From Blattabacterium sp. (Mastotermes darwiniensis) str. MADAR (GTDB lineage Bacteria > Bacteroidota > Bacteroidia > Flavobacteriales > Blattabacteriaceae), in contig NC_016146.1 of assembly GCF_000233435.1 (NCBI RefSeq), positions 221,701 through 285,700 of the forward strand: a stretch of 64,000 nt of DNA. Direction: 5' to 3'. The notes beneath the pieces are model-generated. The model was given only the letters and a program-made list of their open reading frames with translations. It searched no databases and had not been told where the DNA came from. Of the stretch, positions 1 to 64,000 are shown piece after piece (the first letter of the stretch is position 1; each line of letters begins with the position of its first letter). The position numbers and the translations under genes are program-made.

Positions 1-188
1 ATATCATATAAATGTTTTTTTAAATCATTGATTTGTTCTTCCTTAATATTTAAACCTAATTTTTTTTGTATCTCCGCTAAAGAGAGCCAAAGTTGCCTCC
101 ATGTAGTAAACTTTTTTTTTGGAGAAAAATTATACAACATTTCTTTACTACTGTATCGTTCGATTAAAGGATTTTTATATTCTTTCAC
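1..188 (-). CDS. purB: Adenylosuccinate lyase, N-terminal part (cut by window edge)
   Basis: This is the first ~62 codons of PurB, which catalyses two fumarate-releasing steps of purine synthesis (SAICAR to AICAR, adenylosuccinate to AMP). The N-terminus reads YKNPLIERYSSKEM, then FSPKKKFTTWRQLWLSLAEI and QKKLGL, the typical start of the family. No ATG is available: an in-frame TAA lies about 13 codons upstream, so GTG at 188 is the likely start. It begins 23 bases after the purA stop on the same strand, so purA and purB are probably cotranscribed. The rest of the gene lies beyond position 1. Identification is firm; the start is inferred. Confidence 0.88.
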   Translation of the reverse strand, partial: MKEYKNPLIERYSSKEMLYNFSPKKKFTTWRQLWLSLAEIQKKLGLNIKEEQINDLKKHLYD

Positions 189-211
189 AAGAAATGATTT
201 TTTTGTAAATA

Positions 212-1516
212 TTAAGAAAAAATTTTAAAAAAAGAAGATTTATTTTTGATAATGTTTTGATTTCTCTCAGAACCTACAGAAATTAATAGAATCTCCAAAT
301 TTAAATAACTTTCTATAAAATTAACATATTTTTTGCAATTTTTTGGCAAATACTCATACTCATATATATGAGATATATCTTTTTTCCAACCAGGAAAATC
401 TATATAAATAGCTTCTACCTTTTCTTCAAACAATTCTATGCTTGCTGGAAAATATTGGATTCTTTTTCCATTTATTTTGTATTCTACACACACTTTAATG
501 AATTCCAATTCACTTAAAACATCCATCTTTGTAATGATTAAATGAGTAATTCCATTAATCATGCAGGAATACTTTAGGGATAGAAGATCCAACCATCCGC
601 ATCTTCTTGGTCTATTGGTGGTTGATCCATATTCATTTCCCCTTCGACGGATTATATCGCTCATATTATTCCTAATCTCTGTAGGAAAAGGGCCAGAACC
701 TACACGTGTACAGTAAGATTTTGCTACTCCTATAAAATTTTTTAAAAGATTAGGAGGAATTCCGGACCCTGTACATACTCCACCTGTAGAAGTTGAAGAA
801 GTAGTAACATATGGGTAAGTCCCATAATTTATATCCAATAGCATAGCTTGAGCTCCTTCAAATAAAATTTTTTTTCCTTTATGAAAAGCGTTATGTATCT
901 CATATACAGAATCTATAATACGAGGAGAAAGAGTTTTCGCGTACTCTATATATTCTTCATATATGGACTGAAAGGAAATAGAGGGCCTTTTATATACTTT
1001 TGTTATAATTTTATTTTTATAATCTATGTTTTCCTTTAATTTTTTATAAAAAATTTTTAAATTTAAAAAGTCTAATACACGGATTCCTATACGAGCTATT
1101 TTATCTTCATAAGTAGGTCCAATTCCACGGTGTGTAGTTCCAATAGATCTATCTCCTAAATATTCTTCTTTATATTGATCCAGTAAACGATGATAAGGCA
1201 TGGTTATATGCGCACGTTTCGACAAAAAAACTTTAGAAGTATTGATCCCTATAGATTCTATATCTTTGATTTCTTGAATCAAAGATTTTGGATCTATCAC
1301 TACTCCAGGACCTATAATACATTTAATGAAAGGATAAACAACTCCAGATGGAATTAAATGAAGAATAAAATAACGATTATTAATATGAATAGAATGACCA
1401 GAATTATTTCCCCCCTGATAACGGATTACATAATCTGAATTTTTAGCAAGTAGATCTGTGATTTTTCCTTTTCCCTCGTCACCCCATTGGAGACCAACAA
1501 TAACATTTGAAGGCAT
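212..1516 (-). CDS. purA: Adenylosuccinate synthetase
   Basis: PurA joins IMP and aspartate using GTP to give adenylosuccinate, the first committed step to AMP. The N-terminal loop GLQWGDEGKGKITDLLA holds the catalytic Asp and the phosphate-binding glycines. IGTTHRGIGPTYEDK, GAQAMLLDINYGTYPYVTTS and TTNRPRRCGWLDLL are further family signatures. At 434 residues it is full length. It is followed by purB on the same strand, which uses its product, and preceded by ruvB 58 bases upstream. No damage is seen. Confidence 0.98.
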   Translation of the reverse strand: MPSNVIVGLQWGDEGKGKITDLLAKNSDYVIRYQGGNNSGHSIHINNRYFILHLIPSGVVYPFIKCIIGPGVVIDPKSLIQEIKDIESIGINTSKVFLSKRAHITMPYHRLLDQYKEEYLGDRSIGTTHRGIGPTYEDKIARIGIRVLDFLNLKIFYKKLKENIDYKNKIITKVYKRPSISFQSIYEEYIEYAKTLSPRIIDSVYEIHNAFHKGKKILFEGAQAMLLDINYGTYPYVTTSSTSTGGVCTGSGIPPNLLKNFIGVAKSYCTRVGSGPFPTEIRNNMSDIIRRRGNEYGSTTNRPRRCGWLDLLSLKYSCMINGITHLIITKMDVLSELEFIKVCVEYKINGKRIQYFPASIELFEEKVEAIYIDFPGWKKDISHIYEYEYLPKNCKKYVNFIESYLNLEILLISVGSERNQNIIKNKSSFFKIFS

Positions 1517-1574
1517 GATATCTTTTTAAATTCTTTTTTGTTTACAAATATAAATAGATAATAAAAAAATTGTT

Positions 1575-2543
1575 TTATTTTTTTTGTATTTTTCGTTTTA
1601 GATGTTCATAAGCTAACATTGTGGCCTTTCTTCCTCTAGGGGTTCTTACTAAATATCCCTCTTGAATAAGAAAAGGTTCATATACTTCTTCTATTGTATC
1701 GGAGTTTTCACTTACAGCTGTTGCTATGGTATTAATTCCCACAGGACCTCCCTTAAAGTGATCAATAATATACAGAAGAATTCTATTATCCATCTCGTCC
1801 AATCCATGTTGGTCTACATTAAGCGATTGCAATCCTAAATTACATATTTTAATATCTATAGTTCCGTTTCCTTTTATTTGAGCGAAATCACGAATTCTAC
1901 GAAGTAAAAAATTCGCTACACGTGGAGTTCCACGACTTCTATTAGCTATTTCATAAGAAGCTTCTTCGGTGATTGGAATTTTTAATATTTTGGCACTACG
2001 ATCTACAATTTTTTTTAATAATTCTTTTTGATAATAGGTTAAACGAAAATTTATTCCAAATCTAGAACGCATAGGAGCTGTCAATAAACCAGATCTTGTT
2101 GTTGCTCCTATTAAGGTAAAAGGAGATAAATCTATTTGAACTGATCGGGCATTATTGGATCCAGAATCTATTATAATATCGATTTTGTAATTTTCCATAG
2201 CAGAATACAAATATTCTTCAACTATAGGCGAAAGACGATGTATTTCATCAATAAATAAAACATCGTTTAAATTTAAATGAATAAGCAAACCGGCTAAATC
2301 TCCCGGTTTATCCAAAACAGATCCTGAAGTTACAGAGATATTTACCCCTAATTCATTAGACACTATATGAGCAAGAGTTGTTTTTCCTAATCCTGGAGGA
2401 CCATGAAATAGAATATGATCTAAGGATTCTTTTCTTTTTTTAGCCGCTTGAATAAAAATTTTTAAATTTTCTAAAACATCACGTTGTCCAACAAATTCTT
2501 TAATATTCTTTGGATTTAAAACCACTTCTAAAAGAGCTGACAC
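1575..2543 (-). CDS. ruvB: Holliday junction branch migration helicase RuvB
   Basis: RuvB is the AAA+ motor that drives branch migration of Holliday junctions with RuvA. Walker A is HGPPGLGKTTLA, Walker B is VLFIDEIHRL, sensor 1 is TLIGATTRSG, and the C-terminal winged helix ends in RTPRGRKATMLAYEHL. The protein is 322 residues, about 20 short of the usual flavobacterial length because the N-terminal tail before the KNIKEFVGQ motif is brief. Its start lies inside the annotated 3' end of surE (44-base overlap), an overlap that depends on an 11-T tract in surE. Confidence 0.97.
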   Translation of the reverse strand: MSALLEVVLNPKNIKEFVGQRDVLENLKIFIQAAKKRKESLDHILFHGPPGLGKTTLAHIVSNELGVNISVTSGSVLDKPGDLAGLLIHLNLNDVLFIDEIHRLSPIVEEYLYSAMENYKIDIIIDSGSNNARSVQIDLSPFTLIGATTRSGLLTAPMRSRFGINFRLTYYQKELLKKIVDRSAKILKIPITEEASYEIANRSRGTPRVANFLLRRIRDFAQIKGNGTIDIKICNLGLQSLNVDQHGLDEMDNRILLYIIDHFKGGPVGINTIATAVSENSDTIEEVYEPFLIQEGYLVRTPRGRKATMLAYEHLKRKIQKK

Positions 2544-3363
2544 AACCGATAAATTTTTTGTTCATAATAAGAAAAAAAAAAATTAAGATAAAATTCCATG
2601 ATCTCAAAATATTTAAAGTTGGATAATCGGTTAAATCAAATTTTATAGGAACAACAGAAACGTATCCATTTTTTAAGGCCCATTCATCAGTATCTGATTT
2701 ATTATTATCAAAATTAACAAAATCTCCGACTAACCAATAATAAGTTCTTCCTTTTGGATTATAACGTTTATCAAAACTTTCTTCCCATTTAGCTTCTGCC
2801 TGTCTGCATATTTTAATTCCTTTTATTTGTTCTTTTTTTAATTTTGGAATATTGACATTGAGACTAATATTTCCTTTTGGAATAGGATTATGAAGAATTT
2901 TATTTACAATTTTACATACATACTTTTTAGATGGTTCAAAATCGGCATTCCAATCAAAATCTAAAAGAGAAAAACCAACAGATGGTATTCCCTCTATTCC
3001 AGCTTCTATTACTGCAGAAATAGTTCCAGAATACATAATATTTATGGAAGAATTAGACCCATGATTAATTCCAGATACACAGATATCAGGTTTTCTTGGA
3101 AGAATATTACTAAGGGCTAATTTTACACAATCCACAGGAGTCCCTGAACATTCCCATTCTTTTTGATATCCATTATCAATTTGTACCGAATCACAATACA
3201 ATACCGAATCCATTGTAATGGAATGGCCTACTCCAGATTGAGGTTTATTTGGAGCAACAACATAGACATCCCCTAAAGAATTCATAGCATGAACAAGAGC
3301 TCGAATCCCTGGAGCTATAATTCCATCATCGTTTGTCACTAAAATAATCGGTTTTTTTTTCAT
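2500..3363 (-). CDS. surE: 5'/3'-nucleotidase SurE, with abnormal C-terminus
   Basis: SurE is a metal-dependent nucleotidase acting on nucleoside monophosphates. The metal site LVTNDDGIIAPGI at the N-terminus, the SGVGHSIT loop and the CVSGINHGSNSS motif are intact. Homologous sequence appears to end near LRSWNF at about residue 257. Beyond it the frame runs through an 11-T tract (plus-strand A tract 2572-2582) into about 29 unrelated residues that overlap the ruvB start. With one T fewer, translation would stop after about 266 residues, before the overlap. The tail is therefore either a real extension, a sequencing or assembly slip, or a site of polymerase slippage. Confidence 0.93.
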   Translation of the reverse strand: MKKKPIILVTNDDGIIAPGIRALVHAMNSLGDVYVVAPNKPQSGVGHSITMDSVLYCDSVQIDNGYQKEWECSGTPVDCVKLALSNILPRKPDICVSGINHGSNSSINIMYSGTISAVIEAGIEGIPSVGFSLLDFDWNADFEPSKKYVCKIVNKILHNPIPKGNISLNVNIPKLKKEQIKGIKICRQAEAKWEESFDKRYNPKGRTYYWLVGDFVNFDNNKSDTDEWALKNGYVSVVPIKFDLTDYPTLNILRSWNFILIFFFLIMNKKFIGCVSSFRSGFKSKEY

Positions 3364-3392
3364 TTTTTAATCAAGTATATTGTAATTTTATT

Positions 3393-5525
3393 ATGATTAT
3401 TCCATCTTCTAAATTTAGAAATTTAAAGTATATAATAATTGGTTTCCTTTTTACTTTTTTATTAAGCTTTTGTTCTTCAAATAATACTACTACAAAAGAA
3501 GAAGAAAAACATCGCATTATATTAAAAACCATATACCAAACACTTGATCTTTTACATCCTAGTTCCATTGATATTGACGATCATTTTTCACAAAAAGTAT
3601 ATCAAAAATATTTTGAGAATTTAGATCATCAAAAACGTTTTTTTATGCAAAAAGACATAGACAATCTCTCTTGTTATAGAGAAAAAATAGACGAGGATTG
3701 GATCAATGGAGATCCAAAATTTTTCAATATTACAATGGATTTTTTTTATCAAAGAATCAAAGATGTGGAAAATTTTTGTTTGAAAATTTTAAAAAAGCCC
3801 TTCGATTTTAATAAAAAAGAAGTATTCATCCCTGGAGAATATAAATATTTTTATCCAAAAAATAAACAAAAATGGATGGAAGAATGGAGAAAATATTTAA
3901 AATATTTGACTATTATGGAAATAGTTTCTCCATTGAATAATCCCAAAGAAAATATTTGGAAAAATCCAAAAAAAGATATTTGGAGAAATATATTTATGAA
4001 TAAAGAAGAACAATCAAGAAAAAAAGTAGAAGAGAATATACGAGAATATTTTAGAAAATTAAAAATAAGAAAAAAAAAAGATTGGTTTTCTATGTATGTA
4101 AATACTATTACCTCACAATATGATCCTCATACTATTTATTTTTCACCTAAAGAAAAGGAAAATTTTGATTTCAATATGTCTGGAGAAATAGAAGGAATTG
4201 GAGTGGAATTGAAAGAGGATAAAGGATATGCTACTATTGTAAAAATCATTGTTGGGGGACCAGCATGGAAAAGTAAAAAAATAGAAATAGGAGATAAAAT
4301 TATTCGAGTAGCAAGCAATCCAAATTCAGAATACAAGAACATTACAGGAATGTTATTGGACAACTCTATTCGTCTTATAAGAGGCAAAAAAGGGAGCAAA
4401 GTAAAATTAACAATTCAAAAAAAAGATGGCTCTATAGAAGAAGTGATACTTATTAGGGATACTATTGAAAAAAAAGAAATTTTTGCAAAAAGCGTTACAT
4501 TATTGGATGATAATAATAAGGATAAATATGGATTAATACATTTACCAGAATTTTATTTTAATCCTGAAAATAAAAATGGAAGAAATGCGGCTAAAGATAT
4601 GAGAAGAATTATTCAAGAATTAAAAAAAGAAAATATTCAAGGTCTTATTGTGGATATAAGGAATAATGGAGGTGGATCTTTAGATACTGTCGTAGAAATT
4701 GCGGGATTATTCTTAGGAAAAGTTCCCATAGTACAAGTTGGTCTTTCTGATAGAAAAAAAAAGAAAATATTAAAGAATAAAGATCCTCAAGTTCTCTGGG
4801 AAGGTCCTCTCGTGATCCTTGTAAATGAATTATCGGCTTCTGCATCCGAAATTCTTGCTTCTGCTATAGTGGATTATAAAAGAGGAATCATTGTTGGAAG
4901 CTATCAAACATATGGAAAAGGAACTGTTCAAACTTTTTATCCATTAAATAAATTTTTTTTCTTTAATGAAGAATTGGGGTATTTAAAATTTACCATAAGT
5001 AAATTTTATAGAGTCAATGGGAGTTCTACTCAATTGAAAGGCGTAAATTCAGATATCGTAATTCCAAATAATATTTCTTGTTCACTCAAAATTATGGAAA
5101 AAGATCAACCAAATTCTATGATATGGGATCGTATTGATTCTCTCAGTTTTCCATTTTGGAAAAAAGATAGAGGATATTTAGAAAAAATAAAGTTAAAAAG
5201 TATAAATCGTATAAAGAAACATCATAAATTAATGACCATGGATAAAACCATCCAATTATTAGAAAAAAGATTTCTAAATAATAAATATGTTTCTCTTAAT
5301 TGGAAAGATTTTTATTATGAAACCTTAAAAATAAAAAAAATTAACAAAGAATTTGAAACATTAAAAAACTGCTTCAATGTATATGGATTACGAGCTTTTC
5401 CTCCACGTTACAAAATTGTTTCAAAATATAAATTAGAACAAAAAGAATGGATCAATAATCTATTGAAAGATTTTCATATAGCAGAATGTGTAAATATTTT
5501 ACGAGATTTCAAGGAAATTTCATGA
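3393..5525 (+). CDS. prc: Carboxy-terminal (tail-specific) processing protease, S41A lipoprotein
   Basis: This is a periplasmic serine protease of the Prc/Tsp type. Residues 1-25 form a lipoprotein signal ending FLLSFC, with Cys as probable lipidation site. An N-terminal Prc domain is followed by a PDZ domain (about 260-345, GIGVELKEDKGYATI and GDKIIRVAS). The S41 catalytic domain has LSASASEILASAI with the nucleophilic Ser, and the catalytic Lys in TYGKGTVQTFYPL. At 710 residues it is full length. It starts 29 bases from the divergent surE and ends 5 bases before the convergent gyrA. Confidence 0.94.
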   Translation: MIIPSSKFRNLKYIIIGFLFTFLLSFCSSNNTTTKEEEKHRIILKTIYQTLDLLHPSSIDIDDHFSQKVYQKYFENLDHQKRFFMQKDIDNLSCYREKIDEDWINGDPKFFNITMDFFYQRIKDVENFCLKILKKPFDFNKKEVFIPGEYKYFYPKNKQKWMEEWRKYLKYLTIMEIVSPLNNPKENIWKNPKKDIWRNIFMNKEEQSRKKVEENIREYFRKLKIRKKKDWFSMYVNTITSQYDPHTIYFSPKEKENFDFNMSGEIEGIGVELKEDKGYATIVKIIVGGPAWKSKKIEIGDKIIRVASNPNSEYKNITGMLLDNSIRLIRGKKGSKVKLTIQKKDGSIEEVILIRDTIEKKEIFAKSVTLLDDNNKDKYGLIHLPEFYFNPENKNGRNAAKDMRRIIQELKKENIQGLIVDIRNNGGGSLDTVVEIAGLFLGKVPIVQVGLSDRKKKKILKNKDPQVLWEGPLVILVNELSASASEILASAIVDYKRGIIVGSYQTYGKGTVQTFYPLNKFFFFNEELGYLKFTISKFYRVNGSSTQLKGVNSDIVIPNNISCSLKIMEKDQPNSMIWDRIDSLSFPFWKKDRGYLEKIKLKSINRIKKHHKLMTMDKTIQLLEKRFLNNKYVSLNWKDFYYETLKIKKINKEFETLKNCFNVYGLRAFPPRYKIVSKYKLEQKEWINNLLKDFHIAECVNILRDFKEIS

Positions 5526-5530
5526 AGCGA

Positions 5531-7981
5531 TTAAACTACCTGTTTGTTATAAACTTTTTCTACATCAGCAATTTCCTCATTTTTTTTTAAATTTATCAGT
5601 TTTACTCCTTGAGTATCCCTTCCCATAACTCGTATATCCGAGACAGGAATACGTATGATAATTCCAGATTTTTTAATAATCATTAGATCATCTTGATCCG
5701 TTACTTTTTTTATAGCGATTAAACTCCCTGTTTTTTGAGTGATGTTTATTGTTTTTATCCCTTTTCCTCCACGATTAGTAATTCGGTAATCTTTTAAATT
5801 GGATCTTTTTCCAAATCCTTTATCAGAAACCACCAATAAATGTTGTCCTTTTTCCTCTTTCTCTAAACATATCATTCCAATTACAGAGTCTTCCGGAATG
5901 GTTAAATTAATACCTATAACTCCAGAAGACATTCTTCCAGTTGAACGAACTTTATCTTCTGAAAAACGAATTATTTTTCCACTTTTTACAGCAATAAAAA
6001 TATGACTATTTCCCTTAATTAAGATAGCTTCTAATAAGGAATCTCCTTCACGAATTACAATAGCTTTGATTCCATCCTTTCTAGGACGTGAATAATGCTT
6101 CAAAGAAGTTTTTTTAACCATTCCTTTTTGAGTTACCATCATGACGTAATGATTCTTAACATACTTATTTTTTGTCAGGTCTCCAGTTAATATGTAAGCA
6201 TTCACTTTATCATCTGGTTGTAGATGAATCATATTTTGTATGGCTCTTCCTTTAGAAATTTTTGATCCTTCTGGAATTTCATAGACTCTTAACCAAAAAC
6301 ATTTCCCTTTTTCTGTAAAAATAAGTAAATATTGATGATTAGTAGCTATGAGTAGATGTTTGAAAAAATCCGATTCTCTAGCAATTGCCCCTCTATTTCC
6401 AAAACCTCCTCTTCCTTGACATTTGTATTCTGATAAAGAAGTTCTTTTGATGTATCCAGCATGAGAAATAGTCAGGACTACCTGTTCATCTTCAATAAGA
6501 TCTTCCATGTTCACTTCACTTCCTAAGTAATCAATTTGTGTGCGACGTTTATCTTGATATTTATCTTTGATATTTAAAAGTTCTTTTTTTATAATTCTCA
6601 TCCTGATAGAATGTTGTCTTAAGACATTTTCTAAAAACGCTATCTTTTTCACCAATTCTTTATGTTCTCTTTTAATCTTATCAATTTCTAAAGAAGTAAG
6701 ACTTTGTAAACGAATATCCAAAATGGATTTGGATTGATGCTTAGATAGTTTAAATTTTTGAATAAGTCTATCACAAGCTTCATTATGATCCTTAGAATCT
6801 TTGATTAATTCAATCATTTTATCTAAATGATCCAATATTGTTAAAAAACCTATCAAAGTCTGAATACGATTTTTATATTTTTTCAATTCGTATTGAGTAC
6901 GACGAATAATAACACTTTGTCTATGATCCACAAAATGTTGTATAAGATCTTTTATATTTAGTTGAACTGGTTTTCCATTAACTAAAGCAATGTTATTAAC
7001 GTTGAAATAAGTTTGTAAAGAAGTATATTTGAATAGATTATTCAATAAAACATTAGTATTTATTATATTTTGTTTCAGTACATATACTATACGTAATCCA
7101 TTCCTATCCGATTCATCACGAATTTGATAAATTCCTTCCAACTTTCCATCCTTCATTAATTCTACTGTTCTATTAATCATCTCTGATTTATTCACTTGAT
7201 AAGGGATTTCATCCACAACAATACATTGTCTTCCATGAATTTCTTCTAAATGAACCTTTGCGCGTAATACAATACGACCTTTTCCAGTATGGAAAGCTTT
7301 CTTTACGCCATCGTATCCGTAAATAATTCCTCCTGTAGGAAAATCTGGAGCTTTAATATATTCCATTATTTGTTCTACGGATATGTCATTATTATCTATA
7401 TATGCGCAAATAGCTTTTATAGTTTCTTTTAAATTATGAGGAGGAATGTTTGTGGCCATTCCTACGGCTATTCCAGAAGACCCATTGATCAAAAGATTAG
7501 GAATACGTGTAGGCAATACCGTAGGTTCTTCTAGAGAATCATCAAAATTCAGTTGCATATCCACTGTTCCTTTTTTTATGTCCAACAACATTTCTTCAGA
7601 TATTTTTTTCATCCTAACTTCCGTATAACGCATTGCTGCAGGTGGATCTGCATCTAATGAACCGAAATTTCCCTGTCCATCTATTAATGGATAACGAAGA
7701 GTCCATTTTTGCGACATACGAACCATCGTATCGTAAACGGAAATATCTCCATGCGGATGATATTTTCCCAGTACTTCTCCAACAATACGAGCCGATTTTT
7801 TATAGGAATTATTAGAAAAAATTCCTAATTGGTACATTCCATAAAGAACTCTTCTATGTACAGGTTTTAATCCATCTCTTGCGTCAGGAAGAGCTCTGGA
7901 TACAATAACGGACATAGAATAATCTATGTAGGAGGATTTCATTTCATCTTCAATATTAATAGAAATTAATTTTTCTCCCAT
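5531..7981 (-). CDS. gyrA: DNA gyrase subunit A
   Basis: GyrA is the DNA breakage-reunion subunit of gyrase. The start [24 protein letters not shown] is family-typical. An upstream in-frame ATG at 8026 would add 15 unrelated residues, so ATG at 7981 is preferred. The active tyrosine sits in [12 protein letters not shown]. The C-terminal beta-pinwheel contains [10 protein letters not shown] where the GyrA box is expected, and repeated blades such as GRAIQNM and [12 protein letters not shown]. This start gives 816 residues. The short gap to aroB on the same strand suggests cotranscription. Confidence 0.97.
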
Positions 7982-8030
7982 CTTTTTATTTATTTTTTTT
8001 GCATAATTTAAAGAAAATATTATCAATCAA

Positions 8031-9113
8031 TTAGTTTCTTTGTAAGAAACTTTCCTTGATTAAGGAATAAGGAACCTGACAGTTGTAGGAGCAAATCCCT
8101 ATTTCCTTTAATAAAGAAAACTGTATTTTATTCATTTCATTTTTTTTATCATGCTCCATGATTGAAAATATTTGATCCATTTCTGAATCAGATATTTTTT
8201 TAAGTGGATACATTCCAGAAAGAATAGATTTTATTTCTTGATAATCTTCTATGGATAACCCATTTATTTTGTGAGAAATCCAAGATTCATAAACCATTCC
8301 CATAGCAATAGCTATCCCATGTAAAATTTTTTTTTTAGAATCCATAAAATAACTTTCTAAAGCATGACCTATAGTATGTCCAAAATTAAGAATTTTTCTT
8401 AATCCTTTTTCTTTAGGATCTTTTTCTACAATTTTATTTTTTATCAATATGGATTGATAAATTAAATCATCCCATTTATTATTTTTATTATTTTTCATAT
8501 CGATCCAAAAATTTTTATCTGCTATTAATCCATGTTTAAACATTTCGGCCATTCCTGAAATCAATTCTTTTTCAGGAAGAGTTTTTAAAAATATAGGATC
8601 GATGATCAAAAATTCTGGAGGGTTAAAAGATCCTATTTCATTTTTAATGGATTCTAAATTAACCCCCGTTTTGCCTCCTATAGAGGCATCTACCATTCCT
8701 AATAACGTTGTAGGAATATTAATGAAACGAACTCCTCTTTTAAATACAGAAGCTACAAATCCACCAATATCTGTAATAACACCTCCTCCTAAATTAATCA
8801 TTAAACTATTTCTATTGGCCTTTAAATTTTCCATATCTTTCCATATCTTAATACAGGTATAAATATTTTTTTCTTTTTCTCCTGACTTAATTTTAATGAC
8901 ATTGGATCTTTCTAAAAGATTTATATGAGATAAAAGAATTGGAAGACAATGTATATAGGTACAATGATCCACTAAAATAAATGTATTCTCTATAGGATAC
9001 ACCTCATTAAGAAGATAATTTTTCAATTTATTATAAGCCTCTTCATTAAAGAAGATATTTGTTTCGAACAACGACATACATGAATGCTTTCTTTTTAGAA
9101 CAAAATTAATCAA
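8031..9113 (-). CDS. aroB: 3-Dehydroquinate synthase
   Basis: AroB converts DAHP to 3-dehydroquinate, the second shikimate step towards aromatic amino acids, which the symbiont is expected to supply to its host. The NAD-binding region NLGGGVITDIGGFVAS and the IPTTLLGMVDASIGGKTGVN motif are present. Zn ligands are visible in GMAEMFKHGLIAD and LNFGHTIGHALE. The 360-residue length is normal. An internal ATG about 12 residues in is a possible alternative start. Confidence 0.97.
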   Translation of the reverse strand: MINFVLKRKHSCMSLFETNIFFNEEAYNKLKNYLLNEVYPIENTFILVDHCTYIHCLPILLSHINLLERSNVIKIKSGEKEKNIYTCIKIWKDMENLKANRNSLMINLGGGVITDIGGFVASVFKRGVRFINIPTTLLGMVDASIGGKTGVNLESIKNEIGSFNPPEFLIIDPIFLKTLPEKELISGMAEMFKHGLIADKNFWIDMKNNKNNKWDDLIYQSILIKNKIVEKDPKEKGLRKILNFGHTIGHALESYFMDSKKKILHGIAIAMGMVYESWISHKINGLSIEDYQEIKSILSGMYPLKKISDSEMDQIFSIMEHDKKNEMNKIQFSLLKEIGICSYNCQVPYSLIKESFLQRN

Positions 9114-9129
9114 TTTTAGATGATTATTA

Positions 9130-9249
9130 TTAATCGATAAAGTGATAGATTTTGTATAACCAAAAAATTAAAAAAATGAAAAAAACAATTAGGAAAAATA
9201 TATTTGGTCCCCATCCTAAAATATCAATAAATTTGAACAAATATTCCAT
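9130..9249 (-). CDS. 39-residue single-pass membrane protein, unknown function
   Basis: A short frame runs from ATG at 9249 to TAA at 9130. The product begins MEYLFKFIDILGWGPN, continues in one hydrophobic span (about residues 17-33, IFFLIVFFIFLIFWLY) and ends KIYHFID. It lies immediately upstream of aroB on the same strand and fills an otherwise empty gap. The layout of a short head, a Trp-Gly turn and one helix resembles tiny conserved flavobacterial membrane proteins such as DUF6341, but this match is from memory and uncertain. No function can be assigned. Confidence 0.5.
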   Translation of the reverse strand: MEYLFKFIDILGWGPNIFFLIVFFIFLIFWLYKIYHFID

Positions 9250-9329
9250 AAAAATAAATATTTTTAGAATCTATTTAAATTTTCTATAGCTTTATAGGAT
9301 CGTACTCAATCAATATAAAAAAAAATAAA

Positions 9330-9983
9330 ATGTCAGATATTTGGGATTTTTTTCAGCATTTGTTCAATCCTAGATGGATTTTTTTCTATTTTGGAAATAC
9401 GGCTTTATTTATTCTTTTAGCCATTGTTTTTGCAGAAACAGGGTTCTTTATCGGTTTTTTCTTACCCGGAGATTCTTTGTTATTTACTGCTGGAATTTTT
9501 GGAGAAGACTTATGTAAAAATTTTTACAATGTTCCTTTTTTTGTTATTATTTTAATTGTTTCAATAGTTGCTATTCTTGGAAATATGCAAGGATATTGGA
9601 TAGGATATAAATCTGGAAATTTATTGTATAAAAAAAAGGATACCCTTCTTTTTAAAAAAAAACATTTTATCATAGCAAAATTATTTTATAATAAATACAA
9701 AACAACGGCTCTTATCATGAGTCGATTTCTTCCAATTCTTCGTACTTTTTCTCCCATTGTAGCAGGTGCTATACGTGTGGATTTTAAAAAATTTATGATT
9801 TATAATATTATCGGAGCTATTTCTTGGGCTTCTCCAATAATGTTAGCTGGACATTACTTAGATAAAAGTTTCCCAGAATTAAAGAATCATTTGGAATGGA
9901 TCATTTTTATGATTGTTTTAATGACTACGTTTCCAGTATTCCTTAAACTAAGAATCATAAAAAAGAAAAAAGTACTTATCTAA
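9330..9983 (+). CDS. DedA family membrane protein
   Basis: This is a SNARE-associated/DedA-type integral membrane protein. The family is linked to membrane homeostasis, and some members act as polyprenyl-phosphate or phospholipid flippases. The signature FAETGFFIGFFLPGDSLLFTAGIF lies at about residues 30-55, and SRFLPILRTFSPIVAGA is the second conserved re-entrant segment (about 130-147). Hydrophobic spans occur near residues 20-40, 65-85, 155-175 and 188-205. The 217-residue length is typical. It is convergent with tadA, 6 bases away. The substrate cannot be told from sequence. Confidence 0.9.
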   Translation: MSDIWDFFQHLFNPRWIFFYFGNTALFILLAIVFAETGFFIGFFLPGDSLLFTAGIFGEDLCKNFYNVPFFVIILIVSIVAILGNMQGYWIGYKSGNLLYKKKDTLLFKKKHFIIAKLFYNKYKTTALIMSRFLPILRTFSPIVAGAIRVDFKKFMIYNIIGAISWASPIMLAGHYLDKSFPELKNHLEWIIFMIVLMTTFPVFLKLRIIKKKKVLI

Positions 9984-9989
9984 TATGGA

Positions 9990-10421
9990 TTATTTTCTTT
10001 TGAAAAAGAAAAACTTTTGTAGAATAGTCCTACATTGATTTTTCATTACTCCAGATAAAAATTTTGTTCTAGGATGCAACTTAATTCCTGTATATAAAAA
10101 TCCTCTTTTAGAATTTCTCGCTCCACATACTACTCTTCCAATTTGAGACCAGAATAAAGCTCCCGCACACATAATGCATGGTTCAATAGTCACATATAAA
10201 GTGCATTCTCGTATATATTTTTCTCCTAAAAAATTAGAAGCGTAGTTTATTACCAACATTTCCGCATGTGCGGTTATATTACCTAAAGTTTCGGTTAAAT
10301 TATGAGCTCTAGCTATGACTATATTTTTATATGTTATTGCAGCTCCTATAGGAACTTCATTTTCATGAAAAGCAATCAAAGCCTCTTCGAGAGCTATTTC
10401 CATAAAATAAAGGTCACTCAT
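9990..10421 (-). CDS. tadA: tRNA-specific adenosine deaminase
   Basis: TadA converts A34 to inosine in tRNA-Arg(ACG), allowing one tRNA to read CGU, CGC and CGA. The zinc and catalytic motif AHAEMLVI and the second zinc motif PCIMCAGAL are intact, and NEVPIGAAI is the usual N-terminal signature. At 143 residues it is slightly short but complete. It starts 3 bases after the rplY stop on the same strand, in a likely prs-rplY-tadA operon. A guanine deaminase is a less likely reading. Confidence 0.9.
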   Translation of the reverse strand: MSDLYFMEIALEEALIAFHENEVPIGAAITYKNIVIARAHNLTETLGNITAHAEMLVINYASNFLGEKYIRECTLYVTIEPCIMCAGALFWSQIGRVVCGARNSKRGFLYTGIKLHPRTKFLSGVMKNQCRTILQKFFFFKRK

Positions 10422-10424
10422 TTA

Positions 10425-11030
10425 TTAGTCTTTTTTTTCATCTTGAGAACTCTTACTACTATTAGTTGTTGTTGTAGTTGTACGAGAATGTTTCACTCTT
10501 GCTATAAGAGTATTGATAGGATGTAAAATGGTATATTCTTTTTTAGATATATCTTTTACTGTTATTTTTTCTCCTATATTTAAACGACTAATATCCAGTT
10601 TTATATATTCTGGAAAATAAGATGGAAGAGCTTTTACTTTTAATTTTCTAATCGGAGAATAATATTCTCCTCCCCTAGAAACCCCAATAGGCATTCCAAA
10701 AGTTTTTACAGGAATTTCTAATGTTATAGGTTTGTTATCCTCAATCTTGCAAAAATCAGCATGCAATATTCTTTCACTAATAGGATCTAATTGTATTTCT
10801 TTTTGAATTGCATTTATGTTCGTTCTTTCTCCTTCTATTTGTATATTTACCCAATTTAATGTTGTATGTATTAAGTTTTTGAAACTTTCCAATGCAGTAG
10901 AAAATGGAATATTAATATTCTTTCCATATAAAACACAAGGAACCTCTCCTGAAAATCGAATGGATCTAACAGCTTTTTTTCCTATGTTTCTTTTTTTTCC
11001 ATATATATTTATATATTTCATATTATTCAT
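10425..11030 (-). CDS. rplY: 50S ribosomal protein L25/Ctc
   Basis: This is the long (CTC-type) form of bL25, a 5S rRNA-binding protein of the large subunit. The N-terminal domain contains RFSGEVPCVLYGKNINIPF and the C-terminal beta domain follows from about residue 95 (ITLEIPVKTFGMPIGVSRGGEY). The last ~18 residues are a low-complexity Thr/Ser/Lys tail. Its ATG overlaps the prs stop codon by one base (TAATG), which suggests translational coupling. Confidence 0.95.
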   Translation of the reverse strand: MNNMKYINIYGKKRNIGKKAVRSIRFSGEVPCVLYGKNINIPFSTALESFKNLIHTTLNWVNIQIEGERTNINAIQKEIQLDPISERILHADFCKIEDNKPITLEIPVKTFGMPIGVSRGGEYYSPIRKLKVKALPSYFPEYIKLDISRLNIGEKITVKDISKKEYTILHPINTLIARVKHSRTTTTTTNSSKSSQDEKKD

Positions 11031-11965
11031 TAAATTATAAATTTATGACTGATGGATTCGTCATTGTGTACTGATTGCATTACTTCTGCAAAAAGAGGAG
11101 CGCAGGACAATACTCTTATTTTTTCACTATTTTTTATTATTATTGGAATGGTATCCGTAACTACTAATTCTTCTAGAGCTGATTTTCTTATTTTTTCATA
11201 AGACTTTTCTGATAAAATTGGATGAGTAGCTATGGCACGTACACTTTTAGCCCCTTTCTCTTTGATGAGATTAGCTGCTTCTGTTAAAGTTCCAGCTGTA
11301 TCTACCATATCGTCTATGAGTATGATATTTTTTTCTTTTACATTTCCAATAAGATTCATAAAATCTATTTCATTTGCTTTCTTTCTTTCCTTATAACAGA
11401 TTACTACATCTGTTCCTAAATAACCAGCATAACTTCTAGCCCTTTTTGCTCCTCCCATATCTGGAGAAGCCATGGTTAGTTTATCTATATTTAATTTTTT
11501 AATATAATCAATAAATATTCTAGATGCATATAAATGATCTACAGGAATATCAAAAAAACCCTGAATTTGATCTGCATGTAAATCCATGGTCATGACTCTT
11601 GTAGCTCCTGAGGCCACTATTAGATTAGCTACAAGTTTTGCTGCAATAGGAGTTCTAGGTATATCCTTATGATCTTGTCTTGCCCATCCAAAATAGGGGA
11701 TGACAAGTGTTATATCATGAGCAGAAGCCCTACGAGCTGCATCACACATTAGGAGTAATTCCATTAAATTATCCACTGGAGGAAAAGTAGATCCAATCAA
11801 GAATACTCGTGATCCACGAACCGATTGTTCAAAACAAGGTGTATATTCTCCATCTTTAAATTTCAAAAAACAAATCTTTCCTAAAACATTCCCATAATAA
11901 TAGGCAATCTTTTCTGATAGTTTTAACCCACTTCTTGTCGAAAAGAATAGTACCTTTTGATTCAT
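11030..11965 (-). CDS. prs: Ribose-phosphate pyrophosphokinase (PRPP synthase)
   Basis: Prs makes PRPP from ribose 5-phosphate and ATP, feeding the purine, pyrimidine and tryptophan/histidine pathways. The PRPP-binding loop IILIDDMVDTAGTL, the catalytic segment YFGWARQDHKDIPRTPI and TMDLHADQIQGFFDIPVDHL are present. The 311-residue length is normal. It overlaps rplY by one base on the same strand, a prs-rplY pairing seen in many bacteria. It diverges from thyA across 35 bases. Confidence 0.98.
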   Translation of the reverse strand: MNQKVLFFSTRSGLKLSEKIAYYYGNVLGKICFLKFKDGEYTPCFEQSVRGSRVFLIGSTFPPVDNLMELLLMCDAARRASAHDITLVIPYFGWARQDHKDIPRTPIAAKLVANLIVASGATRVMTMDLHADQIQGFFDIPVDHLYASRIFIDYIKKLNIDKLTMASPDMGGAKRARSYAGYLGTDVVICYKERKKANEIDFMNLIGNVKEKNIILIDDMVDTAGTLTEAANLIKEKGAKSVRAIATHPILSEKSYEKIRKSALEELVVTDTIPIIIKNSEKIRVLSCAPLFAEVMQSVHNDESISHKFII

Positions 11966-12000
11966 AATTATTTTTTTTTATACAAAAATACTCTTTATAA

Positions 12001-12798
12001 ATGAAACAATATTTAAATTTATTAAGAAAAGTATTAAAAAATGGAATGAAAAAAATGGATCGTACTGGAATAGGAACGAGAAGTTTATTTGGATATCAAA
12101 TGAAATTTGATTTAGAGAAAGGTTTTCCTCTTTTAACCACAAAAAAATTAAGTATACGATCCATTATTTATGAATTATTATGGTTTTTAAAAGGAGATAC
12201 GAATATACAATATTTAAAAAAAAATAAAGTATCCATTTGGAATGAATGGGCCAACGAAAATGGAGACCTTGGTCCAATATATGGATTACAATGGCGAAAA
12301 TGGCCTACTTACGATGGTCATTCTATTGATCAAATAGTTAACCTTATAGAAGAAATGAAATTAAATCCTAATTCACGACGTTTAATAGTTTCTTCTTGGA
12401 ATGTAGGTATGATTCAGAATATGGCTTTACCTCCCTGTCATTTACTTTTTCAATTTTATGTTTCGGACAAAAAAAAATTATCATTACAATTATATCAAAG
12501 AAGTGCAGATATTTTTCTTGGATTACCTTTTAATATAGCTTCTTATGCTTTATTACTTACTATGATAGCAAAAACTCTAAATTTTAGAGAAAAGGAATTA
12601 ATCCATACTATAGGGGATGCCCATATTTATCATAACCATATAGAACAAGTTCAACTACAAATACAACGTAAACCGAAACCATTGCCAAAAATTATTCTAA
12701 ATCCTTCCATCAAGAATATTTTTGAATTTCGTTTCGAAGATTTTGAATTAATAAATTATAAACCTCATCCTCATATCAAAGGGGACGTAGCCATTTAG
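12001..12798 (+). CDS. thyA: Thymidylate synthase
   Basis: ThyA methylates dUMP to dTMP with methylenetetrahydrofolate. The nucleophilic Cys lies in [12 protein letters not shown], and the phosphate-binding Arg in [33 protein letters not shown] and [13 protein letters not shown] are the other signatures. The 265 residues match the short bacterial form. Together with the dCMP deaminase at 17.9-18.3 kb it provides a dCMP to dUMP to dTMP route. Confidence 0.98.
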
Positions 12799-12849
12799 AT
12801 CTTTTTGAATAAAAAAAAATCGTTGTTCTATCGTTTGTGAATGGATTCA

Positions 12850-15309
12850 TTATTTAGTAGCTTTAATAATATCCGACAATACTCCAGAAGCAATAACATC
12901 TGCTCCATCTCCACTTCCTTTTATAATCAGAGGGTGTTCGTCATAACGAGAGGTGTTGTATACAACCATATTATCTTTCCCTTCTAGTTGATAAAAAGGA
13001 TGGGTTGGTTTAACCGATTCTAAACCTATAGAAGCCCTTCCATTTTCGTAACGAGCAATAAAACGTAATCGTTTTTTTTTCCTTTCTGATTCCTTTCTAA
13101 TTACAGAAAAATAATCTCTGTATCTATGTAATTCTTGATAAAAATTTTCTATGGAAATTGCATTCGAACAACTTTTAGGAAGAAAAGATTTATGACCAAT
13201 ATCGCTTAGTTCTAATGGAGATCCACATTCTCTTGCTAAAATAAGTATTTTTCGCATTACATCTAACCCGCTAAGATCTATACGAGGATCTGGTTTTGTA
13301 TACCCTTTGTATTGGGCTTCTTTTACAACTTCTAAAAAAGATTTTTCTCCTATAAAATGATTGAAAATAAAATTTAAACTTCCAGATAATACAGCTTCTA
13401 TCTTCTTTATTTTATCTCCACCATTTATAAGATCGTTAATAGTACTAATTACGGGAATACTAGATCCTACATTGGTTTCGAATAAAAATGGAGATCTAAA
13501 ATGTTTGGAAAGTGTTTTTAATCTTTTATAATGATTGTAATCAGAAGAACAAGCTATTTTATTGCAAGTAATGACTCCAATTCCATTTTGAAAAAATTTT
13601 TCGTAAGTCATAGCCATTTCTTCACTAGCTGTATTATCGACAAATAAACTATTCCTTAAATTAAACTTACATATTTCTTCCATAAACGAATAGACATTCA
13701 TTCTAATCCCATTTTCATTCAAAATTAACCTCCATTTACATAAATTTATTCCTTTACCGTCAAAATACATTTTTTGACTATTGGCTAATCCAATTATTCT
13801 AACTTTAAGTTTTAATTTTTCCAGTAAGTAATTTTTCTGTTGATCAATTTGTTCAATCAATTTACTTCCTACTTTTCCAACTCCGCAAATGAAAAGATTA
13901 ATTTGTTTTGGATATTTTTCAAAAAATGTTTCATGCAAAGTATTTAAGGCTTTTTTAAAATCATTTTTACGAATAACAGCTGATATGTTTTTTTCCGTAG
14001 ATTCTTGCGCTATTGCTATAACATTGATCCCATTTTTTCCTAAAGAAGAAAACATTTTTCCACTGGTCCCATGAAGATTTTTCATATTGTCTCCTACTAT
14101 AGAAATGATACAAAGGTTTTTTTCTATTTTTAATGGATCCATTATTCCTTGATGTATTTCCAGGGAGAATTCACTATCTATTATAGATTGGGCTTTGATT
14201 ATATCCATTTCATGTATTCCTGTAGTTATGGAATATTCTGAAGAGCTTTGTGTTATAAAAATAATATTTATTTTTTCACGTGATAAAGCTTCAAATAAAC
14301 GTTTGGAATAACCTGAAATTACTCCTATTCCCTTATTTCCTTCAAGAGTAATAAAAGCTAAATTCTGAATTCCAGAAATTCCAGTAACTGGCTCTTGCTG
14401 ACTGATATTCGTCTTTTTTTTTTCAATATGGATTAAAGTTCCTGGATCTGTAGGAGAAAAAGTATTTTTAATTTGTATAGGAATCTTTTTTCTCATAGCA
14501 GGGTGTATTGTTGGAGGATAAATAACTTTAGCTCCAAAATTAGATAATTCCATTGCCTCTTCATAAGAAATTTTCTTGATAGGAAAAGCTTGATCAACAA
14601 ATTTTGGGTTGGCCGTCATCATTCCACTAACATCCGTCCATATTTCAAGTAAATTTGCAGATATAGCAGAAGCTAAAATAGCGGCAGTGTAATCAGAACC
14701 CCCTCTTCCAAGAGTAGTTGTCTCGTGTTCGGAAGTAGAACCTATAAAACCTGGAAAAACAATATATTCTGATGTTTTTTCACGAAAGAATTGAATTATA
14801 TGATGATTACTTGTCCTAAAGTCAACTTTTGCACATCCAAATTGGGAATCTGTTACAATTAATTCTCTACTATCTTTACAAACAGCGTTTAAACCATATT
14901 GTTTTAGTTTTTCCGTAATAATAAAGGAGGAAGTAAGTTCTCCAAAACTCATGATTTTATCTAAAGAACGTTTTGAAAGCTCTTTAACTTGAAAAATTCC
15001 GTGACATAAATTTTCTAGATATTTTATATTTTTTTTGATATAACCAATCATATCACTTTGATAAGATAGAGGAAATAAATCTCTGATGATGTTTAGATGA
15101 CGAATCTTTATTTTTTCTAAAGTATTTTTATAAGTATTTTTTCTTTCATAAGCTAATTTTCCACATTGTATCAATTGATCGGTAATATTTTCTAATGCGG
15201 ATACCACAATAGCATATCTTCCTTTTGGTTTTTTTTTCAATAAATAACAAATACGTTTTATGGAATCGGAATTAGCTACGGAACTTCCCCCAAATTTTAA
15301 AACTTGCAT
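12850..15309 (-). CDS. thrA: Bifunctional aspartokinase / homoserine dehydrogenase
   Basis: This 819-residue enzyme performs the first and third steps from aspartate to threonine and methionine. The aspartokinase domain (about 1-290) starts VLKFGGSSVANSDSI and includes TTLGRGGSDYTAAI. Two ACT-type regulatory segments follow (about 310-460). The homoserine dehydrogenase domain (about 465-819) has the NAD(P) loop FICGVGKVGSKLIEQ and the GSLNFIFNHF and DPRIDLSGLDVMRKILILAR motifs. Whether threonine feedback is kept cannot be judged. A 10-T tract at 14414-14423 is crossed in frame. Confidence 0.97.
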   Translation of the reverse strand: MQVLKFGGSSVANSDSIKRICYLLKKKPKGRYAIVVSALENITDQLIQCGKLAYERKNTYKNTLEKIKIRHLNIIRDLFPLSYQSDMIGYIKKNIKYLENLCHGIFQVKELSKRSLDKIMSFGELTSSFIITEKLKQYGLNAVCKDSRELIVTDSQFGCAKVDFRTSNHHIIQFFREKTSEYIVFPGFIGSTSEHETTTLGRGGSDYTAAILASAISANLLEIWTDVSGMMTANPKFVDQAFPIKKISYEEAMELSNFGAKVIYPPTIHPAMRKKIPIQIKNTFSPTDPGTLIHIEKKKTNISQQEPVTGISGIQNLAFITLEGNKGIGVISGYSKRLFEALSREKINIIFITQSSSEYSITTGIHEMDIIKAQSIIDSEFSLEIHQGIMDPLKIEKNLCIISIVGDNMKNLHGTSGKMFSSLGKNGINVIAIAQESTEKNISAVIRKNDFKKALNTLHETFFEKYPKQINLFICGVGKVGSKLIEQIDQQKNYLLEKLKLKVRIIGLANSQKMYFDGKGINLCKWRLILNENGIRMNVYSFMEEICKFNLRNSLFVDNTASEEMAMTYEKFFQNGIGVITCNKIACSSDYNHYKRLKTLSKHFRSPFLFETNVGSSIPVISTINDLINGGDKIKKIEAVLSGSLNFIFNHFIGEKSFLEVVKEAQYKGYTKPDPRIDLSGLDVMRKILILARECGSPLELSDIGHKSFLPKSCSNAISIENFYQELHRYRDYFSVIRKESERKKKRLRFIARYENGRASIGLESVKPTHPFYQLEGKDNMVVYNTSRYDEHPLIIKGSGDGADVIASGVLSDIIKATK

Positions 15310-15456
15310 TTTCTATTATAGATAAAATAATTTTCCAAAAAAAAAAGAGGATGACAAAAATAATGATAATTTGCAGAGAGAGGAATAATTGATTTTATAT
15401 TCAATTATTTATTTATCATGTAAATTAATACCACTTAAAAAAAATAAAATATTTCA

Positions 15457-15464
15457 TAACTTTG
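15457..15464 (+). promoter_or_regulatory. Putative -7 element upstream of ureAB
   Basis: TAACTTTG fits the Bacteroidetes -7 consensus TAnnTTTG. It lies 26 bases before the ureAB ATG, inside the 181-base gap between divergent thrA and ureAB. I see no clear TTTG-type -33 partner at the expected spacing, so this is a tentative promoter call. The rest of the gap holds no gene that I can see. Confidence 0.4.
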
Positions 15465-15490
15465 AATGTTTTTTATAAAACCAAGAAAGT

Positions 15491-16120
15491 ATGCACTTAA
15501 ATTCTTATGAAAGGGAAAAAATTATTCTTTACATGGCTGGAGAATTAGCGAAAAAACGTTTAGAAAGAGGATTGAAATTGAATTATCCTGAATCTGTAGC
15601 TTTAATTACTCATTATGTTATGGAAGGAGCACGTGATGGAAAATCAGTGAAAGAACTTATGGATGAAGCAGGAAATATTCTTCATGATGATCAAGTTATG
15701 GATGGAGTAGATGAATTACTCAAATATGTTCAAATAGAAGCCACTTTTCCTGATGGAACAAAACTAGTAACCATTCACCATCCTATTAAAAAAAACATTC
15801 AAAAAAAATCCAATTTAATTCCAGGAGAATATGATCTTCTTAAAGAAAAAGTAGTTTTACTAACTGGAAGATCTCGTATAAAAAGAATAGTGTATAATAC
15901 TGGGAATCGTCCTATACAAGTCGGATCTCATTTTCATTTTTATGAAACCAATCTTGCTCTTCATTTTGACAGAAATGGAACTCAAGGATATAGACTAGAT
16001 ATCCCTTCTGGGAGATCGGTACGTTTTGAACCATTGGAAACAAAAGAAGTTCTATTGGTAAAAATAGGAGGAAGTAAAAAAGTTTATGGATTTTCCGGTA
16101 AAGAAAATATAAAAATATGA
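15491..16120 (+). CDS. ureAB: Urease, fused gamma and beta subunits
   Basis: This one polypeptide carries both small urease subunits. Residues 1-100 are the gamma subunit ([49 protein letters not shown]). Residues about 105-209 are the beta subunit ([41 protein letters not shown]). Urease hydrolyses urea to ammonia and CO2, which in this symbiosis would return host waste nitrogen to amino-acid synthesis. It overlaps ureC by four bases, implying translational coupling. Confidence 0.96.
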
Positions 16121-17823
16121 AAAAAATAGATAGAGAATCTTATGCAAGGATGTATGGTCCAACAAAAGGAGATAAAATTCGTTTGGGAGATACTTCTTTA
16201 TGGATTGAAATAGAAAAAGATTATACAATTTATGGAGATGAATGTGTTTTCGGAGGTGGAAAAGTAATTCGAGACGGAATGGGACAACATCCATTTGCAA
16301 CAAGAGACGAAGGAATCCTGGACTTAGTCCTAACTAATGCTATTATTATTGATCATTGGGGAATCGTGAAAGCAGATATTGGAATAAAAAATGGAGTCAT
16401 TGTTGGAATTGGGAAATCCGGAAATCCATATTTTATGGATGGAGTAACGAAGAATATGTATATTGGAGCGGGAACCGAAGTTATTTCTTCTGAAAATATG
16501 ATTGTTACAGCTGGGAGTGTGGACAGTCATGTTCATTTTATATGTCCTCAATTATTGGAAGTAGCTTTAGAAAACGGAACTACCACTATTGTAGGTGGAG
16601 GATCAGGTCCTACTACTGGTACCATAGCTACTAATTGTACTTCAGGAGTATGGAATATTCAACGAATGTTAAAAAGTACAGATCACATTCCTATAAATTT
16701 TCTTTTTCTTGCCAGTGGCAATAGTTCTCATCCTCAGGCCTTAATCGAACAAATAAAGGCTGGTGCTGGTGGTTTAAAAATTCATGAGGATTGGGGAAGT
16801 ACTCCATATGTTATAGATCAATGTTTAGAAGTATCGGAAAATCTAGATGTACAAGTGAATATTCATACAGACTCCTTGAACGAATCAGGTTATGTGGAGG
16901 ACACCTTAAAAATATTTAAGGATAGGACTATTCATACTTATCATACGGAAGGAGCAGGAGGTGGACATTCTCCTGATTTACTGAAAGTAATATCTTATTC
17001 CAATGTGCTTCCATCATCTACAAGTCCCACTATGCCTTATACTTGTAACACTATTGATGAACATTTAGATATGTTAATGATATGTCATCATTTGGATTCA
17101 AATATTCCAGAAGACATCGCATTTGCTAAATCACGAATACGATCTGAAACTATTAGTGCTGAAGGAGTATTACACGATATAGGAGCTATTAGTATGATGA
17201 GTTCTGATTCTCAAGCTATGGGAAGAATTGGGGAGATCATAAAACGAACTTGGCAGACAGCCGATAAAATGAAAAAACAACGAGGCTCTCTAAACAATGA
17301 TTCCTATAGAAATGATAATTTTAGAGTAAAAAGATATATATCTAAATATACTATAAATCCTTCTATCACTCATGGGATTTCAGAATATGTAGGATCCATT
17401 CATATTGGAAAAATGGCCGATTTGGTGTTATGGAAACCCTCTTTTTTTGGAGTAAAACCAGAATTAGTTATAAAAAGTGGAATGATTGTATACGCTAGTA
17501 TTGGAGATCCTAATGCTACTATACCTACTCCTCAACCGTTTATGTATCGTAAGATGTTTGGTTATTTTGAACAAAAATTGAGTAGTATTTTTATTTCTAT
17601 ACATGCAATAAATGATGGATTTATAGAAAAAAATGAAATAGAAAAGGAAATTAAGATAGTAAAAGGATGTCGTTCTTTATCCAAAGGAGATATGATATTA
17701 AATGAAGAAACTCCAAATATAAATATAGATCCAAAAACTTATGGAGTTTATATCAATGGAGAAAGAATACAATCAAAGCCATCGGATATTTTACCGCTTT
17801 CTCAAAGATATTTTTTATTCTAA
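16117..17823 (+). CDS. ureC: Urease alpha (catalytic) subunit
   Basis: UreC holds the dinuclear nickel site. All expected ligands can be seen: [11 protein letters not shown], the carbamylated Lys in [34 protein letters not shown], the flap His in [17 protein letters not shown], and the Asp in [11 protein letters not shown]. At 568 residues it is full length. No ureD, ureE, ureF or ureG follows it: the next features are a tRNA and a dCMP deaminase gene on the opposite strand. Nickel insertion must therefore rely on genes outside this window. Confidence 0.98.
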
Positions 17824-17828
17824 AAGAA

Positions 17829-17911
17829 TACCCAGAGCGGGATTCGAACCCGCATGATTTTACATCACTGAATTTTGAGTTCAGCGCGTATACCTATTCC
17901 GCCATCTGGGT
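17829..17911 (-). tRNA. tRNA-Leu (anticodon CAA)
   Basis: An 83-base class II tRNA. The acceptor stem is ACCCAGA paired with TCTGGGT, followed by discriminator A. The anticodon stem CTGAA/TTCAG encloses loop CTCAAAA, giving anticodon CAA. A long variable arm and the TTCGAAT T-loop are present. CCA is not encoded. Its first 18 bases are also the last codons of the upstream dCMP deaminase gene on the same strand. Confidence 0.96.
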
Positions 17912-18328
17912 ACGTAATTGATCGATTATAATTTTTGATTTTTTCAAAAAATTTAATTCATCATTTATGATGGAACATTGATAGAAATAGACAACTCTTT
18001 CAATTTTAGATTGATGAATTAATTTACTACATTCTTTACAAGGAAAATGTGTAATATATAAAGTAGCTCCTTTACAGGATTGTGAAGAATAAGCCAATTT
18101 TAATATGGCATTTGCTTCTGCATGCAAAACATACCATTTAGTATATCCATTTTGATCTTCACATATATTATCAAAACCACTTGGTGTTCCATTATATCCA
18201 TCAGAAATTATTCTATTATTTTTAACTATAACAGCTCCTACTTTTTTCTTTTTACAATAAGAGAATTTGGACCATTCCATGGCCAAATTCATATAATTCA
18301 TATCATTTTTTTTATAAATTTCATTCAT
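17894..18328 (-). CDS. Deoxycytidylate (dCMP) deaminase
   Basis: A ComEB-type zinc deaminase converting dCMP to dUMP for thymidylate synthesis. Zn and catalytic motifs are LHAEANAI and FPCKECSKLI. GAVIVKNNRIISDGYNGTPSGFDN is the family's substrate-binding segment. The frame ends inside the tRNA-Leu(CAA) gene: the final codons (RTQMAE, stop TAG) are the first 18 bases of the tRNA. RNase P cleavage at the tRNA 5' end would cut off the stop codon, so a given transcript could yield either a mature tRNA or a complete mRNA. Confidence 0.92.
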   Translation of the reverse strand: MNEIYKKNDMNYMNLAMEWSKFSYCKKKKVGAVIVKNNRIISDGYNGTPSGFDNICEDQNGYTKWYVLHAEANAILKLAYSSQSCKGATLYITHFPCKECSKLIHQSKIERVVYFYQCSIINDELNFLKKSKIIIDQLRTQMAE

Positions 18329-18369
18329 AACTCATTAGTTTTATGGAAAGAATATATGGTCCACACAAT

Positions 18370-19134
18370 ATGAAAATTAAAAAATTAATAAAAATTAATA
18401 AAAAAAATAATAAAAAAATATTTCTTGTTGAAGGAATTAAAGAATTTGAAATGGCTATAAAAGGGAATTTTTTCCCCATAGAGATATTCATATGTAAAAA
18501 TATATTCCATCAATATAATATGATTAAATCATTTAATGATATTGTTTGTTTTATTAACATTAAAGCCTTTCAAAAATTTTCATGTAGGAAAAATTCGGGT
18601 GGAATTATTGCTTTATTTAAGAAAGAAGTTTCTAATAATTTGAGAAATATAAAAGTACCCAAAAACCCTTTTATTCTTGTATTGGATGGGATAGAAAAAC
18701 CAGGAAATTTGGGATCTATATTAAGGACAGCTGATGCAGCAGGGGTACATTTTATTATATTATGCAATACAAAAACATATATTTTCAATCCAAATGTTAT
18801 TAGATGTAGTTTAGGATGCGTTTTTACAAAGAAAATTTTTGTAGAAGAAATAAAATCCATTATTGCTTGGTTACAAGAAAATAAAATAGAAATTGCAGTA
18901 ACAGGATTTCATAAAAAAAAATCTATAGAATTATATCAAACTCAATTTTCTTCCCATTTAGCCATTGTTTTAGGATCAGAAAGCAAAGGAGTATCCAAAA
19001 TTTGGTTAAAGATAGCCCACAAAATAATAACTATCCCCATGTTCGGAAATATTGATTCTATGAATGTGAGCAATGCTACATCTATAATTATATATGAAGT
19101 AATCAGACAAAGGAAATTACATAATTTTTCCTAA
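18370..19134 (+). CDS. TrmH/SpoU family RNA 2'-O-methyltransferase
   Basis: A SPOUT methyltransferase probably acting on rRNA or tRNA ribose. The SpoU motifs LDGIEKPGNLGSILRTADAAG, LGSESKGVSK and IPMFGNIDSMNVSNATSI form the knotted SAM site. The N-terminal substrate-binding part is short. An upstream ATG at 18343 would add MERIYGPHN and nearly meet the divergent dCMP deaminase start; ATG at 18370 (MKIKKLIKINKK) fits the family better. The exact target cannot be decided from sequence. Confidence 0.88.
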   Translation: MKIKKLIKINKKNNKKIFLVEGIKEFEMAIKGNFFPIEIFICKNIFHQYNMIKSFNDIVCFINIKAFQKFSCRKNSGGIIALFKKEVSNNLRNIKVPKNPFILVLDGIEKPGNLGSILRTADAAGVHFIILCNTKTYIFNPNVIRCSLGCVFTKKIFVEEIKSIIAWLQENKIEIAVTGFHKKKSIELYQTQFSSHLAIVLGSESKGVSKIWLKIAHKIITIPMFGNIDSMNVSNATSIIIYEVIRQRKLHNFS

Positions 19135-19631
19135 TTAATTTTTTTGAAATTTTGTTTTTCATATACATAATCAATTTGTAAATTTTTTCCTTTTGAAGCT
19201 GCTACAGATAATTGATCACAATAATTATTAATACAATGAAAGTGATGCCCTTTAATCCATTGAAAAACAATAAAATGCTGGTTAAATATATCTAAGAATC
19301 GTATCCATAAATCCACATTTTTTTTTTTTCTAAAATTGTTTTTTTTCCATTGATAAATCCAATTTTTTTGAATAGCATTTACTATATATTTAGAGTCAGT
19401 AAAAACAATAATATTTTGTTTTTTTTTTATTATTTGTTCTAGACCAACTATTACGGCTAAAAGCTCCATCCGATTATTGGTCGTATAACGAAATCCTTCG
19501 GAAATAACTTCTCTATGAGAAGTTCCTACTATTTCTATAAAAATAGCATATCCTCCCGGTCCAGGATTTCCTTTAGAAGAACCATCAGTGTAAATATGAA
19601 TTTTTCTACTACTCACGAATTGATCATACAA
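19131..19631 (-). CDS. rnhA: Ribonuclease HI
   Basis: RNase HI removes RNA from RNA-DNA hybrids. The four carboxylates are visible in IYTDGSSKGNPGPGGYA, NNRMELLAVIVGLE, VFTDSKYIV and the final CDQLSVAAS. The 166-residue length is usual. Codons for RKKKN run through a 12-A tract (plus-strand T tract 19318-19329), one of the two longest homopolymers noticed here, and the frame is intact. It overlaps the end of the SpoU gene by four bases, convergently. Confidence 0.95.
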   Translation of the reverse strand: MYDQFVSSRKIHIYTDGSSKGNPGPGGYAIFIEIVGTSHREVISEGFRYTTNNRMELLAVIVGLEQIIKKKQNIIVFTDSKYIVNAIQKNWIYQWKKNNFRKKKNVDLWIRFLDIFNQHFIVFQWIKGHHFHCINNYCDQLSVAASKGKNLQIDYVYEKQNFKKIN

Positions 19632-19634
19632 TGT

Positions 19635-20393
19635 TTAATTGTTTATTTTTTCACGTTCGAATTTTTTCAATTGAAACTTTATTAGATTAAAACATTTTTC
19701 TTTTAAATAATTTTTGTCCTTTAAAGACAAGTTTTTGGTGGAAATAGAATGATGTTGTTTGATACGTATTCTACCAGGACCCCCTTTGATTATAGTAAAA
19801 CTAGGAAATTTTGTTTTGATGTCTGCTATAGTAAACGGAACAATGGATATTTTTTTTCTTATTGCAATAGAAAAAGCTCCACTTTTAAAATGATCTAAGA
19901 AAATAGAGGGATTAGGAACTCCACCTTCTGGAAAAATACATACACTTTTTCCAGAATCTACTTTTTCTTGTATTTGTTTAAACACTTGTATACAACTGGA
20001 TAAATTTTTTCTATCTATTAATATATTACTTTTTCTATAAACAAAACCAAAAAAAGGAAGTTTAGCTAGTTCCGCCTTTCCTACAAAAACTAAAGGATTC
20101 TTTCTCATCAAAGAATAAATCAACATAACATCCATGATGGAACTGTGATTACTGATAATCACGTATTGTTTGTTTTTATCTAGTATTTCTTCTTTTTCTA
20201 ATACATACCAGAATCCCATAAGAAAAAGATTACTTCTAGCCCACATTTGATGAAACCAATAAGCAATGTGATAATATTTATCCTTAAAAAGAAATGGAAC
20301 AGAAGCTCCTGCCCATAATGGAATGAGAAATAAGTTTATTAGAAAAAACCATATTCTCCATAAGAATATTAAGGATGTTTGAATTATTTTCAT
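19635..20393 (-). CDS. plsC: 1-Acyl-sn-glycerol-3-phosphate acyltransferase
   Basis: PlsC-type acyltransferase making phosphatidic acid in the inner membrane. The catalytic HxxxxD box is SNHSSIMDVMLIY, and the substrate box is CIFPEGGVPNPS. A hydrophobic N-terminal segment (about residues 5-35) would anchor it. The 252-residue length is normal. It starts upstream of rnhA with a 3-base gap, so the two are likely cotranscribed. Confidence 0.92.
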   Translation of the reverse strand: MKIIQTSLIFLWRIWFFLINLFLIPLWAGASVPFLFKDKYYHIAYWFHQMWARSNLFLMGFWYVLEKEEILDKNKQYVIISNHSSIMDVMLIYSLMRKNPLVFVGKAELAKLPFFGFVYRKSNILIDRKNLSSCIQVFKQIQEKVDSGKSVCIFPEGGVPNPSIFLDHFKSGAFSIAIRKKISIVPFTIADIKTKFPSFTIIKGGPGRIRIKQHHSISTKNLSLKDKNYLKEKCFNLIKFQLKKFEREKINN

Positions 20394-20514
20394 TAATCAA
20401 TAAAATTAATCAAAAAAATATATGCATATTGAAAAATATTTTTCATTTTTGTTAAAAAATTTATAACTTTTTTTTTTAAAAAATTGTCTGTTTTTTTTCT
20501 TTAGAAAAAAAAAC

Positions 20515-21507
20515 ATGTATACATTGGGAGAGTTTATTATAGAAAATAGGGATCGTTTTTTGTATTCTACAGAAGAATTGTTACGTTTGTTTAGCTCCAT
20601 TAAATTAGCGGCTAAGGCTATCAATAAAGAAGTAAACAAAGCAGGTTTAACAGAAAAAATTATAGGGAGTTCGGGGATAACTAATATACAAGGAGAGAAT
20701 CAACAAAAATTGGATGATTTTGCACATAGAGTTTTCATAGAATCATTTAAAAGCAGAAATGTAGTTTGCGGAATAGCTTCTGAGGAAAGCAAAGATTTTA
20801 TAGTTATTGTGGAAAAGGGGGAAAAAGAAAATCCTAAATATATTGTTTTGATAGATCCATTGGATGGGTCTTCCAATATAGATGTAAATGTTTCTATTGG
20901 AACTATATTTTCTGTGTATATAAGACGAACTCCTATTCCAATGGATTTAACAATAGAAGATTTTTTGCAGAAAGGAAATAAACAAATATTAGCAGGATAT
21001 ATTATTTATGGATCATCTACCATATTAGTCTATACAACAGGAAATGGAGTCCATGGTTTTACTTTGGATCCCTCTATTGGAACTTTTTATTTATCTCATC
21101 CAAATCTTCGTTTTCCTGAAATAGAAAGAATTTACTCTATTAATGAAGGAAATTATGCTAAATTTCCTAATGGAATAAAAAAATTTATAAAATATTGTCA
21201 AGAAAAAAAAGAAAATCGTCCTTATACAGCACGGTATATTGGATCTTTAGTAGGGGATTTTCATAGAAATATGATACAAGGTGGTATCTATATTTATCCT
21301 AAAACGGAACATTCTCCAGAGGGGAAATTAAGATTACTTTATGAATGTAATCCTATGGCTTTTTTAACAGAACAAGCTGGTGGAAAAGCTTCTGATGGAA
21401 AGAAAAGAATTCTAGATATAAAACCTTTAAATTTACATCAAAGGACTCCATTTATTTGTGGACCTGTAAGAATGGTTTCTAAATTGGAAGAATTTATGGA
21501 TCGGTAA
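20515..21507 (+). CDS. fbp: Fructose-1,6-bisphosphatase class I
   Basis: FBPase removes the 1-phosphate from fructose 1,6-bisphosphate and is a marker of gluconeogenesis. The metal-binding loop [24 protein letters not shown] and the active-site segment [23 protein letters not shown] are intact. GIASEES near residue 90 supplies metal ligands. The 330-residue length is typical. The preceding 121-base gap to the divergent plsC is A/T-rich, contains TAACTTTT (one base off the -7 consensus), and shows no further gene. Confidence 0.96.
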
Positions 21508-21523
21508 AAATAAAACAAAAAAT

Positions 21524-21896
21524 ATGGAAGTAAAATTGAAAGGGAAGAACAATATTATTGATACAATGAAATACGGAAAAACATTTTCCGATTTTCCAAT
21601 TTATACATCAATACTATTGTATCCAAAGAAGAATATGAAAAGAATAGAACTAATTGGAACTTTGGTAAAAAAAAAATTTTAAAAAGTCAGTTCATAGAAA
21701 TAGAATCAAACGGTTATTACGATCTTCTTTTTTATTGAATAAATCTGTTTTAGAAAAAAATATAGTGGATGGTTATCATATTGTCTTTCTTTATCAAGGA
21801 AAATTTATACCTAAATTCAAAGAAATTGATCAATCCATGAAAACAATATTTTATGAAATAATAAGATCAATAAATCAGGATCATAATCCTTGTTGA
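21524..21896 (+). pseudogene. rnpA: Ribonuclease P protein component, split by a 10-A tract
   Basis: Two frames together encode a complete RnpA. From ATG 21524 the first reads through GKTFSDFPIYTSILLYP and RIELIGTLVKK, then hits TAA at 21680. The second frame carries the diagnostic basic motif FKKSVHRNRIKRLLR and continues to TGA at 21894, ending NQDHNPC. The junction is a run of ten A at 21667-21676; nine A would join the halves into a 123-residue protein of normal length. As drawn it is a pseudogene, but conserved sequence on both sides argues for polymerase slippage rescue or a sequencing error. It overlaps marC by 16 bases. Confidence 0.88.
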
Positions 21897-22462
21897 AATA
21901 ATTGACCAACATTTGCTCCAAAAATCTTCACGGAAAATGCAAGTAAAACAATTCCAAATATTTTTTTTAGTATATCTAAACCGTTTGTTCCTATTTTTTT
22001 AGCGATAAAATCACATCGGTCTATAACAAAATAGACAACAATCATATTCAATATTAGAGATAAAAGAATAATGTTAACATCATAAGTTGTTCTTAGTGAA
22101 ATTAGAGTAGTTAAAGATCCTGGTCCAGCTATAAGTGGAAAGGCTATTGGAACTATAGAAGTTTGAGCATTTTCTGTAACTTTATGGATATCTATTCCTA
22201 GTATCATTTCTAATCCAATTAGAAATAACACTATAGATCCTGCTACAGAAAAAGAGTTAACATCTACACCAATGATTTTGAGCATAGGTTGTCCTAAAAA
22301 TAAAAAAGATAAAAATATAAGAAGAGAAGTGATTATCACTTTTTTAGTGTCTATAATGTTTCCTTTGGATTTAAAACTCATAATTATGGGAGCATTTCCT
22401 AATATATCTATAATGCTAAAAAGAATCATAAAACAACTGATTAATGAATTAATCCATTCCAT
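21881..22462 (-). CDS. MarC family integral membrane protein
   Basis: A six-helix inner-membrane protein of the MarC/UPF0056 family; no transport substrate is established for the family. Recognised segments are DILGNAPIIMSF, FSVAGSIVLFLIGLEMILG and FPLIAGPGSLTTLI. ATG at 22462 (MEWINSLIS) is preferred over ATG at 22501, which would add 13 unrelated residues. The 3' end overlaps the frameshifted rnpA on the opposite strand. Confidence 0.85.
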   Translation of the reverse strand: MEWINSLISCFMILFSIIDILGNAPIIMSFKSKGNIIDTKKVIITSLLIFLSFLFLGQPMLKIIGVDVNSFSVAGSIVLFLIGLEMILGIDIHKVTENAQTSIVPIAFPLIAGPGSLTTLISLRTTYDVNIILLSLILNMIVVYFVIDRCDFIAKKIGTNGLDILKKIFGIVLLAFSVKIFGANVGQLFQQGL

Positions 22463-22544
22463 ATTATTTATTTTATTGCCCAGTAAGTAGTGGAAATACA
22501 AACATAATATTTTTCACCAATTAAAAAAAAAAACTTTACATGTT

Positions 22545-23939
22545 TTAATTTTTGGACAAAGTATTTTTTTTAAAAAGGACGTTTTCGTAGGCTTTCCATC
22601 CTGAATTTCTATATTTTTCTGCCAGTATTTTTGGATTATTCGATTGATAAATCGCTTTTCCAACGATAATAAAATCGCTACTATTCTTAATAAAAGCTTG
22701 ATTAGGATGAATGTAGGTATTTCCCCTACAATTTTCTTTTGAATCAGAAAAATGTATACCAGGAGTAAATAATAATAATCTATCGTCCACTTTTCTTTGA
22801 GCAACTGTTCCAATGACTTTAGAATTTTTTAAAGAAATATTTAATGCTTTTCTTATATAGTTATCATCAGATAATCTTCCAGAAGAAGACATTTCAGATA
22901 TAGTAATTACCCCCATATTAGAAGGAATATTCAAGTTTTGTATACTTTCACTTCCTGCAAGAACATGGACCGTTATAATATCTGCCCAAGAAGATATTTT
23001 ATGTATTCCATAATGTAATTGAAGATAATTTGTAGGTCCTACATCACATAATTTTCTATCTTCAAACAATAAAAATTTCTTTTCCATCGAAATTTTTTTA
23101 AGTGAATCGATAAATGAAAATGAAAAATCACTAATAATATCTACATGAATCTTTAATCCACAAATTTTATCCCCAATTAAATTTACCAATTTTAAAATTT
23201 CTTCAGAATATATTAAGTCAGCGGAAACTATCAAATTTGTTTGTTTTTTCAATGCTATGTCAAGAAGTTTTTTTCCTATAGGATGAGAAATTTTTTCTTT
23301 CTTTTCTTCATAAGAAATACGTTTTCCTTGAATATTTTTTAATTTTTTTTTCTTGAAAAAAAATTGAATTATATGTATTTCTTCTTTTTTTAATAGATTT
23401 TTTTCTTTCAACATCTTTAAAATTTCTCCTAGACGAAATAAAGATCGTATGTTGAATCCTCTATTTTTTAGATTTTCTATTCCTCCTTGTTCACGATCAA
23501 GAATGGATAAAATATTTTTGATAATTAATCCTTCTTTTTCAAGATCTATTACAGTTTTTAACAAACTGTCTCCACTTGTTATAACATCTTCTATAAGAAG
23601 GCAATTTTGTCCTTTCTTGTAAATTCCTTCTATCATTCGTTTTGTTCCATAACCTTTATTTTCTTTTCTTTTAATAATTAAAGGAATATTAGATCTTAAC
23701 GATAAAGTAGTCGCTATAGGTAAAGCGGCATATGGAACTCCACAAATCAATTCAAACACGTGATATGGGACTTCCTTCAAAATCAAATCCGATAATTTTA
23801 TTAATAAATCGGGTCTAGAAGCAATTGGACGAAAATCTATATATATAGGAGAATTCATTCCACTTTTTAAGGTAAAACAACCAAATTTAATAATTCCTAA
23901 ATTATAAATTTTATAAAAAAAATGTTCTTTTTCCTTCAT
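22545..23939 (-). CDS. pyrEF: Fused orotate phosphoribosyltransferase / OMP decarboxylase (UMP synthase type)
   Basis: One 464-residue protein performs the last two UMP steps. Residues 1-~200 are OPRT, with KFGCFTLKSGMNSPIYIDFR, CGVPYAALPIAT, the PRPP loop LLIEDVITSGDSL and ILDREQGG. Residues ~215-464 are OMP decarboxylase, with SADLIYSEEIL, LKIHVDIISDF, the catalytic LLFEDRKLCDVG, SSWADIITVHVLAGS and EMSSSGRL. Domain order and motifs resemble eukaryotic UMPS more than the separate PyrE and PyrF usual in bacteria. pyrD lies divergently 66 bases away. Confidence 0.95.
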   Translation of the reverse strand: MKEKEHFFYKIYNLGIIKFGCFTLKSGMNSPIYIDFRPIASRPDLLIKLSDLILKEVPYHVFELICGVPYAALPIATTLSLRSNIPLIIKRKENKGYGTKRMIEGIYKKGQNCLLIEDVITSGDSLLKTVIDLEKEGLIIKNILSILDREQGGIENLKNRGFNIRSLFRLGEILKMLKEKNLLKKEEIHIIQFFFKKKKLKNIQGKRISYEEKKEKISHPIGKKLLDIALKKQTNLIVSADLIYSEEILKLVNLIGDKICGLKIHVDIISDFSFSFIDSLKKISMEKKFLLFEDRKLCDVGPTNYLQLHYGIHKISSWADIITVHVLAGSESIQNLNIPSNMGVITISEMSSSGRLSDDNYIRKALNISLKNSKVIGTVAQRKVDDRLLLFTPGIHFSDSKENCRGNTYIHPNQAFIKNSSDFIIVGKAIYQSNNPKILAEKYRNSGWKAYENVLFKKNTLSKN

Positions 23940-24005
23940 AAAAAAAACCTGTTTCGGTAAATTTAAAAAATTTATACTTGTGGGATTTTTTGCTAATTTA
24001 TAATC

Positions 24006-24947
24006 ATGAAAAAAATAGATATTTCCACTAATATAAATGGAATAAAATTTCCATCCTGTATCATGAATGCTTCAGGAGTTCGTTGTAGTACAGATAAAGA
24101 GCTTTCCGATCTTTTGATTAGTTCTTCTGGAGCTGTTGTTACAAAAAGTTGTACTCTAAAACCAAGGAAGGGAAATTTAAAGCCAAGATATTTCGAATGG
24201 AATATTGGAAGTATCAATTCTATGGGATTGCCAAATCTTGGAATAGATTTTTATTTGGATTTTTTCGAAAGAAAAAATTATAAAAAACCTTTTTTATTAT
24301 CCGTATCAGGACTTTCTATTGAAGAAAATTATATTCTTCTTCGTAAAGCCAATCTTTCTTCAAAAATTAGTGCTATAGAATTAAATTTATCTTGTCCAAA
24401 TATAGTGGAAAAAGGAAATAAAGTATTAGGTTACGATTTTTCTAAGGTTTCGTATTTTCTGGATAATCTATTTAAATTTTATAAAAAACCTTTAGGAGTT
24501 AAACTCCCGCCTTATTTTGAAGATGAGAACTTTATAAAAATGGCTTCTATTTTAAATAAATATCCTCTTTGTTTTGTTACTTGCATTAATAGTTTACCCA
24601 ATGGCATTTTCATCGATATAAATAAAGAATCCGTTGTTATTCAACCAAAAAAAGGATTTGGAGGAATAGGAGGTATATCTATCAAACCATTTGCATTGTC
24701 TAATATTTGTAAATTTTATACTTATCTTCGTAAAGATATTCCTATAATAGGATGTGGAGGAATTTGTTCTGGAAAAGATATATTTGAACATATATTATGT
24801 GGGGCTTCTGCAGTTCAGGTTGGTACTCAATTTATAAAAGAAGGAATTACTGTATTTGATAGATTAATTCAAGAATTCATTTTAATTCTAAAAAATAAAC
24901 AATATTCATCCATAAATAATTTCAAAGGAAAATTAAATGTTTTCTAG
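24006..24947 (+). CDS. pyrD: Dihydroorotate dehydrogenase, class 1A type
   Basis: PyrD oxidises dihydroorotate to orotate. The start ISTNINGIKFPSCIMNASGV, the active-site Cys in IELNLSCPNI, and the FMN phosphate loop GCGGICSGKDIFEHILCGASAVQVGT are clear. The lack of an N-terminal membrane helix, the catalytic Cys and the 313-residue length indicate a soluble class 1 enzyme, and the N-terminal pattern suggests 1A, which uses fumarate as acceptor. It is divergent from pyrEF, which uses its product, and overlaps the proS end by four bases. Confidence 0.94.
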   Translation: MKKIDISTNINGIKFPSCIMNASGVRCSTDKELSDLLISSSGAVVTKSCTLKPRKGNLKPRYFEWNIGSINSMGLPNLGIDFYLDFFERKNYKKPFLLSVSGLSIEENYILLRKANLSSKISAIELNLSCPNIVEKGNKVLGYDFSKVSYFLDNLFKFYKKPLGVKLPPYFEDENFIKMASILNKYPLCFVTCINSLPNGIFIDINKESVVIQPKKGFGGIGGISIKPFALSNICKFYTYLRKDIPIIGCGGICSGKDIFEHILCGASAVQVGTQFIKEGITVFDRLIQEFILILKNKQYSSINNFKGKLNVF

Positions 24948-26407
24948 TAAGATTTTGCAAAAACGACTCGTTGACAAGAAGGTTTTCCAGAGTAAATACA
25001 TTTTCCAGTTTCGTTTTCATTGTTGATAGGAATACAACGTATAGTAGCTTCCGTTTCTTCTTGTATTTTTTTTCCTGTACTCATTGTTCCATCCCAATGA
25101 GCAAGAATAAAACCTCCTGTTTCATTGATTCTATTTTTAAAATCTTCATAATGATCTAAGCAAACAGTCAATTTTTTTGTTTTGTTCAAAGCTTTTTGAT
25201 AAATATTTCTTTGTATTTTTTCAAGAAGTTCTGGAATAAATGTGATTAAACTATTCCAAGATACATATATTTTTTCGTAAGTATCTCTTCTAAATACTTC
25301 TGCTTTCTCCATTTTAATTTCATTTTTTCCAATACTAATTCGTATGGGAATTCCCTTCATTTCGTATTCATTAAATTTCCATCCAGGAGTAAAAATATCT
25401 CTGTTGTCATACTTTATACTAAGTTCTGTTTTTTTTAAAATATTCTGAATCTTTTCAACTATTTCATTAATTTTTTTTAATTCTTTTTTGTTTTTATATA
25501 TAGGAATAATAACAATTTGTATAGGAGCTATTTTAGGAGGTAAAACCAATCCATGATCATCTGAATGTAACATTACCAGTCCTCCTATTAACCTAGTGGA
25601 AATTCCCCATGAAGTAGACCATACATATTCTTTTTTTCCATTATGATTAGTAAATTGGACATCAAAAGCTTTTGAAAAATTTTGTCCAAGAAAATGAGAA
25701 GTTCCAATTTGTAAAGCTTTTCCGTCTTGCATGAGGGCTTCAATACAATATGTTGTTTCAGATCCAGAAAATTTATCCATAAAAGGTTTTATTCCCTGTA
25801 ATACAGGAATAGCCATGCAATTTTCAGAGAAATTTGTATAGATATTCAATATTTTTTTAGTTTCTTCTATAGCTTCTTTTTTTGTAGAATGAGCGGTATG
25901 ACCTTCTTGCCATAAAAATTCAGAGGTTCTTAATAACAGACGAGTACGCATTTCCCATCTAATGGCATTTCCCCATTGATTGTAAAGAATAGGTAGATCT
26001 CTATAAGAATGAATCCAACGTCGGTAAGTTTTCCATACGATACTCTCAGAAGTAGGTCGGATTACTAATTCTTCTTGTAATTGATATTTTGGATCAATAG
26101 TCAATGTTTCTTCGTTTCTTTTAAACTGAGAATGCGTAACTATAGCACATTGTTTATAAAAATTTTGAATATGTTTTTTTTCTTTCGAAAAAAATGATTT
26201 GGGGATTAATAAGGGAAAATAAACATTTTTGTGTCCGGAATCTTTAAACATTTTATCTAATTTATTTTTCATAATTTCCCATATAGAAAATCCATATGGT
26301 TTAATAATCATAAAACCACGAACACCAGAAAATTCTGCCAATCCAGATTTAATGACAATATCATTATACCATTTAGAATAATCCTCCTTACGTTTAGTTA
26401 ATTGCAT
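24944..26407 (-). CDS. proS: Prolyl-tRNA synthetase
   Basis: A class II synthetase of the shorter archaeal/eukaryotic-like type lacking the editing insertion domain, as is usual in Bacteroidetes. Motif 2 is in RWEMRTRLLLRTSEFLWQEGHTAH, motif 3 in TSWGISTRLIGGLVMLHSDDHGLVLPP, and VIRPTSESIVWKTYRRWI binds proline. The anticodon-binding domain follows from about residue 280, with a C-terminal extension ending in two Cys-containing turns. The 487-residue length is normal. Confidence 0.96.
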   Translation of the reverse strand: MQLTKRKEDYSKWYNDIVIKSGLAEFSGVRGFMIIKPYGFSIWEIMKNKLDKMFKDSGHKNVYFPLLIPKSFFSKEKKHIQNFYKQCAIVTHSQFKRNEETLTIDPKYQLQEELVIRPTSESIVWKTYRRWIHSYRDLPILYNQWGNAIRWEMRTRLLLRTSEFLWQEGHTAHSTKKEAIEETKKILNIYTNFSENCMAIPVLQGIKPFMDKFSGSETTYCIEALMQDGKALQIGTSHFLGQNFSKAFDVQFTNHNGKKEYVWSTSWGISTRLIGGLVMLHSDDHGLVLPPKIAPIQIVIIPIYKNKKELKKINEIVEKIQNILKKTELSIKYDNRDIFTPGWKFNEYEMKGIPIRISIGKNEIKMEKAEVFRRDTYEKIYVSWNSLITFIPELLEKIQRNIYQKALNKTKKLTVCLDHYEDFKNRINETGGFILAHWDGTMSTGKKIQEETEATIRCIPINNENETGKCIYSGKPSCQRVVFAKSY

Positions 26408-26484
26408 AATGGAATAATATAAAAAAATTATTTTTATTCTGCATTCAATTTTATTTATAAATTAGTGATTCTAAAATAAGAGTA

Positions 26485-26661
26485 ATGGCACATCCTAAAA
26501 GAAGACAGTCTAAATCAAGAAGAGATAAAAGAAGAACTCACTTAAAGATAAGAAAACCTCTATTAATTCAATGCCCTTTAACACATCAACAACATTTATA
26601 TCATCACGCTTATTGGCATGAAAAAAAACTATATTATAGAGGAAAAATTGTATTGGAATAA
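26485..26661 (+). CDS. rpmF: 50S ribosomal protein L32
   Basis: A 58-residue frame beginning MAHPKRRQSKSRRDKRRTH, the unmistakable L32 N-terminus, and ending HAYWHEKKLYYRGKIVLE. Only one Cys remains, so it is the zinc-free form. It lies in the divergent gap after proS and 24 bases before accB, with which it is probably cotranscribed. Confidence 0.95.
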   Translation: MAHPKRRQSKSRRDKRRTHLKIRKPLLIQCPLTHQQHLYHHAYWHEKKLYYRGKIVLE

Positions 26662-26685
26662 TTCCATCATAAATTTTTAAAATTT

Positions 26686-27165
26686 ATGGATTACAAAAAT
26701 ATTAAATCGTTGATTCAATTTATTTCTAAATCGGATATTCATGAAATAATGATTAAGATAGGAGAAACAGAAATACATATTAAAAATAAAATCGTTAGAA
26801 AAAAAAATGCATTGGATCAAATTGTTTTTAACAAAAATAATCAAAGAAATCCTTCCTATATTTCTGATTTTTCCGATAGGTTTTCTAAATACGAAGAAAA
26901 AAAACCTAATAATAATCGGTATATTACCATAAGATCTCCTATGATTGGAACCTTTTATCGTAGACCACATCCCAATCAAGAACCTTTTGTAAAGGTTGGA
27001 GATGAAATAAAGATAGGGACAAAAATTTGCGTAATAGAAGCAATGAAATTATTTAATGATATAGAATCTGAAGTGAATGGAAAAATAGTTAAAATTCTTG
27101 TAGAAGATTCTACTCCAGTAGATTATGATCAACCTTTATTTCTTTTAGATCCTATGGAAGAATAA
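26686..27165 (+). CDS. accB: Biotin carboxyl carrier protein of acetyl-CoA carboxylase
   Basis: AccB carries biotin between the carboxylase and transferase parts of acetyl-CoA carboxylase in fatty acid synthesis. The biotinyl domain (about 80-159) contains SPMIGTFYR and the modified Lys in VIEAMKLFNDIES. A charged linker separates it from the N-terminal helix region. The 159-residue length is normal. accC starts 3 bases downstream. Confidence 0.96.
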   Translation: MDYKNIKSLIQFISKSDIHEIMIKIGETEIHIKNKIVRKKNALDQIVFNKNNQRNPSYISDFSDRFSKYEEKKPNNNRYITIRSPMIGTFYRRPHPNQEPFVKVGDEIKIGTKICVIEAMKLFNDIESEVNGKIVKILVEDSTPVDYDQPLFLLDPMEE

Positions 27166-27168
27166 TTT

Positions 27169-28521
27169 ATGTTTAAAAAAATATTAATAGCTAATCGTGG
27201 TGAAATAGCTTTACGGATTATACGAACAGCTAAAGAAATGGGAATAAAGACAGTCGCTGTTTATTCTACAGCAGATAAACATAGTCTTCACGTTTATTTT
27301 TCAGATGAAGCGGTATGTATTGGTCCTCCTTCTCCATATCAATCTTATTTGAATATTCCTAATTTAATATCCGCTGCTGAAATTACGAATGCAGATGCCA
27401 TTCATCCTGGATATGGTTTCTTATCCGAAAATGCCTATTTTTCATCTATGTGCATCAAACATGGGATTAAGTTTATAGGTCCTCTTCCAAATCATATAAT
27501 TCAAATGGGGAATAAAATTTCAGCTAAAAAAATTATGAAAAAAGCTGGAATTTTGTGTTTGCCTGGATCGGATTGTTTTGTTGAATCTTCTTATAAAGAA
27601 ATAGAAAAAATAGCAGAAGAAATAGGATATCCAATTATTATTAAAGCAGTTTTTGGAGGTGGAGGAAAAGGAATACGATCTGTTTTAGATAAAAATGGAT
27701 TAAAATATTCTTGGGAAGAAGCTAAAAAAGAAGCTTTATCCTGTTTTGGAAAAAAAGACATGTATATAGAAAAATTAATCATAGATCCAAGACATATAGA
27801 AATACAAATAATTAGCGATCAATATGGAAGATCCTGTCATCTATCAGAAAGAGATTGTTCTATTCAACGAAGAAACCAAAAATTGGTAGAAGAAGCTCCT
27901 TCTCCTTTTTTAACCACATCTTTGAGAAAAAAGATGGGAGAAGAAGCTGTAAAAGCTGCAGAATTCATTCATTATGAAGGAATAGGAACTATAGAATTTT
28001 TAGTGGATAAAGATAGAAATTTTTATTTTATGGAAATGAATCCCAGAATTCAAGTAGAACACCCTATAACCGAAGAAATAACAGGTTTGGATTTGATACA
28101 AGAACAAATTTTTTTGGCTTGTGGAAAAAGACTTTCTGGAAAAAATTATTATCCAAAAATGTATTCAATAGAATGTAGAATCAATGCAGAAGAACCTTCC
28201 CAAGATTTTCGTCCGTTTCCTGGACAAATTACTCAGATGCATATTCCAGGAGGAAAAGGAGTACGTGTAGATACACATGTTTATGCTGGATATAGGGTTC
28301 CACCTTATTATGATTCTATGATTGCGAAAATTATTACTACAGCAAAAAGCAGAAAGGAAACTATTGAAAAAATGCGTCGATCATTAGATGAATTTGTGAT
28401 AGAAGGAATTCGTACAACTATTCCTTTTCATAGAGAATTTATGCAAAATAATGATTTTTTAAAAGGAAACTATAATACAAATTTTTTAGAAAAACTTCAC
28501 TATTACAATTCCAACTGTTGA
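27169..28521 (+). CDS. accC: Biotin carboxylase subunit of acetyl-CoA carboxylase
   Basis: AccC carboxylates biotin on AccB using ATP and bicarbonate. The start [19 protein letters not shown], the ATP-grasp segment [16 protein letters not shown], and the active-site stretch [22 protein letters not shown] are intact. The 450-residue length is standard. Its 3' end overlaps prfA by 19 bases convergently. The rpmF-accB-accC order is compact and likely one transcript. Confidence 0.97.
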
Positions 28522-29615
28522 TTTTTTTTATTTTTTTCTTCAAAAATTTTTAGAAGATCAATCATTTCTTGAATATTTCCATTCATGAATCCTACAATAT
28601 CATAAATTGATTTATGAATTCTATGATCCGTTACTCTACTTTTAGGATAATTATAAGTTCGTATTTTTACGGAACGGTCTCCTGTAGAAATTAAAGATTT
28701 TCTTTTGATAGATCGTTCTTTAATTCGTTTTTCCATTTCGTTCTTATAGATACGTGATCTTAAAACCTTCATAGCTTTTTCAAAGTTTTTGTGTTGAGAA
28801 CGTTCTTCTTGGCATTCCACTGTTATTTTACTTGTAATATGAGTCAATCGCACAGCGGATTCTGTTTTATTTACATGTTGTCCTCCGGCTCCACTGGATC
28901 GAAACGTTTCTTTTTTTATATCAGATAGATCTATGTTCATTTCTACACTTTTTATTTCAGGGAGAACAGCTACTGTAATAGCAGATGTATGTATTCTTCC
29001 TTGAGACTCAGTTCTTGGAATTCTTTGAACCCTATGTACTCCAGATTCCAATTTTAAATTGGAATAGACTCCTCCTTTTTTTTTTACATCATTTCCACTT
29101 ACCTCTAAAATTATTTCTTTATACCCTTTAATTCCTCCCTTTTGAGAATGTAGTATTTCATATTTCCAACCTACTTGTTTAAAGTACATGATATACATTC
29201 GTAAAATGTCCTCTACAAAAAGACAAGCTTCATATCCTCCTGTTCCAGAACGTAATTCTACGATAGCATTTCTATGATCTTCTTCTACTTCTGTTATGGA
29301 ATCGGATAATAGAAAATTATATGATTCTTTTTCAATAGAAGATAAATCTTCTAAAATTTTTTTTTTTTCCAAGGATGCTATTTCCTTCATTTCAGGATCT
29401 GAATCGTTTTCTAAAACATTTTTTGCTTCTTGAAGAGAGAATAATTTGTTTTTGTATCTCTCGTAGAGAGACATTATCTTTTTTAATTTTTGATATTCTT
29501 TGAATAAAATTTTATATTTCTTTTGATTAGATAGAGGTTTTAAAATAAAATTTGAAATTTCATGAAATTTTTTTTCCAATACTTCAAATTGATTGAGCAA
29601 TGAAGATCTTTTCAT
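28503..29615 (-). CDS. prfA: Peptide chain release factor 1
   Basis: RF1 releases peptides at UAA and UAG. The hydrolysis motif GGQ lies in [20 protein letters not shown]. The stop-recognition tripeptide appears as PRT in [14 protein letters not shown], which fits the PxT form. The 370-residue length is full. It contains an in-frame 12-A tract (plus-strand T tract 29357-29368) in codons for EKKKIL. It follows the DUF4293 gene by 10 bases on the same strand. Confidence 0.96.
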
Positions 29616-29625
29616 AGGTATTTAT

Positions 29626-30009
29626 TTATCGTATTCTATTTATAGAATGAATCAATTCTAAATCTTTTTTTATTGCTTTATTAGAAAGAGATAAGAACAA
29701 TATCATTGATAAGAGAAGAAATAAATTCGTTTTTCTTAAAAGTTTATTTTGATAACATGAAATGAAAATAATTGATAGAAAAGTAGTACTATTTATAATT
29801 ATATTTAAATAGTTACAAAATATTTGTATGGATTTTTTTTTAAAAAGAAGAATACTTAAAATAGATAAGATCAAACATATAATTATAAAAGTAAAAAATA
29901 TTTTATCCAAAAAAAAGGGATGTATTTGGGTATTAGGATAATAATATAAAGAAATAGAAGATATTAGCACAGATAAAAATAAATAAAAAGTTTGTATCCT
30001 ATAGAACAT
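29626..30009 (-). CDS. DUF4293 family small membrane protein
   Basis: A 127-residue protein with four predicted hydrophobic spans (about 5-23, 32-54, 64-86, 92-108) starting MFYRIQTFYLFLSV. The layout matches the Bacteroidetes DUF4293 family, often found beside rho, as here. The function is unknown. It diverges from rho across 89 bases of A/T-rich sequence. Confidence 0.8.
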   Translation of the reverse strand: MFYRIQTFYLFLSVLISSISLYYYPNTQIHPFFLDKIFFTFIIICLILSILSILLFKKKSIQIFCNYLNIIINSTTFLSIIFISCYQNKLLRKTNLFLLLSMILFLSLSNKAIKKDLELIHSINRIR

Positions 30010-30098
30010 AAATTAAAAAAATTTTATTTAAATTAATTTGTATAATTGCATTTACCATCTTGAAGCCAAGATTGGCTAATATATAACCCAATTACTTT

Positions 30099-31589
30099 AT
30101 GTATGATATTACGGAATTAAAAAGTAAAAAACTTTTTGAATTACAGGAAATCGCCCGTTTGTCAGGATTAAAAAAATGTACACAACTACGAAAAAACGAG
30201 CTACTTGAAAAAATAATTTCCATTCTCAATATTAAAAACAATCCTTCTTCTTCAAAGATAGAAAATTCTTTATTAAAAAAAGGATTTAAAGGTAGAAAAA
30301 AAAAATTAACTTCTCCTTCTCAAGAGAATTTAAAAAACTATTCCAAAAGTTCAGAAGAATCTGCAAAAAAATATCCAAAAAGATATTTCCAAAATTGGAA
30401 AAAAAACGATAGATCAGAATCTATTGGAACAGTAAAAAAAAATTCTAATAAATATTGTTCTCCAGAATATGAATTTGATGGAATTATCATTAGCGAAGGA
30501 GTATTAGAAATTATGCCAGAAAATTATGGTTTTTTAAGATCTTCCGATTTCAATTATTTATCTTCTCCCGATGATATTTACGTTTCTCAATCTCAAATTA
30601 GACTTTTTGGAATGAAAACAGGAGATACTATAAGAGGAGAAGTCCGCCCACCTAAAGATGGAGAGAAATATTTTCCTTTAATTAAAATTATTGAAATCAA
30701 TGGAAGAAATCCTTCCTTTGTAAGAGGAAGAGATTCTTTTGAACATTTAACTCCACTTTTTCCAAATGAAAAATTTAAAATAGCTGAAAAAAAAGCCACT
30801 CTTTCTACAAGAATAGTAGATCTTTTCACTCCTATAGGAAAGGGACAAAGAGGTATGATTGTTGCACCTCCAAAGACAGGAAAAACTACTTTATTGAAAG
30901 AAATAGCCAATGCTATTGCTGCTAATCATCCAGAGGTATATCTGATTATATTGCTTATTGATGAACGTCCAGAGGAAGTGACCGATATGCAACGAAATGT
31001 TAAAGGAGAAGTAATAGCATCTACTTTTGATGAACCAGCAGAAAGACATGTAAAAGTAGCTAATATTGTATTACAAAAAGCTAAAAGAATGGTAGAATGT
31101 TCTCATGATGTTGTTATATTACTGGATTCTATAACACGTTTAGCACGTGCGTATAATACTGTTGCTCCTGCTTCTGGGAAAGTTTTATCAGGAGGAGTAG
31201 ATGCTAATGCTTTACATAGACCAAAAAGATTTTTTGGAGCTGCTAGAAATATAGAAGATGGAGGCTCTTTATCCATTATTGCTACCGCTATGATTGATAC
31301 AGGATCAAAAATGGATGAGGTAATTTTTGAAGAGTTTAAAGGAACAGGAAATAAAGAACTTCAATTGGATAGGAAAATAGCTAATAAAAGAATTTATCCA
31401 GCTATCGATCTCGTTTCTTCTAGTACAAGAAAGGATGATCTTTTGTTGGATCCCAATACATTACAAAGGATGTGGATTTTACGAAAACATCTTTCCGATA
31501 TGAATCCAGTAGAAGCTATGGAATTTTTAATATCGCGTATAGCCAGAACTCAAAATAACGAAGAATTTTTAATATCCATGAATGGATGA
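30099..31589 (+). CDS. rho: Transcription termination factor Rho
   Basis: Rho is the hexameric RNA translocase ending transcription at unstructured RNA. It has an N-terminal Rho-N helix domain (1-45), a basic Lys/Ser-rich insert (about 50-130) typical of Bacteroidetes, an RNA-binding cold-shock-like domain (about 130-210), and the ATPase with Walker [16 protein letters not shown] and Walker [17 protein letters not shown]. The Q-loop region is [14 protein letters not shown] 10-A tract at 30296-30305 in the insert is in frame. Confidence 0.97.
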
Positions 31590-31635
31590 ATAATTTTATT
31601 TTTTGAATAAAAAACATTATATTAAATATTAACAT

Positions 31636-31708
<73 letters not shown>

Positions 31709-31736
31709 TTATACTTCATACATTCATATTCATTTT

Positions 31737-32903
31737 ATGATTTATTATTTTTTGGGTATTTTATGTTTCTTTATTTTTTTTATTTTCATCTATTCATTTA
31801 AAAAAATAGAATTTATTTTAAGAAATGAGTTAAAAAATCATAAAAATGAGAATCAAAAAATAGCTCAATATGATAAGATAGTATTTGTAAATACCTTAAA
31901 GGATGTGAAAGATGGATTTATGCAATCGGTAAGAGATTTTCAGAATTACATAGATAGAAAGATTCATTTTTATATTGAAGATCAATCTAATAGATTAAAT
32001 ATTCTTCATGTAGAACAAGAAAGACTAGTTAGAATAACAGAAAAAAAACTAGAAGATATAAAAGAAAATGTGAATGAGAAACTTCAAAGTTCTTTAAATC
32101 TACATTTGGATAAATCTTTTGAAATAATAAGGAATCAATTATCCTTCTTGCAAGAGGGGTTAGGTGATATGAGGAATTTAGCACAGGATGTAAATGCCTT
32201 GAAAAGAACTTTAAATCATGTTAAAGTATGTGGAAATTTCAGTGAAATGCAACTTTCCATGTTATTACAACAAATTTTATCCCCAGAACAGTATGCATGT
32301 AACGTTATTACTAAATCTAATACAAATTTTGTAGTGGAATTTGCTATTAAACTTCCAGGAATTGGGGATGGAAATATTATATGGTTGCCTATAGATGTAA
32401 AATTTCCAAAAGAAACTTATGAAAAAGTCCAAATGGCTTATAATTTTGGAGAGAAAAAGGAGTTAGAAATAGCTAAAAAGAATATGGTTTCTGTCCTTAA
32501 AAAAATGTCCAAAGATATTCAATATAAGTATATAGATCCTCCAAATACTACTGATTTTGCAATTCTTTTTTTGCCCTTTGAAGGTATATATGCTGAAATT
32601 GTGAAAAATTCAAGTTTATTAGAAGAATTGCAAAGAAAATATAAAATTGTAATCACAGGTCCTTCTACATTAGCTGCCATGTTAAATAGTTTACAGATAG
32701 GATTTCGTACTTTAGCCATTCAGAAAAGAAGTTCTGAAGTATGGAAAATTTTAGAAACTGTAAAAAAAGAATTTGCAAAATTTGGATTATTGCTTCATCA
32801 AGCACAAGATAAATTACAAGCAGCTTCCAAAGATATAGATAAGGTGATGGGTGTTAGGAACAATTTAATTGAAAAAAAATTAAGAGACATAGAGAACTAT
32901 TGA
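31737..32903 (+). CDS. rmuC: DNA recombination protein RmuC homologue
   Basis: A RmuC-family protein, thought to limit DNA inversion at repeats. An N-terminal membrane helix (about 2-20) leads into a long coiled coil (about 60-165) and a nuclease-like core with LPIDVKFPKETYEK, KDIQYKYIDPPNTTDFAILFLPFEGIYAEI and ITGPSTLAAMLNSL. The 388-residue length is normal. The stop is one base from the 3' end of tRNA-Ser on the opposite strand. Confidence 0.92.
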   Translation: MIYYFLGILCFFIFFIFIYSFKKIEFILRNELKNHKNENQKIAQYDKIVFVNTLKDVKDGFMQSVRDFQNYIDRKIHFYIEDQSNRLNILHVEQERLVRITEKKLEDIKENVNEKLQSSLNLHLDKSFEIIRNQLSFLQEGLGDMRNLAQDVNALKRTLNHVKVCGNFSEMQLSMLLQQILSPEQYACNVITKSNTNFVVEFAIKLPGIGDGNIIWLPIDVKFPKETYEKVQMAYNFGEKKELEIAKKNMVSVLKKMSKDIQYKYIDPPNTTDFAILFLPFEGIYAEIVKNSSLLEELQRKYKIVITGPSTLAAMLNSLQIGFRTLAIQKRSSEVWKILETVKKEFAKFGLLLHQAQDKLQAASKDIDKVMGVRNNLIEKKLRDIENY

Positions 32904-32904
32904 G

Positions 32905-32992
32905 CGGAGAGAAAGGGATTCGAACCCTTGACACTCTTTTTTTGTGAACACGCTTTCCAGGCGTGCGCCTTAAACCTCTCGGCCATCTCTCC
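32905..32992 (-). tRNA. tRNA-Ser (anticodon GGA)
   Basis: An 88-base class II tRNA. The acceptor GGAGAGA pairs with TCTCTCC and the discriminator is G, the usual serine identity base. The anticodon stem CACGC/GCGTG encloses loop CTGGAAA, anticodon GGA. The long variable arm is GTTCACAAAAAAAGAGTGTC-like and the T-loop is TTCGAAT. CCA is not encoded. It lies about 12 bases downstream of the RNase P RNA gene on the same strand. Confidence 0.95.
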
Positions 32993-33002
32993 AAAAGAAC
33001 AA

Positions 33003-33291
33003 AAGAAAGACTATAAGCCGGATTCTGTTTCTATTCCTATCATTTATCTAGGATAATAGTTACCCATTATCTCTATCTGCCTACCCCCCGGTATCAACCG
33101 AGCAAGTTTTCCGGTATACATGGCATTTCACCGTACAGAGTTTACATGATTTCACTACAGCTAAACTGTACTTTCTTTCTGTTGCACTATTCCTCACCTT
33201 ACAGTGGATGGGTGTTACCCATTGTACTGCTCTATGGTGTCCGGACTTTCCTCATTTTTATTTAAAAAAAATGCGATAGGACGTCTTACTT
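33003..33291 (-). ncRNA. rnpB: RNase P RNA
   Basis: This is the catalytic RNA that removes 5' leaders from pre-tRNAs. The minus strand shows the conserved 5' core GAGGAAAGTCCGGACACC, the central GAAATGCCATG-like region and GGGGGGTAGGCAGA, and the 3' core GAATCCGGCTTATAG. P1 would pair AAAGTAAGAC (33292-33283) with GTCTTTCTTT (33011-33002), one mismatch. The ends are estimated from this helix. The 5' P1 strand includes the yebC stop codon. Confidence 0.93.
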
Positions 33292-33999
33292 TATGTTAGA
33301 GTAAATATTTCTTATATTTTCATTTTCTTTAAGTTTTTCAATAAAATTGTATATTTTTTTACTGTTTTCTTTTGAAAGTAATTTTGGATGTTTAGCTATA
33401 CGTTTTACCATAGATCTATGAAAAATTTTCATTCTTTCTAAATTATTTTTCATAGGACCAAAATATTCAAAATCTGTGTATATATAGATATTATTTTCAT
33501 CTTTTATAATATCCTTTGCCCCAAAATCTATTACCATTAATTCAAAATTTTCTATTGGAAAAGAAATATCCTCTTTTTTGATAGAGAAAAAACCTATTCT
33601 ATTAAATAAATGGGTTAACTCTCCATTATGACATAATCTTCCTCCATTTTTGGATAAAAAGATTCTTATATCGGAAGTAGTTCTAATGCTGTTATCCGTT
33701 AAACACTCTATAATCATACTAATTCCGTAAATTCTTCCTTCTAAATTTAAACTTTTATAATTTTTTGTGTTATTTTGTGAGGCTTTTTGTATAGTTCTTT
33801 CTATAGTTTCTTTAGGGATATTCATTGATTTTGCATTGATAATGGCCTTTCTTAAACGATAGGAGGTTTTTCTATCCGATCCTGATTCTTTAACTGCAAT
33901 GGATATTTCTCTAATAACTTTAGAGAATTTTTTGGATTTTTTAAAATCTTGATTATATTTTCTATGTTGGATGTTGGCCCATTTACTATGTCCTGACAT
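33286..33999 (-). CDS. yebC: YebC/PmpR family protein
   Basis: A conserved YebC-family protein. Members are described as transcriptional regulators, and some act on the translating ribosome. The start MSGHSKWANIQHRK, the KSKKFSKVIREISIAVKESG segment and NIPKETIERTIQKAS are diagnostic. The 237-residue length is normal. Its TAA stop (33288-33286) falls within the P1 strand of the RNase P RNA gene that follows on the same strand, so transcript ends and processing must be shared. Confidence 0.93.
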   Translation of the reverse strand: MSGHSKWANIQHRKYNQDFKKSKKFSKVIREISIAVKESGSDRKTSYRLRKAIINAKSMNIPKETIERTIQKASQNNTKNYKSLNLEGRIYGISMIIECLTDNSIRTTSDIRIFLSKNGGRLCHNGELTHLFNRIGFFSIKKEDISFPIENFELMVIDFGAKDIIKDENNIYIYTDFEYFGPMKNNLERMKIFHRSMVKRIAKHPKLLSKENSKKIYNFIEKLKENENIRNIYSNIK

Positions 34000-34074
34000 G
34001 GAAAATTTTTATATAAGCTATTTTTAGCTATCTTCGCTGAAGAATGAATAAGCAATTTAGTAAAAAAAATAATT

Positions 34075-34314
34075 ATGTCAAAAATTTGCGAATTGACAGG
34101 AAAAAAGGCTATGATAGGTCATAAAGTTTCTCATGCTAACAATAAAAACAAACGTCGATTCAATATAAATTTATGTAAAAAACGTTTTTTTTTAACAAAA
34201 GAAAAAAAATGGATTACTTTAAAAATTTGTGCTTCCGTTATTAAAATAATTAATAAAATTGGAATTGAAAATACATTAAAACGTTTCAAATATAATGGGA
34301 AAAAAAGGAAATAG
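34075..34314 (+). CDS. rpmB: 50S ribosomal protein L28
   Basis: A 79-residue L28: [29 protein letters not shown] is the family start and [15 protein letters not shown] the end. It begins the compact cluster rpmB-rpmG-DUF4295-ftsY, a common Bacteroidetes arrangement. It overlaps rpmG by 20 bases in a different frame. Confidence 0.96.
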
Positions 34315-34477
34315 AATACAAGTAATATTAGAATGTACCGAACAAAAAAAAAGAGGAATCCCTGGTTGTTCTAGATACATTACTACAAAAAATAAAAAAA
34401 ACACTCCAAATAGAATAGAATTAAAAAAATACAATCCTATCTTGAGAAAATATACAATTCATAAAGAAATTAAATGA
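34295..34477 (+). CDS. rpmG: 50S ribosomal protein L33
   Basis: A 60-residue L33: [19 protein letters not shown], then [25 protein letters not shown], ending KYTIHKEIK. It is the zinc-free form, without the CxxC pairs. The start lies 20 bases inside rpmB, and the stop TGA overlaps the next ATG (ATGA), which suggests coupled translation along the cluster. Confidence 0.95.
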
Positions 34478-34620
34478 ATAAAAATAGAAAAAAAAAAGTT
34501 TCAAAAAAAATGATTTTTGCTATTCGAATAATTAAATCTAAGAAATCGGGTTGTTATACTTTTGAAAATAAAATTATAACGGATAGGGAAGTAAAAAATT
34601 ATTTCAAAGAAAAAAAATAA
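34474..34620 (+). CDS. DUF4295 family small basic protein
   Basis: A 48-residue frame overlapping the rpmG stop by four bases (ATGA). The product starts [22 protein letters not shown], continues [21 protein letters not shown] and ends KEKK. Its position between rpmG and ftsY and the Ser-Gly-Cys-Tyr-Thr-Phe motif match DUF4295, a small Bacteroidetes protein of unknown function. Its ribosomal neighbours suggest a ribosome-linked role, which is inference. Confidence 0.82.
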
Positions 34621-34645
34621 TTCTTGTTAAATTAAATTCATAGAA

Positions 34646-35572
34646 ATGTTTTTTACAAAAAGAAAAAGCAAAGATACCTTCGATCATGAATTAAAAAAAA
34701 CTAGAGAATCCTTATTTTCTAGAATAAAAAATATTCTTTTTCGAAAAGAAAAATTTAACATAGATCTAGATCATATAGAAGAAATATTATTATCTTCGGA
34801 TATAGGAACTACAACAACAATCAAGATAATTAACTATATTAAAAATAAAAAATATGAAAATATAAAAGAATTATATGCATTGCTTAAAGAAGAAATGGAG
34901 ATTCTTTTTATGGATATTAAAAACGAACGTTTAGAACAAAAAATACAATATGAGAACAAACCATACGTTATTATGATGATTGGAATAAATGGAGTAGGTA
35001 AAACTACGACAATTGGAAAATTAGCTTTTTTATTAAAAAAAAAAGGATTTAATTTAATGATAGGAGCTTCGGATACATTTCGTGCTGCAGCCATCCCTCA
35101 ACTTGAAATATGGGCCAAAAAAGTTAATGTCCCATTGATTAAACAACATAGACATGCAGATCCAGCATCTGTAGCATACGATACTTTGCAATCTGCAAAA
35201 TCTAAAAATATAGATGTAGTGTTAATCGATACAGCCGGTAGATTACAAAATAGAATTGGTCTTATGGAAGAGCTATCTAAAATAAGCAGAGTCATGAATC
35301 AAGTAGTTTCTAAAGCTCCTCATGAAATTATGCTAGTTTTAGATGCTACAACAGGTCAACACGCCTTTGAGCAGGTTAATAAATTTTCTTCTTTTGTAAA
35401 AATTTCTTCTATTGTATTAACAAAATTAGAAGGAACTGCTAAAGGTGGAGTAGTTTTAGGAATAATGGATAGATTTAGAATTCCTATCAAATATATTGGA
35501 ATAGGAGAAAAAATACAGGATTTAAAAGAATTTGATGGGAAAAAATTTGTTGATTCTCTTTTTATTAACTGA
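34646..35572 (+). CDS. ftsY: Signal recognition particle receptor FtsY
   Basis: FtsY is the membrane-docking GTPase for SRP-bound ribosomes. The NG domain shows G1 GINGVGKTTTIGKLA, G3 VVLIDTAGRLQNR, the DTFRAAAIPQLEIWA box and G4 TKLEGTAKGG. The acidic N-terminal A domain is almost absent, giving 308 residues, a length common in Bacteroidetes. The stop codon TGA forms the first bases of the dyad proposed upstream of htpG. Confidence 0.96.
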   Translation: MFFTKRKSKDTFDHELKKTRESLFSRIKNILFRKEKFNIDLDHIEEILLSSDIGTTTTIKIINYIKNKKYENIKELYALLKEEMEILFMDIKNERLEQKIQYENKPYVIMMIGINGVGKTTTIGKLAFLLKKKGFNLMIGASDTFRAAAIPQLEIWAKKVNVPLIKQHRHADPASVAYDTLQSAKSKNIDVVLIDTAGRLQNRIGLMEELSKISRVMNQVVSKAPHEIMLVLDATTGQHAFEQVNKFSSFVKISSIVLTKLEGTAKGGVVLGIMDRFRIPIKYIGIGEKIQDLKEFDGKKFVDSLFIN

Positions 35573-35582
35573 CATACTGTTA
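35570..35582 (+). promoter_or_regulatory. Putative heat-shock dyad upstream of htpG
   Basis: TGACATACTGTTA is an imperfect inverted repeat of form TGnCAnnnTGnCA with one departure (T for C). It ends 67 bases before the preferred htpG ATG. A perfect version lies 63 bases before grpE. The shared form, distance and gene class suggest a common operator or promoter element. No experiment is known to me. Confidence 0.35.
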
Positions 35583-35649
35583 ACCTAAAAGTATTTCTCC
35601 TTTTTCATATGCTTCATTTGTATAATATTTGTTAAAATTTTTGGTATAT

Positions 35650-37488
35650 ATGGAAAAAAATAAGATAAATGTTACTTCAGATAATATTTTTCCTATCATT
35701 AAAAGATTTCTTTATTCGGATCAAGAAGTTTTTTTACGTGAATTGGTTTCTAATGCTACTGATGCTATTATAAAATTCAAAACCCTAGTAAAATTAGGAG
35801 AAATAGAAGAAGCGGTTAATGAATTATTGAAAATAAAAGTAAGAATAGATAAGAAGGAGAAAACTATTCACATCATTGATAATGGAATTGGAATGACCAA
35901 AGAAGAAGTAGAAAAATATATAAATCAAATAGCTTTTTCTGGAGCAGAAGAATTCATTCAAAAGTATCAAGATAAAGGATCTACTATTATCGGGCATTTC
36001 GGATTAGGTTTTTATTCTTCTTTTATGGTAGCAAAAAAGGTGATGATATTCACTCAATCTTATAGGAAAAAATACTCATCTGTTTTTTGGTCTTGCGAAG
36101 GGACTCCAACATTTAGTATAGAAGAAATAGAAGAAAAAAGAGAAAGAGGGACAGAGATCGTTCTATTTATAAATGAGGAAAGTAAAGAATTTTTAGAATA
36201 CGATCGTATTTTAAAATTACTTCATAAATATTGTAAATTTATGCCGATTCCCATATCGATCTACTCAGAAGAGGAAAAAAAAGAAATTATTATCAATAAT
36301 ACCTCTCCCATATGGAAAAAAAATCCTATTCATTTAAAAGACAAGGACTATTTAAATTTTTATCATGAATTATATCCAGAACAATTAGAAGATGCTTTGT
36401 TTTGGGTCCATCTAAAGATAGATCATCCTTTTCGTTTAACGGGTGTCTTATATTTTACAAAAATAGAAAATAGAATGTATGTTCATAAGGATAAAGTTTT
36501 TTTATATCAAAATCAAGTTTATATTACGGGAAATTTGGAAGGAGTAGTTCCAGACTTTCTAAGTTTGTTAAGAGGAGTGATAGATTCTCCAGATATTCCT
36601 CTTAATGTATCACGTTCTCATTTGCAATCAGATATTTCGGTAAGAAACATCTCCAAATATATCACAAGAAAGGTAGCTGATAAATTGGATTCTATGTTTT
36701 TAAAAAATAGAAAAAATTTTCAAAATAAGTGGAAGGATATAAAAACATTTGTAGAATATGGAATGATTACTACAAAAAGTTTTTTTGAAAAAGCTAATAA
36801 TTTCTTTCTTTATCCAACAGTCAATGGGTATTTTTTTACTTTCAAGGAAGTAAAAAAACAAATAAAGAACATTCAAATAAATAAAGAAGGAAAAATTGTT
36901 TTTCTTTATACCTCGGATCCAGAAAAACAATATTCTTATATTAAGGAAGCAAAAGATAGATCCTATGAAGTTTTTATTTTGGATAGTCCACTTACAGTAC
37001 ATTTTGTTCAAAAACTAGAAACAACTCACAAAGATATTTCTTTTGTTCGTGTAGATTCAGATCATATTGATAAATTAATTGATAAAAAAGAGGAACAATA
37101 TTTTTCGGAACTTTCCGATAAAGAAAAAAAAGATTTAAAAAATATTGTACATTCACATTTAATGAATGAATATGAATTTTCCGTAAAATTGGAAAATTTA
37201 TCCAAGAAAGATCCTCCTTTTTTAATCATTATTCCAGAATTTGTACGAAGAATGAGAGAAATGAGTTCTCTGGGAACAGAGATTAAGGATAAGAAGAATT
37301 TTTATCAATTGATTGTAAATACAAATCATCTTTTAATGAAAAAGATATTAAAAGAACCAGATAATGAAATAAAAAAAAGCCTCATTCAAGAGGCCTTAAA
37401 TTTAACTCTATTATCAAAAAATTTATTGAATGGAAAAAATTTAACCATTTTTATTGAAAAAAAAATAGAAGATCTTGTTAAACAATAG
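35650..37488 (+). CDS. htpG: Chaperone protein HtpG (Hsp90)
   Basis: Bacterial Hsp90. The N-terminal ATPase has LYSDQEVFLRELVSNATDAI, IIDNGIGMTKEEVEKYI and IGHFGLGFYSSFMVA. The middle domain has RGVIDSPDIPLNVSRSHLQSD. The C-terminal dimerisation part is short, as in flavobacteria. An upstream ATG at 35629 would add MLKFLVY; MEKNKINVTSDNIFP at 35650 fits the family. The gap before it carries the dyad described separately. Confidence 0.97.
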   Translation: MEKNKINVTSDNIFPIIKRFLYSDQEVFLRELVSNATDAIIKFKTLVKLGEIEEAVNELLKIKVRIDKKEKTIHIIDNGIGMTKEEVEKYINQIAFSGAEEFIQKYQDKGSTIIGHFGLGFYSSFMVAKKVMIFTQSYRKKYSSVFWSCEGTPTFSIEEIEEKRERGTEIVLFINEESKEFLEYDRILKLLHKYCKFMPIPISIYSEEEKKEIIINNTSPIWKKNPIHLKDKDYLNFYHELYPEQLEDALFWVHLKIDHPFRLTGVLYFTKIENRMYVHKDKVFLYQNQVYITGNLEGVVPDFLSLLRGVIDSPDIPLNVSRSHLQSDISVRNISKYITRKVADKLDSMFLKNRKNFQNKWKDIKTFVEYGMITTKSFFEKANNFFLYPTVNGYFFTFKEVKKQIKNIQINKEGKIVFLYTSDPEKQYSYIKEAKDRSYEVFILDSPLTVHFVQKLETTHKDISFVRVDSDHIDKLIDKKEEQYFSELSDKEKKDLKNIVHSHLMNEYEFSVKLENLSKKDPPFLIIIPEFVRRMREMSSLGTEIKDKKNFYQLIVNTNHLLMKKILKEPDNEIKKSLIQEALNLTLLSKNLLNGKNLTIFIEKKIEDLVKQ

Positions 37489-38259
37489 TTATCCTATTCC
37501 ATGATTTCTGAATTTAACATTGGTTAATATTTTTTTAGTATATAGTGGAAAATCGGAGTTTTGTATCCAATTGTAGTAATTGGGATACTTTTCAAAAATA
37601 TCAAAAACTTTTTCTCCTTTATATTTTCCAAAATTGAATATTTCGTTTCCTTCTTCATCTATTTTTATAAATCCAGCGAGATCGGCTATGTTTTTTTGAT
37701 GAGAAAATTGATTGAGACTTTGAACGTCTTTCTTTAAAGATTCATATTTTTCTAATTGAGCTAGCAATATTTCATACGTAGCAAACGTATCTTCTTTAGA
37801 ACTATGAGCCTTCATAAGATCTTTTTTACAATAATATTTATAAGCAGCAGAAAGATTTCTAGGTTCCATTTTATGAAATATAACTTGTACGTCTATTGTT
37901 CTATGTTTTTTTATATCAAAAGAAATTCCTGCACGAAGCATTTCTTCCACTAAGATGGGGATATCAAATCTATTAGAATTATAACCCGCTAAATCCGTAT
38001 TTTCAATCATCTTGAAAATATGGATAGCTACCTCTTTAAATGGTAATTTTCCTGCTACATCTTCATCCTTAATACCATGAATAGCTGTTGATTGTGGTGG
38101 AATAGGGATTTCAGGAAATATCAGCCAAGTTTGATCTTTATGATTCCCATTTGGATATACTTTCAATATAGATATTTCTATAATTCTATCTTTGCAAATA
38201 TTTATCCCTGTAGCTTCTATGTCAAAGAAACAAATAGGACGATGAAGTTGTAATTTCAT
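37489..38259 (-). CDS. DnaQ-like 3'-5' exonuclease
   Basis: A DEDD-family exonuclease. Exo I is FFDIEATGINICKDRIIEISI, Exo II lies in NTDLAGYNSNRFDIPIL, and Exo III is in KAHSSKEDTFATYEIL, where the His expected in DEDDh enzymes precedes the Asp. It may serve as polymerase III proofreading subunit or as a separate nuclease. The C-terminus (KYKGEKVFDIFEKYPNYYNWI) is a small extra module seen in Bacteroidetes homologues. It directly abuts htpG convergently with no intergenic base. Confidence 0.88.
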   Translation of the reverse strand: MKLQLHRPICFFDIEATGINICKDRIIEISILKVYPNGNHKDQTWLIFPEIPIPPQSTAIHGIKDEDVAGKLPFKEVAIHIFKMIENTDLAGYNSNRFDIPILVEEMLRAGISFDIKKHRTIDVQVIFHKMEPRNLSAAYKYYCKKDLMKAHSSKEDTFATYEILLAQLEKYESLKKDVQSLNQFSHQKNIADLAGFIKIDEEGNEIFNFGKYKGEKVFDIFEKYPNYYNWIQNSDFPLYTKKILTNVKFRNHGIG

Positions 38260-38278
38260 GTTGTTTGATGTAAATTTT

Positions 38279-38956
38279 TTAATAAATTGAAATTATAATG
38301 TAAAAAATAATAATACATGGAATAGCCACTATGTGTAAAGTTAATAAAAGAAATATACTAATCAGTAAAAACAAATAACGTTTTCTATTTCTTTTACAAG
38401 AAAAACCAGAAAAATTAAGGGATAACATCGGTATCTTGGATATTAAAAAATAACAGGAAAAAAAAATTATGAAAAGTATTGTAATAGGAGAAAAAACGAT
38501 GTCTTTTATTAAAATTCCTATATTATTGCTAGGAATTGTATATTTTTTAATAAGAGATAAGGAAGTGAAGAATAAGGCATTTACTGGAGTGGTTAATCCA
38601 TATTGTTTTTGATCCATATTAAATTGAGCCAAACGACATGCAGAAAATATTGGAATTAAAAATGAAGACCATTCTATGAATGGAATTTTTTGATTTTCAT
38701 TCATACTACTAAACAAAATAAAAATTCTTATAGATGGAACTATACCAAAAGATACCATGTCCGCTAAGGAATCTAATTCTTTACCAAATTTACTTTCGGT
38801 TTTCATGAATCTAGATGTAAATCCATCTAATAAATCAAATATCAATGATCCAATAGTAAACCAAGCGGAACATTCCAAACATTTAGATTGAATAATAGAA
38901 AGGCATCCAAAAAATAAGTTGAATAAGGTAAAAATGTTTGGAATAACTTTTTTCAT
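38279..38956 (-). CDS. pssA: CDP-diacylglycerol-serine O-phosphatidyltransferase
   Basis: PssA makes phosphatidylserine, the precursor of phosphatidylethanolamine. The CDP-alcohol phosphotransferase motif is DGFTSRFMKTESKFGKELDSLAD, with Ser in place of the usual Ala before the Arg and all catalytic Asp residues kept. Several membrane spans cover the rest. The 225-residue length is normal. It diverges from ybeY across 70 A/T-rich bases. Confidence 0.9.
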   Translation of the reverse strand: MKKVIPNIFTLFNLFFGCLSIIQSKCLECSAWFTIGSLIFDLLDGFTSRFMKTESKFGKELDSLADMVSFGIVPSIRIFILFSSMNENQKIPFIEWSSFLIPIFSACRLAQFNMDQKQYGLTTPVNALFFTSLSLIKKYTIPSNNIGILIKDIVFSPITILFIIFFSCYFLISKIPMLSLNFSGFSCKRNRKRYLFLLISIFLLLTLHIVAIPCIIIFYIIISIY

Positions 38957-39026
38957 CGAAAGAAAATTATTTTTTTCTATCTAGGATAGATATTTTAAAA
39001 ATAAAAAAAATATTCCATTTCATTTT

Positions 39027-39449
39027 ATGATTAATTTTTTTTATAAAGTTTCTAACTTTTCTATTGCCAATAAATCTATGGTTATCCAATCCATTCATCT
39101 TATATTAGTGAATGAAGGAAGTCATGTAGGAAATATTAATTATATTTTTTGTAATGATGATTATATTTTGAATATCAATAAAAAATATCTTCGAAAAAAT
39201 TATTATACAGATGTCATAGCTTTTTCTGGTTTGAATGAAAAAAAAGAAAAATATATTTCAGGAGATATATTTGTTAGCATAGATAGAGTTTTAGAAAATT
39301 CTAAACGATGGAATCAGTTGTTCCAAACTGAATTAAATCGTATTATGATACATGCTCTACTACATTTTTTAGGATATAAGGATAAAGATAAAATAAATAA
39401 AGAACTAATGAGAAAAAAAGAGGAGTTTTACTTAATTTTATTTCTATAA
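39027..39449 (+). CDS. ybeY: Endoribonuclease YbeY
   Basis: YbeY is a metal-dependent RNase involved in 16S rRNA 3' maturation and ribosome quality. The zinc motif is [18 protein letters not shown]. The third His of the classic HxxxHxxGYxH form is replaced by Asp, which I believe is usual in flavobacteria. [10 protein letters not shown] and [11 protein letters not shown] are the other signatures. The 140-residue length is normal. mnmG begins 7 bases downstream. Confidence 0.93.
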
Positions 39450-39456
39450 AAGAATC

Positions 39457-41328
39457 ATGTTTTTGGATATATACGATATTATTGTTGTTGGAGGAGGACA
39501 TGCTGGAGCTGAAGCAGCTTCTGCATCTTCTAACATGGGATCAAAAACCTTACTTATTACAACCAATTTACAAACTATTGGTCAAATGTCCTGCAATCCA
39601 GCTATAGGAGGAATAGCTAAAGGACAAATAATAAGAGAAATAGATGCTTTAGGTGGTTATTCTGGAATCATCACGGATTATAGTATGATTCAGTTTAGAA
39701 TGCTGAACCAATCTAAAGGACCTGCTATGTGGAGTCCTAGAGCACAATGTGATAGAAAATTATTTTCTAATAATTGGAGATTTTTTTTGGAAAAGAATCC
39801 AAAATTAGATCTATACCAAGATACCGTGACTTCTCTAATAGTAAAAAAAAATAAAGTTCAAGGAGTGATAACTTCTTTTGGAATAGAAATTAAGGGAAAA
39901 TCTGTAATACTCACAAATGGAACATTTTTAAACGGAAAAATACATATTGGAAAAAATAAAATTAATGGAGGAAGAATAGCGGAACAAGAAGTTAGAGGAA
40001 TTACGGAACAATTAACTGAATATTTTGGGTTTATGCATGGGAGAATGAAAACAGGAACATCTCCTAGAGTAGATGGACGTTCCTTAAGTTACAATAAAAT
40101 GAAATCTCAAAATGGAGATATTCATCCTAAAAAATTTTCTTTTTCAAGAACTATAAAATTAAAGAAACAACGTGAATGTCATATTTCTTACACAAATAAA
40201 GAAGTACATGATATTATTCGAAAAAATTTTAACTATTCTCCTATTTTTACAGGATCTATTAAAGGAGTTAGTCCTAGATATTGTCCCTCTATTGAAGAAA
40301 AGATTTATAGATTTTATGATAAAGAAGAACATCCTATTTTTGTAGAACCAGAAGGTTGGAATACTGTAGAAGTTTATATAAATGGTTTTTCTACTTCTTT
40401 GCCAGAGAAAGTCCAATATAAAGCTTTAAAAAGAATTTCAGGATTTGAACAAGTGAAAATGTTAAGACCTGGATATGCTATTGAATATGATTATTTTCCT
40501 CCAATACAATTAAAACTTACTTTGGAAAGTAAGTTAATAGAAAATCTTTTTTTGGCCGGACAAATTAATGGAACTACAGGATATGAAGAAGCGGCTGCTC
40601 AAGGATTGATGGCAGGAATTAATGCTCATTTAAAGATTAATCAAAAAAAACCTTTTATTCTTAAAAGGAATCAGGCTTATATTGGAGTTTTAATAGATGA
40701 TTTGATTACAAAAGGAACAGAAGAGCCTTATAGAATGTTTACCTCAAGAGCTGAATATAGAATGTTATTACGTCAAGATAATGCAGACGAAAGACTAACT
40801 CCTATGGGATATAAGATTGGATTAGTTTCAGAAAAAAAAATGAAATCTGTAGATAAAAAAAAATATAAGGTAGAAAAATGTATCTATTTTTTTAAAAATA
40901 AGAGTTTAAAACCAGAAATTATAAATCCTATTTTAAACCAAAAAGGATCTACTATTGTACATCATGAACAAAAAATTGATACAATATTGTCTCGTTCTGA
41001 AATAGAAATACAAGATATAGTGTCTATTCCACCTTTAAAACAAGAAGTAGAAAAAAATAATTTTGATCAAGAAATTTTAGAGCAAGTTTCTATTCAGATT
41101 AAATATAAAGGATATATTGAACGAGAAAAAGAAAATGCCAAGAAATTGTTGAGACTTGAAAATATTCGAATTCCTAATGATTTTGATTATTATCAAATAC
41201 AATCTTTATCCCTAGAAGCTAGAGAAAAATTAACTTATCATCGTCCAGAATCTTTGTCGCAAGCTTCAAGAATTAGTGGAGTTTCTCCTTCCGATTTAAG
41301 TATTTTGTTGATTTATATGGGACGCTAG
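39457..41328 (+). CDS. mnmG: tRNA uridine-5-carboxymethylaminomethyl modification enzyme MnmG
   Basis: MnmG (GidA) with MnmE modifies U34 of several tRNAs. The FAD site [18 protein letters not shown] opens the protein, followed by [15 protein letters not shown] and [31 protein letters not shown] and [17 protein letters not shown] are the C-terminal signatures. At 623 residues it is full length. It acts on tRNAs also served by MnmA, encoded further along. Its stop overlaps the ftsB end by four bases. Confidence 0.97.
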
Positions 41329-41603
41329 TTTTTTTTTTTAGATAGTACAAATAAATCTTCATCATCTTTCTTCATGTGAAATTTTTCTCTAGCTACTTTT
41401 TCCAAGTATTTATAATCTGTATTTAATTTATTTAAATGATTTTTTTCCAATAAAATTTGATTTTTTAACCAATTTCTATCCAGTATCATTTTATGGATAG
41501 TTTTTTTTAACTTACAGTGTAATACCAAAGAATTAGTGTCAAAAAAAAGCATCCATACAAAAAAAAATAAACTGATCCAAAAATATTTATTGACAAAAAA
41601 CAT
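41325..41603 (-). CDS. FtsB/DivIC family septum formation protein
   Basis: A 92-residue single-pass protein: one N-terminal membrane helix (about 6-22, [15 protein letters not shown]), then a coiled coil (about 28-72) and the typical [20 protein letters not shown] end. FtsB/DivIC proteins link early and late cell-division proteins. The last Lys codons use an 11-A tract (plus-strand T tract 41329-41339), right at the stop. Confidence 0.88.
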
Positions 41604-41604
41604 T

Positions 41605-41754
41605 TTATTTTTTTTTATTGATCCAGTTTTTTATAGTGTAAAATCCTATACTTATAGACCAATATAAACTTATAAGGAATAAAAAAATAATACACCAAAA
41701 TCCAGATATAATTATAAATAGAAAAAACAAAAATCCTATGAATTTCATTATCAT
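41605..41754 (-). CDS. Small membrane protein of about 49 residues, unknown
   Basis: Translation from ATG 41754 (or 41748) gives a protein starting MIMKFIGFLFFLFIII, with two closely spaced hydrophobic stretches and ending KNWINKKK. It lies one base from the ftsB start on the same strand. A longer frame from 41868 exists but its N-terminus is antisense to fumC and not protein-like. Hydrophobic frames arise easily in A/T-rich DNA, so this is a weak call with no function. Confidence 0.4.
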   Translation of the reverse strand: MIMKFIGFLFFLFIIISGFWCIIFLFLISLYWSISIGFYTIKNWINKKK

Positions 41755-41769
41755 ATTTATAAATTTTAT

Positions 41770-41777
41770 TAATTTTG
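41770..41777 (+). promoter_or_regulatory. Putative -7 element upstream of fumC
   Basis: TAATTTTG fits the Bacteroidetes TAnnTTTG consensus and lies 19 bases before the fumC ATG. No convincing -33 partner is seen, and such strings occur by chance in A/T-rich gaps. Confidence 0.3.
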
Positions 41778-41796
41778 TAAAAATAAACAGATAAAA

Positions 41797-43179
41797 ATGA
41801 TTTCTAGAACAGAAAGAGATACTTTGGGTTTTGTACAAGTTCCCATAGATAAATATTGGGGGGCACAAACAGAGAGATCCAGAAATAATTTTAGAATTGG
41901 ATTAGAAGGGTCTATGCCTATAGAAATTATTCATGCTTTGGCTATTTTAAAGAAAGCAGCTGCACATGCTAATTTTTCATTGGGGTTTTTATCTAGAAAA
42001 AAAAGAGATTTAATCACTTCTGTTTGTGAGGAAATTATAGAAGGGAAATTAGATGATCAATTTCCTTTAGTTATATGGCAAACAGGATCTGGAACACATT
42101 CCAATATGAATGTGAATGAAGTAATTTCTAACAGATCTCATGTTTTAACAGGTGGAATTCTTGGAAAAAAAACTGTTCTACATCCCAATGATGATGTTAA
42201 TATGTCGCAATCATCTAATGATGTTTATTCTACAGCAATGCATATTGCTTCTTATAAAAAATTGATAGAGAAAACCATTCCTTCTTTAAAAGAGTTACGT
42301 AATACATTGGAAAAAAAAACAAAATCATTTAACAATGTGATTAAAATAGGAAGAACTCATCTTATGGATGCCACTCCTATAACTTTAGGACAGGAATTTT
42401 CCGGTTACGTTTCTCAAGTAGATCACGGATTAAATTCTATTAAAAAAACTTTAGATCATCTTTCTGAATTATCTATTGGAGGGACAGCGGTTGGAACTGG
42501 AATAAATACTCCTAAAGGATATGATCTAAAAGTTACTGAATATATTTGCGAATATACTGGCCTTCCATTTCAAGTAGCAAAAAATAAATTTGAATCTATA
42601 GCATCTCACGATGCTATTGTGGAATCTCATGGATCCTTAAAACAAATAGCTGTTTCTTTAATTAAGATAGCAAACGATATTCGATTTTTATCTTCCGGAC
42701 CTCGTTCAGGAATAGGAGAAATTCATATTCCTGAGAATGAACCTGGATCTTCTATTATGCCCGGAAAAATAAATCCTACACAATGTGAAGCTCTTATTAT
42801 GGTTTGTACACAAGTCATAGGAAATGATCTATCTATATCAATAGCTGGATCATCAGGAAATTATGAGTTAAACGTTTCTAAACCATTGATGGCCTATAAT
42901 TTTTTACAATCGGCACATCTTCTTTCTGACGCATCTTATTCATTTTCTAATCTTTGTGTTAAGGGGATCACTCCTAATTATCCAAGAATTAAAGAATTAC
43001 TAGATAGATCCTTAATGTTAGTAACAGCTCTCAATACTCGTATTGGATACGAAAAATCCGCAAAAATTGCAAGGTTAGCCTATGAAAACAATAGTACTTT
43101 AAAAGAAGAAGCTATTCGTCTGGGATATTTAACCATTGAAGAATTTGATGAATTAGTCAAACCGGATAAAATGGTGTAG
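41797..43179 (+). CDS. fumC: Fumarate hydratase class II
   Basis: FumC converts fumarate and malate in the TCA cycle. Fumarate is also released by PurB and may be the electron acceptor of the class 1A PyrD, both encoded here. The signature [16 protein letters not shown], the [15 protein letters not shown] segment, [14 protein letters not shown] and [16 protein letters not shown] are intact. The 460-residue length is normal. It is convergent with tatD with a 3-base gap. Confidence 0.97.
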
Positions 43180-43182
43180 TAT

Positions 43183-43956
43183 TTATCCTTTACGAAATAA
43201 TTCTTTTACATTCATATCGATTACATTAGCTATTTCTTCCTCTGAAATAGAATATATTTGAGACATTTTTGTTAAAACTATTTTTAAATAAAATGGTTCA
43301 TTTCTTTTTCCTCTAAAAGGATAAGGAGATAAATAGGGAGAATCGGTTTCTAATACTATATTTTTTAAACTTATTTTATGTAAAAAAGTACGGAGTTTGT
43401 TATTTTTAAAAGTAATCATTCCTCCAATTCCTAGTTTTAGTCCAAAATCAACAATCTTTTTTGCTTGTTCTAAAGTTCCATAAAAACAATGAAAGATCCC
43501 TGTCATGGAAGAATTGTTTTCTTTTGATAAAATATTAAAAACTTGATCAAACGCTTTTCTACAATGAATAACTATGGGTAATCCTTTTACTTTTGCCAAT
43601 TGTATTTGAGTGGTAAAGGCATATTCTTGTTCAAGAACAAATTTATTTTCTAAATGTAAATCCATTCCTATCTCTCCTACAGAAATGAAAGAATGTTTAT
43701 TTAACCATTTTTTTATGAAATTCAATTCTTTTTCTAAATTATTCGGATGTACTTTACTAGGATGTAATCCTATCATAGGAAAACATATGTTTGGATATTG
43801 TTGTTCCAATTGTAATATTTTAGGAATGTTGGTACTATCTATAGAAGGAAGATAGAATCGATTTATTCCATTATCAATTGCTTTTTTTATAACACAATCC
43901 CTATCTTCATCAAATTGTTCCATGTATAAATGAGCATGAGTATCAGAAATTTTCAT
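43183..43956 (-). CDS. tatD: TatD family metal-dependent hydrolase (DNase)
   Basis: A TIM-barrel metallo-hydrolase. The metal ligands lie in DTHAHLYMEQF at the start, GEIGMD, PIVIHCRKAF, GIFHCFYG and LETDSPYLSPYPFRGKRNEP. TatD proteins act as DNases or in D-aminoacyl-tRNA release; which applies here is not known. The 257-residue length is normal. Confidence 0.93.
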   Translation of the reverse strand: MKISDTHAHLYMEQFDEDRDCVIKKAIDNGINRFYLPSIDSTNIPKILQLEQQYPNICFPMIGLHPSKVHPNNLEKELNFIKKWLNKHSFISVGEIGMDLHLENKFVLEQEYAFTTQIQLAKVKGLPIVIHCRKAFDQVFNILSKENNSSMTGIFHCFYGTLEQAKKIVDFGLKLGIGGMITFKNNKLRTFLHKISLKNIVLETDSPYLSPYPFRGKRNEPFYLKIVLTKMSQIYSISEEEIANVIDMNVKELFRKG

Positions 43957-43988
43957 TGAAAACGTTATTTTAATTAAAAACTTATGTT

Positions 43989-44846
43989 ATGAATGCTTAT
44001 ATATTTCCTGGTCAAGGTACTCAATTTGTTGGAATGGGAAAAGATTTATACAATACTTCCAGCCTAGCAAGAAAATTGTTTCAATTATCCGATGATATTT
44101 TAGGATTTAGGATGACAAGAATCATGTTCGATGGTCCTATGAAAGTGTTAAAAAAAACCAGATACACACAACTTTCAATTTATATATATTCAGTAATACA
44201 ATCAAAAATACTAAATAATTTTAATCCAGATATGGTAGCCGGTCATTCTCTTGGAGAATTTTCTGCATTGGCAGCTATTGATGTCTTTTCTTTTGAAGAA
44301 GGATTGATGTTAGTAGATAAAAGAGCAACTTTTATGCAAGAAATATGTGAATCTATACATGGAGGGATGGCTGTGGTATTTGGATTGGAAGATAATATTA
44401 TAGAAAAAATTTGTCAGGAAGATAAAGGGATTATAGTCCCATCTAATTATAATAGTCCTGGACAATTGGTAATTTCTGGGGAAGAAGAAGCTCTGAAAAG
44501 AGTTTGCTATTCTTTAAAAAAAATAGGTGCTAAGAAAATATTAAGACTTCCTGTTCATGGAGCCTTTCATTCTCCTCTTATGGAACCAGCTAAAAAAAAA
44601 TTATCGAAATTTATAGAAAAAATTTTATTTAAAGATCCTAAATGTATAATATATCAAAATGTTACCGCAGAATCGGTTACAAAATCTAAAGATATAAAAA
44701 AGAATTTAATTGAACAATTGACTTCTCCCGTAAAATGGAAACAATTGGTGAAAAAAATGATCCATAATGGAGCAATTTCATTCACTGAAATAGGACCAAG
44801 TAATATCTTACAAGGAATGATGAAAAAAATTTTCAATGATATTTAG
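43989..44846 (+). CDS. fabD: Malonyl-CoA:acyl carrier protein transacylase
   Basis: FabD loads malonate onto ACP for fatty acid synthesis, using the product of acetyl-CoA carboxylase (AccB/AccC here). The oxyanion loop FPGQGTQFVGMG, the catalytic Ser in AGHSLGEFSALAA and the catalytic His in LPVHGAFHSPLM are present. The 285-residue length is typical. It diverges from tatD across 32 bases. Confidence 0.96.
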   Translation: MNAYIFPGQGTQFVGMGKDLYNTSSLARKLFQLSDDILGFRMTRIMFDGPMKVLKKTRYTQLSIYIYSVIQSKILNNFNPDMVAGHSLGEFSALAAIDVFSFEEGLMLVDKRATFMQEICESIHGGMAVVFGLEDNIIEKICQEDKGIIVPSNYNSPGQLVISGEEEALKRVCYSLKKIGAKKILRLPVHGAFHSPLMEPAKKKLSKFIEKILFKDPKCIIYQNVTAESVTKSKDIKKNLIEQLTSPVKWKQLVKKMIHNGAISFTEIGPSNILQGMMKKIFNDI

Positions 44847-44865
44847 AAATAATGATATTTTTCCT

Positions 44866-45795
44866 ATGAGACAATATCAACATTTTTTTTATAGCCATGG
44901 AAAATTATTGTTAACAGGAGAATATTTTATTTTATATGGAAGTTCTGGTTTAGCATTACCTACCGTTAAAGGACAATCATTGACCATATATTACAATAAT
45001 AGTTCTAAATTTTCTGGATTATATTGGAAAAGTTTTGATGAAATAGACAAACTTTGGTTTGAAGTATTTTTTAAACTTCCTTCTTTAGATATCTGTTATG
45101 AAACAGAAAATAAAATAGCTCTTAGATTAAGGGATCTATTATTAAAATCTAGAAAAATTAAAAAAAAATTTCTTCAAAACTCATTAGGAATATATTATGT
45201 AAAAACAAAATTAGAATTTCCTATAAATTGGGGATTAGGAAGTAGCTCTACTTTAATCAATAACATCGCAAAATGGGCAAAAATAAATCCCTATATGTTA
45301 TTGGAAAATAAATTTACAGGAAGTGGGTATGACATTGCTTGTGTATCTGAATCAAGACCTATAATCTATAGATTAAAAAATAAAAGACCTCATGTTATTC
45401 CTATAGATTTTAATCCCCCATTTAAAGATCAACTTTTTTTTCTACATCTTAATAGAAAACAAAATACTTGTGAAGGAATACGATTGTTTCGTTCAAAAAA
45501 AAATGTATCTATAAAAATCATTGATACTATTTCTTTTATAACTAAAAGAATACTTTTTTGTAAAACTTTAAAAGAATTTGAAATGTTATTGATCCAACAT
45601 GAGAGGATTATATCCTGTATACTGGATATTCCTACTATAAAAGAAATCTATTTTCCAGATTATTTAGGAATAGTAAAAAGTTTAGGAGCTTGGGGTGGAG
45701 ATTTTGTTTTAATAAGTTATAGAAGTGGAATGAAGAAGTATTTTTCAAAAAAAGGATTTCATACTATTCTTTCCTTTGATGAAATGATTTTATAA
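44866..45795 (+). CDS. GYDIA-family GHMP kinase
   Basis: A small-molecule kinase of the GHMP fold. Motif 1 is HGKLLLTGEYFILYG, the ATP loop is NWGLGSSSTLINNIA, and GSGYDIACVSESRPIIYRL contains the GYDIA signature that names this Bacteroidetes family. The family is thought to belong with mevalonate-pathway kinases, but the substrate is unproven and no other mevalonate gene lies here. ATG 44866 is preferred; ATG 44836 would overlap fabD by 11 bases and add ten unrelated residues. Confidence 0.85.
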   Translation: MRQYQHFFYSHGKLLLTGEYFILYGSSGLALPTVKGQSLTIYYNNSSKFSGLYWKSFDEIDKLWFEVFFKLPSLDICYETENKIALRLRDLLLKSRKIKKKFLQNSLGIYYVKTKLEFPINWGLGSSSTLINNIAKWAKINPYMLLENKFTGSGYDIACVSESRPIIYRLKNKRPHVIPIDFNPPFKDQLFFLHLNRKQNTCEGIRLFRSKKNVSIKIIDTISFITKRILFCKTLKEFEMLLIQHERIISCILDIPTIKEIYFPDYLGIVKSLGAWGGDFVLISYRSGMKKYFSKKGFHTILSFDEMIL

Positions 45796-45839
45796 CAGAA
45801 TATTACGATTTTTATTATATTATTCAAAATTTATTTATT

Positions 45840-47096
45840 ATGTGCCGTATTGTTAATTTCAATATAAATGGATGCAATTATAAATTACCAATAGTTGGTG
45901 GAACTTATTATGAAAAAGCTATTAATATATCTAAACTTAGAGAAAATACAGGATTTATTACATTTGATCCAGGATTCAAAAATACAGGAATTGTTAAAAG
46001 TTCTATCAGTTTCATAGATGGAGAAAAAGGAATTCTATTGTATAGAGGTTATCCTATTGAACAAATTATTAAAAAATGTTCTTTTATAGAAACTAGTTAT
46101 CTTCTTTTAAATGGAGAATTACCTAATACGGCACAATTAAAATCTTTTTCTGAAAGAATAAAAGAATTCAATTCAATCAATAAGGATATTCATCAAATAC
46201 TTGATAAATCCCCTGTATTTTATCATCCTATGGAAATGTTGTCTTCTTTGACATGTATTCTTACAGCTTTTATTACAAAAAAAGATGGACTTAAAGAAAA
46301 AGATATGTATATCCATCTTTTGGCAAAACTTCCTATATTAGCTGCTTTGACTTATAGGAAAAAAATAGGACTTCCTCCATCTACCTCAGATAAAAATCTA
46401 TATTATACTTCTAATATTTTAAAAATGTTTTTTTCCGTCCCTAAAAAATATTATAAAAACGATCCTATTATTACGGATGCTTTAGATAAACTTTTAATAT
46501 TACATGCAGATCACGAACAAAACTGCTCCACTACTACGGTTCGTTTATTAGGATCTGCTCATACAGGTTTGTTTGCCTCTGTATCCGCAGGAATTAGTGC
46601 TCTATGGGGGAGGTTGCATGGAGGAGCTAATCAAGCTGTCATTGAAATGCTGGAAAATATTTTAAAATGTGGTGGAAATATAAGAAAATGGGTTGAAAGA
46701 GCAAAAAACAAAAAAGATCCTTTTCGATTGATGGGGTTTGGACATAGGATATATAAAAATTTTGATCCAAGGGCAAAAATAGTAAAAGAAGTAGCTGAAA
46801 ATATTATTAGTGAATTAGAAATTGATGATCCGATTCTAGAATTGGCAAAGGAACTTGAAGAAATTGCTATTCAAGATCCTTATTTTATGGAGAAAAAACT
46901 ATATCCGAATATAGATTTTTACTCAGGAATTATTTATCAGGCTATAGGAATTCCAAAAGAGATGTTTACGGTAATGTTTGCTTTGGGAAGATTACCTGGA
47001 TGGATGGCTCATTGGAAAGAAGTGAGATTGAATAGAGAACCTATAGGAAGACCTCGACAGATTTATATAGGATATAAAAAAAGGAATATAGACTAG
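45840..47096 (+). CDS. gltA: Citrate synthase
   Basis: GltA condenses oxaloacetate and acetyl-CoA. Key residues are visible in LHADHEQNCSTTTVRL, GRLHGGANQAVIEML (active His), LMGFGHRIYKNFDPRAK (active His) and VDFYSG-like NIDFYSGIIYQAIGIP (active Asp). The 418-residue length is normal, with the beta-rich N-terminal domain of Gram-negative type II enzymes. It implies that carbon can enter the oxidative TCA cycle in this strain. Confidence 0.96.
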   Translation: MCRIVNFNINGCNYKLPIVGGTYYEKAINISKLRENTGFITFDPGFKNTGIVKSSISFIDGEKGILLYRGYPIEQIIKKCSFIETSYLLLNGELPNTAQLKSFSERIKEFNSINKDIHQILDKSPVFYHPMEMLSSLTCILTAFITKKDGLKEKDMYIHLLAKLPILAALTYRKKIGLPPSTSDKNLYYTSNILKMFFSVPKKYYKNDPIITDALDKLLILHADHEQNCSTTTVRLLGSAHTGLFASVSAGISALWGRLHGGANQAVIEMLENILKCGGNIRKWVERAKNKKDPFRLMGFGHRIYKNFDPRAKIVKEVAENIISELEIDDPILELAKELEEIAIQDPYFMEKKLYPNIDFYSGIIYQAIGIPKEMFTVMFALGRLPGWMAHWKEVRLNREPIGRPRQIYIGYKKRNID

Positions 47097-47107
47097 ACTA
47101 ATGGTTG

Positions 47108-47190
47108 TGCGGGCGAAGGGATTCGAACCCTTACGCATGATAAGCATCAGATCCTAAGTCTGACGTGTCTACCAATTCCACCACGCCCAC
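47108..47190 (-). tRNA. tRNA-Leu (anticodon TAG)
   Basis: An 83-base class II tRNA. The acceptor GTGGGCG pairs with CGCCCGC (one G-T pair), discriminator A. The anticodon stem CAGA/TCTG encloses a loop with TAG, the T-loop is TTCGAAT, and a long variable arm is present. CCA is not encoded. It is 9 bases downstream-facing from the rng start region's opposite end and 11 bases from the gltA stop. Confidence 0.95.
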
Positions 47191-47199
47191 ATTTTTTTT

Positions 47200-48732
47200 T
47201 TATGAATAGGAAGAAGAAAGAACTTCTTTTTTATCATTAAAAATTTGATATTCCGTGTATTTGAATGAATTTCTAGGAATGATTTTAATCCATTTTTTAT
47301 ATTTAAACAACCATTTTTGTTGAATAGAAGGAAAACCACTTTTAAGATAGGCAGCTACAAAAGTATGTAGATGTAATTGTATTTTTTTATGCCTTTTTAT
47401 TATTTTTTCTAAAATAAATTCTATATGATGAACATAAACTATAGGAGATACTTCTAATTCTTGATATTTTTTATTATGGATGTATTCAGGTCTTACTCTA
47501 TGACGAGTAAATTGAACTAAACCAAATTCATTTGGAGGTAATATTTGATGTCTGGCTCTATCATTTTTCATTTTTTCTTTTAAATGTTCGTATAATTTTC
47601 TTTTTTGATAGGGTTCAGACATATCTATAAAATCTACCACAATTATTCCTCCCATATCCCTTAATCTAAGTTGTCTAGCTATTTCCGTGGCAGCTAAAAG
47701 ATTTATTTCTAATACATGATCAATTCTTTCCGATTCTGTACAATTTTGTTTCATGTGATTAATCATTCCACTATTAACATCTATGACATGTAAAGCTTCA
47801 GTATGTTCAATGACAAGATAAGCACCGTTTGCTAGAGGTACGTTTTTTCCTAAAAAAGTTTGTATCTGTTTTTCAATTCCATATTTTTCAAATATGGGAA
47901 TATTTCCTTTATAATGTTTAATAATATTGGTTTTTTCTGGATAAATTAAAGATAAATAAGAATGAATTTCTTTACAAATGAAATTATTATTACAATGAAT
48001 ATATTTAAAATCATCATTAAAAGTATCTCTCAATAAACAAGAAGTTTTACTGCTTTCACTGAAAACTTTAACTGGAGGTATTTTCATTAAATTACTTAAT
48101 GTTTTTTTCCATTTATTTATCAATAGAAAAAGTTCTTTTTTTAAAATTTGTTCCACTTTAAAGCATGCTGCTGTACGAATAATAATCCCAAATTCTTTTG
48201 GTTTTATTTTTTGTATACAGGAGATTAATCTATTTTTTTCTTTTGTATTTTTTATTTTATGAGAAATAAAAATTTTTTCTGAAAAAGGAATTAATACTAA
48301 ATTTCTTCCAGGGATACAGATTTTTGTCGTTAATTTTGGTCCTTTGTTAGAAATTGGTTCTTTAGATATTTGAACCAAAATATTTTGTCCAGGATGCAAT
48401 ATTTTTTCTATAGAACTTTTATTTCCCCTTGAAAAGGAACAAGTATTTGTTAAATATTTATTTTGATTTTGAGCAATCAATTCCAACATATTTCCTACTT
48501 GAAATCCAATATCATCATAGTGCAAAAAAGCTGATTTGGAAACTCCTATATCAACAATAGCTGCATTCAATCCATATGAAATTTTTTTCACTATTCCTAA
48601 ATATATATCTCCAACGGATAATTTTTTATTGAAAATTTCTCTATGAAGTTCCAACAACTTTCCTTCTTCTAGAAGGGCAATTTTAACTTCTTGTTCTTCT
48701 GCATTTGCATTTATAACTAACTCTTTATTCAT
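47200..48732 (-). CDS. rng: Ribonuclease G/E family endoribonuclease
   Basis: RNase G-type enzyme for rRNA maturation and mRNA decay. The S1 domain lies near the N-terminus (GDIYLGIVKKISYGLNAAIVDIG). The catalytic metal residues fall in HVIDVNSGM and GGIIVVDFIDMSEPYQKRKLYE, and FGLVQFTRHRVRPEY is a family signature. It lacks the long RNase E scaffold tail. ATG 48732 (MNKELVINAN) is preferred over 48744. It runs downstream of the 30-residue basic gene and hup. Confidence 0.94.
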   Translation of the reverse strand: MNKELVINANAEEQEVKIALLEEGKLLELHREIFNKKLSVGDIYLGIVKKISYGLNAAIVDIGVSKSAFLHYDDIGFQVGNMLELIAQNQNKYLTNTCSFSRGNKSSIEKILHPGQNILVQISKEPISNKGPKLTTKICIPGRNLVLIPFSEKIFISHKIKNTKEKNRLISCIQKIKPKEFGIIIRTAACFKVEQILKKELFLLINKWKKTLSNLMKIPPVKVFSESSKTSCLLRDTFNDDFKYIHCNNNFICKEIHSYLSLIYPEKTNIIKHYKGNIPIFEKYGIEKQIQTFLGKNVPLANGAYLVIEHTEALHVIDVNSGMINHMKQNCTESERIDHVLEINLLAATEIARQLRLRDMGGIIVVDFIDMSEPYQKRKLYEHLKEKMKNDRARHQILPPNEFGLVQFTRHRVRPEYIHNKKYQELEVSPIVYVHHIEFILEKIIKRHKKIQLHLHTFVAAYLKSGFPSIQQKWLFKYKKWIKIIPRNSFKYTEYQIFNDKKEVLSSSYS

Positions 48733-48787
48733 ACACAAAAACAAGGTAAAAATTTTAAAAATGGATTAATTCAATTACTTGATATTT

Positions 48788-48880
48788 TTATTTTTTTTTC
48801 TTATGCCTATTTTTTCTATTTCTTTTTTTTCTTTTATGGGTAGCCATTTTACGTCTTTTCCTTTTTTTTCCGTTGGGCAT
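48788..48880 (-). CDS. 30-residue highly basic protein, probably ribosome-associated
   Basis: A frame from ATG 48880 to TAA 48788 encodes MPNGKKRKRRKMATHKRKKR followed by NRKNRHKKKK. More than half the residues are Lys or Arg. Similar tiny MPxGKKRKRHK...HKRKK proteins occur beside hup and rng in flavobacteria, from memory. The composition suggests rRNA binding; it might correspond to a Bacteroidetes-specific ribosomal protein, which is unverified. hup lies four bases upstream on the same strand. Confidence 0.75.
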   Translation of the reverse strand: MPNGKKRKRRKMATHKRKKRNRKNRHKKKK

Positions 48881-48884
48881 AATT

Positions 48885-49217
48885 TTAAATCGTTGTTGAT
48901 TTATTTTCGGATATACTATTTCTTTTTCTTTTAATAGAAACGTTCTTCTTTACTAGTTCAGTAAATGTTTTTGCAGGTTTAAATACTGGTATATTATGCG
49001 CAGGAATTACAATGGACATATTCTTGGATATATGACGACCAAGTTTTTTAGCTCTATATTTAATAATAAATGATCCAAATCCTCTTAAATAAACATTTTC
49101 TCCAGATGTAAGGCTTTGTTTGATTTTTTTCATAAAAGTCTCTATAACCTTTTTCGTTTCAATTCTCTCATATCCAGTTTCTGATATTATTTCTGTTATT
49201 ATATCTGCTTTTGTCAT
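48885..49217 (-). CDS. hup: HU-family DNA-binding protein
   Basis: A nucleoid protein of the HU/IHF family. MTKADIITEIISETGYERIETKKVIETFM forms the helical dimer body, GENVYLRGFGSFIIKYRAKKLGRHI leads into the beta arms, and IPAHNIPVFKPAKTFTELV is the HU signature end. A basic Lys/Arg tail extends it to 110 residues. The divergent 82-base gap to mutY contains TATATTTA (near the -7 consensus) and a 14-base A/T-rich palindrome. Confidence 0.94.
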   Translation of the reverse strand: MTKADIITEIISETGYERIETKKVIETFMKKIKQSLTSGENVYLRGFGSFIIKYRAKKLGRHISKNMSIVIPAHNIPVFKPAKTFTELVKKNVSIKRKRNSISENKSTTI

Positions 49218-49299
49218 GTTAAAACCTTCTTATAATATCGAATAACAAAATTTTGTTTCTTAAATATACCAATTTTTTATAAAATTGTTCTAAAATTAA

Positions 49300-50346
49300 A
49301 TGAAAATGAATTTTTCTAAAAATATAACAATTTGGTATAAAAATAATTATAGAAAATTTCCTTGGAGAAAAACTAAGAATCCATATTATGTATTGGTTTC
49401 AGAATTTATGTTGCAACAAACCAAAGCTTCACAAGTTGTAAAATATTATTTAAATTTTATACAAGAATTTCCTAATTTAGAAAAACTTGCTGAAGCTGAA
49501 GAAAAAGAGGTATTGAAGAAATGGGAAGGTTTAGGTTATTACACCAGAGCTAGAAATTTACATTTATTTGCCAAAAGATTAAAAAAAAACCAAGGGTTCT
49601 TTTTTCCAAGTAAATACAAAGACTTGATTAAGTATAAGGGAATAGGCCCATACACTGGTGCTGCTGTAGCCTCTATATGTTTCGATGAAGTTGTTCCAGC
49701 CATGGATGGAAATGCTTATAGGGTATTCGCTAGATATCTAGGAATTTATAAGGACATCACATCGATGGTTACAAAAAATATATTCAGTATTTTAATTTTA
49801 AAAATGATGGATAAAAAAAATCCAGGTGTTTTCAATCAATCCATCATGGATTTAGGTTCTACTTTATGTACTCCAAAAAGAGCAAAGTGTTTATTATGTC
49901 CCGTAAAAAATTCTTGTTTTTCATTTAAAAATGGAACAGTATATGAATTACCTGTAAAGAATATAAAAAAAAAATCAATAAAAAATAGATTTTTTTATTA
50001 TATCTTTCTATGTGATAGCAACAAAAACTTTGGGATCCATAAACGATCGGATCAAGATATATGGAAAGGACTTTACGATTTTCCTTTAATAGTATCAGAA
50101 AAAAGTCTCACTATTCTCGAAATAAGAGATAAAATTTGGAAAAAATTTAAAGTATATTCGGAAAAAATCATTTATCAAGTCAACCATAGAATTACTAATC
50201 AGACTTTATTTATTCATTTTTTAAATGGGAAAATTATCAGTAAAAGATATTTGGATAAATTATTTTTTATTCCAAATGAAAAAATTTGTGATTATCCTTT
50301 TCCTCGTCCTATCACCTTATTTTTGAAAAATGAAAAAATGATTTAG
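49300..50346 (+). CDS. mutY: A/G-specific adenine glycosylase
   Basis: MutY removes adenine mispaired with 8-oxoguanine. The catalytic Glu lies in VLVSEFMLQQTKASQV, the Asp in VVPAMDGNAYRVFARYLG, and the iron-sulfur cluster cysteines in CTPKRAKCLLCPVKNSC. A C-terminal NUDIX-like domain (about 225-348) recognises 8-oxoG. The 348-residue length is full. Together with mutL it shows that mismatch and oxidative repair functions are retained. Confidence 0.96.
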   Translation: MKMNFSKNITIWYKNNYRKFPWRKTKNPYYVLVSEFMLQQTKASQVVKYYLNFIQEFPNLEKLAEAEEKEVLKKWEGLGYYTRARNLHLFAKRLKKNQGFFFPSKYKDLIKYKGIGPYTGAAVASICFDEVVPAMDGNAYRVFARYLGIYKDITSMVTKNIFSILILKMMDKKNPGVFNQSIMDLGSTLCTPKRAKCLLCPVKNSCFSFKNGTVYELPVKNIKKKSIKNRFFYYIFLCDSNKNFGIHKRSDQDIWKGLYDFPLIVSEKSLTILEIRDKIWKKFKVYSEKIIYQVNHRITNQTLFIHFLNGKIISKRYLDKLFFIPNEKICDYPFPRPITLFLKNEKMI

Positions 50347-50400
50347 TTTTTTTTAACTTTAGATTTTGGATTAAATATCCAATTATAAAAATTAAATCTA

Positions 50401-51711
50401 TTGGAAATAGGATCTTCGACGAATATTTTTTTAGAAAGTACTCTATATATAGTTATTTATTTTTTGTTAATAATCCTCTTACTATTATTTTCTGCACTTA
50501 TATCTGGATCTGAAACTGCTTTTTTTTGTCTGGAAAAAAAAACCATTGAGAAAGAAAGAAAAAAAAATCCCTCTAGAGGAAATAGAGTATTAAATATTCT
50601 TAAGAATAGAAAAATACTTCTTGCTACTATACTAATATCCAACAATTTATCAAATATTGGAATAGTTATATTAAGTTCATATTTAATAACAGAATATTTA
50701 CAAGATAGTTTTATTTATAATATTCCTATTAACTTTCTTTTAGAAGTAGTGCTTTTGACTTTTGTTATACTTTTATTTGGAGAAATAATTCCAAAAATAT
50801 ATGCTAAAAGAAATAATTTTCGTTTTGCCATTTTGATGTCAAAAACATTGATTTTTCTTATTAAAATATTGTATCCTATTAGTAAAGTTATGATTTTAAT
50901 TTCTAGAATGATAGAAAAAGTTATGATAAAAAAAAATAATAGGATATCTGTGGATCAGCTTTCAAAAGCTTTAAAAATAGCGTCTTCAAATAAAAATAAC
51001 CTCAAAGAAGGTCAATTTTTGCAAAGAATTGTTGATTTTGGAAATACGGAAACACATCAAATTATGACTCCAAGAATAGATATGTTTGCTTTGAACAAGA
51101 ATACTTTATTTTATAACGTTTTAGAATTAATTCGTTATCATGGATATTCTAGAATTCCTATTTACAAAGATAGTATAGACGATATAGAAGGAATACTCTT
51201 TTCTAAAGATATTCTTCCATTTATTCATGAGAAACAATTTGAATGGATCAAACTAATTCATTCTCCTTTTTTTGTTCCAGGAAATAAAAAGATAGATGAT
51301 CTTTTGAGTGATTTTAAAAAAAGAAAAATACATCTAGCAATTGTAGTAGATGAATATGGAGGAACTTGTGGCTTAGTAACTCTTGAAGATGTTATTGAAG
51401 AAATAGTGGGAGATATTGTTGATGAATTTGATGAAGAAGAAATTTCTTATTCCAAATTGAATGAAAATAACTATTTATTTGATGGAAAAACTTCTCTGAT
51501 TAATTTCTACCGTATAATGGAAATAGAAGAAGAAGTTTTTTTTGAAAAAAAAAAAGGAGATGCAGATACTTTAGGTGGTTTTATTATGGAAATAAATAAA
51601 AAATTTCCAAATGTAAAACAAAAAATTAATTTCTTAAATTATTCCTTTATTATAAGGAGCATAGATAATAAAAGAATAAAGAGTATAGAGGTAATAAGAA
51701 AAAAAAATTAA
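50401..51711 (+). CDS. GldE-like CNNM/CBS-domain membrane protein
   Basis: A DUF21 membrane domain (about 10-190, four helices, SALISGSETAFFCLEKK) is followed by paired CBS domains (about 205-330, IMTPRIDMFALNKN and AIVVDEYGGTCGLVTLEDVIEEIVGDI) and a transporter-associated C-terminal domain. Similar proteins move or sense Mg or Co. Its place after mutY matches flavobacterial gldE. No ATG fits: TTG at 50401 is the likely start, since TAA lies 15 bases upstream. An 11-A tract (51545-51555) is read in frame. Confidence 0.88.
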   Translation: MEIGSSTNIFLESTLYIVIYFLLIILLLLFSALISGSETAFFCLEKKTIEKERKKNPSRGNRVLNILKNRKILLATILISNNLSNIGIVILSSYLITEYLQDSFIYNIPINFLLEVVLLTFVILLFGEIIPKIYAKRNNFRFAILMSKTLIFLIKILYPISKVMILISRMIEKVMIKKNNRISVDQLSKALKIASSNKNNLKEGQFLQRIVDFGNTETHQIMTPRIDMFALNKNTLFYNVLELIRYHGYSRIPIYKDSIDDIEGILFSKDILPFIHEKQFEWIKLIHSPFFVPGNKKIDDLLSDFKKRKIHLAIVVDEYGGTCGLVTLEDVIEEIVGDIVDEFDEEEISYSKLNENNYLFDGKTSLINFYRIMEIEEEVFFEKKKGDADTLGGFIMEINKKFPNVKQKINFLNYSFIIRSIDNKRIKSIEVIRKKN

Positions 51712-51728
51712 ATTAACGATTTAGTATC

Positions 51729-52370
51729 ATGAATTGTATGAAGAAAATCTTTTTAAAAAAGAAAAAAATTATAGTTCTTTTTTTTAGTATAATTTTTATT
51801 GTAACAGCAGTAATCTTTTTTTTATACAAAAAATTTATTTTATATCCATCAGAAGAAAAAGCTTTGAAAGAATTAACTTTTGCTCAACAATATCTTTCAC
51901 AGGGAGAAATAGAGAAAGCTTTAAACAAAAATAAGCTTAAAAATCCTTATCTAGGTTTTTATGGAATTGTAGATAAGTATCCTTTTACTAAAGCAGGAAA
52001 TATATCCAAATTTTATGCCGGTATTTGTTATTATCAATTAGGGAACTACAAGGAATCTATAAAAATGATGAATAACTTTTCTGCAAAAGATGAAATTTTA
52101 TCCTCTATAAAATATGGAATAATAGGAGATGCTTTTACACATATTAAAAACAAAAATGAGGCTTTAAAAAATTACATAAAGGCAGCTAATATAAGAGATA
52201 ATGAAATAACTACACCCCTTTATTATTACAAAGCAGCATTGCTAACTTTTTCTATGAAAAAATACAAAGATTCTAAATTTTTTTTTAAAATAATAGAAAA
52301 AAAATATCCTTTTTTTTTGCATAAAGACAATGTAGATAAATATCTCATGTTTATTGAAAATAAATTATAA
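51729..52370 (+). CDS. Membrane-anchored tetratricopeptide-repeat protein
   Basis: An N-terminal membrane helix (about 13-33, IIVLFFSIIFIVTAVIFFLY) precedes a helical repeat region. SKFYAGICYYQLGNYKESIKMM and YGIIGDAFTHIKNKNEALKNYIKAAN look like TPR units. The 213-residue layout resembles YfgM-type periplasmic TPR proteins. The place upstream of ribH and mutL matches flavobacterial order as I recall it. The function is unknown; a scaffold or chaperone role is inference. Confidence 0.8.
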   Translation: MNCMKKIFLKKKKIIVLFFSIIFIVTAVIFFLYKKFILYPSEEKALKELTFAQQYLSQGEIEKALNKNKLKNPYLGFYGIVDKYPFTKAGNISKFYAGICYYQLGNYKESIKMMNNFSAKDEILSSIKYGIIGDAFTHIKNKNEALKNYIKAANIRDNEITTPLYYYKAALLTFSMKKYKDSKFFFKIIEKKYPFFLHKDNVDKYLMFIENKL

Positions 52371-52382
52371 AAATTCTTGATC

Positions 52383-52841
52383 ATGAAGATCAATAAAAAA
52401 ATAAGTGAAGATTTAAAATTTGCCATTATTGTTGCACAATGGAATAGTGATGTTACTCATAAATTGTATAAAGGAGCTTATGACACTTTAATTCAGTCAG
52501 GAATTTTAGAAGAAAAAATAAAAAAATGGGAAGTTCCTGGAAGTTATGAGCTAATTTATTCTGCTAAAAAAATAGCTCTTTGTTATAATTTCGACTCAAT
52601 TATTGTTATAGGATCTATTATAAAAGGAAAAACTCCTCATTTTGAGTATCTTTGTCAAGCAGTTTCACAAGGTATTAAAGATATAAATATTAAATATGAT
52701 GTTCCGGTTATATTTTGTGTTCTTACCGATAAAAATAAAAAACAATCTTTTGATCGATCAGGTGGAAAAAATGGAAACAAAGGAATAGAATGTGCTAAAA
52801 CAGCTTTAAATATGGCTTTATTTAAAAAATCCATGGAATAA
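52383..52841 (+). CDS. ribH: 6,7-Dimethyl-8-ribityllumazine synthase
   Basis: RibH carries out the penultimate riboflavin step, forming lumazine from ArP and dihydroxybutanone phosphate. AIIVAQWNSDVTHKLYKGA, the substrate loop VPGSYELIYSAKKIA, IVIGSIIKGKTPHFEYLCQAVSQGI and KGIECAKTAL are the signatures. ATG at 52383 is preferred; TTG at 52377 is six bases upstream in frame. The length is about 152 residues. Confidence 0.95.
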   Translation: MKINKKISEDLKFAIIVAQWNSDVTHKLYKGAYDTLIQSGILEEKIKKWEVPGSYELIYSAKKIALCYNFDSIIVIGSIIKGKTPHFEYLCQAVSQGIKDINIKYDVPVIFCVLTDKNKKQSFDRSGGKNGNKGIECAKTALNMALFKKSME

Positions 52842-52852
52842 AAATATTTTTT

Positions 52853-54592
52853 ATGAAGGATATTATTCAATTTTTACCTAAAAAAGTTATCAATCAAATT
52901 GCGGCTGGTGAAGTAATACAACGTCCTTCTTCTGTATTAAAGGAACTTTTAGAAAATTCAATAGATGCAAAATCTAAAAAAATTGATATTTTTATAAGAG
53001 ATTCAGGAAAAACATTGATTCAAATAATGGATAATGGAGATGGAATGAGTTATAATGATGCTAGGAAAAGTTTTCAAAGATACGCTACTTCTAAAATAAA
53101 AAAAAATGAAGATATTTTTAGAATTCATACAAAAGGGTTTCGGGGAGAAGCTTTAGCTGCAATAGCATTCATTTCTCAGTTAGAAATACAAACTAAAAAT
53201 AAAGAAAATACAGTGGGGGTGCACCTTTTTGTAGAAGAAGGAAAAATAAACAAACAGAAACCCATTGATATGCTTAAAGGAACAAGAGTTTCAGTAAAAA
53301 ACATTTTCTATAAATTTCCTGCAAGAAGACGATTTTTAAAATCTTCTAGAACAGAATTTCAACATATTATTCATGAATTTTATAAAATTATTTTAGCACA
53401 TAGAGATATAGTTTATCGTTTTTATCATAACGATAAAATTGTTTTTTCTTTTAAAAAGGCTTCTTTAAAAGAAAGAATAAAAGAAATTTTTATAAAAAAT
53501 AATAAAAAAATATTAATTCCTATTTCAATAAAAAAAAATAGAATTCTTATAGAAGGATTTGTTAGTAAACCAGATCATTCTGTAAAAAAAGGAGATCAAT
53601 TTTTATTTGTGAATCAACGTTGTATAACAAATACACTTTTACATAGAAAAATTATTCATGCTTATAAAGGTCTTTTAAACGATTTAAAAACTATTTCTTA
53701 TTTTATTTTTATTTATATAGATCCAATTTTAGTAAACTGTAATATTCATCCTACAAAAAAAGAAGTACAATTGGAAGAAGAAGATCCTATTTCCAATATG
53801 ATTCAACAAGAAATAAAAAATATTTTATGTTTTCAATACAAAGTGAACAAAGAAGATTTAGATAAATTTTATTCTTTTAAAAAAGAATCATTTCTATTTA
53901 TGAATCCTTACGATTCTTTTTTTGAGGAACTTTCTTATAAAGAAAAAGTTGCTCAATTGGAAAATTTTTTTCCTAAAATGAAAAAATATAATTTTATTCC
54001 TGATGTACACTTTACGAAAAAAGTATCTAATTATGTATGTCATGAAAAGAATATAAAAACTTTTCAAATAAATGGGAAATATATAATTTTTTCATGGAAT
54101 AATGAAGATATAATATTAGTAGATCAACATAGAGCACATCAAAACATATTATTTGAATTTTTTTTTAAAGCAAGAAAAAAAATAAGTCAACAGTTCCTTT
54201 TTCCAATTAAAATGAGACTTTTAAAGAATGAATTTATTTCATTAAAAAATATTCAACATGAATTGATTGAAATAGGGTTTCATTTATACTTTTTGAATCA
54301 ATCCGCATATTTATATTCTATCCCTGAGAATATCCATCAAAATATACTGATTGAAGTTTTTAAGAATATTCTAACATATAATTTTATTAAAGGAGAAAAA
54401 ATAAATAAAAAAATATTGATTAAATCTATATCTCAATCTGCAGCTGTAAAATACGGAACAAAATTACATTCAGAGAAAATGGAATGTTTAATTAGAGATT
54501 TTTTTTCCTGTAAAAATATCAACTATACATATTCAGGAGATCCTATATTTTTTATTTTGAATAAAAATTTTATAAAAAAAACAATTTTGTAA
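52853..54592 (+). CDS. mutL: DNA mismatch repair protein MutL
   Basis: MutL couples mismatch recognition by MutS to strand removal. The GHKL ATPase has IAAGEVIQRPSSVLKELLENSIDA, IMDNGDGMSY and TKGFRGEALAAIAFISQ. The C-terminal domain is shortened. The endonuclease motif DQHAxxE appears as DQHRAHQ, with Gln in place of Glu, and the zinc-site CPHGRP stretch is absent, so a nicking activity is doubtful. The rhomboid gene starts directly after its stop. Confidence 0.94.
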   Translation: MKDIIQFLPKKVINQIAAGEVIQRPSSVLKELLENSIDAKSKKIDIFIRDSGKTLIQIMDNGDGMSYNDARKSFQRYATSKIKKNEDIFRIHTKGFRGEALAAIAFISQLEIQTKNKENTVGVHLFVEEGKINKQKPIDMLKGTRVSVKNIFYKFPARRRFLKSSRTEFQHIIHEFYKIILAHRDIVYRFYHNDKIVFSFKKASLKERIKEIFIKNNKKILIPISIKKNRILIEGFVSKPDHSVKKGDQFLFVNQRCITNTLLHRKIIHAYKGLLNDLKTISYFIFIYIDPILVNCNIHPTKKEVQLEEEDPISNMIQQEIKNILCFQYKVNKEDLDKFYSFKKESFLFMNPYDSFFEELSYKEKVAQLENFFPKMKKYNFIPDVHFTKKVSNYVCHEKNIKTFQINGKYIIFSWNNEDIILVDQHRAHQNILFEFFFKARKKISQQFLFPIKMRLLKNEFISLKNIQHELIEIGFHLYFLNQSAYLYSIPENIHQNILIEVFKNILTYNFIKGEKINKKILIKSISQSAAVKYGTKLHSEKMECLIRDFFSCKNINYTYSGDPIFFILNKNFIKKTIL

Positions 54593-55291
54593 GTGAATAT
54601 CTCAAATTTTAATGCAGATGCTGTAAAGCACTTAATTAGTATTAATATACTTGTATATACAGCTACCTTTGTTTTTTCACAATACAAAATAGAAAGTGTT
54701 TTATCTTTATATCATCCTTTGGATGATAGGTTTGAATTGTATCAGATTTTTACTCATATGTTTGTCCATTCCAAACGGATTTTTTTGCACATAATTTTCA
54801 ATATGTTAGCCTTATTCATGTTTGGATGGAAGATAGAAACTTTATTAGGGATAAAAAAATTTATGATAATATATTTTTTATCAGGAATATTAGCAGCTTT
54901 ATTACAAATAGTATTCAATACTGGTATTCTGTATTATTTTGTTCATACATTAGACTTTTCCAAAGCGAAAAAAATATTTGATTATTTGAATCAGGAACAA
55001 CGTATCAATCTTTATAGTTCTATGTATTCTCCTATGATGGGATCATCTGGAGCCGTAAGTGGAATAGTAGGGGCTTTCGCTAGATATTTTCCAGAACATA
55101 AAATATTTATTTTACCTTTTCCTTTTCCAATTGCCGTACGAAAAGCTATTTTTATTTTTATTTTTGGAAGTTTTCTTTCTGTAATTTTTAATTTATCGCC
55201 TGGAGTTGCACATTTTGCTCATATTGGAGGAATATTATCCGGTTATTTTATAGGAAACTTTTTTTTAAAAAAAGAAAAAAATATCTTTTAA
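54593..55291 (+). CDS. Rhomboid-family intramembrane serine protease
   Basis: A six-helix membrane protease. The catalytic Ser lies in [18 protein letters not shown] and the His in [43 protein letters not shown] contains the conserved loop with His/Asn. GTG at 54593 follows the mutL stop with no gap, pointing to coupled translation. The catalytic pair is intact; the substrate is unknown. The 232-residue length is normal. Confidence 0.9.
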
Positions 55292-56781
55292 GACGAATTT
55301 TTTATTGTCTTATAGAATAAAATATAAGAAAATAGAAATGCAAAAAAAAAGGACAAATAAGAATTTTTCCCATTTATAGTAGTCATCATACGATTCCAGC
55401 GAAATTTCCAATTAAAAAAATTTAAGGGATTTTCTCTATTCCAATCAATACTCATCCATATGAATATAGGTTTTCCTACTATATGATCTTCTGGAACAAA
55501 ACCCCAATAACGAGAATCGTAAGAATTATCTCTGTTATCCCCCATCATGAAATAATAGTTTTTTTTTATTCTATAATAATTATTTCTTTTATGGTTTATG
55601 AAATATTTTTTTTCAATATTGTTTCCTTCATCTACAATAAGATCATAATAAATATTAATGTTTTTTGAATTCAATTTAATAAAATCTCCTTTTTTAGGAA
55701 TCAATAACGGACCAAAAAAATCTCTATTCCAACCAAGATTGTTTGGAAATATAGATTCTTCTTTAAAATGAATTGGTAAAATATATTTTTTTATAAAAAT
55801 TATATTATCAAATAAGTTTTTTATTTGTATTGCTTTTTTTTCTGTTAACATTATTTGATAAAGATATTCGTCATTGTTTTCTTCTATAAATTCTACATCT
55901 TCCACATCCAAGTGGTCTTTGATAAATTCTATATTTAATGGAATATTTTTTGTTTTAATCAAGTATCCATGTTGCTTTTCTTTTGATGATTTTTCTTTTT
56001 GATGATTGATAAATACAATTCCATTTTTTATGAAAATTGAATCACCTGGTAACCCTACACAACGTTTGATATAATTCTCTTTTCTATCTATCACTTTGTG
56101 TTTTACATCTTTAGGAAAATTGAAAACTACAATATCGTTTCTTCTTATGTTTTTTATAGGAGGAAGACGGAAATAAGGCCATTGAAAAGAAATGTAAGAT
56201 TTCCATTTTCCAAGAATAGTGTTATGTGTAAATGGAATAGATAGAGGTGTAATAGGCATACGCAATCCATAATGGATTTTGCTTACTAATATAAAATCTC
56301 CTACCAGTAAAGTTCCTTCCATAGAAGAAGTAGGAATAGAAAAAGGTTGAACTATATAAGTATGTGTAAGGAAAGAAAGAATCATAGCCAATACAATACT
56401 AGATCCAGTATCTTCCTTAAATTTTTTAATTTTAGATGCAACAACAATATTTTTGGAGTAGGAGTAGTTTATATAAAATATATACCATCCAAAGGTAAAT
56501 AAAAATAAAAAAATATCTCTTCTTCTATTTTTTCCAAACATTTTAAGTAAATTTATCCATAAAAATACAAGTAGAAAAATACTTGTTAATGGAAAAAACA
56601 AAAGAAACAAAAACCAGACAGGTATACGATTAATTTTAAAGAGGAGAATAATATTGTATATGGGAATAATTACCTTATGATAAGTTATTCCTAATTTCTT
56701 ATAAAGCCTCCATGTACCTAGAACATGAATAAAATGTTCAAATAATAAAAAAATACCACTAAATAAAATATATTGAAACAT
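55288..56781 (-). CDS. lepB: Signal peptidase I
   Basis: LepB removes signal peptides of exported proteins. After membrane spans (about 5-25, 40-85, 90-110) comes the catalytic Ser motif [23 protein letters not shown] and the catalytic Lys region [39 protein letters not shown] is the C-terminal box. At 497 residues it has the long insert between boxes seen in Bacteroidetes. It overlaps the rhomboid gene end by four bases and follows dapB by one base. Confidence 0.94.
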
Positions 56782-56782
56782 A

Positions 56783-57487
56783 TTATATCCCTAATACTTC
56801 TTTCATAGAAAAAATCCCTTTTTTATCTTTGATCCATTCTGCAGCAATAATAGCTCCAATTGCAAATACGTCTCTATTATGAGCTTTGTGTTGCATTTCA
56901 ATACTTTCCATTTTAGATTGATATGTAACTATATGTATTCCTGGGATATTTTCAATTCGTTTTGAAACGATTAATATTTTATCTTTTTTTTTATTGGGAT
57001 CTAAAGTCCATGTTTTTTTCATTTGATTATTGAGAACACTTTTTGCTAAAACCAAAGCAGTTCCACTAGGTTTATCTAATTTTTCTTTATGATGAATTTC
57101 TTCAATTTTTACTTCGTAATTTATAGAATATGGGGATAGCAATTTTGACAATTTATGATTAATTTCATGAAATATATTCATTCCTATACTAAAATTCGAA
57201 GAGTATAGAAAAGTTCCATTATTTTTTTCACATAAATCTTTAACAAGATGAAGTTTTTCTATCCATCCTGTAGTTCCACATACTATAGGAATATGATTTT
57301 CTATGCAAATCTTTATATTCTTAAAGGCAGAATCAGGTCGGCTAAATTCTATTGCTACATCTGACTTTTTCAGTAAAATGGGACAAGGACTTTTGTTAGA
57401 AAAAAAGGAAATTTTATGATTTCTAACTTTTGCTATTTTTTCTATAGATTTTCCCATTTTTCCATATCCTATTATAGCTATATTCAT
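56783..57487 (-). CDS. dapB: 4-Hydroxy-tetrahydrodipicolinate reductase
   Basis: DapB makes tetrahydrodipicolinate for lysine and peptidoglycan synthesis. The NAD(P) loop [14 protein letters not shown] opens the protein at ATG 57487. An ATG at 57595 exists but the added 36 residues do not look protein-like. [22 protein letters not shown] and the catalytic [17 protein letters not shown] motif are present. The result is 234 residues. The 113-base gap to the plus-strand tRNA-Leu(GAG) holds no gene. Confidence 0.95.
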
Positions 57488-57600
57488 ATTTATTATTGAA
57501 ATTTTATTATAAAATAAATTATATTTATAATAAATGAAAAAAAAAGTAATAGTTTTCTGTGGATTTAACGGAACAATATCTCCAAAGCTAAGCATAACCT

Positions 57601-57686
57601 ACCCACGTGGTGAAATAGGTAGACACGCCACCTTGAGGGGGTGGTATCCAATTCAGGATATGCTGGTTCGAATCCAGTCGTGGGTA
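57601..57686 (+). tRNA. tRNA-Leu (anticodon GAG)
   Basis: An 86-base class II tRNA. The acceptor ACCCACG pairs with CGTGGGT, discriminator A. The anticodon stem CCACC/GGTGG encloses loop TTGAGGG, anticodon GAG. The long variable arm and TTCGAAT T-loop are normal. CCA is not encoded. It is the third leucine tRNA in the window, after CAA and TAG. Confidence 0.95.
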
Positions 57687-57698
57687 CAATTATTTATT

Positions 57699-58883
57699 TT
57701 ATGAAATAACTCCGGATCCTATTAATTCTTTTTCAAGATACCAAACGGCAAATTGTCCTTCAGTGATTGCACATTGCATTGTTTCAAATTCTATAAACAT
57801 TCCATTTTTCATCTTATATAACAAGGATTTTTGCAATGGTTGTCTGTAACGAATTCTACAAAAAACCTCCATTTTTTCTCCATTAAGAAGAGAAAGATCT
57901 TCTCGTATCCAATGAATATCTTTTTCCTTAATGAATAAGGATTTTTTATATAACCCAGGATGAGTTTTCCCCATTCCTGTATAAACAATATTTTCTTGAA
58001 TATCTGTCTCTAGAACAAAAAGAGCTTTCTTATATCCTCCTACAGAAATTCCTTTACGTTGTCCCTTTGTAAAAAATTGAGCTCCTTTATGATATCCAAT
58101 TAATTTTCCATCTGACTTTTTATATTTTTTATTCTTAGATAGAAAGAATAATTCTTCCTCTTTGGATAAAAAGGATCTCTTTTTTTTTTTATATATTGAT
58201 GCATTTGAATCTATATTAATGATCTCTCCTTTTTTCGGAATAATTTCTTGTTGAAGAAATTTGGATAATTTAATTTTTCCAACAAAACATAATCCTTGAG
58301 AATCTTTCTTCTTGGCGTTACATAATCCATTTATTTCTGCTATTTTTCGTACTTGATTTTTGGTCAACATTCCTAATGGAAATATAGATTTTTCTAATTG
58401 ATATTGTGTTAATTGACATAAAAAATACGATTGATCTTTATTGGAATCCTTTCCAATCAAAAGACGATAAATAATTTTATTATTTTTTATAATTATTTTT
58501 TTATTAACATAATGACCTGTAGCAATAAAATCAGCTCCTAAATCCATAGCTATTTTCAAAAAAACATTGAATTTTATCTCTCTGTTACACAATATATCTG
58601 GATTAGGAGTCCTCCCAGATCTATATTCATCAAACATATAATTGAGAATAGAATTCTTGTATTCTTTTTTCATTTCTATTACTTGAAAAGGAATATTCAA
58701 TTCTTTAGATACCAACATAGCATCAATACTATCTTCTAACCAAGTACACTGATTATTACTGGAACTATAATTATCCCAATTATGCATAAATAAACCAATA
58801 ACTTCATAACCTTTTTTTTTAAGAAGTAAAGCAGCAACACTGGAATCAACCCCTCCTGAAAGTCCTACCACTACTCTTTTCAT
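57699..58883 (-). CDS. mnmA: tRNA-specific 2-thiouridylase MnmA
   Basis: MnmA thiolates U34 of Lys, Glu and Gln tRNAs. The PP-loop GLSGGVDSSVAALLLKKKGYEV, the first catalytic Cys in PNPDILCNREIKF and the second in SQGLCFVGKI are intact, and GKDSNKDQSYFLCQL is a family signature. The 394-residue length is slightly long, with a Lys-rich insert near residue 240. It is convergent with tRNA-Leu(GAG). Confidence 0.96.
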   Translation of the reverse strand: MKRVVVGLSGGVDSSVAALLLKKKGYEVIGLFMHNWDNYSSSNNQCTWLEDSIDAMLVSKELNIPFQVIEMKKEYKNSILNYMFDEYRSGRTPNPDILCNREIKFNVFLKIAMDLGADFIATGHYVNKKIIIKNNKIIYRLLIGKDSNKDQSYFLCQLTQYQLEKSIFPLGMLTKNQVRKIAEINGLCNAKKKDSQGLCFVGKIKLSKFLQQEIIPKKGEIINIDSNASIYKKKKRSFLSKEEELFFLSKNKKYKKSDGKLIGYHKGAQFFTKGQRKGISVGGYKKALFVLETDIQENIVYTGMGKTHPGLYKKSLFIKEKDIHWIREDLSLLNGEKMEVFCRIRYRQPLQKSLLYKMKNGMFIEFETMQCAITEGQFAVWYLEKELIGSGVIS

Positions 58884-58897
58884 ATTTATGTCTTATG

Positions 58898-60019
58898 TTA
58901 TGAAAACATTTCTCTAACACGATCAAAAAAAGATTTTTCCTCATTTCCAGGATGAGGAAGAAAATTTTCATTTTTCCTCATTTTTTCAAAAAATTTTCTC
59001 TGTTCTTCATTAATTCTTCGTGGAGTCCAAACATTAACATGAATTAAAAGACTTCCAAATCCGTATCCTTCAATATTAGGTAATCCCTTGTTTTTTAATC
59101 GAAGAGTTTTTCCTGATTGTGTTCCTGGATCTATTTTAATACGAGCTTTTCCACTAATGGTAGGAACTTCTTTTGAAGCTCCTAATACAGCATCTGGAAA
59201 TGATATGTATAAATCATAATGAAGATGACATCCTTCTCTTTTTAATTTAGGATGAGGAATTTCTTCAATCCATACAATCAAATCTCCAGAAATTCCATCA
59301 AATGGAGCCTCATTCCCCTTTTCAGAAACTTTTAATTGAAGTCCTTCTGTAAGTCCAGCAGGTATTTGTATATTAACTAATTCTTCTTCTTTAATTAAAC
59401 CATGTTTATTAGCTCCATATGGAATATTTTCAATTTTTTTTCCAGTTCCAGAACATAGGTTACATTGAGAAGTGGTTTGCATTCTTCCTAAAATAGTATT
59501 GGTTATACGTGTTATTTGACCAGTCCCATTGCAAGAATTACAAGTTCTAAATTTTACCCCAGGAGCTACTTTTAGTCTTTTGACCTTCACTTTTTTTTCT
59601 ATTCCATTAGCTATTTCTTCTAGGGTTAACTTTACTCTAATTCTAAGATCACTACCCTTAATAGTTCTTCTATGTCTGGTAGATTTTCCAAATCCAAAAC
59701 TAGAAAATCCTTCCCCAAATGCATCTGCAAAAATATCTCCAAAATTGGCAAAAATATCTTCCATATTCATTCCTGACCCAGATCCACTTCCTTTAACACC
59801 AGAATGTCCAAACTTGTCATAACGTTGTCTTTTTTCTGGATTGCTTAATATTTCATAAGCTTCAGCCGCTTCTTTAAATTTTTCTTCTGCTCTCTTTTTA
59901 TTATCCGGATTTTTATCCGGATGATATTTAATAGCTAATTTTCTATAAGCTTTTTTTATTTCTTCTGAAGTGGCATTTCTAGAAACACCTAATACTTCGT
60001 AATAATCTTTTTTCCCCAT
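58898..60019 (-). CDS. dnaJ: Chaperone protein DnaJ
   Basis: DnaJ stimulates DnaK ATPase and binds clients. The J domain (1-70) carries HPD in [14 protein letters not shown] Gly/Phe segment follows (about 75-115). The zinc domain has only two of the usual four CxxCxGxG repeats: CNSCNGTG and CNLCSGTG. The C-terminal client domains are complete ([17 protein letters not shown]). The 373-residue length is normal. It lies 11 bases downstream of grpE, in one heat-shock unit. Confidence 0.96.
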
Positions 60020-60030
60020 GTAAAAGTTAA

Positions 60031-60573
60031 TTATTTTCCAGTAATGACTTTAGCATGTCGTATAACTTTTTCCTTAAGGATATATCCAGCTTCTACAATT
60101 TCTATTACTTTCCCTTTTAAATCTTCTGTAATAGCTGGTATTTGTGTAATTGCCTCATGGAAATCTGTATTAAAATCATCTCCTTTTTTTATTTGAATTT
60201 TATTCAACCCTTTTTCTTTTAAAATTTTGATAAGTTTTTCCTGTATGAGGGATACTCCTTGAATGAGAATTTCATCTTTGGATTTTTTCAATTCTTTAAG
60301 TCCTCTCTCGAAATCATCTAAAATCGGAATTAAATCTATGATAATTTGTTGATGAATAATTCTAAAGAAATCCAATCTTTCTTTTTGAATACGTTTTTTA
60401 TAGTTTTCAAATTCTGCAAAAACACGCAAGAATTTATCTTTTTCTTTTTCTAATTTTTCTTTAAGAATTTCTACTTCTTTTTTTAATGGATCATCTTTTT
60501 TACAAGAGGTTTTATCCATATCCGATAGATCACTAATAGATGGACTTTCGTCCTTTTTTTCATTGGTATTCAT
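60031..60573 (-). CDS. grpE: Nucleotide exchange factor GrpE
   Basis: GrpE releases ADP from DnaK. An acidic/charged N-terminus (1-35) leads into a long coiled coil (about 30-90), then the beta domain with [46 protein letters not shown]-like sequence (in pieces, [10 protein letters not shown] and [14 protein letters not shown]). The 180-residue length is normal. Two dyad symmetries lie in the 78-base gap before it. Confidence 0.96.
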
Positions 60574-60589
60574 AACATAAAAAATATTT

Positions 60590-60621
60590 GCAAATTTTAT
60601 GCTCTAGAGCAAAATATTTGC
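60590..60621 (-). promoter_or_regulatory. 32-base imperfect palindrome between trpS and grpE
   Basis: The segment is symmetric around 60605/60606: the central 12 bases TGCTCTAGAGCA are a perfect palindrome, and the arms extend to 60590 and 60621 with 14 of 16 pairs matching. On the minus strand a six-T run follows within about 12 bases, so it could terminate the atp-trpS transcript or serve as an operator in the grpE leader. It is not the CIRCE element of HrcA. Confidence 0.4.
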
Positions 60622-60635
60622 CACATTTTATAATT

Positions 60636-60650
60636 GTGTCATTATGACAC
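60636..60650 (-). promoter_or_regulatory. Perfect 15-base dyad upstream of grpE (candidate heat-shock element)
   Basis: GTGTCATAATGACAC on the minus strand is a perfect inverted repeat with seven-base arms around one central base. It ends 62 bases before the grpE ATG and begins two bases after the trpS stop. A related dyad stands at nearly the same distance before htpG. A shared operator or alternative promoter element for heat-shock genes is inferred. Confidence 0.45.
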
Positions 60651-60651
60651 G

Positions 60652-61638
60652 TTAGGATGAAGGATTCAACTTCAAATTTTTTCTAATTTTATTTAATCTA
60701 TCCTTGGCAATATATTTTGCTTTTTGAGCACCTGAAGAAAGAATACGATCTAATAAAGACTTCTTCTTTATCAAAGAAAAAAAATTTTTTCTTTCCACTG
60801 AAAATTTTTTAATAATACACTCATATAACGCTATTTTAGCATCTAAATATCCATATCCCCCCTCTATATATTTTTTTCTCATTTCTTCTACTCTATCTAT
60901 GGGAGCTAGCAATTTATATAAGGACATTATAGAATCTTTATCCGGATTCTTTTTTTCTTTTAAAGATTTATTATCTGTATGAATATTCATAATTTGTTTT
61001 CTTAGTATTTCGTCTGAAGAAAATATATCGATACAATTCTTTTTGGATTTACTCATTTTTTCTCCATCTGTACCTATAATGGACATAGCCTCTTGTTGTA
61101 TGAAAGACTCAGGTGATACGAATATTTTTTTCCCTATTCTTTGATTAAAACGATTGGCTATATATCGTGCTATTTCTACATGTTGTAACTGATCTTTTCC
61201 TACTGGAATTATTTCTGCATTATAAAGTAAGATATCAGCTGCCATTAGAATAGGATAAGTAAATAATCCTACATTAATCTTCTCATGATTCTCCCTTTTT
61301 TTTTTAAAAGAATGAGCTAATGTTAATCTTTGAAATGGAAAAAAACAATTAAGATACCAAGCTAATTCAGTAACTTCCGAAACATCCGATTGTCTATAAA
61401 ATATGCTTTTTTCTGTATTCAAACCAAAAGCTAACCATGCCGCCGCAATTTGATAAGTATTATTACGTATAACATCAAAATCCTTTATCTTTGTTAGTGA
61501 ATGTAAATCTGCTACAAATATAAATGAAGAAAATTTTGAATTTTGATTAGATAGATCTATAGATGGAATCATCACTCCTAAAATATTTCCTAAATGAGGA
61601 GTTCCTGTACTTTGAATTCCTGTTAAAATTCTTTTCAT
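60652..61638 (-). CDS. trpS: Tryptophanyl-tRNA synthetase
   Basis: A class I synthetase. The HIGH equivalent lies in TGTPHLGNILG and KMSKS in GEKMSKSKKNCID. FLYPILMAADIL-like FTYPILMAADILLYNAEIIPVGKDQLQHVE binds tryptophan (in pieces, MAADILLYN and VGKDQLQHVE). The 328-residue length is normal. It begins 6 bases after the atpG stop and is probably read from the atp transcript. Confidence 0.96.
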   Translation of the reverse strand: MKRILTGIQSTGTPHLGNILGVMIPSIDLSNQNSKFSSFIFVADLHSLTKIKDFDVIRNNTYQIAAAWLAFGLNTEKSIFYRQSDVSEVTELAWYLNCFFPFQRLTLAHSFKKKRENHEKINVGLFTYPILMAADILLYNAEIIPVGKDQLQHVEIARYIANRFNQRIGKKIFVSPESFIQQEAMSIIGTDGEKMSKSKKNCIDIFSSDEILRKQIMNIHTDNKSLKEKKNPDKDSIMSLYKLLAPIDRVEEMRKKYIEGGYGYLDAKIALYECIIKKFSVERKNFFSLIKKKSLLDRILSSGAQKAKYIAKDRLNKIRKNLKLNPSS

Positions 61639-61644
61639 AAGTTA

Positions 61645-62502
61645 TTATTTATTTAAAGCTTCCAATCCCCCAATGATTTCAAGTATTTCCTTAGTAATGG
61701 TGGTTTGTCTTTCCTTGTTATAATTCAACATAAGATTATGTTGAATGGCATAAGCATTTTCTGTAGATTTATGCATAGAAATCATACGTGCAGCATGTTC
61801 TGAAGTATGTGATTCCAGTAAACTTTTGAATAGTTTAACACTCATAAGTTTTGGAATAAGATGATCTAAAATTTCTTTTTTGGATGTTTCTAAAATGAAA
61901 TAGTTATATTTGGATGTTTTTTCTTTAATTTGAATATCAATTGGAAGAATTTTTTCTACAATTATTTCTTGAAATAAAGATCTTTTTATACGATTATATA
62001 TCAAATATATAGAAGAAATCTTCTGGGATAAAAAATCTTCAATTAATTTTTTTACAAAAATAGATATTCCCTTATAGTCGAAACTTTTATTCTTATTATA
62101 CTCATACATAGCAGCATATCTTCTGGATAAAAAATCCAAACCTTTTTTTCCAATAGAAAAAAAAAGACATGTTTCCTCTTTTTGAATTATTTTACAAATT
62201 TTATCAAAAATTAAGGAATTAAAAGATCCACATAATCCACGATCAGAAGTGATGACAATAAACAATTTATTCTTTTTGTTGTATTTGTATGAAAAGAAAT
62301 ATCTATTCTTGTTTAAATTTTCTTTATCTCCTATAATATGTTGGAACAATTGTTCTATAGAACTTGAATATTTATTTATATGAGAAAGTAATTTTTTTGA
62401 TTTTCGTAATTTTATAAAAGAGATTGTTTTCATGGCTTCCGTAGTCTTTATCACGGAAGAAATGGATAAAATTTTTCTCTTTATTTCTTTAATATTGGAC
62501 AT
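61645..62502 (-). CDS. atpG: ATP synthase gamma subunit
   Basis: The gamma subunit is the central rotor shaft of F1. The N-terminal helix NIKEIKRKILSISSVIKTTEAMKTIS and the C-terminal helix with NAYAIQHNLMLNYNKERQTTITKEILEIIGGLEAL are conserved (read in pieces). VITSDRGLCGSFNSLIF is the family signature. The 285-residue length is normal. It follows atpA by 8 bases on the same strand. Confidence 0.95.
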   Translation of the reverse strand: MSNIKEIKRKILSISSVIKTTEAMKTISFIKLRKSKKLLSHINKYSSSIEQLFQHIIGDKENLNKNRYFFSYKYNKKNKLFIVITSDRGLCGSFNSLIFDKICKIIQKEETCLFFSIGKKGLDFLSRRYAAMYEYNKNKSFDYKGISIFVKKLIEDFLSQKISSIYLIYNRIKRSLFQEIIVEKILPIDIQIKEKTSKYNYFILETSKKEILDHLIPKLMSVKLFKSLLESHTSEHAARMISMHKSTENAYAIQHNLMLNYNKERQTTITKEILEIIGGLEALNK

Positions 62503-62510
62503 AATTTAAT

Positions 62511-64000
62511 TCAAGAGGAGGACAAATATTTTTGACTTAATTTCATGGCAACATTTTCTAATATTAAAGCTGATTTTTTATCTAAAATTCCATTTTTTAA
62601 AGAATTCAATAAACTTTTGTGTTTTTCATTTAAATAAAAAATGAACTCTTTTTCAAAAGAAGAAACATTTTCAATCGGTATATCTTTCAAAAGATTTTTA
62701 GTCCCAGCATAAATAATAGCGATTTGATCGTAAATATTGTATGGATTATGAGGTTTTTGTTTTAAAATCTCTATATTTCTTTTTCCTTTTTGTATAATTT
62801 TAATAGTTGTAGGATCTAATTCAGAACCAAATTTAGAAAAAGATTCCAATTCTCTGAATTGAGCTTGATCTATTTTTAGAGATCCAGATATTTTTCTCAT
62901 AGATTCAATTTGAGCAGATCCTCCTACTCTGGAAACAGAAATACTTTCATTAATTGCCGGACGTATTCCAGAAAGAAATAGGTCTTTTTCTAAAAAAATC
63001 TGTCCATCTGTTATAGAAATAACATTGGTGGGAATATAAGCAGATACATCTCCAGATTGGGTTTCAATAATAGGAATAGCGGTTAGAGAACCTCCACCTT
63101 TTATATTATTTTTGATGGATTCTGGAATATCGTTCATTTTTTCAGCTATTTCTTGATCTCTGATTATTTTAGCTGAACGTTCCAACAAACGAGAATGTAA
63201 ATAGAAAACATCTCCTGGATAGGCTTCTCTTCCAGGGGAACGTCGTAATAATAAGGATATTTCTCTATAGGATACAGCTTGCTTTGAAAGATCATCATAA
63301 ACTACTAAAGAAGAACGACCCGTATCACGAAAATATTCTCCTATAGCGGTTCCAGAAAATGGAGAAAAAACCTGTATAGATGCAGGATCCGAAGAGCTAG
63401 AAGCTACTACAATAGTATAAGGAATTGCCCCATTTTCCTCTAGAATTTTCGTTATTCTAGCTATTGTAGATCCTTTTTGTCCTATAGCTACATAAATACA
63501 ATAAACGGGATTATCCGTTTCAAAAAAATGTTTTTGATTAATAATGGTATCAATGGCTATGGTTGTTTTTCCAGTTTGTCTATCTCCAATAATCAGTTCT
63601 CTTTGTCCTCTTCCTATAGGGATCATAGAATCTATAAATTTTATACCTGTTTGAAGAGGTTCTTTTACAGGTTCTCTATAAATAACGCCTGGTGCTTTTC
63701 TTTCTAATGGCATTTCAAATAGTTTTCCTTCTATAGGTCCCTTTCCATCAATAGGAGTTCCTAAAGGATCTATTATACGTCCTAACATTCCTTCTCCAAC
63801 TTTTATGGAAAAAATCTTTCCTGTGCGTGTTACTCTATCTCCTTCTTTTATATCTTTTGAGGAACTAAGTAATACAATACTCACATAATCTTCTTCCAGA
63901 TTCAATACGATCCCTTTTTTTCCATTAGGAAATTCTACCATTTCTCCACAAAAAGCAGAATTAAGTCCAAAAGATTGAACTATCCCATCTCCTATTTGGA
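62511..64000 (-). CDS. atpA: ATP synthase alpha subunit (5' end cut by window edge)
   Basis: The regulatory nucleotide-binding subunit of F1. The P-loop is [15 protein letters not shown], and [35 protein letters not shown] holds other conserved parts (read as [12 protein letters not shown] and [12 protein letters not shown]). The coding frame stays open to the window end: residues before MVEF read [18 protein letters not shown], matching the family. Roughly the first 30 residues are missing. ATG at 63941 is internal, not the start. Confidence 0.96.

Follow-up and report, generated by a model that had tools for sequence, protein, structure and literature searches.

Both halves of a frame-split rnpA are conserved across Blattabacterium, and slippage at one A-run probably supplies the full-length RNase P protein

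The window analyzed here is a 64,000-nucleotide stretch of the genome of Blattabacterium sp. (Mastotermes darwiniensis) str. MADAR (NC_016146.1, positions 221,701 to 285,700), in which rnpA, the gene of the RNase P protein, is flanked by fbp and a marC-like gene. The features of the locus, in window coordinates, are as follows.

20515..21507 (+): fbp, fructose-bisphosphatase, upstream of rnpA; marker in the tree and in-frame control
21524-21896 (+): whole rnpA
21524..21682 (+): 5′ half of rnpA, 52 aa from ATG to TAA, with LVKKKF as the last residues before the stop
21667..21676 (+): 10-A run, where the frame breaks and slippage is proposed
21669..21896 (+): 3′ half of rnpA, read in the +1 frame as KKNFKKSVHRNRIKRLL..., with the RNR motif inside and no start codon before it
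21677..21682 (+): TTTTAA, with the stop of the 5′ frame; UUU UAA A is a possible site for a rival +1 ribosomal shift
21881..22501 (-): marC-like gene, downstream and convergent with rnpA; marker in the tree and in-frame control
32998..33292 (-): rnpB, the RNase P RNA and partner of RnpA, 208 bits

From the ATG side of rnpA, A10 (21667-21676) is followed by T4 (21677-21680) and A5 (21681-21685). The 5′ frame runs from the ATG at 21524 to the TAA at 21680-21682 and encodes 52 aa; the 3′ frame has a TAA just before it at 21666-21668 and stays open to the stop at 21894-21896. Re-reading of the A10 and of both frames thus bore out the split that a preliminary description had placed at this tract. 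When the A-run is shortened by one A, the halves join as a 123-aa protein, as that description had also proposed, and this joined product matched Pfam PF00825 over residues 4-110 (E 3.7e-11, 43.5 bits, cut-off 22.3). The 3′ half by itself matched the second half of the profile (E 3.1e-9), and the 5′ half by itself gave no Pfam match. The 3′ half contains RNRIKRLLR, which fits the RNR motif RNxxKRxxR, and RN..[KR]R was found in rnpA of 49/49 genomes of the genus; both the profile match and the motif place the joined frames in the RnpA family. Alignment to the RNase P proteins of known structure 1nz0 and 3q1q put the break just ahead of the RNR motif, inside one small domain. rnpB is intact in the window, 11 kb from rnpA, as previously described. 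The window also holds, at 16267-16561 (-), an Rfam match of 56 bits to the 5′ ureB small RNA (RF02514, an antisense RNA family known from Helicobacter), which may reflect ureB coding similarity only.

The comparison covered 49 genomes of the genus including the window's, with about 2.2 kb round rnpA taken from the 48 others and the frame read on both sides of the run. rnpA was present in all 49, between fbp and marC, and its ATG start lay at a comparable place in 48/49 orthologues. When the frame was scored by the distance from the Val/Ile codon before the run to the Lys-Lys codons after it, the two halves were out of frame at one common A-run in 38/49 genomes. Eighteen, the window's included, showed a distance of 13 nt (16 in L051), a multiple of three plus one (phase 1), and 20 were in the other wrong frame, with a distance of 14, one short of 15 (phase 2); among the remaining genomes, ten were in frame and one (G060) carried a stop at the site. 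The break fell within the single A-run in every out-of-frame rnpA (38/38), and each of them retained 8-12 A following the Val/Ile codon. The frame split, found in 38/49 congeneric genomes, is thus much wider than first noted and far beyond chance, and the comparison of the tract among Blattabacterium genomes that the preliminary description had proposed found most of them out of frame too, in both wrong frames. As a separate observation, rnpA of L037 (G007) is in frame at the A-run but departs from the conserved frame downstream of HIVF, over its C-terminal 30 residues; this shift apparently occurs at a T-run, a second length-variable site.

A wrong length of the A-run, through an error of sequencing or assembly, had been named at first as the simple alternative. 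Homopolymers are indeed error-prone and the Bge genome was partly sequenced by 454 (PMC2768785), but such an error would have to break the frame at one site in each of 38 genomes. Moreover, about 135 other A/T runs of ≥10 in the window's genome have both flanks in one frame, an approximate count in which some junctions agree by chance, vs. four other confirmed in-gene breaks, and at the same 49 loci, 9/9 runs of at least nine within fbp and marC lay inside in-frame matches. Error therefore appears highly improbable, and with 38/48 scorable genomes out of frame at the same run it is removed as a general cause.

The constraint on the two halves was then quantified in 15 non-overlapping close pairs with both members out of frame, using a simple counting method on these short halves, and was compared with a neutral simulation based on the genes' own AT-rich third-position composition. 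The pN/pS values were 0.49 for the 5′ half and 0.43 for the 3′ half, while those of the simulation were 1.01 and 0.91 and never fell below 0.69. No stop was found in the 15 pairs vs. neutral expectations of 25 in the 5′ half and 36 in the 3′ half (simulation minimum 9 and 21). Consistently with the earlier claim that both halves, the RNxxKRxxR motif downstream included, are conserved, these results point to purifying selection on each of them, and the claim that rnpA still works is strongly supported by the comparison across the genus.

The 2009 Bge paper took rnpA as a true pseudogene, with RNase P active as RNA alone, and noted that the RNA of RNase P is active in vitro even when no functional protein is present (PMC2768785). 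However, both halves are constrained, no stops occurred in the tested pairs, and rnpA has been lost from 0/49 genomes, so that this reading carries very little probability; as general causes, sequencing error and pseudogene are both untenable. Conservation of both halves would also suit a split protein whose halves are translated separately and then assembled, but no ATG, GTG or TTG precedes the RNR motif of the 3′ half in 37/38 out-of-frame genomes. With such a codon in 1/38 only, the motif cannot be reached through reinitiation from a shared start codon; in addition, ten relatives encode a single chain and the break lies inside one small domain (aligned to 1NZ0), which leaves the split protein scarcely credible.

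In the 2009 Bge paper, rnpA was reported as the only pseudogene of that genome, ended at codon 53 of 118 by a stop that was ascribed to a possible A-to-T change, and RNase P was suggested to work without the protein (PMC2768785). G060 (L075), which matches the published Bge genome, keeps both rnpA halves in a single frame, interrupted by a TAA at codon 53 of 118. It is the same gene and the same spot as the break in the window; the published cause is a point mutation, whereas length changes are favoured here, as the site reads A10 then A5 in G060 and A10 then A6 in near relatives. Two length changes (A10, then A6 to A5) would explain the stop better than a point mutation. The A5 in place of A6 in G060 stems either from a pair of indels or from an error in the sequencing of the second run. 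With the present result, the published listing of this core RNA-processing protein as a pseudogene is corrected, and it is a warning that annotation pipelines misfile such genes.

To follow the frame over the genus, a maximum-likelihood tree of 48 tips was built from fbp and marC (521 columns; two genes, several weak branches). The frame state (in frame, +1, +2) required at least 24 changes over the 48 tips, and when the three states were scored singly, the starred branches by themselves forced 9, 12 and 15 changes. Scoring of all four labels together gave 25 changes vs. a shuffled mean of 23, and since this is no lower than with shuffled labels, the frame of rnpA is without phylogenetic signal. 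The frame differed in 17/24 nearest-neighbour pairs. In-frame genes made up 10/48 vs. the one third expected if the frame is irrelevant, that is, no excess (P 0.07 in the opposite direction, kinship ignored). The Blattabacterium symbiosis has been dated to more than 140 million years (PMC2768785), and the frame flips suggest that the written frame of rnpA has been of little consequence over a very long period.

Genes with a homopolymer frameshift rescued by slippage would make transcripts of varied A number, some in frame, and at the DNA level they are recognized by a single break within an A/T run of at least about nine, by recurrence of the break across species and by intact halves under purifying selection. 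rnpA combines all three of these DNA features, with 38/49 genomes affected and at least 24 changes. We therefore consider rnpA probably a working gene in which the DNA frame at one A-run is nearly neutral, full-length RnpA being most likely given by slippage, probably of RNA polymerase. RNA polymerase would slip at the run of about ten A and produce a mixture of transcripts, some with a shorter and some with a longer A-run; part of this mixture would then be in frame in each species, for the window's rnpA the transcripts with nine or twelve A (-1 or +2), and would give full-length RnpA regardless of the run length in DNA. Replication slippage would meanwhile alter the DNA run freely, so that the frame flips among close relatives, and selection would maintain both coding halves and the long A-run. 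The A-run was interrupted in 3/10 in-frame vs. 0/38 out-of-frame genomes (Fisher 0.007), an uninterrupted run that slippage of either polymerase or ribosome would predict, although frame breaks also occur more readily at long runs. AAG seemed to be avoided inside the run (1/114 vs. 5.4%, P 0.02), weakly supported as related genomes were counted as independent.

Slippage of the ribosome on mRNA of genomic length would demand a -1 shift on A AAA AAA in phase 2 and a +1 shift at UUU/CUU UAA, like that of prfB, in phase 1. A suitable codon context was present in 32/38 genomes overall, with an in-frame A AAA AA slippery site in 20/20 phase-2 genomes and [UC]UU UAA in 12/18 phase-1 genomes. However, the +1 context is missing from the other 6/18, sister species would need opposite directions, and no stimulatory RNA fold was found downstream of the A-run in the window (z 0.28), which counts against the ribosome. 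A programmed ribosomal frameshift has one direction and one conserved slippery context, often with a stimulator, a pattern that rnpA does not show, and ribosomal slippage is thus regarded as unlikely. Slippage of the polymerase could in principle serve both wrong frames, while that of the ribosome has to act in opposite directions in the two classes. The proposal of the preliminary description that polymerase slippage rescues rnpA hence gains support for slippage from the genus comparison; we infer the polymerase, rather than the ribosome, as the slipping enzyme, and likewise that sufficient full-length RnpA is made.

Slippage of the polymerase on A-runs of such lengths is established in bacteria (PMC5009743), and at poly(A) runs in genes of aphid and ant endosymbionts, 12-50% of the transcripts were corrected (PMC5009743; see also PMC3017870). 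In contrast, a transcriptome-wide survey of Buchnera found mostly insertions on runs and the frame never restored (PMC5574713), which counts against polymerase slippage here, as the class of the window needs -1 or +2. As summarized in PMC3017870 and PMC5009743, frameshifted genes of Buchnera and Blochmannia are corrected by transcriptional slippage at poly(A) runs (Tamas 2008; Wernegreen 2010). According to these summaries, they resemble rnpA in being otherwise intact genes of AT-rich insect endosymbionts with a frameshift at a long A-run, some of them shared between species; they differ in that these reports concern a few species, whereas Blattabacterium rnpA is affected in 38/49 genomes, in both wrong frames and with a frame state saturated on the tree. 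Programmed slippage of the dnaX type and in IS elements likewise uses about nine A to shift the frame of the product (PMC1088944, PMC5009743), but extra products arise there, and the rnpA site seems only to restore one. A search of the literature, with subscription papers outside its reach, found no paper linking Blattabacterium rnpA with slippage.

Other homopolymer breaks were identified by gene-by-gene comparison of the window's genome (G000) with G053, since junctions between genes inflated the number of breaks when all A/T runs were surveyed by flank homology. Four other genes were broken at runs of ≥10, all of them outside the window; their names are putative and were read from the sequences.

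G000:C1:526686-526695; L142-L157: A-run (A10) of mvaK, mevalonate kinase-like
G000:C1:477286: A11 of a 5-formyltetrahydrofolate (5-formyl-THF) cyclo-ligase-like gene
G000:C1:501479: A10 of a menG/ubiE-like gene
G000:C1:465228-465242: T15 at which a ribD-like gene is broken

Split matches indicated that mvaK is split in 17/49 genomes, the cyclo-ligase-like gene in about 10/49, the menG-like gene in about 7/49, and ribD in about 3/49, with nearly all relatives intact. All 17 mvaK breaks lay at or beside one A10-A11 run with the same wrong frame and the same correction, unlike rnpA; mvaK is listed as a pseudogene in one strain (PMC6039017). Judged from these sequences, rnpA is the extreme of a series of run-broken genes in the genus. 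We lean towards the view that its genomic frame is selectively neutral genus-wide, a selected slippery run decoupling the frame of the DNA from that of the protein, and that mvaK, the cyclo-ligase-like and the menG-like genes represent earlier stages. With its dozens of frame flips, rnpA thereby offers a natural experiment on how far slippage can shield genes from loss by frameshift. Besides these, a miaA-like gene (A11; C1:455987) and an addB/PD-(D/E)XK-like gene (A10; C1:575180) were broken in G053 and intact in the window's genome.
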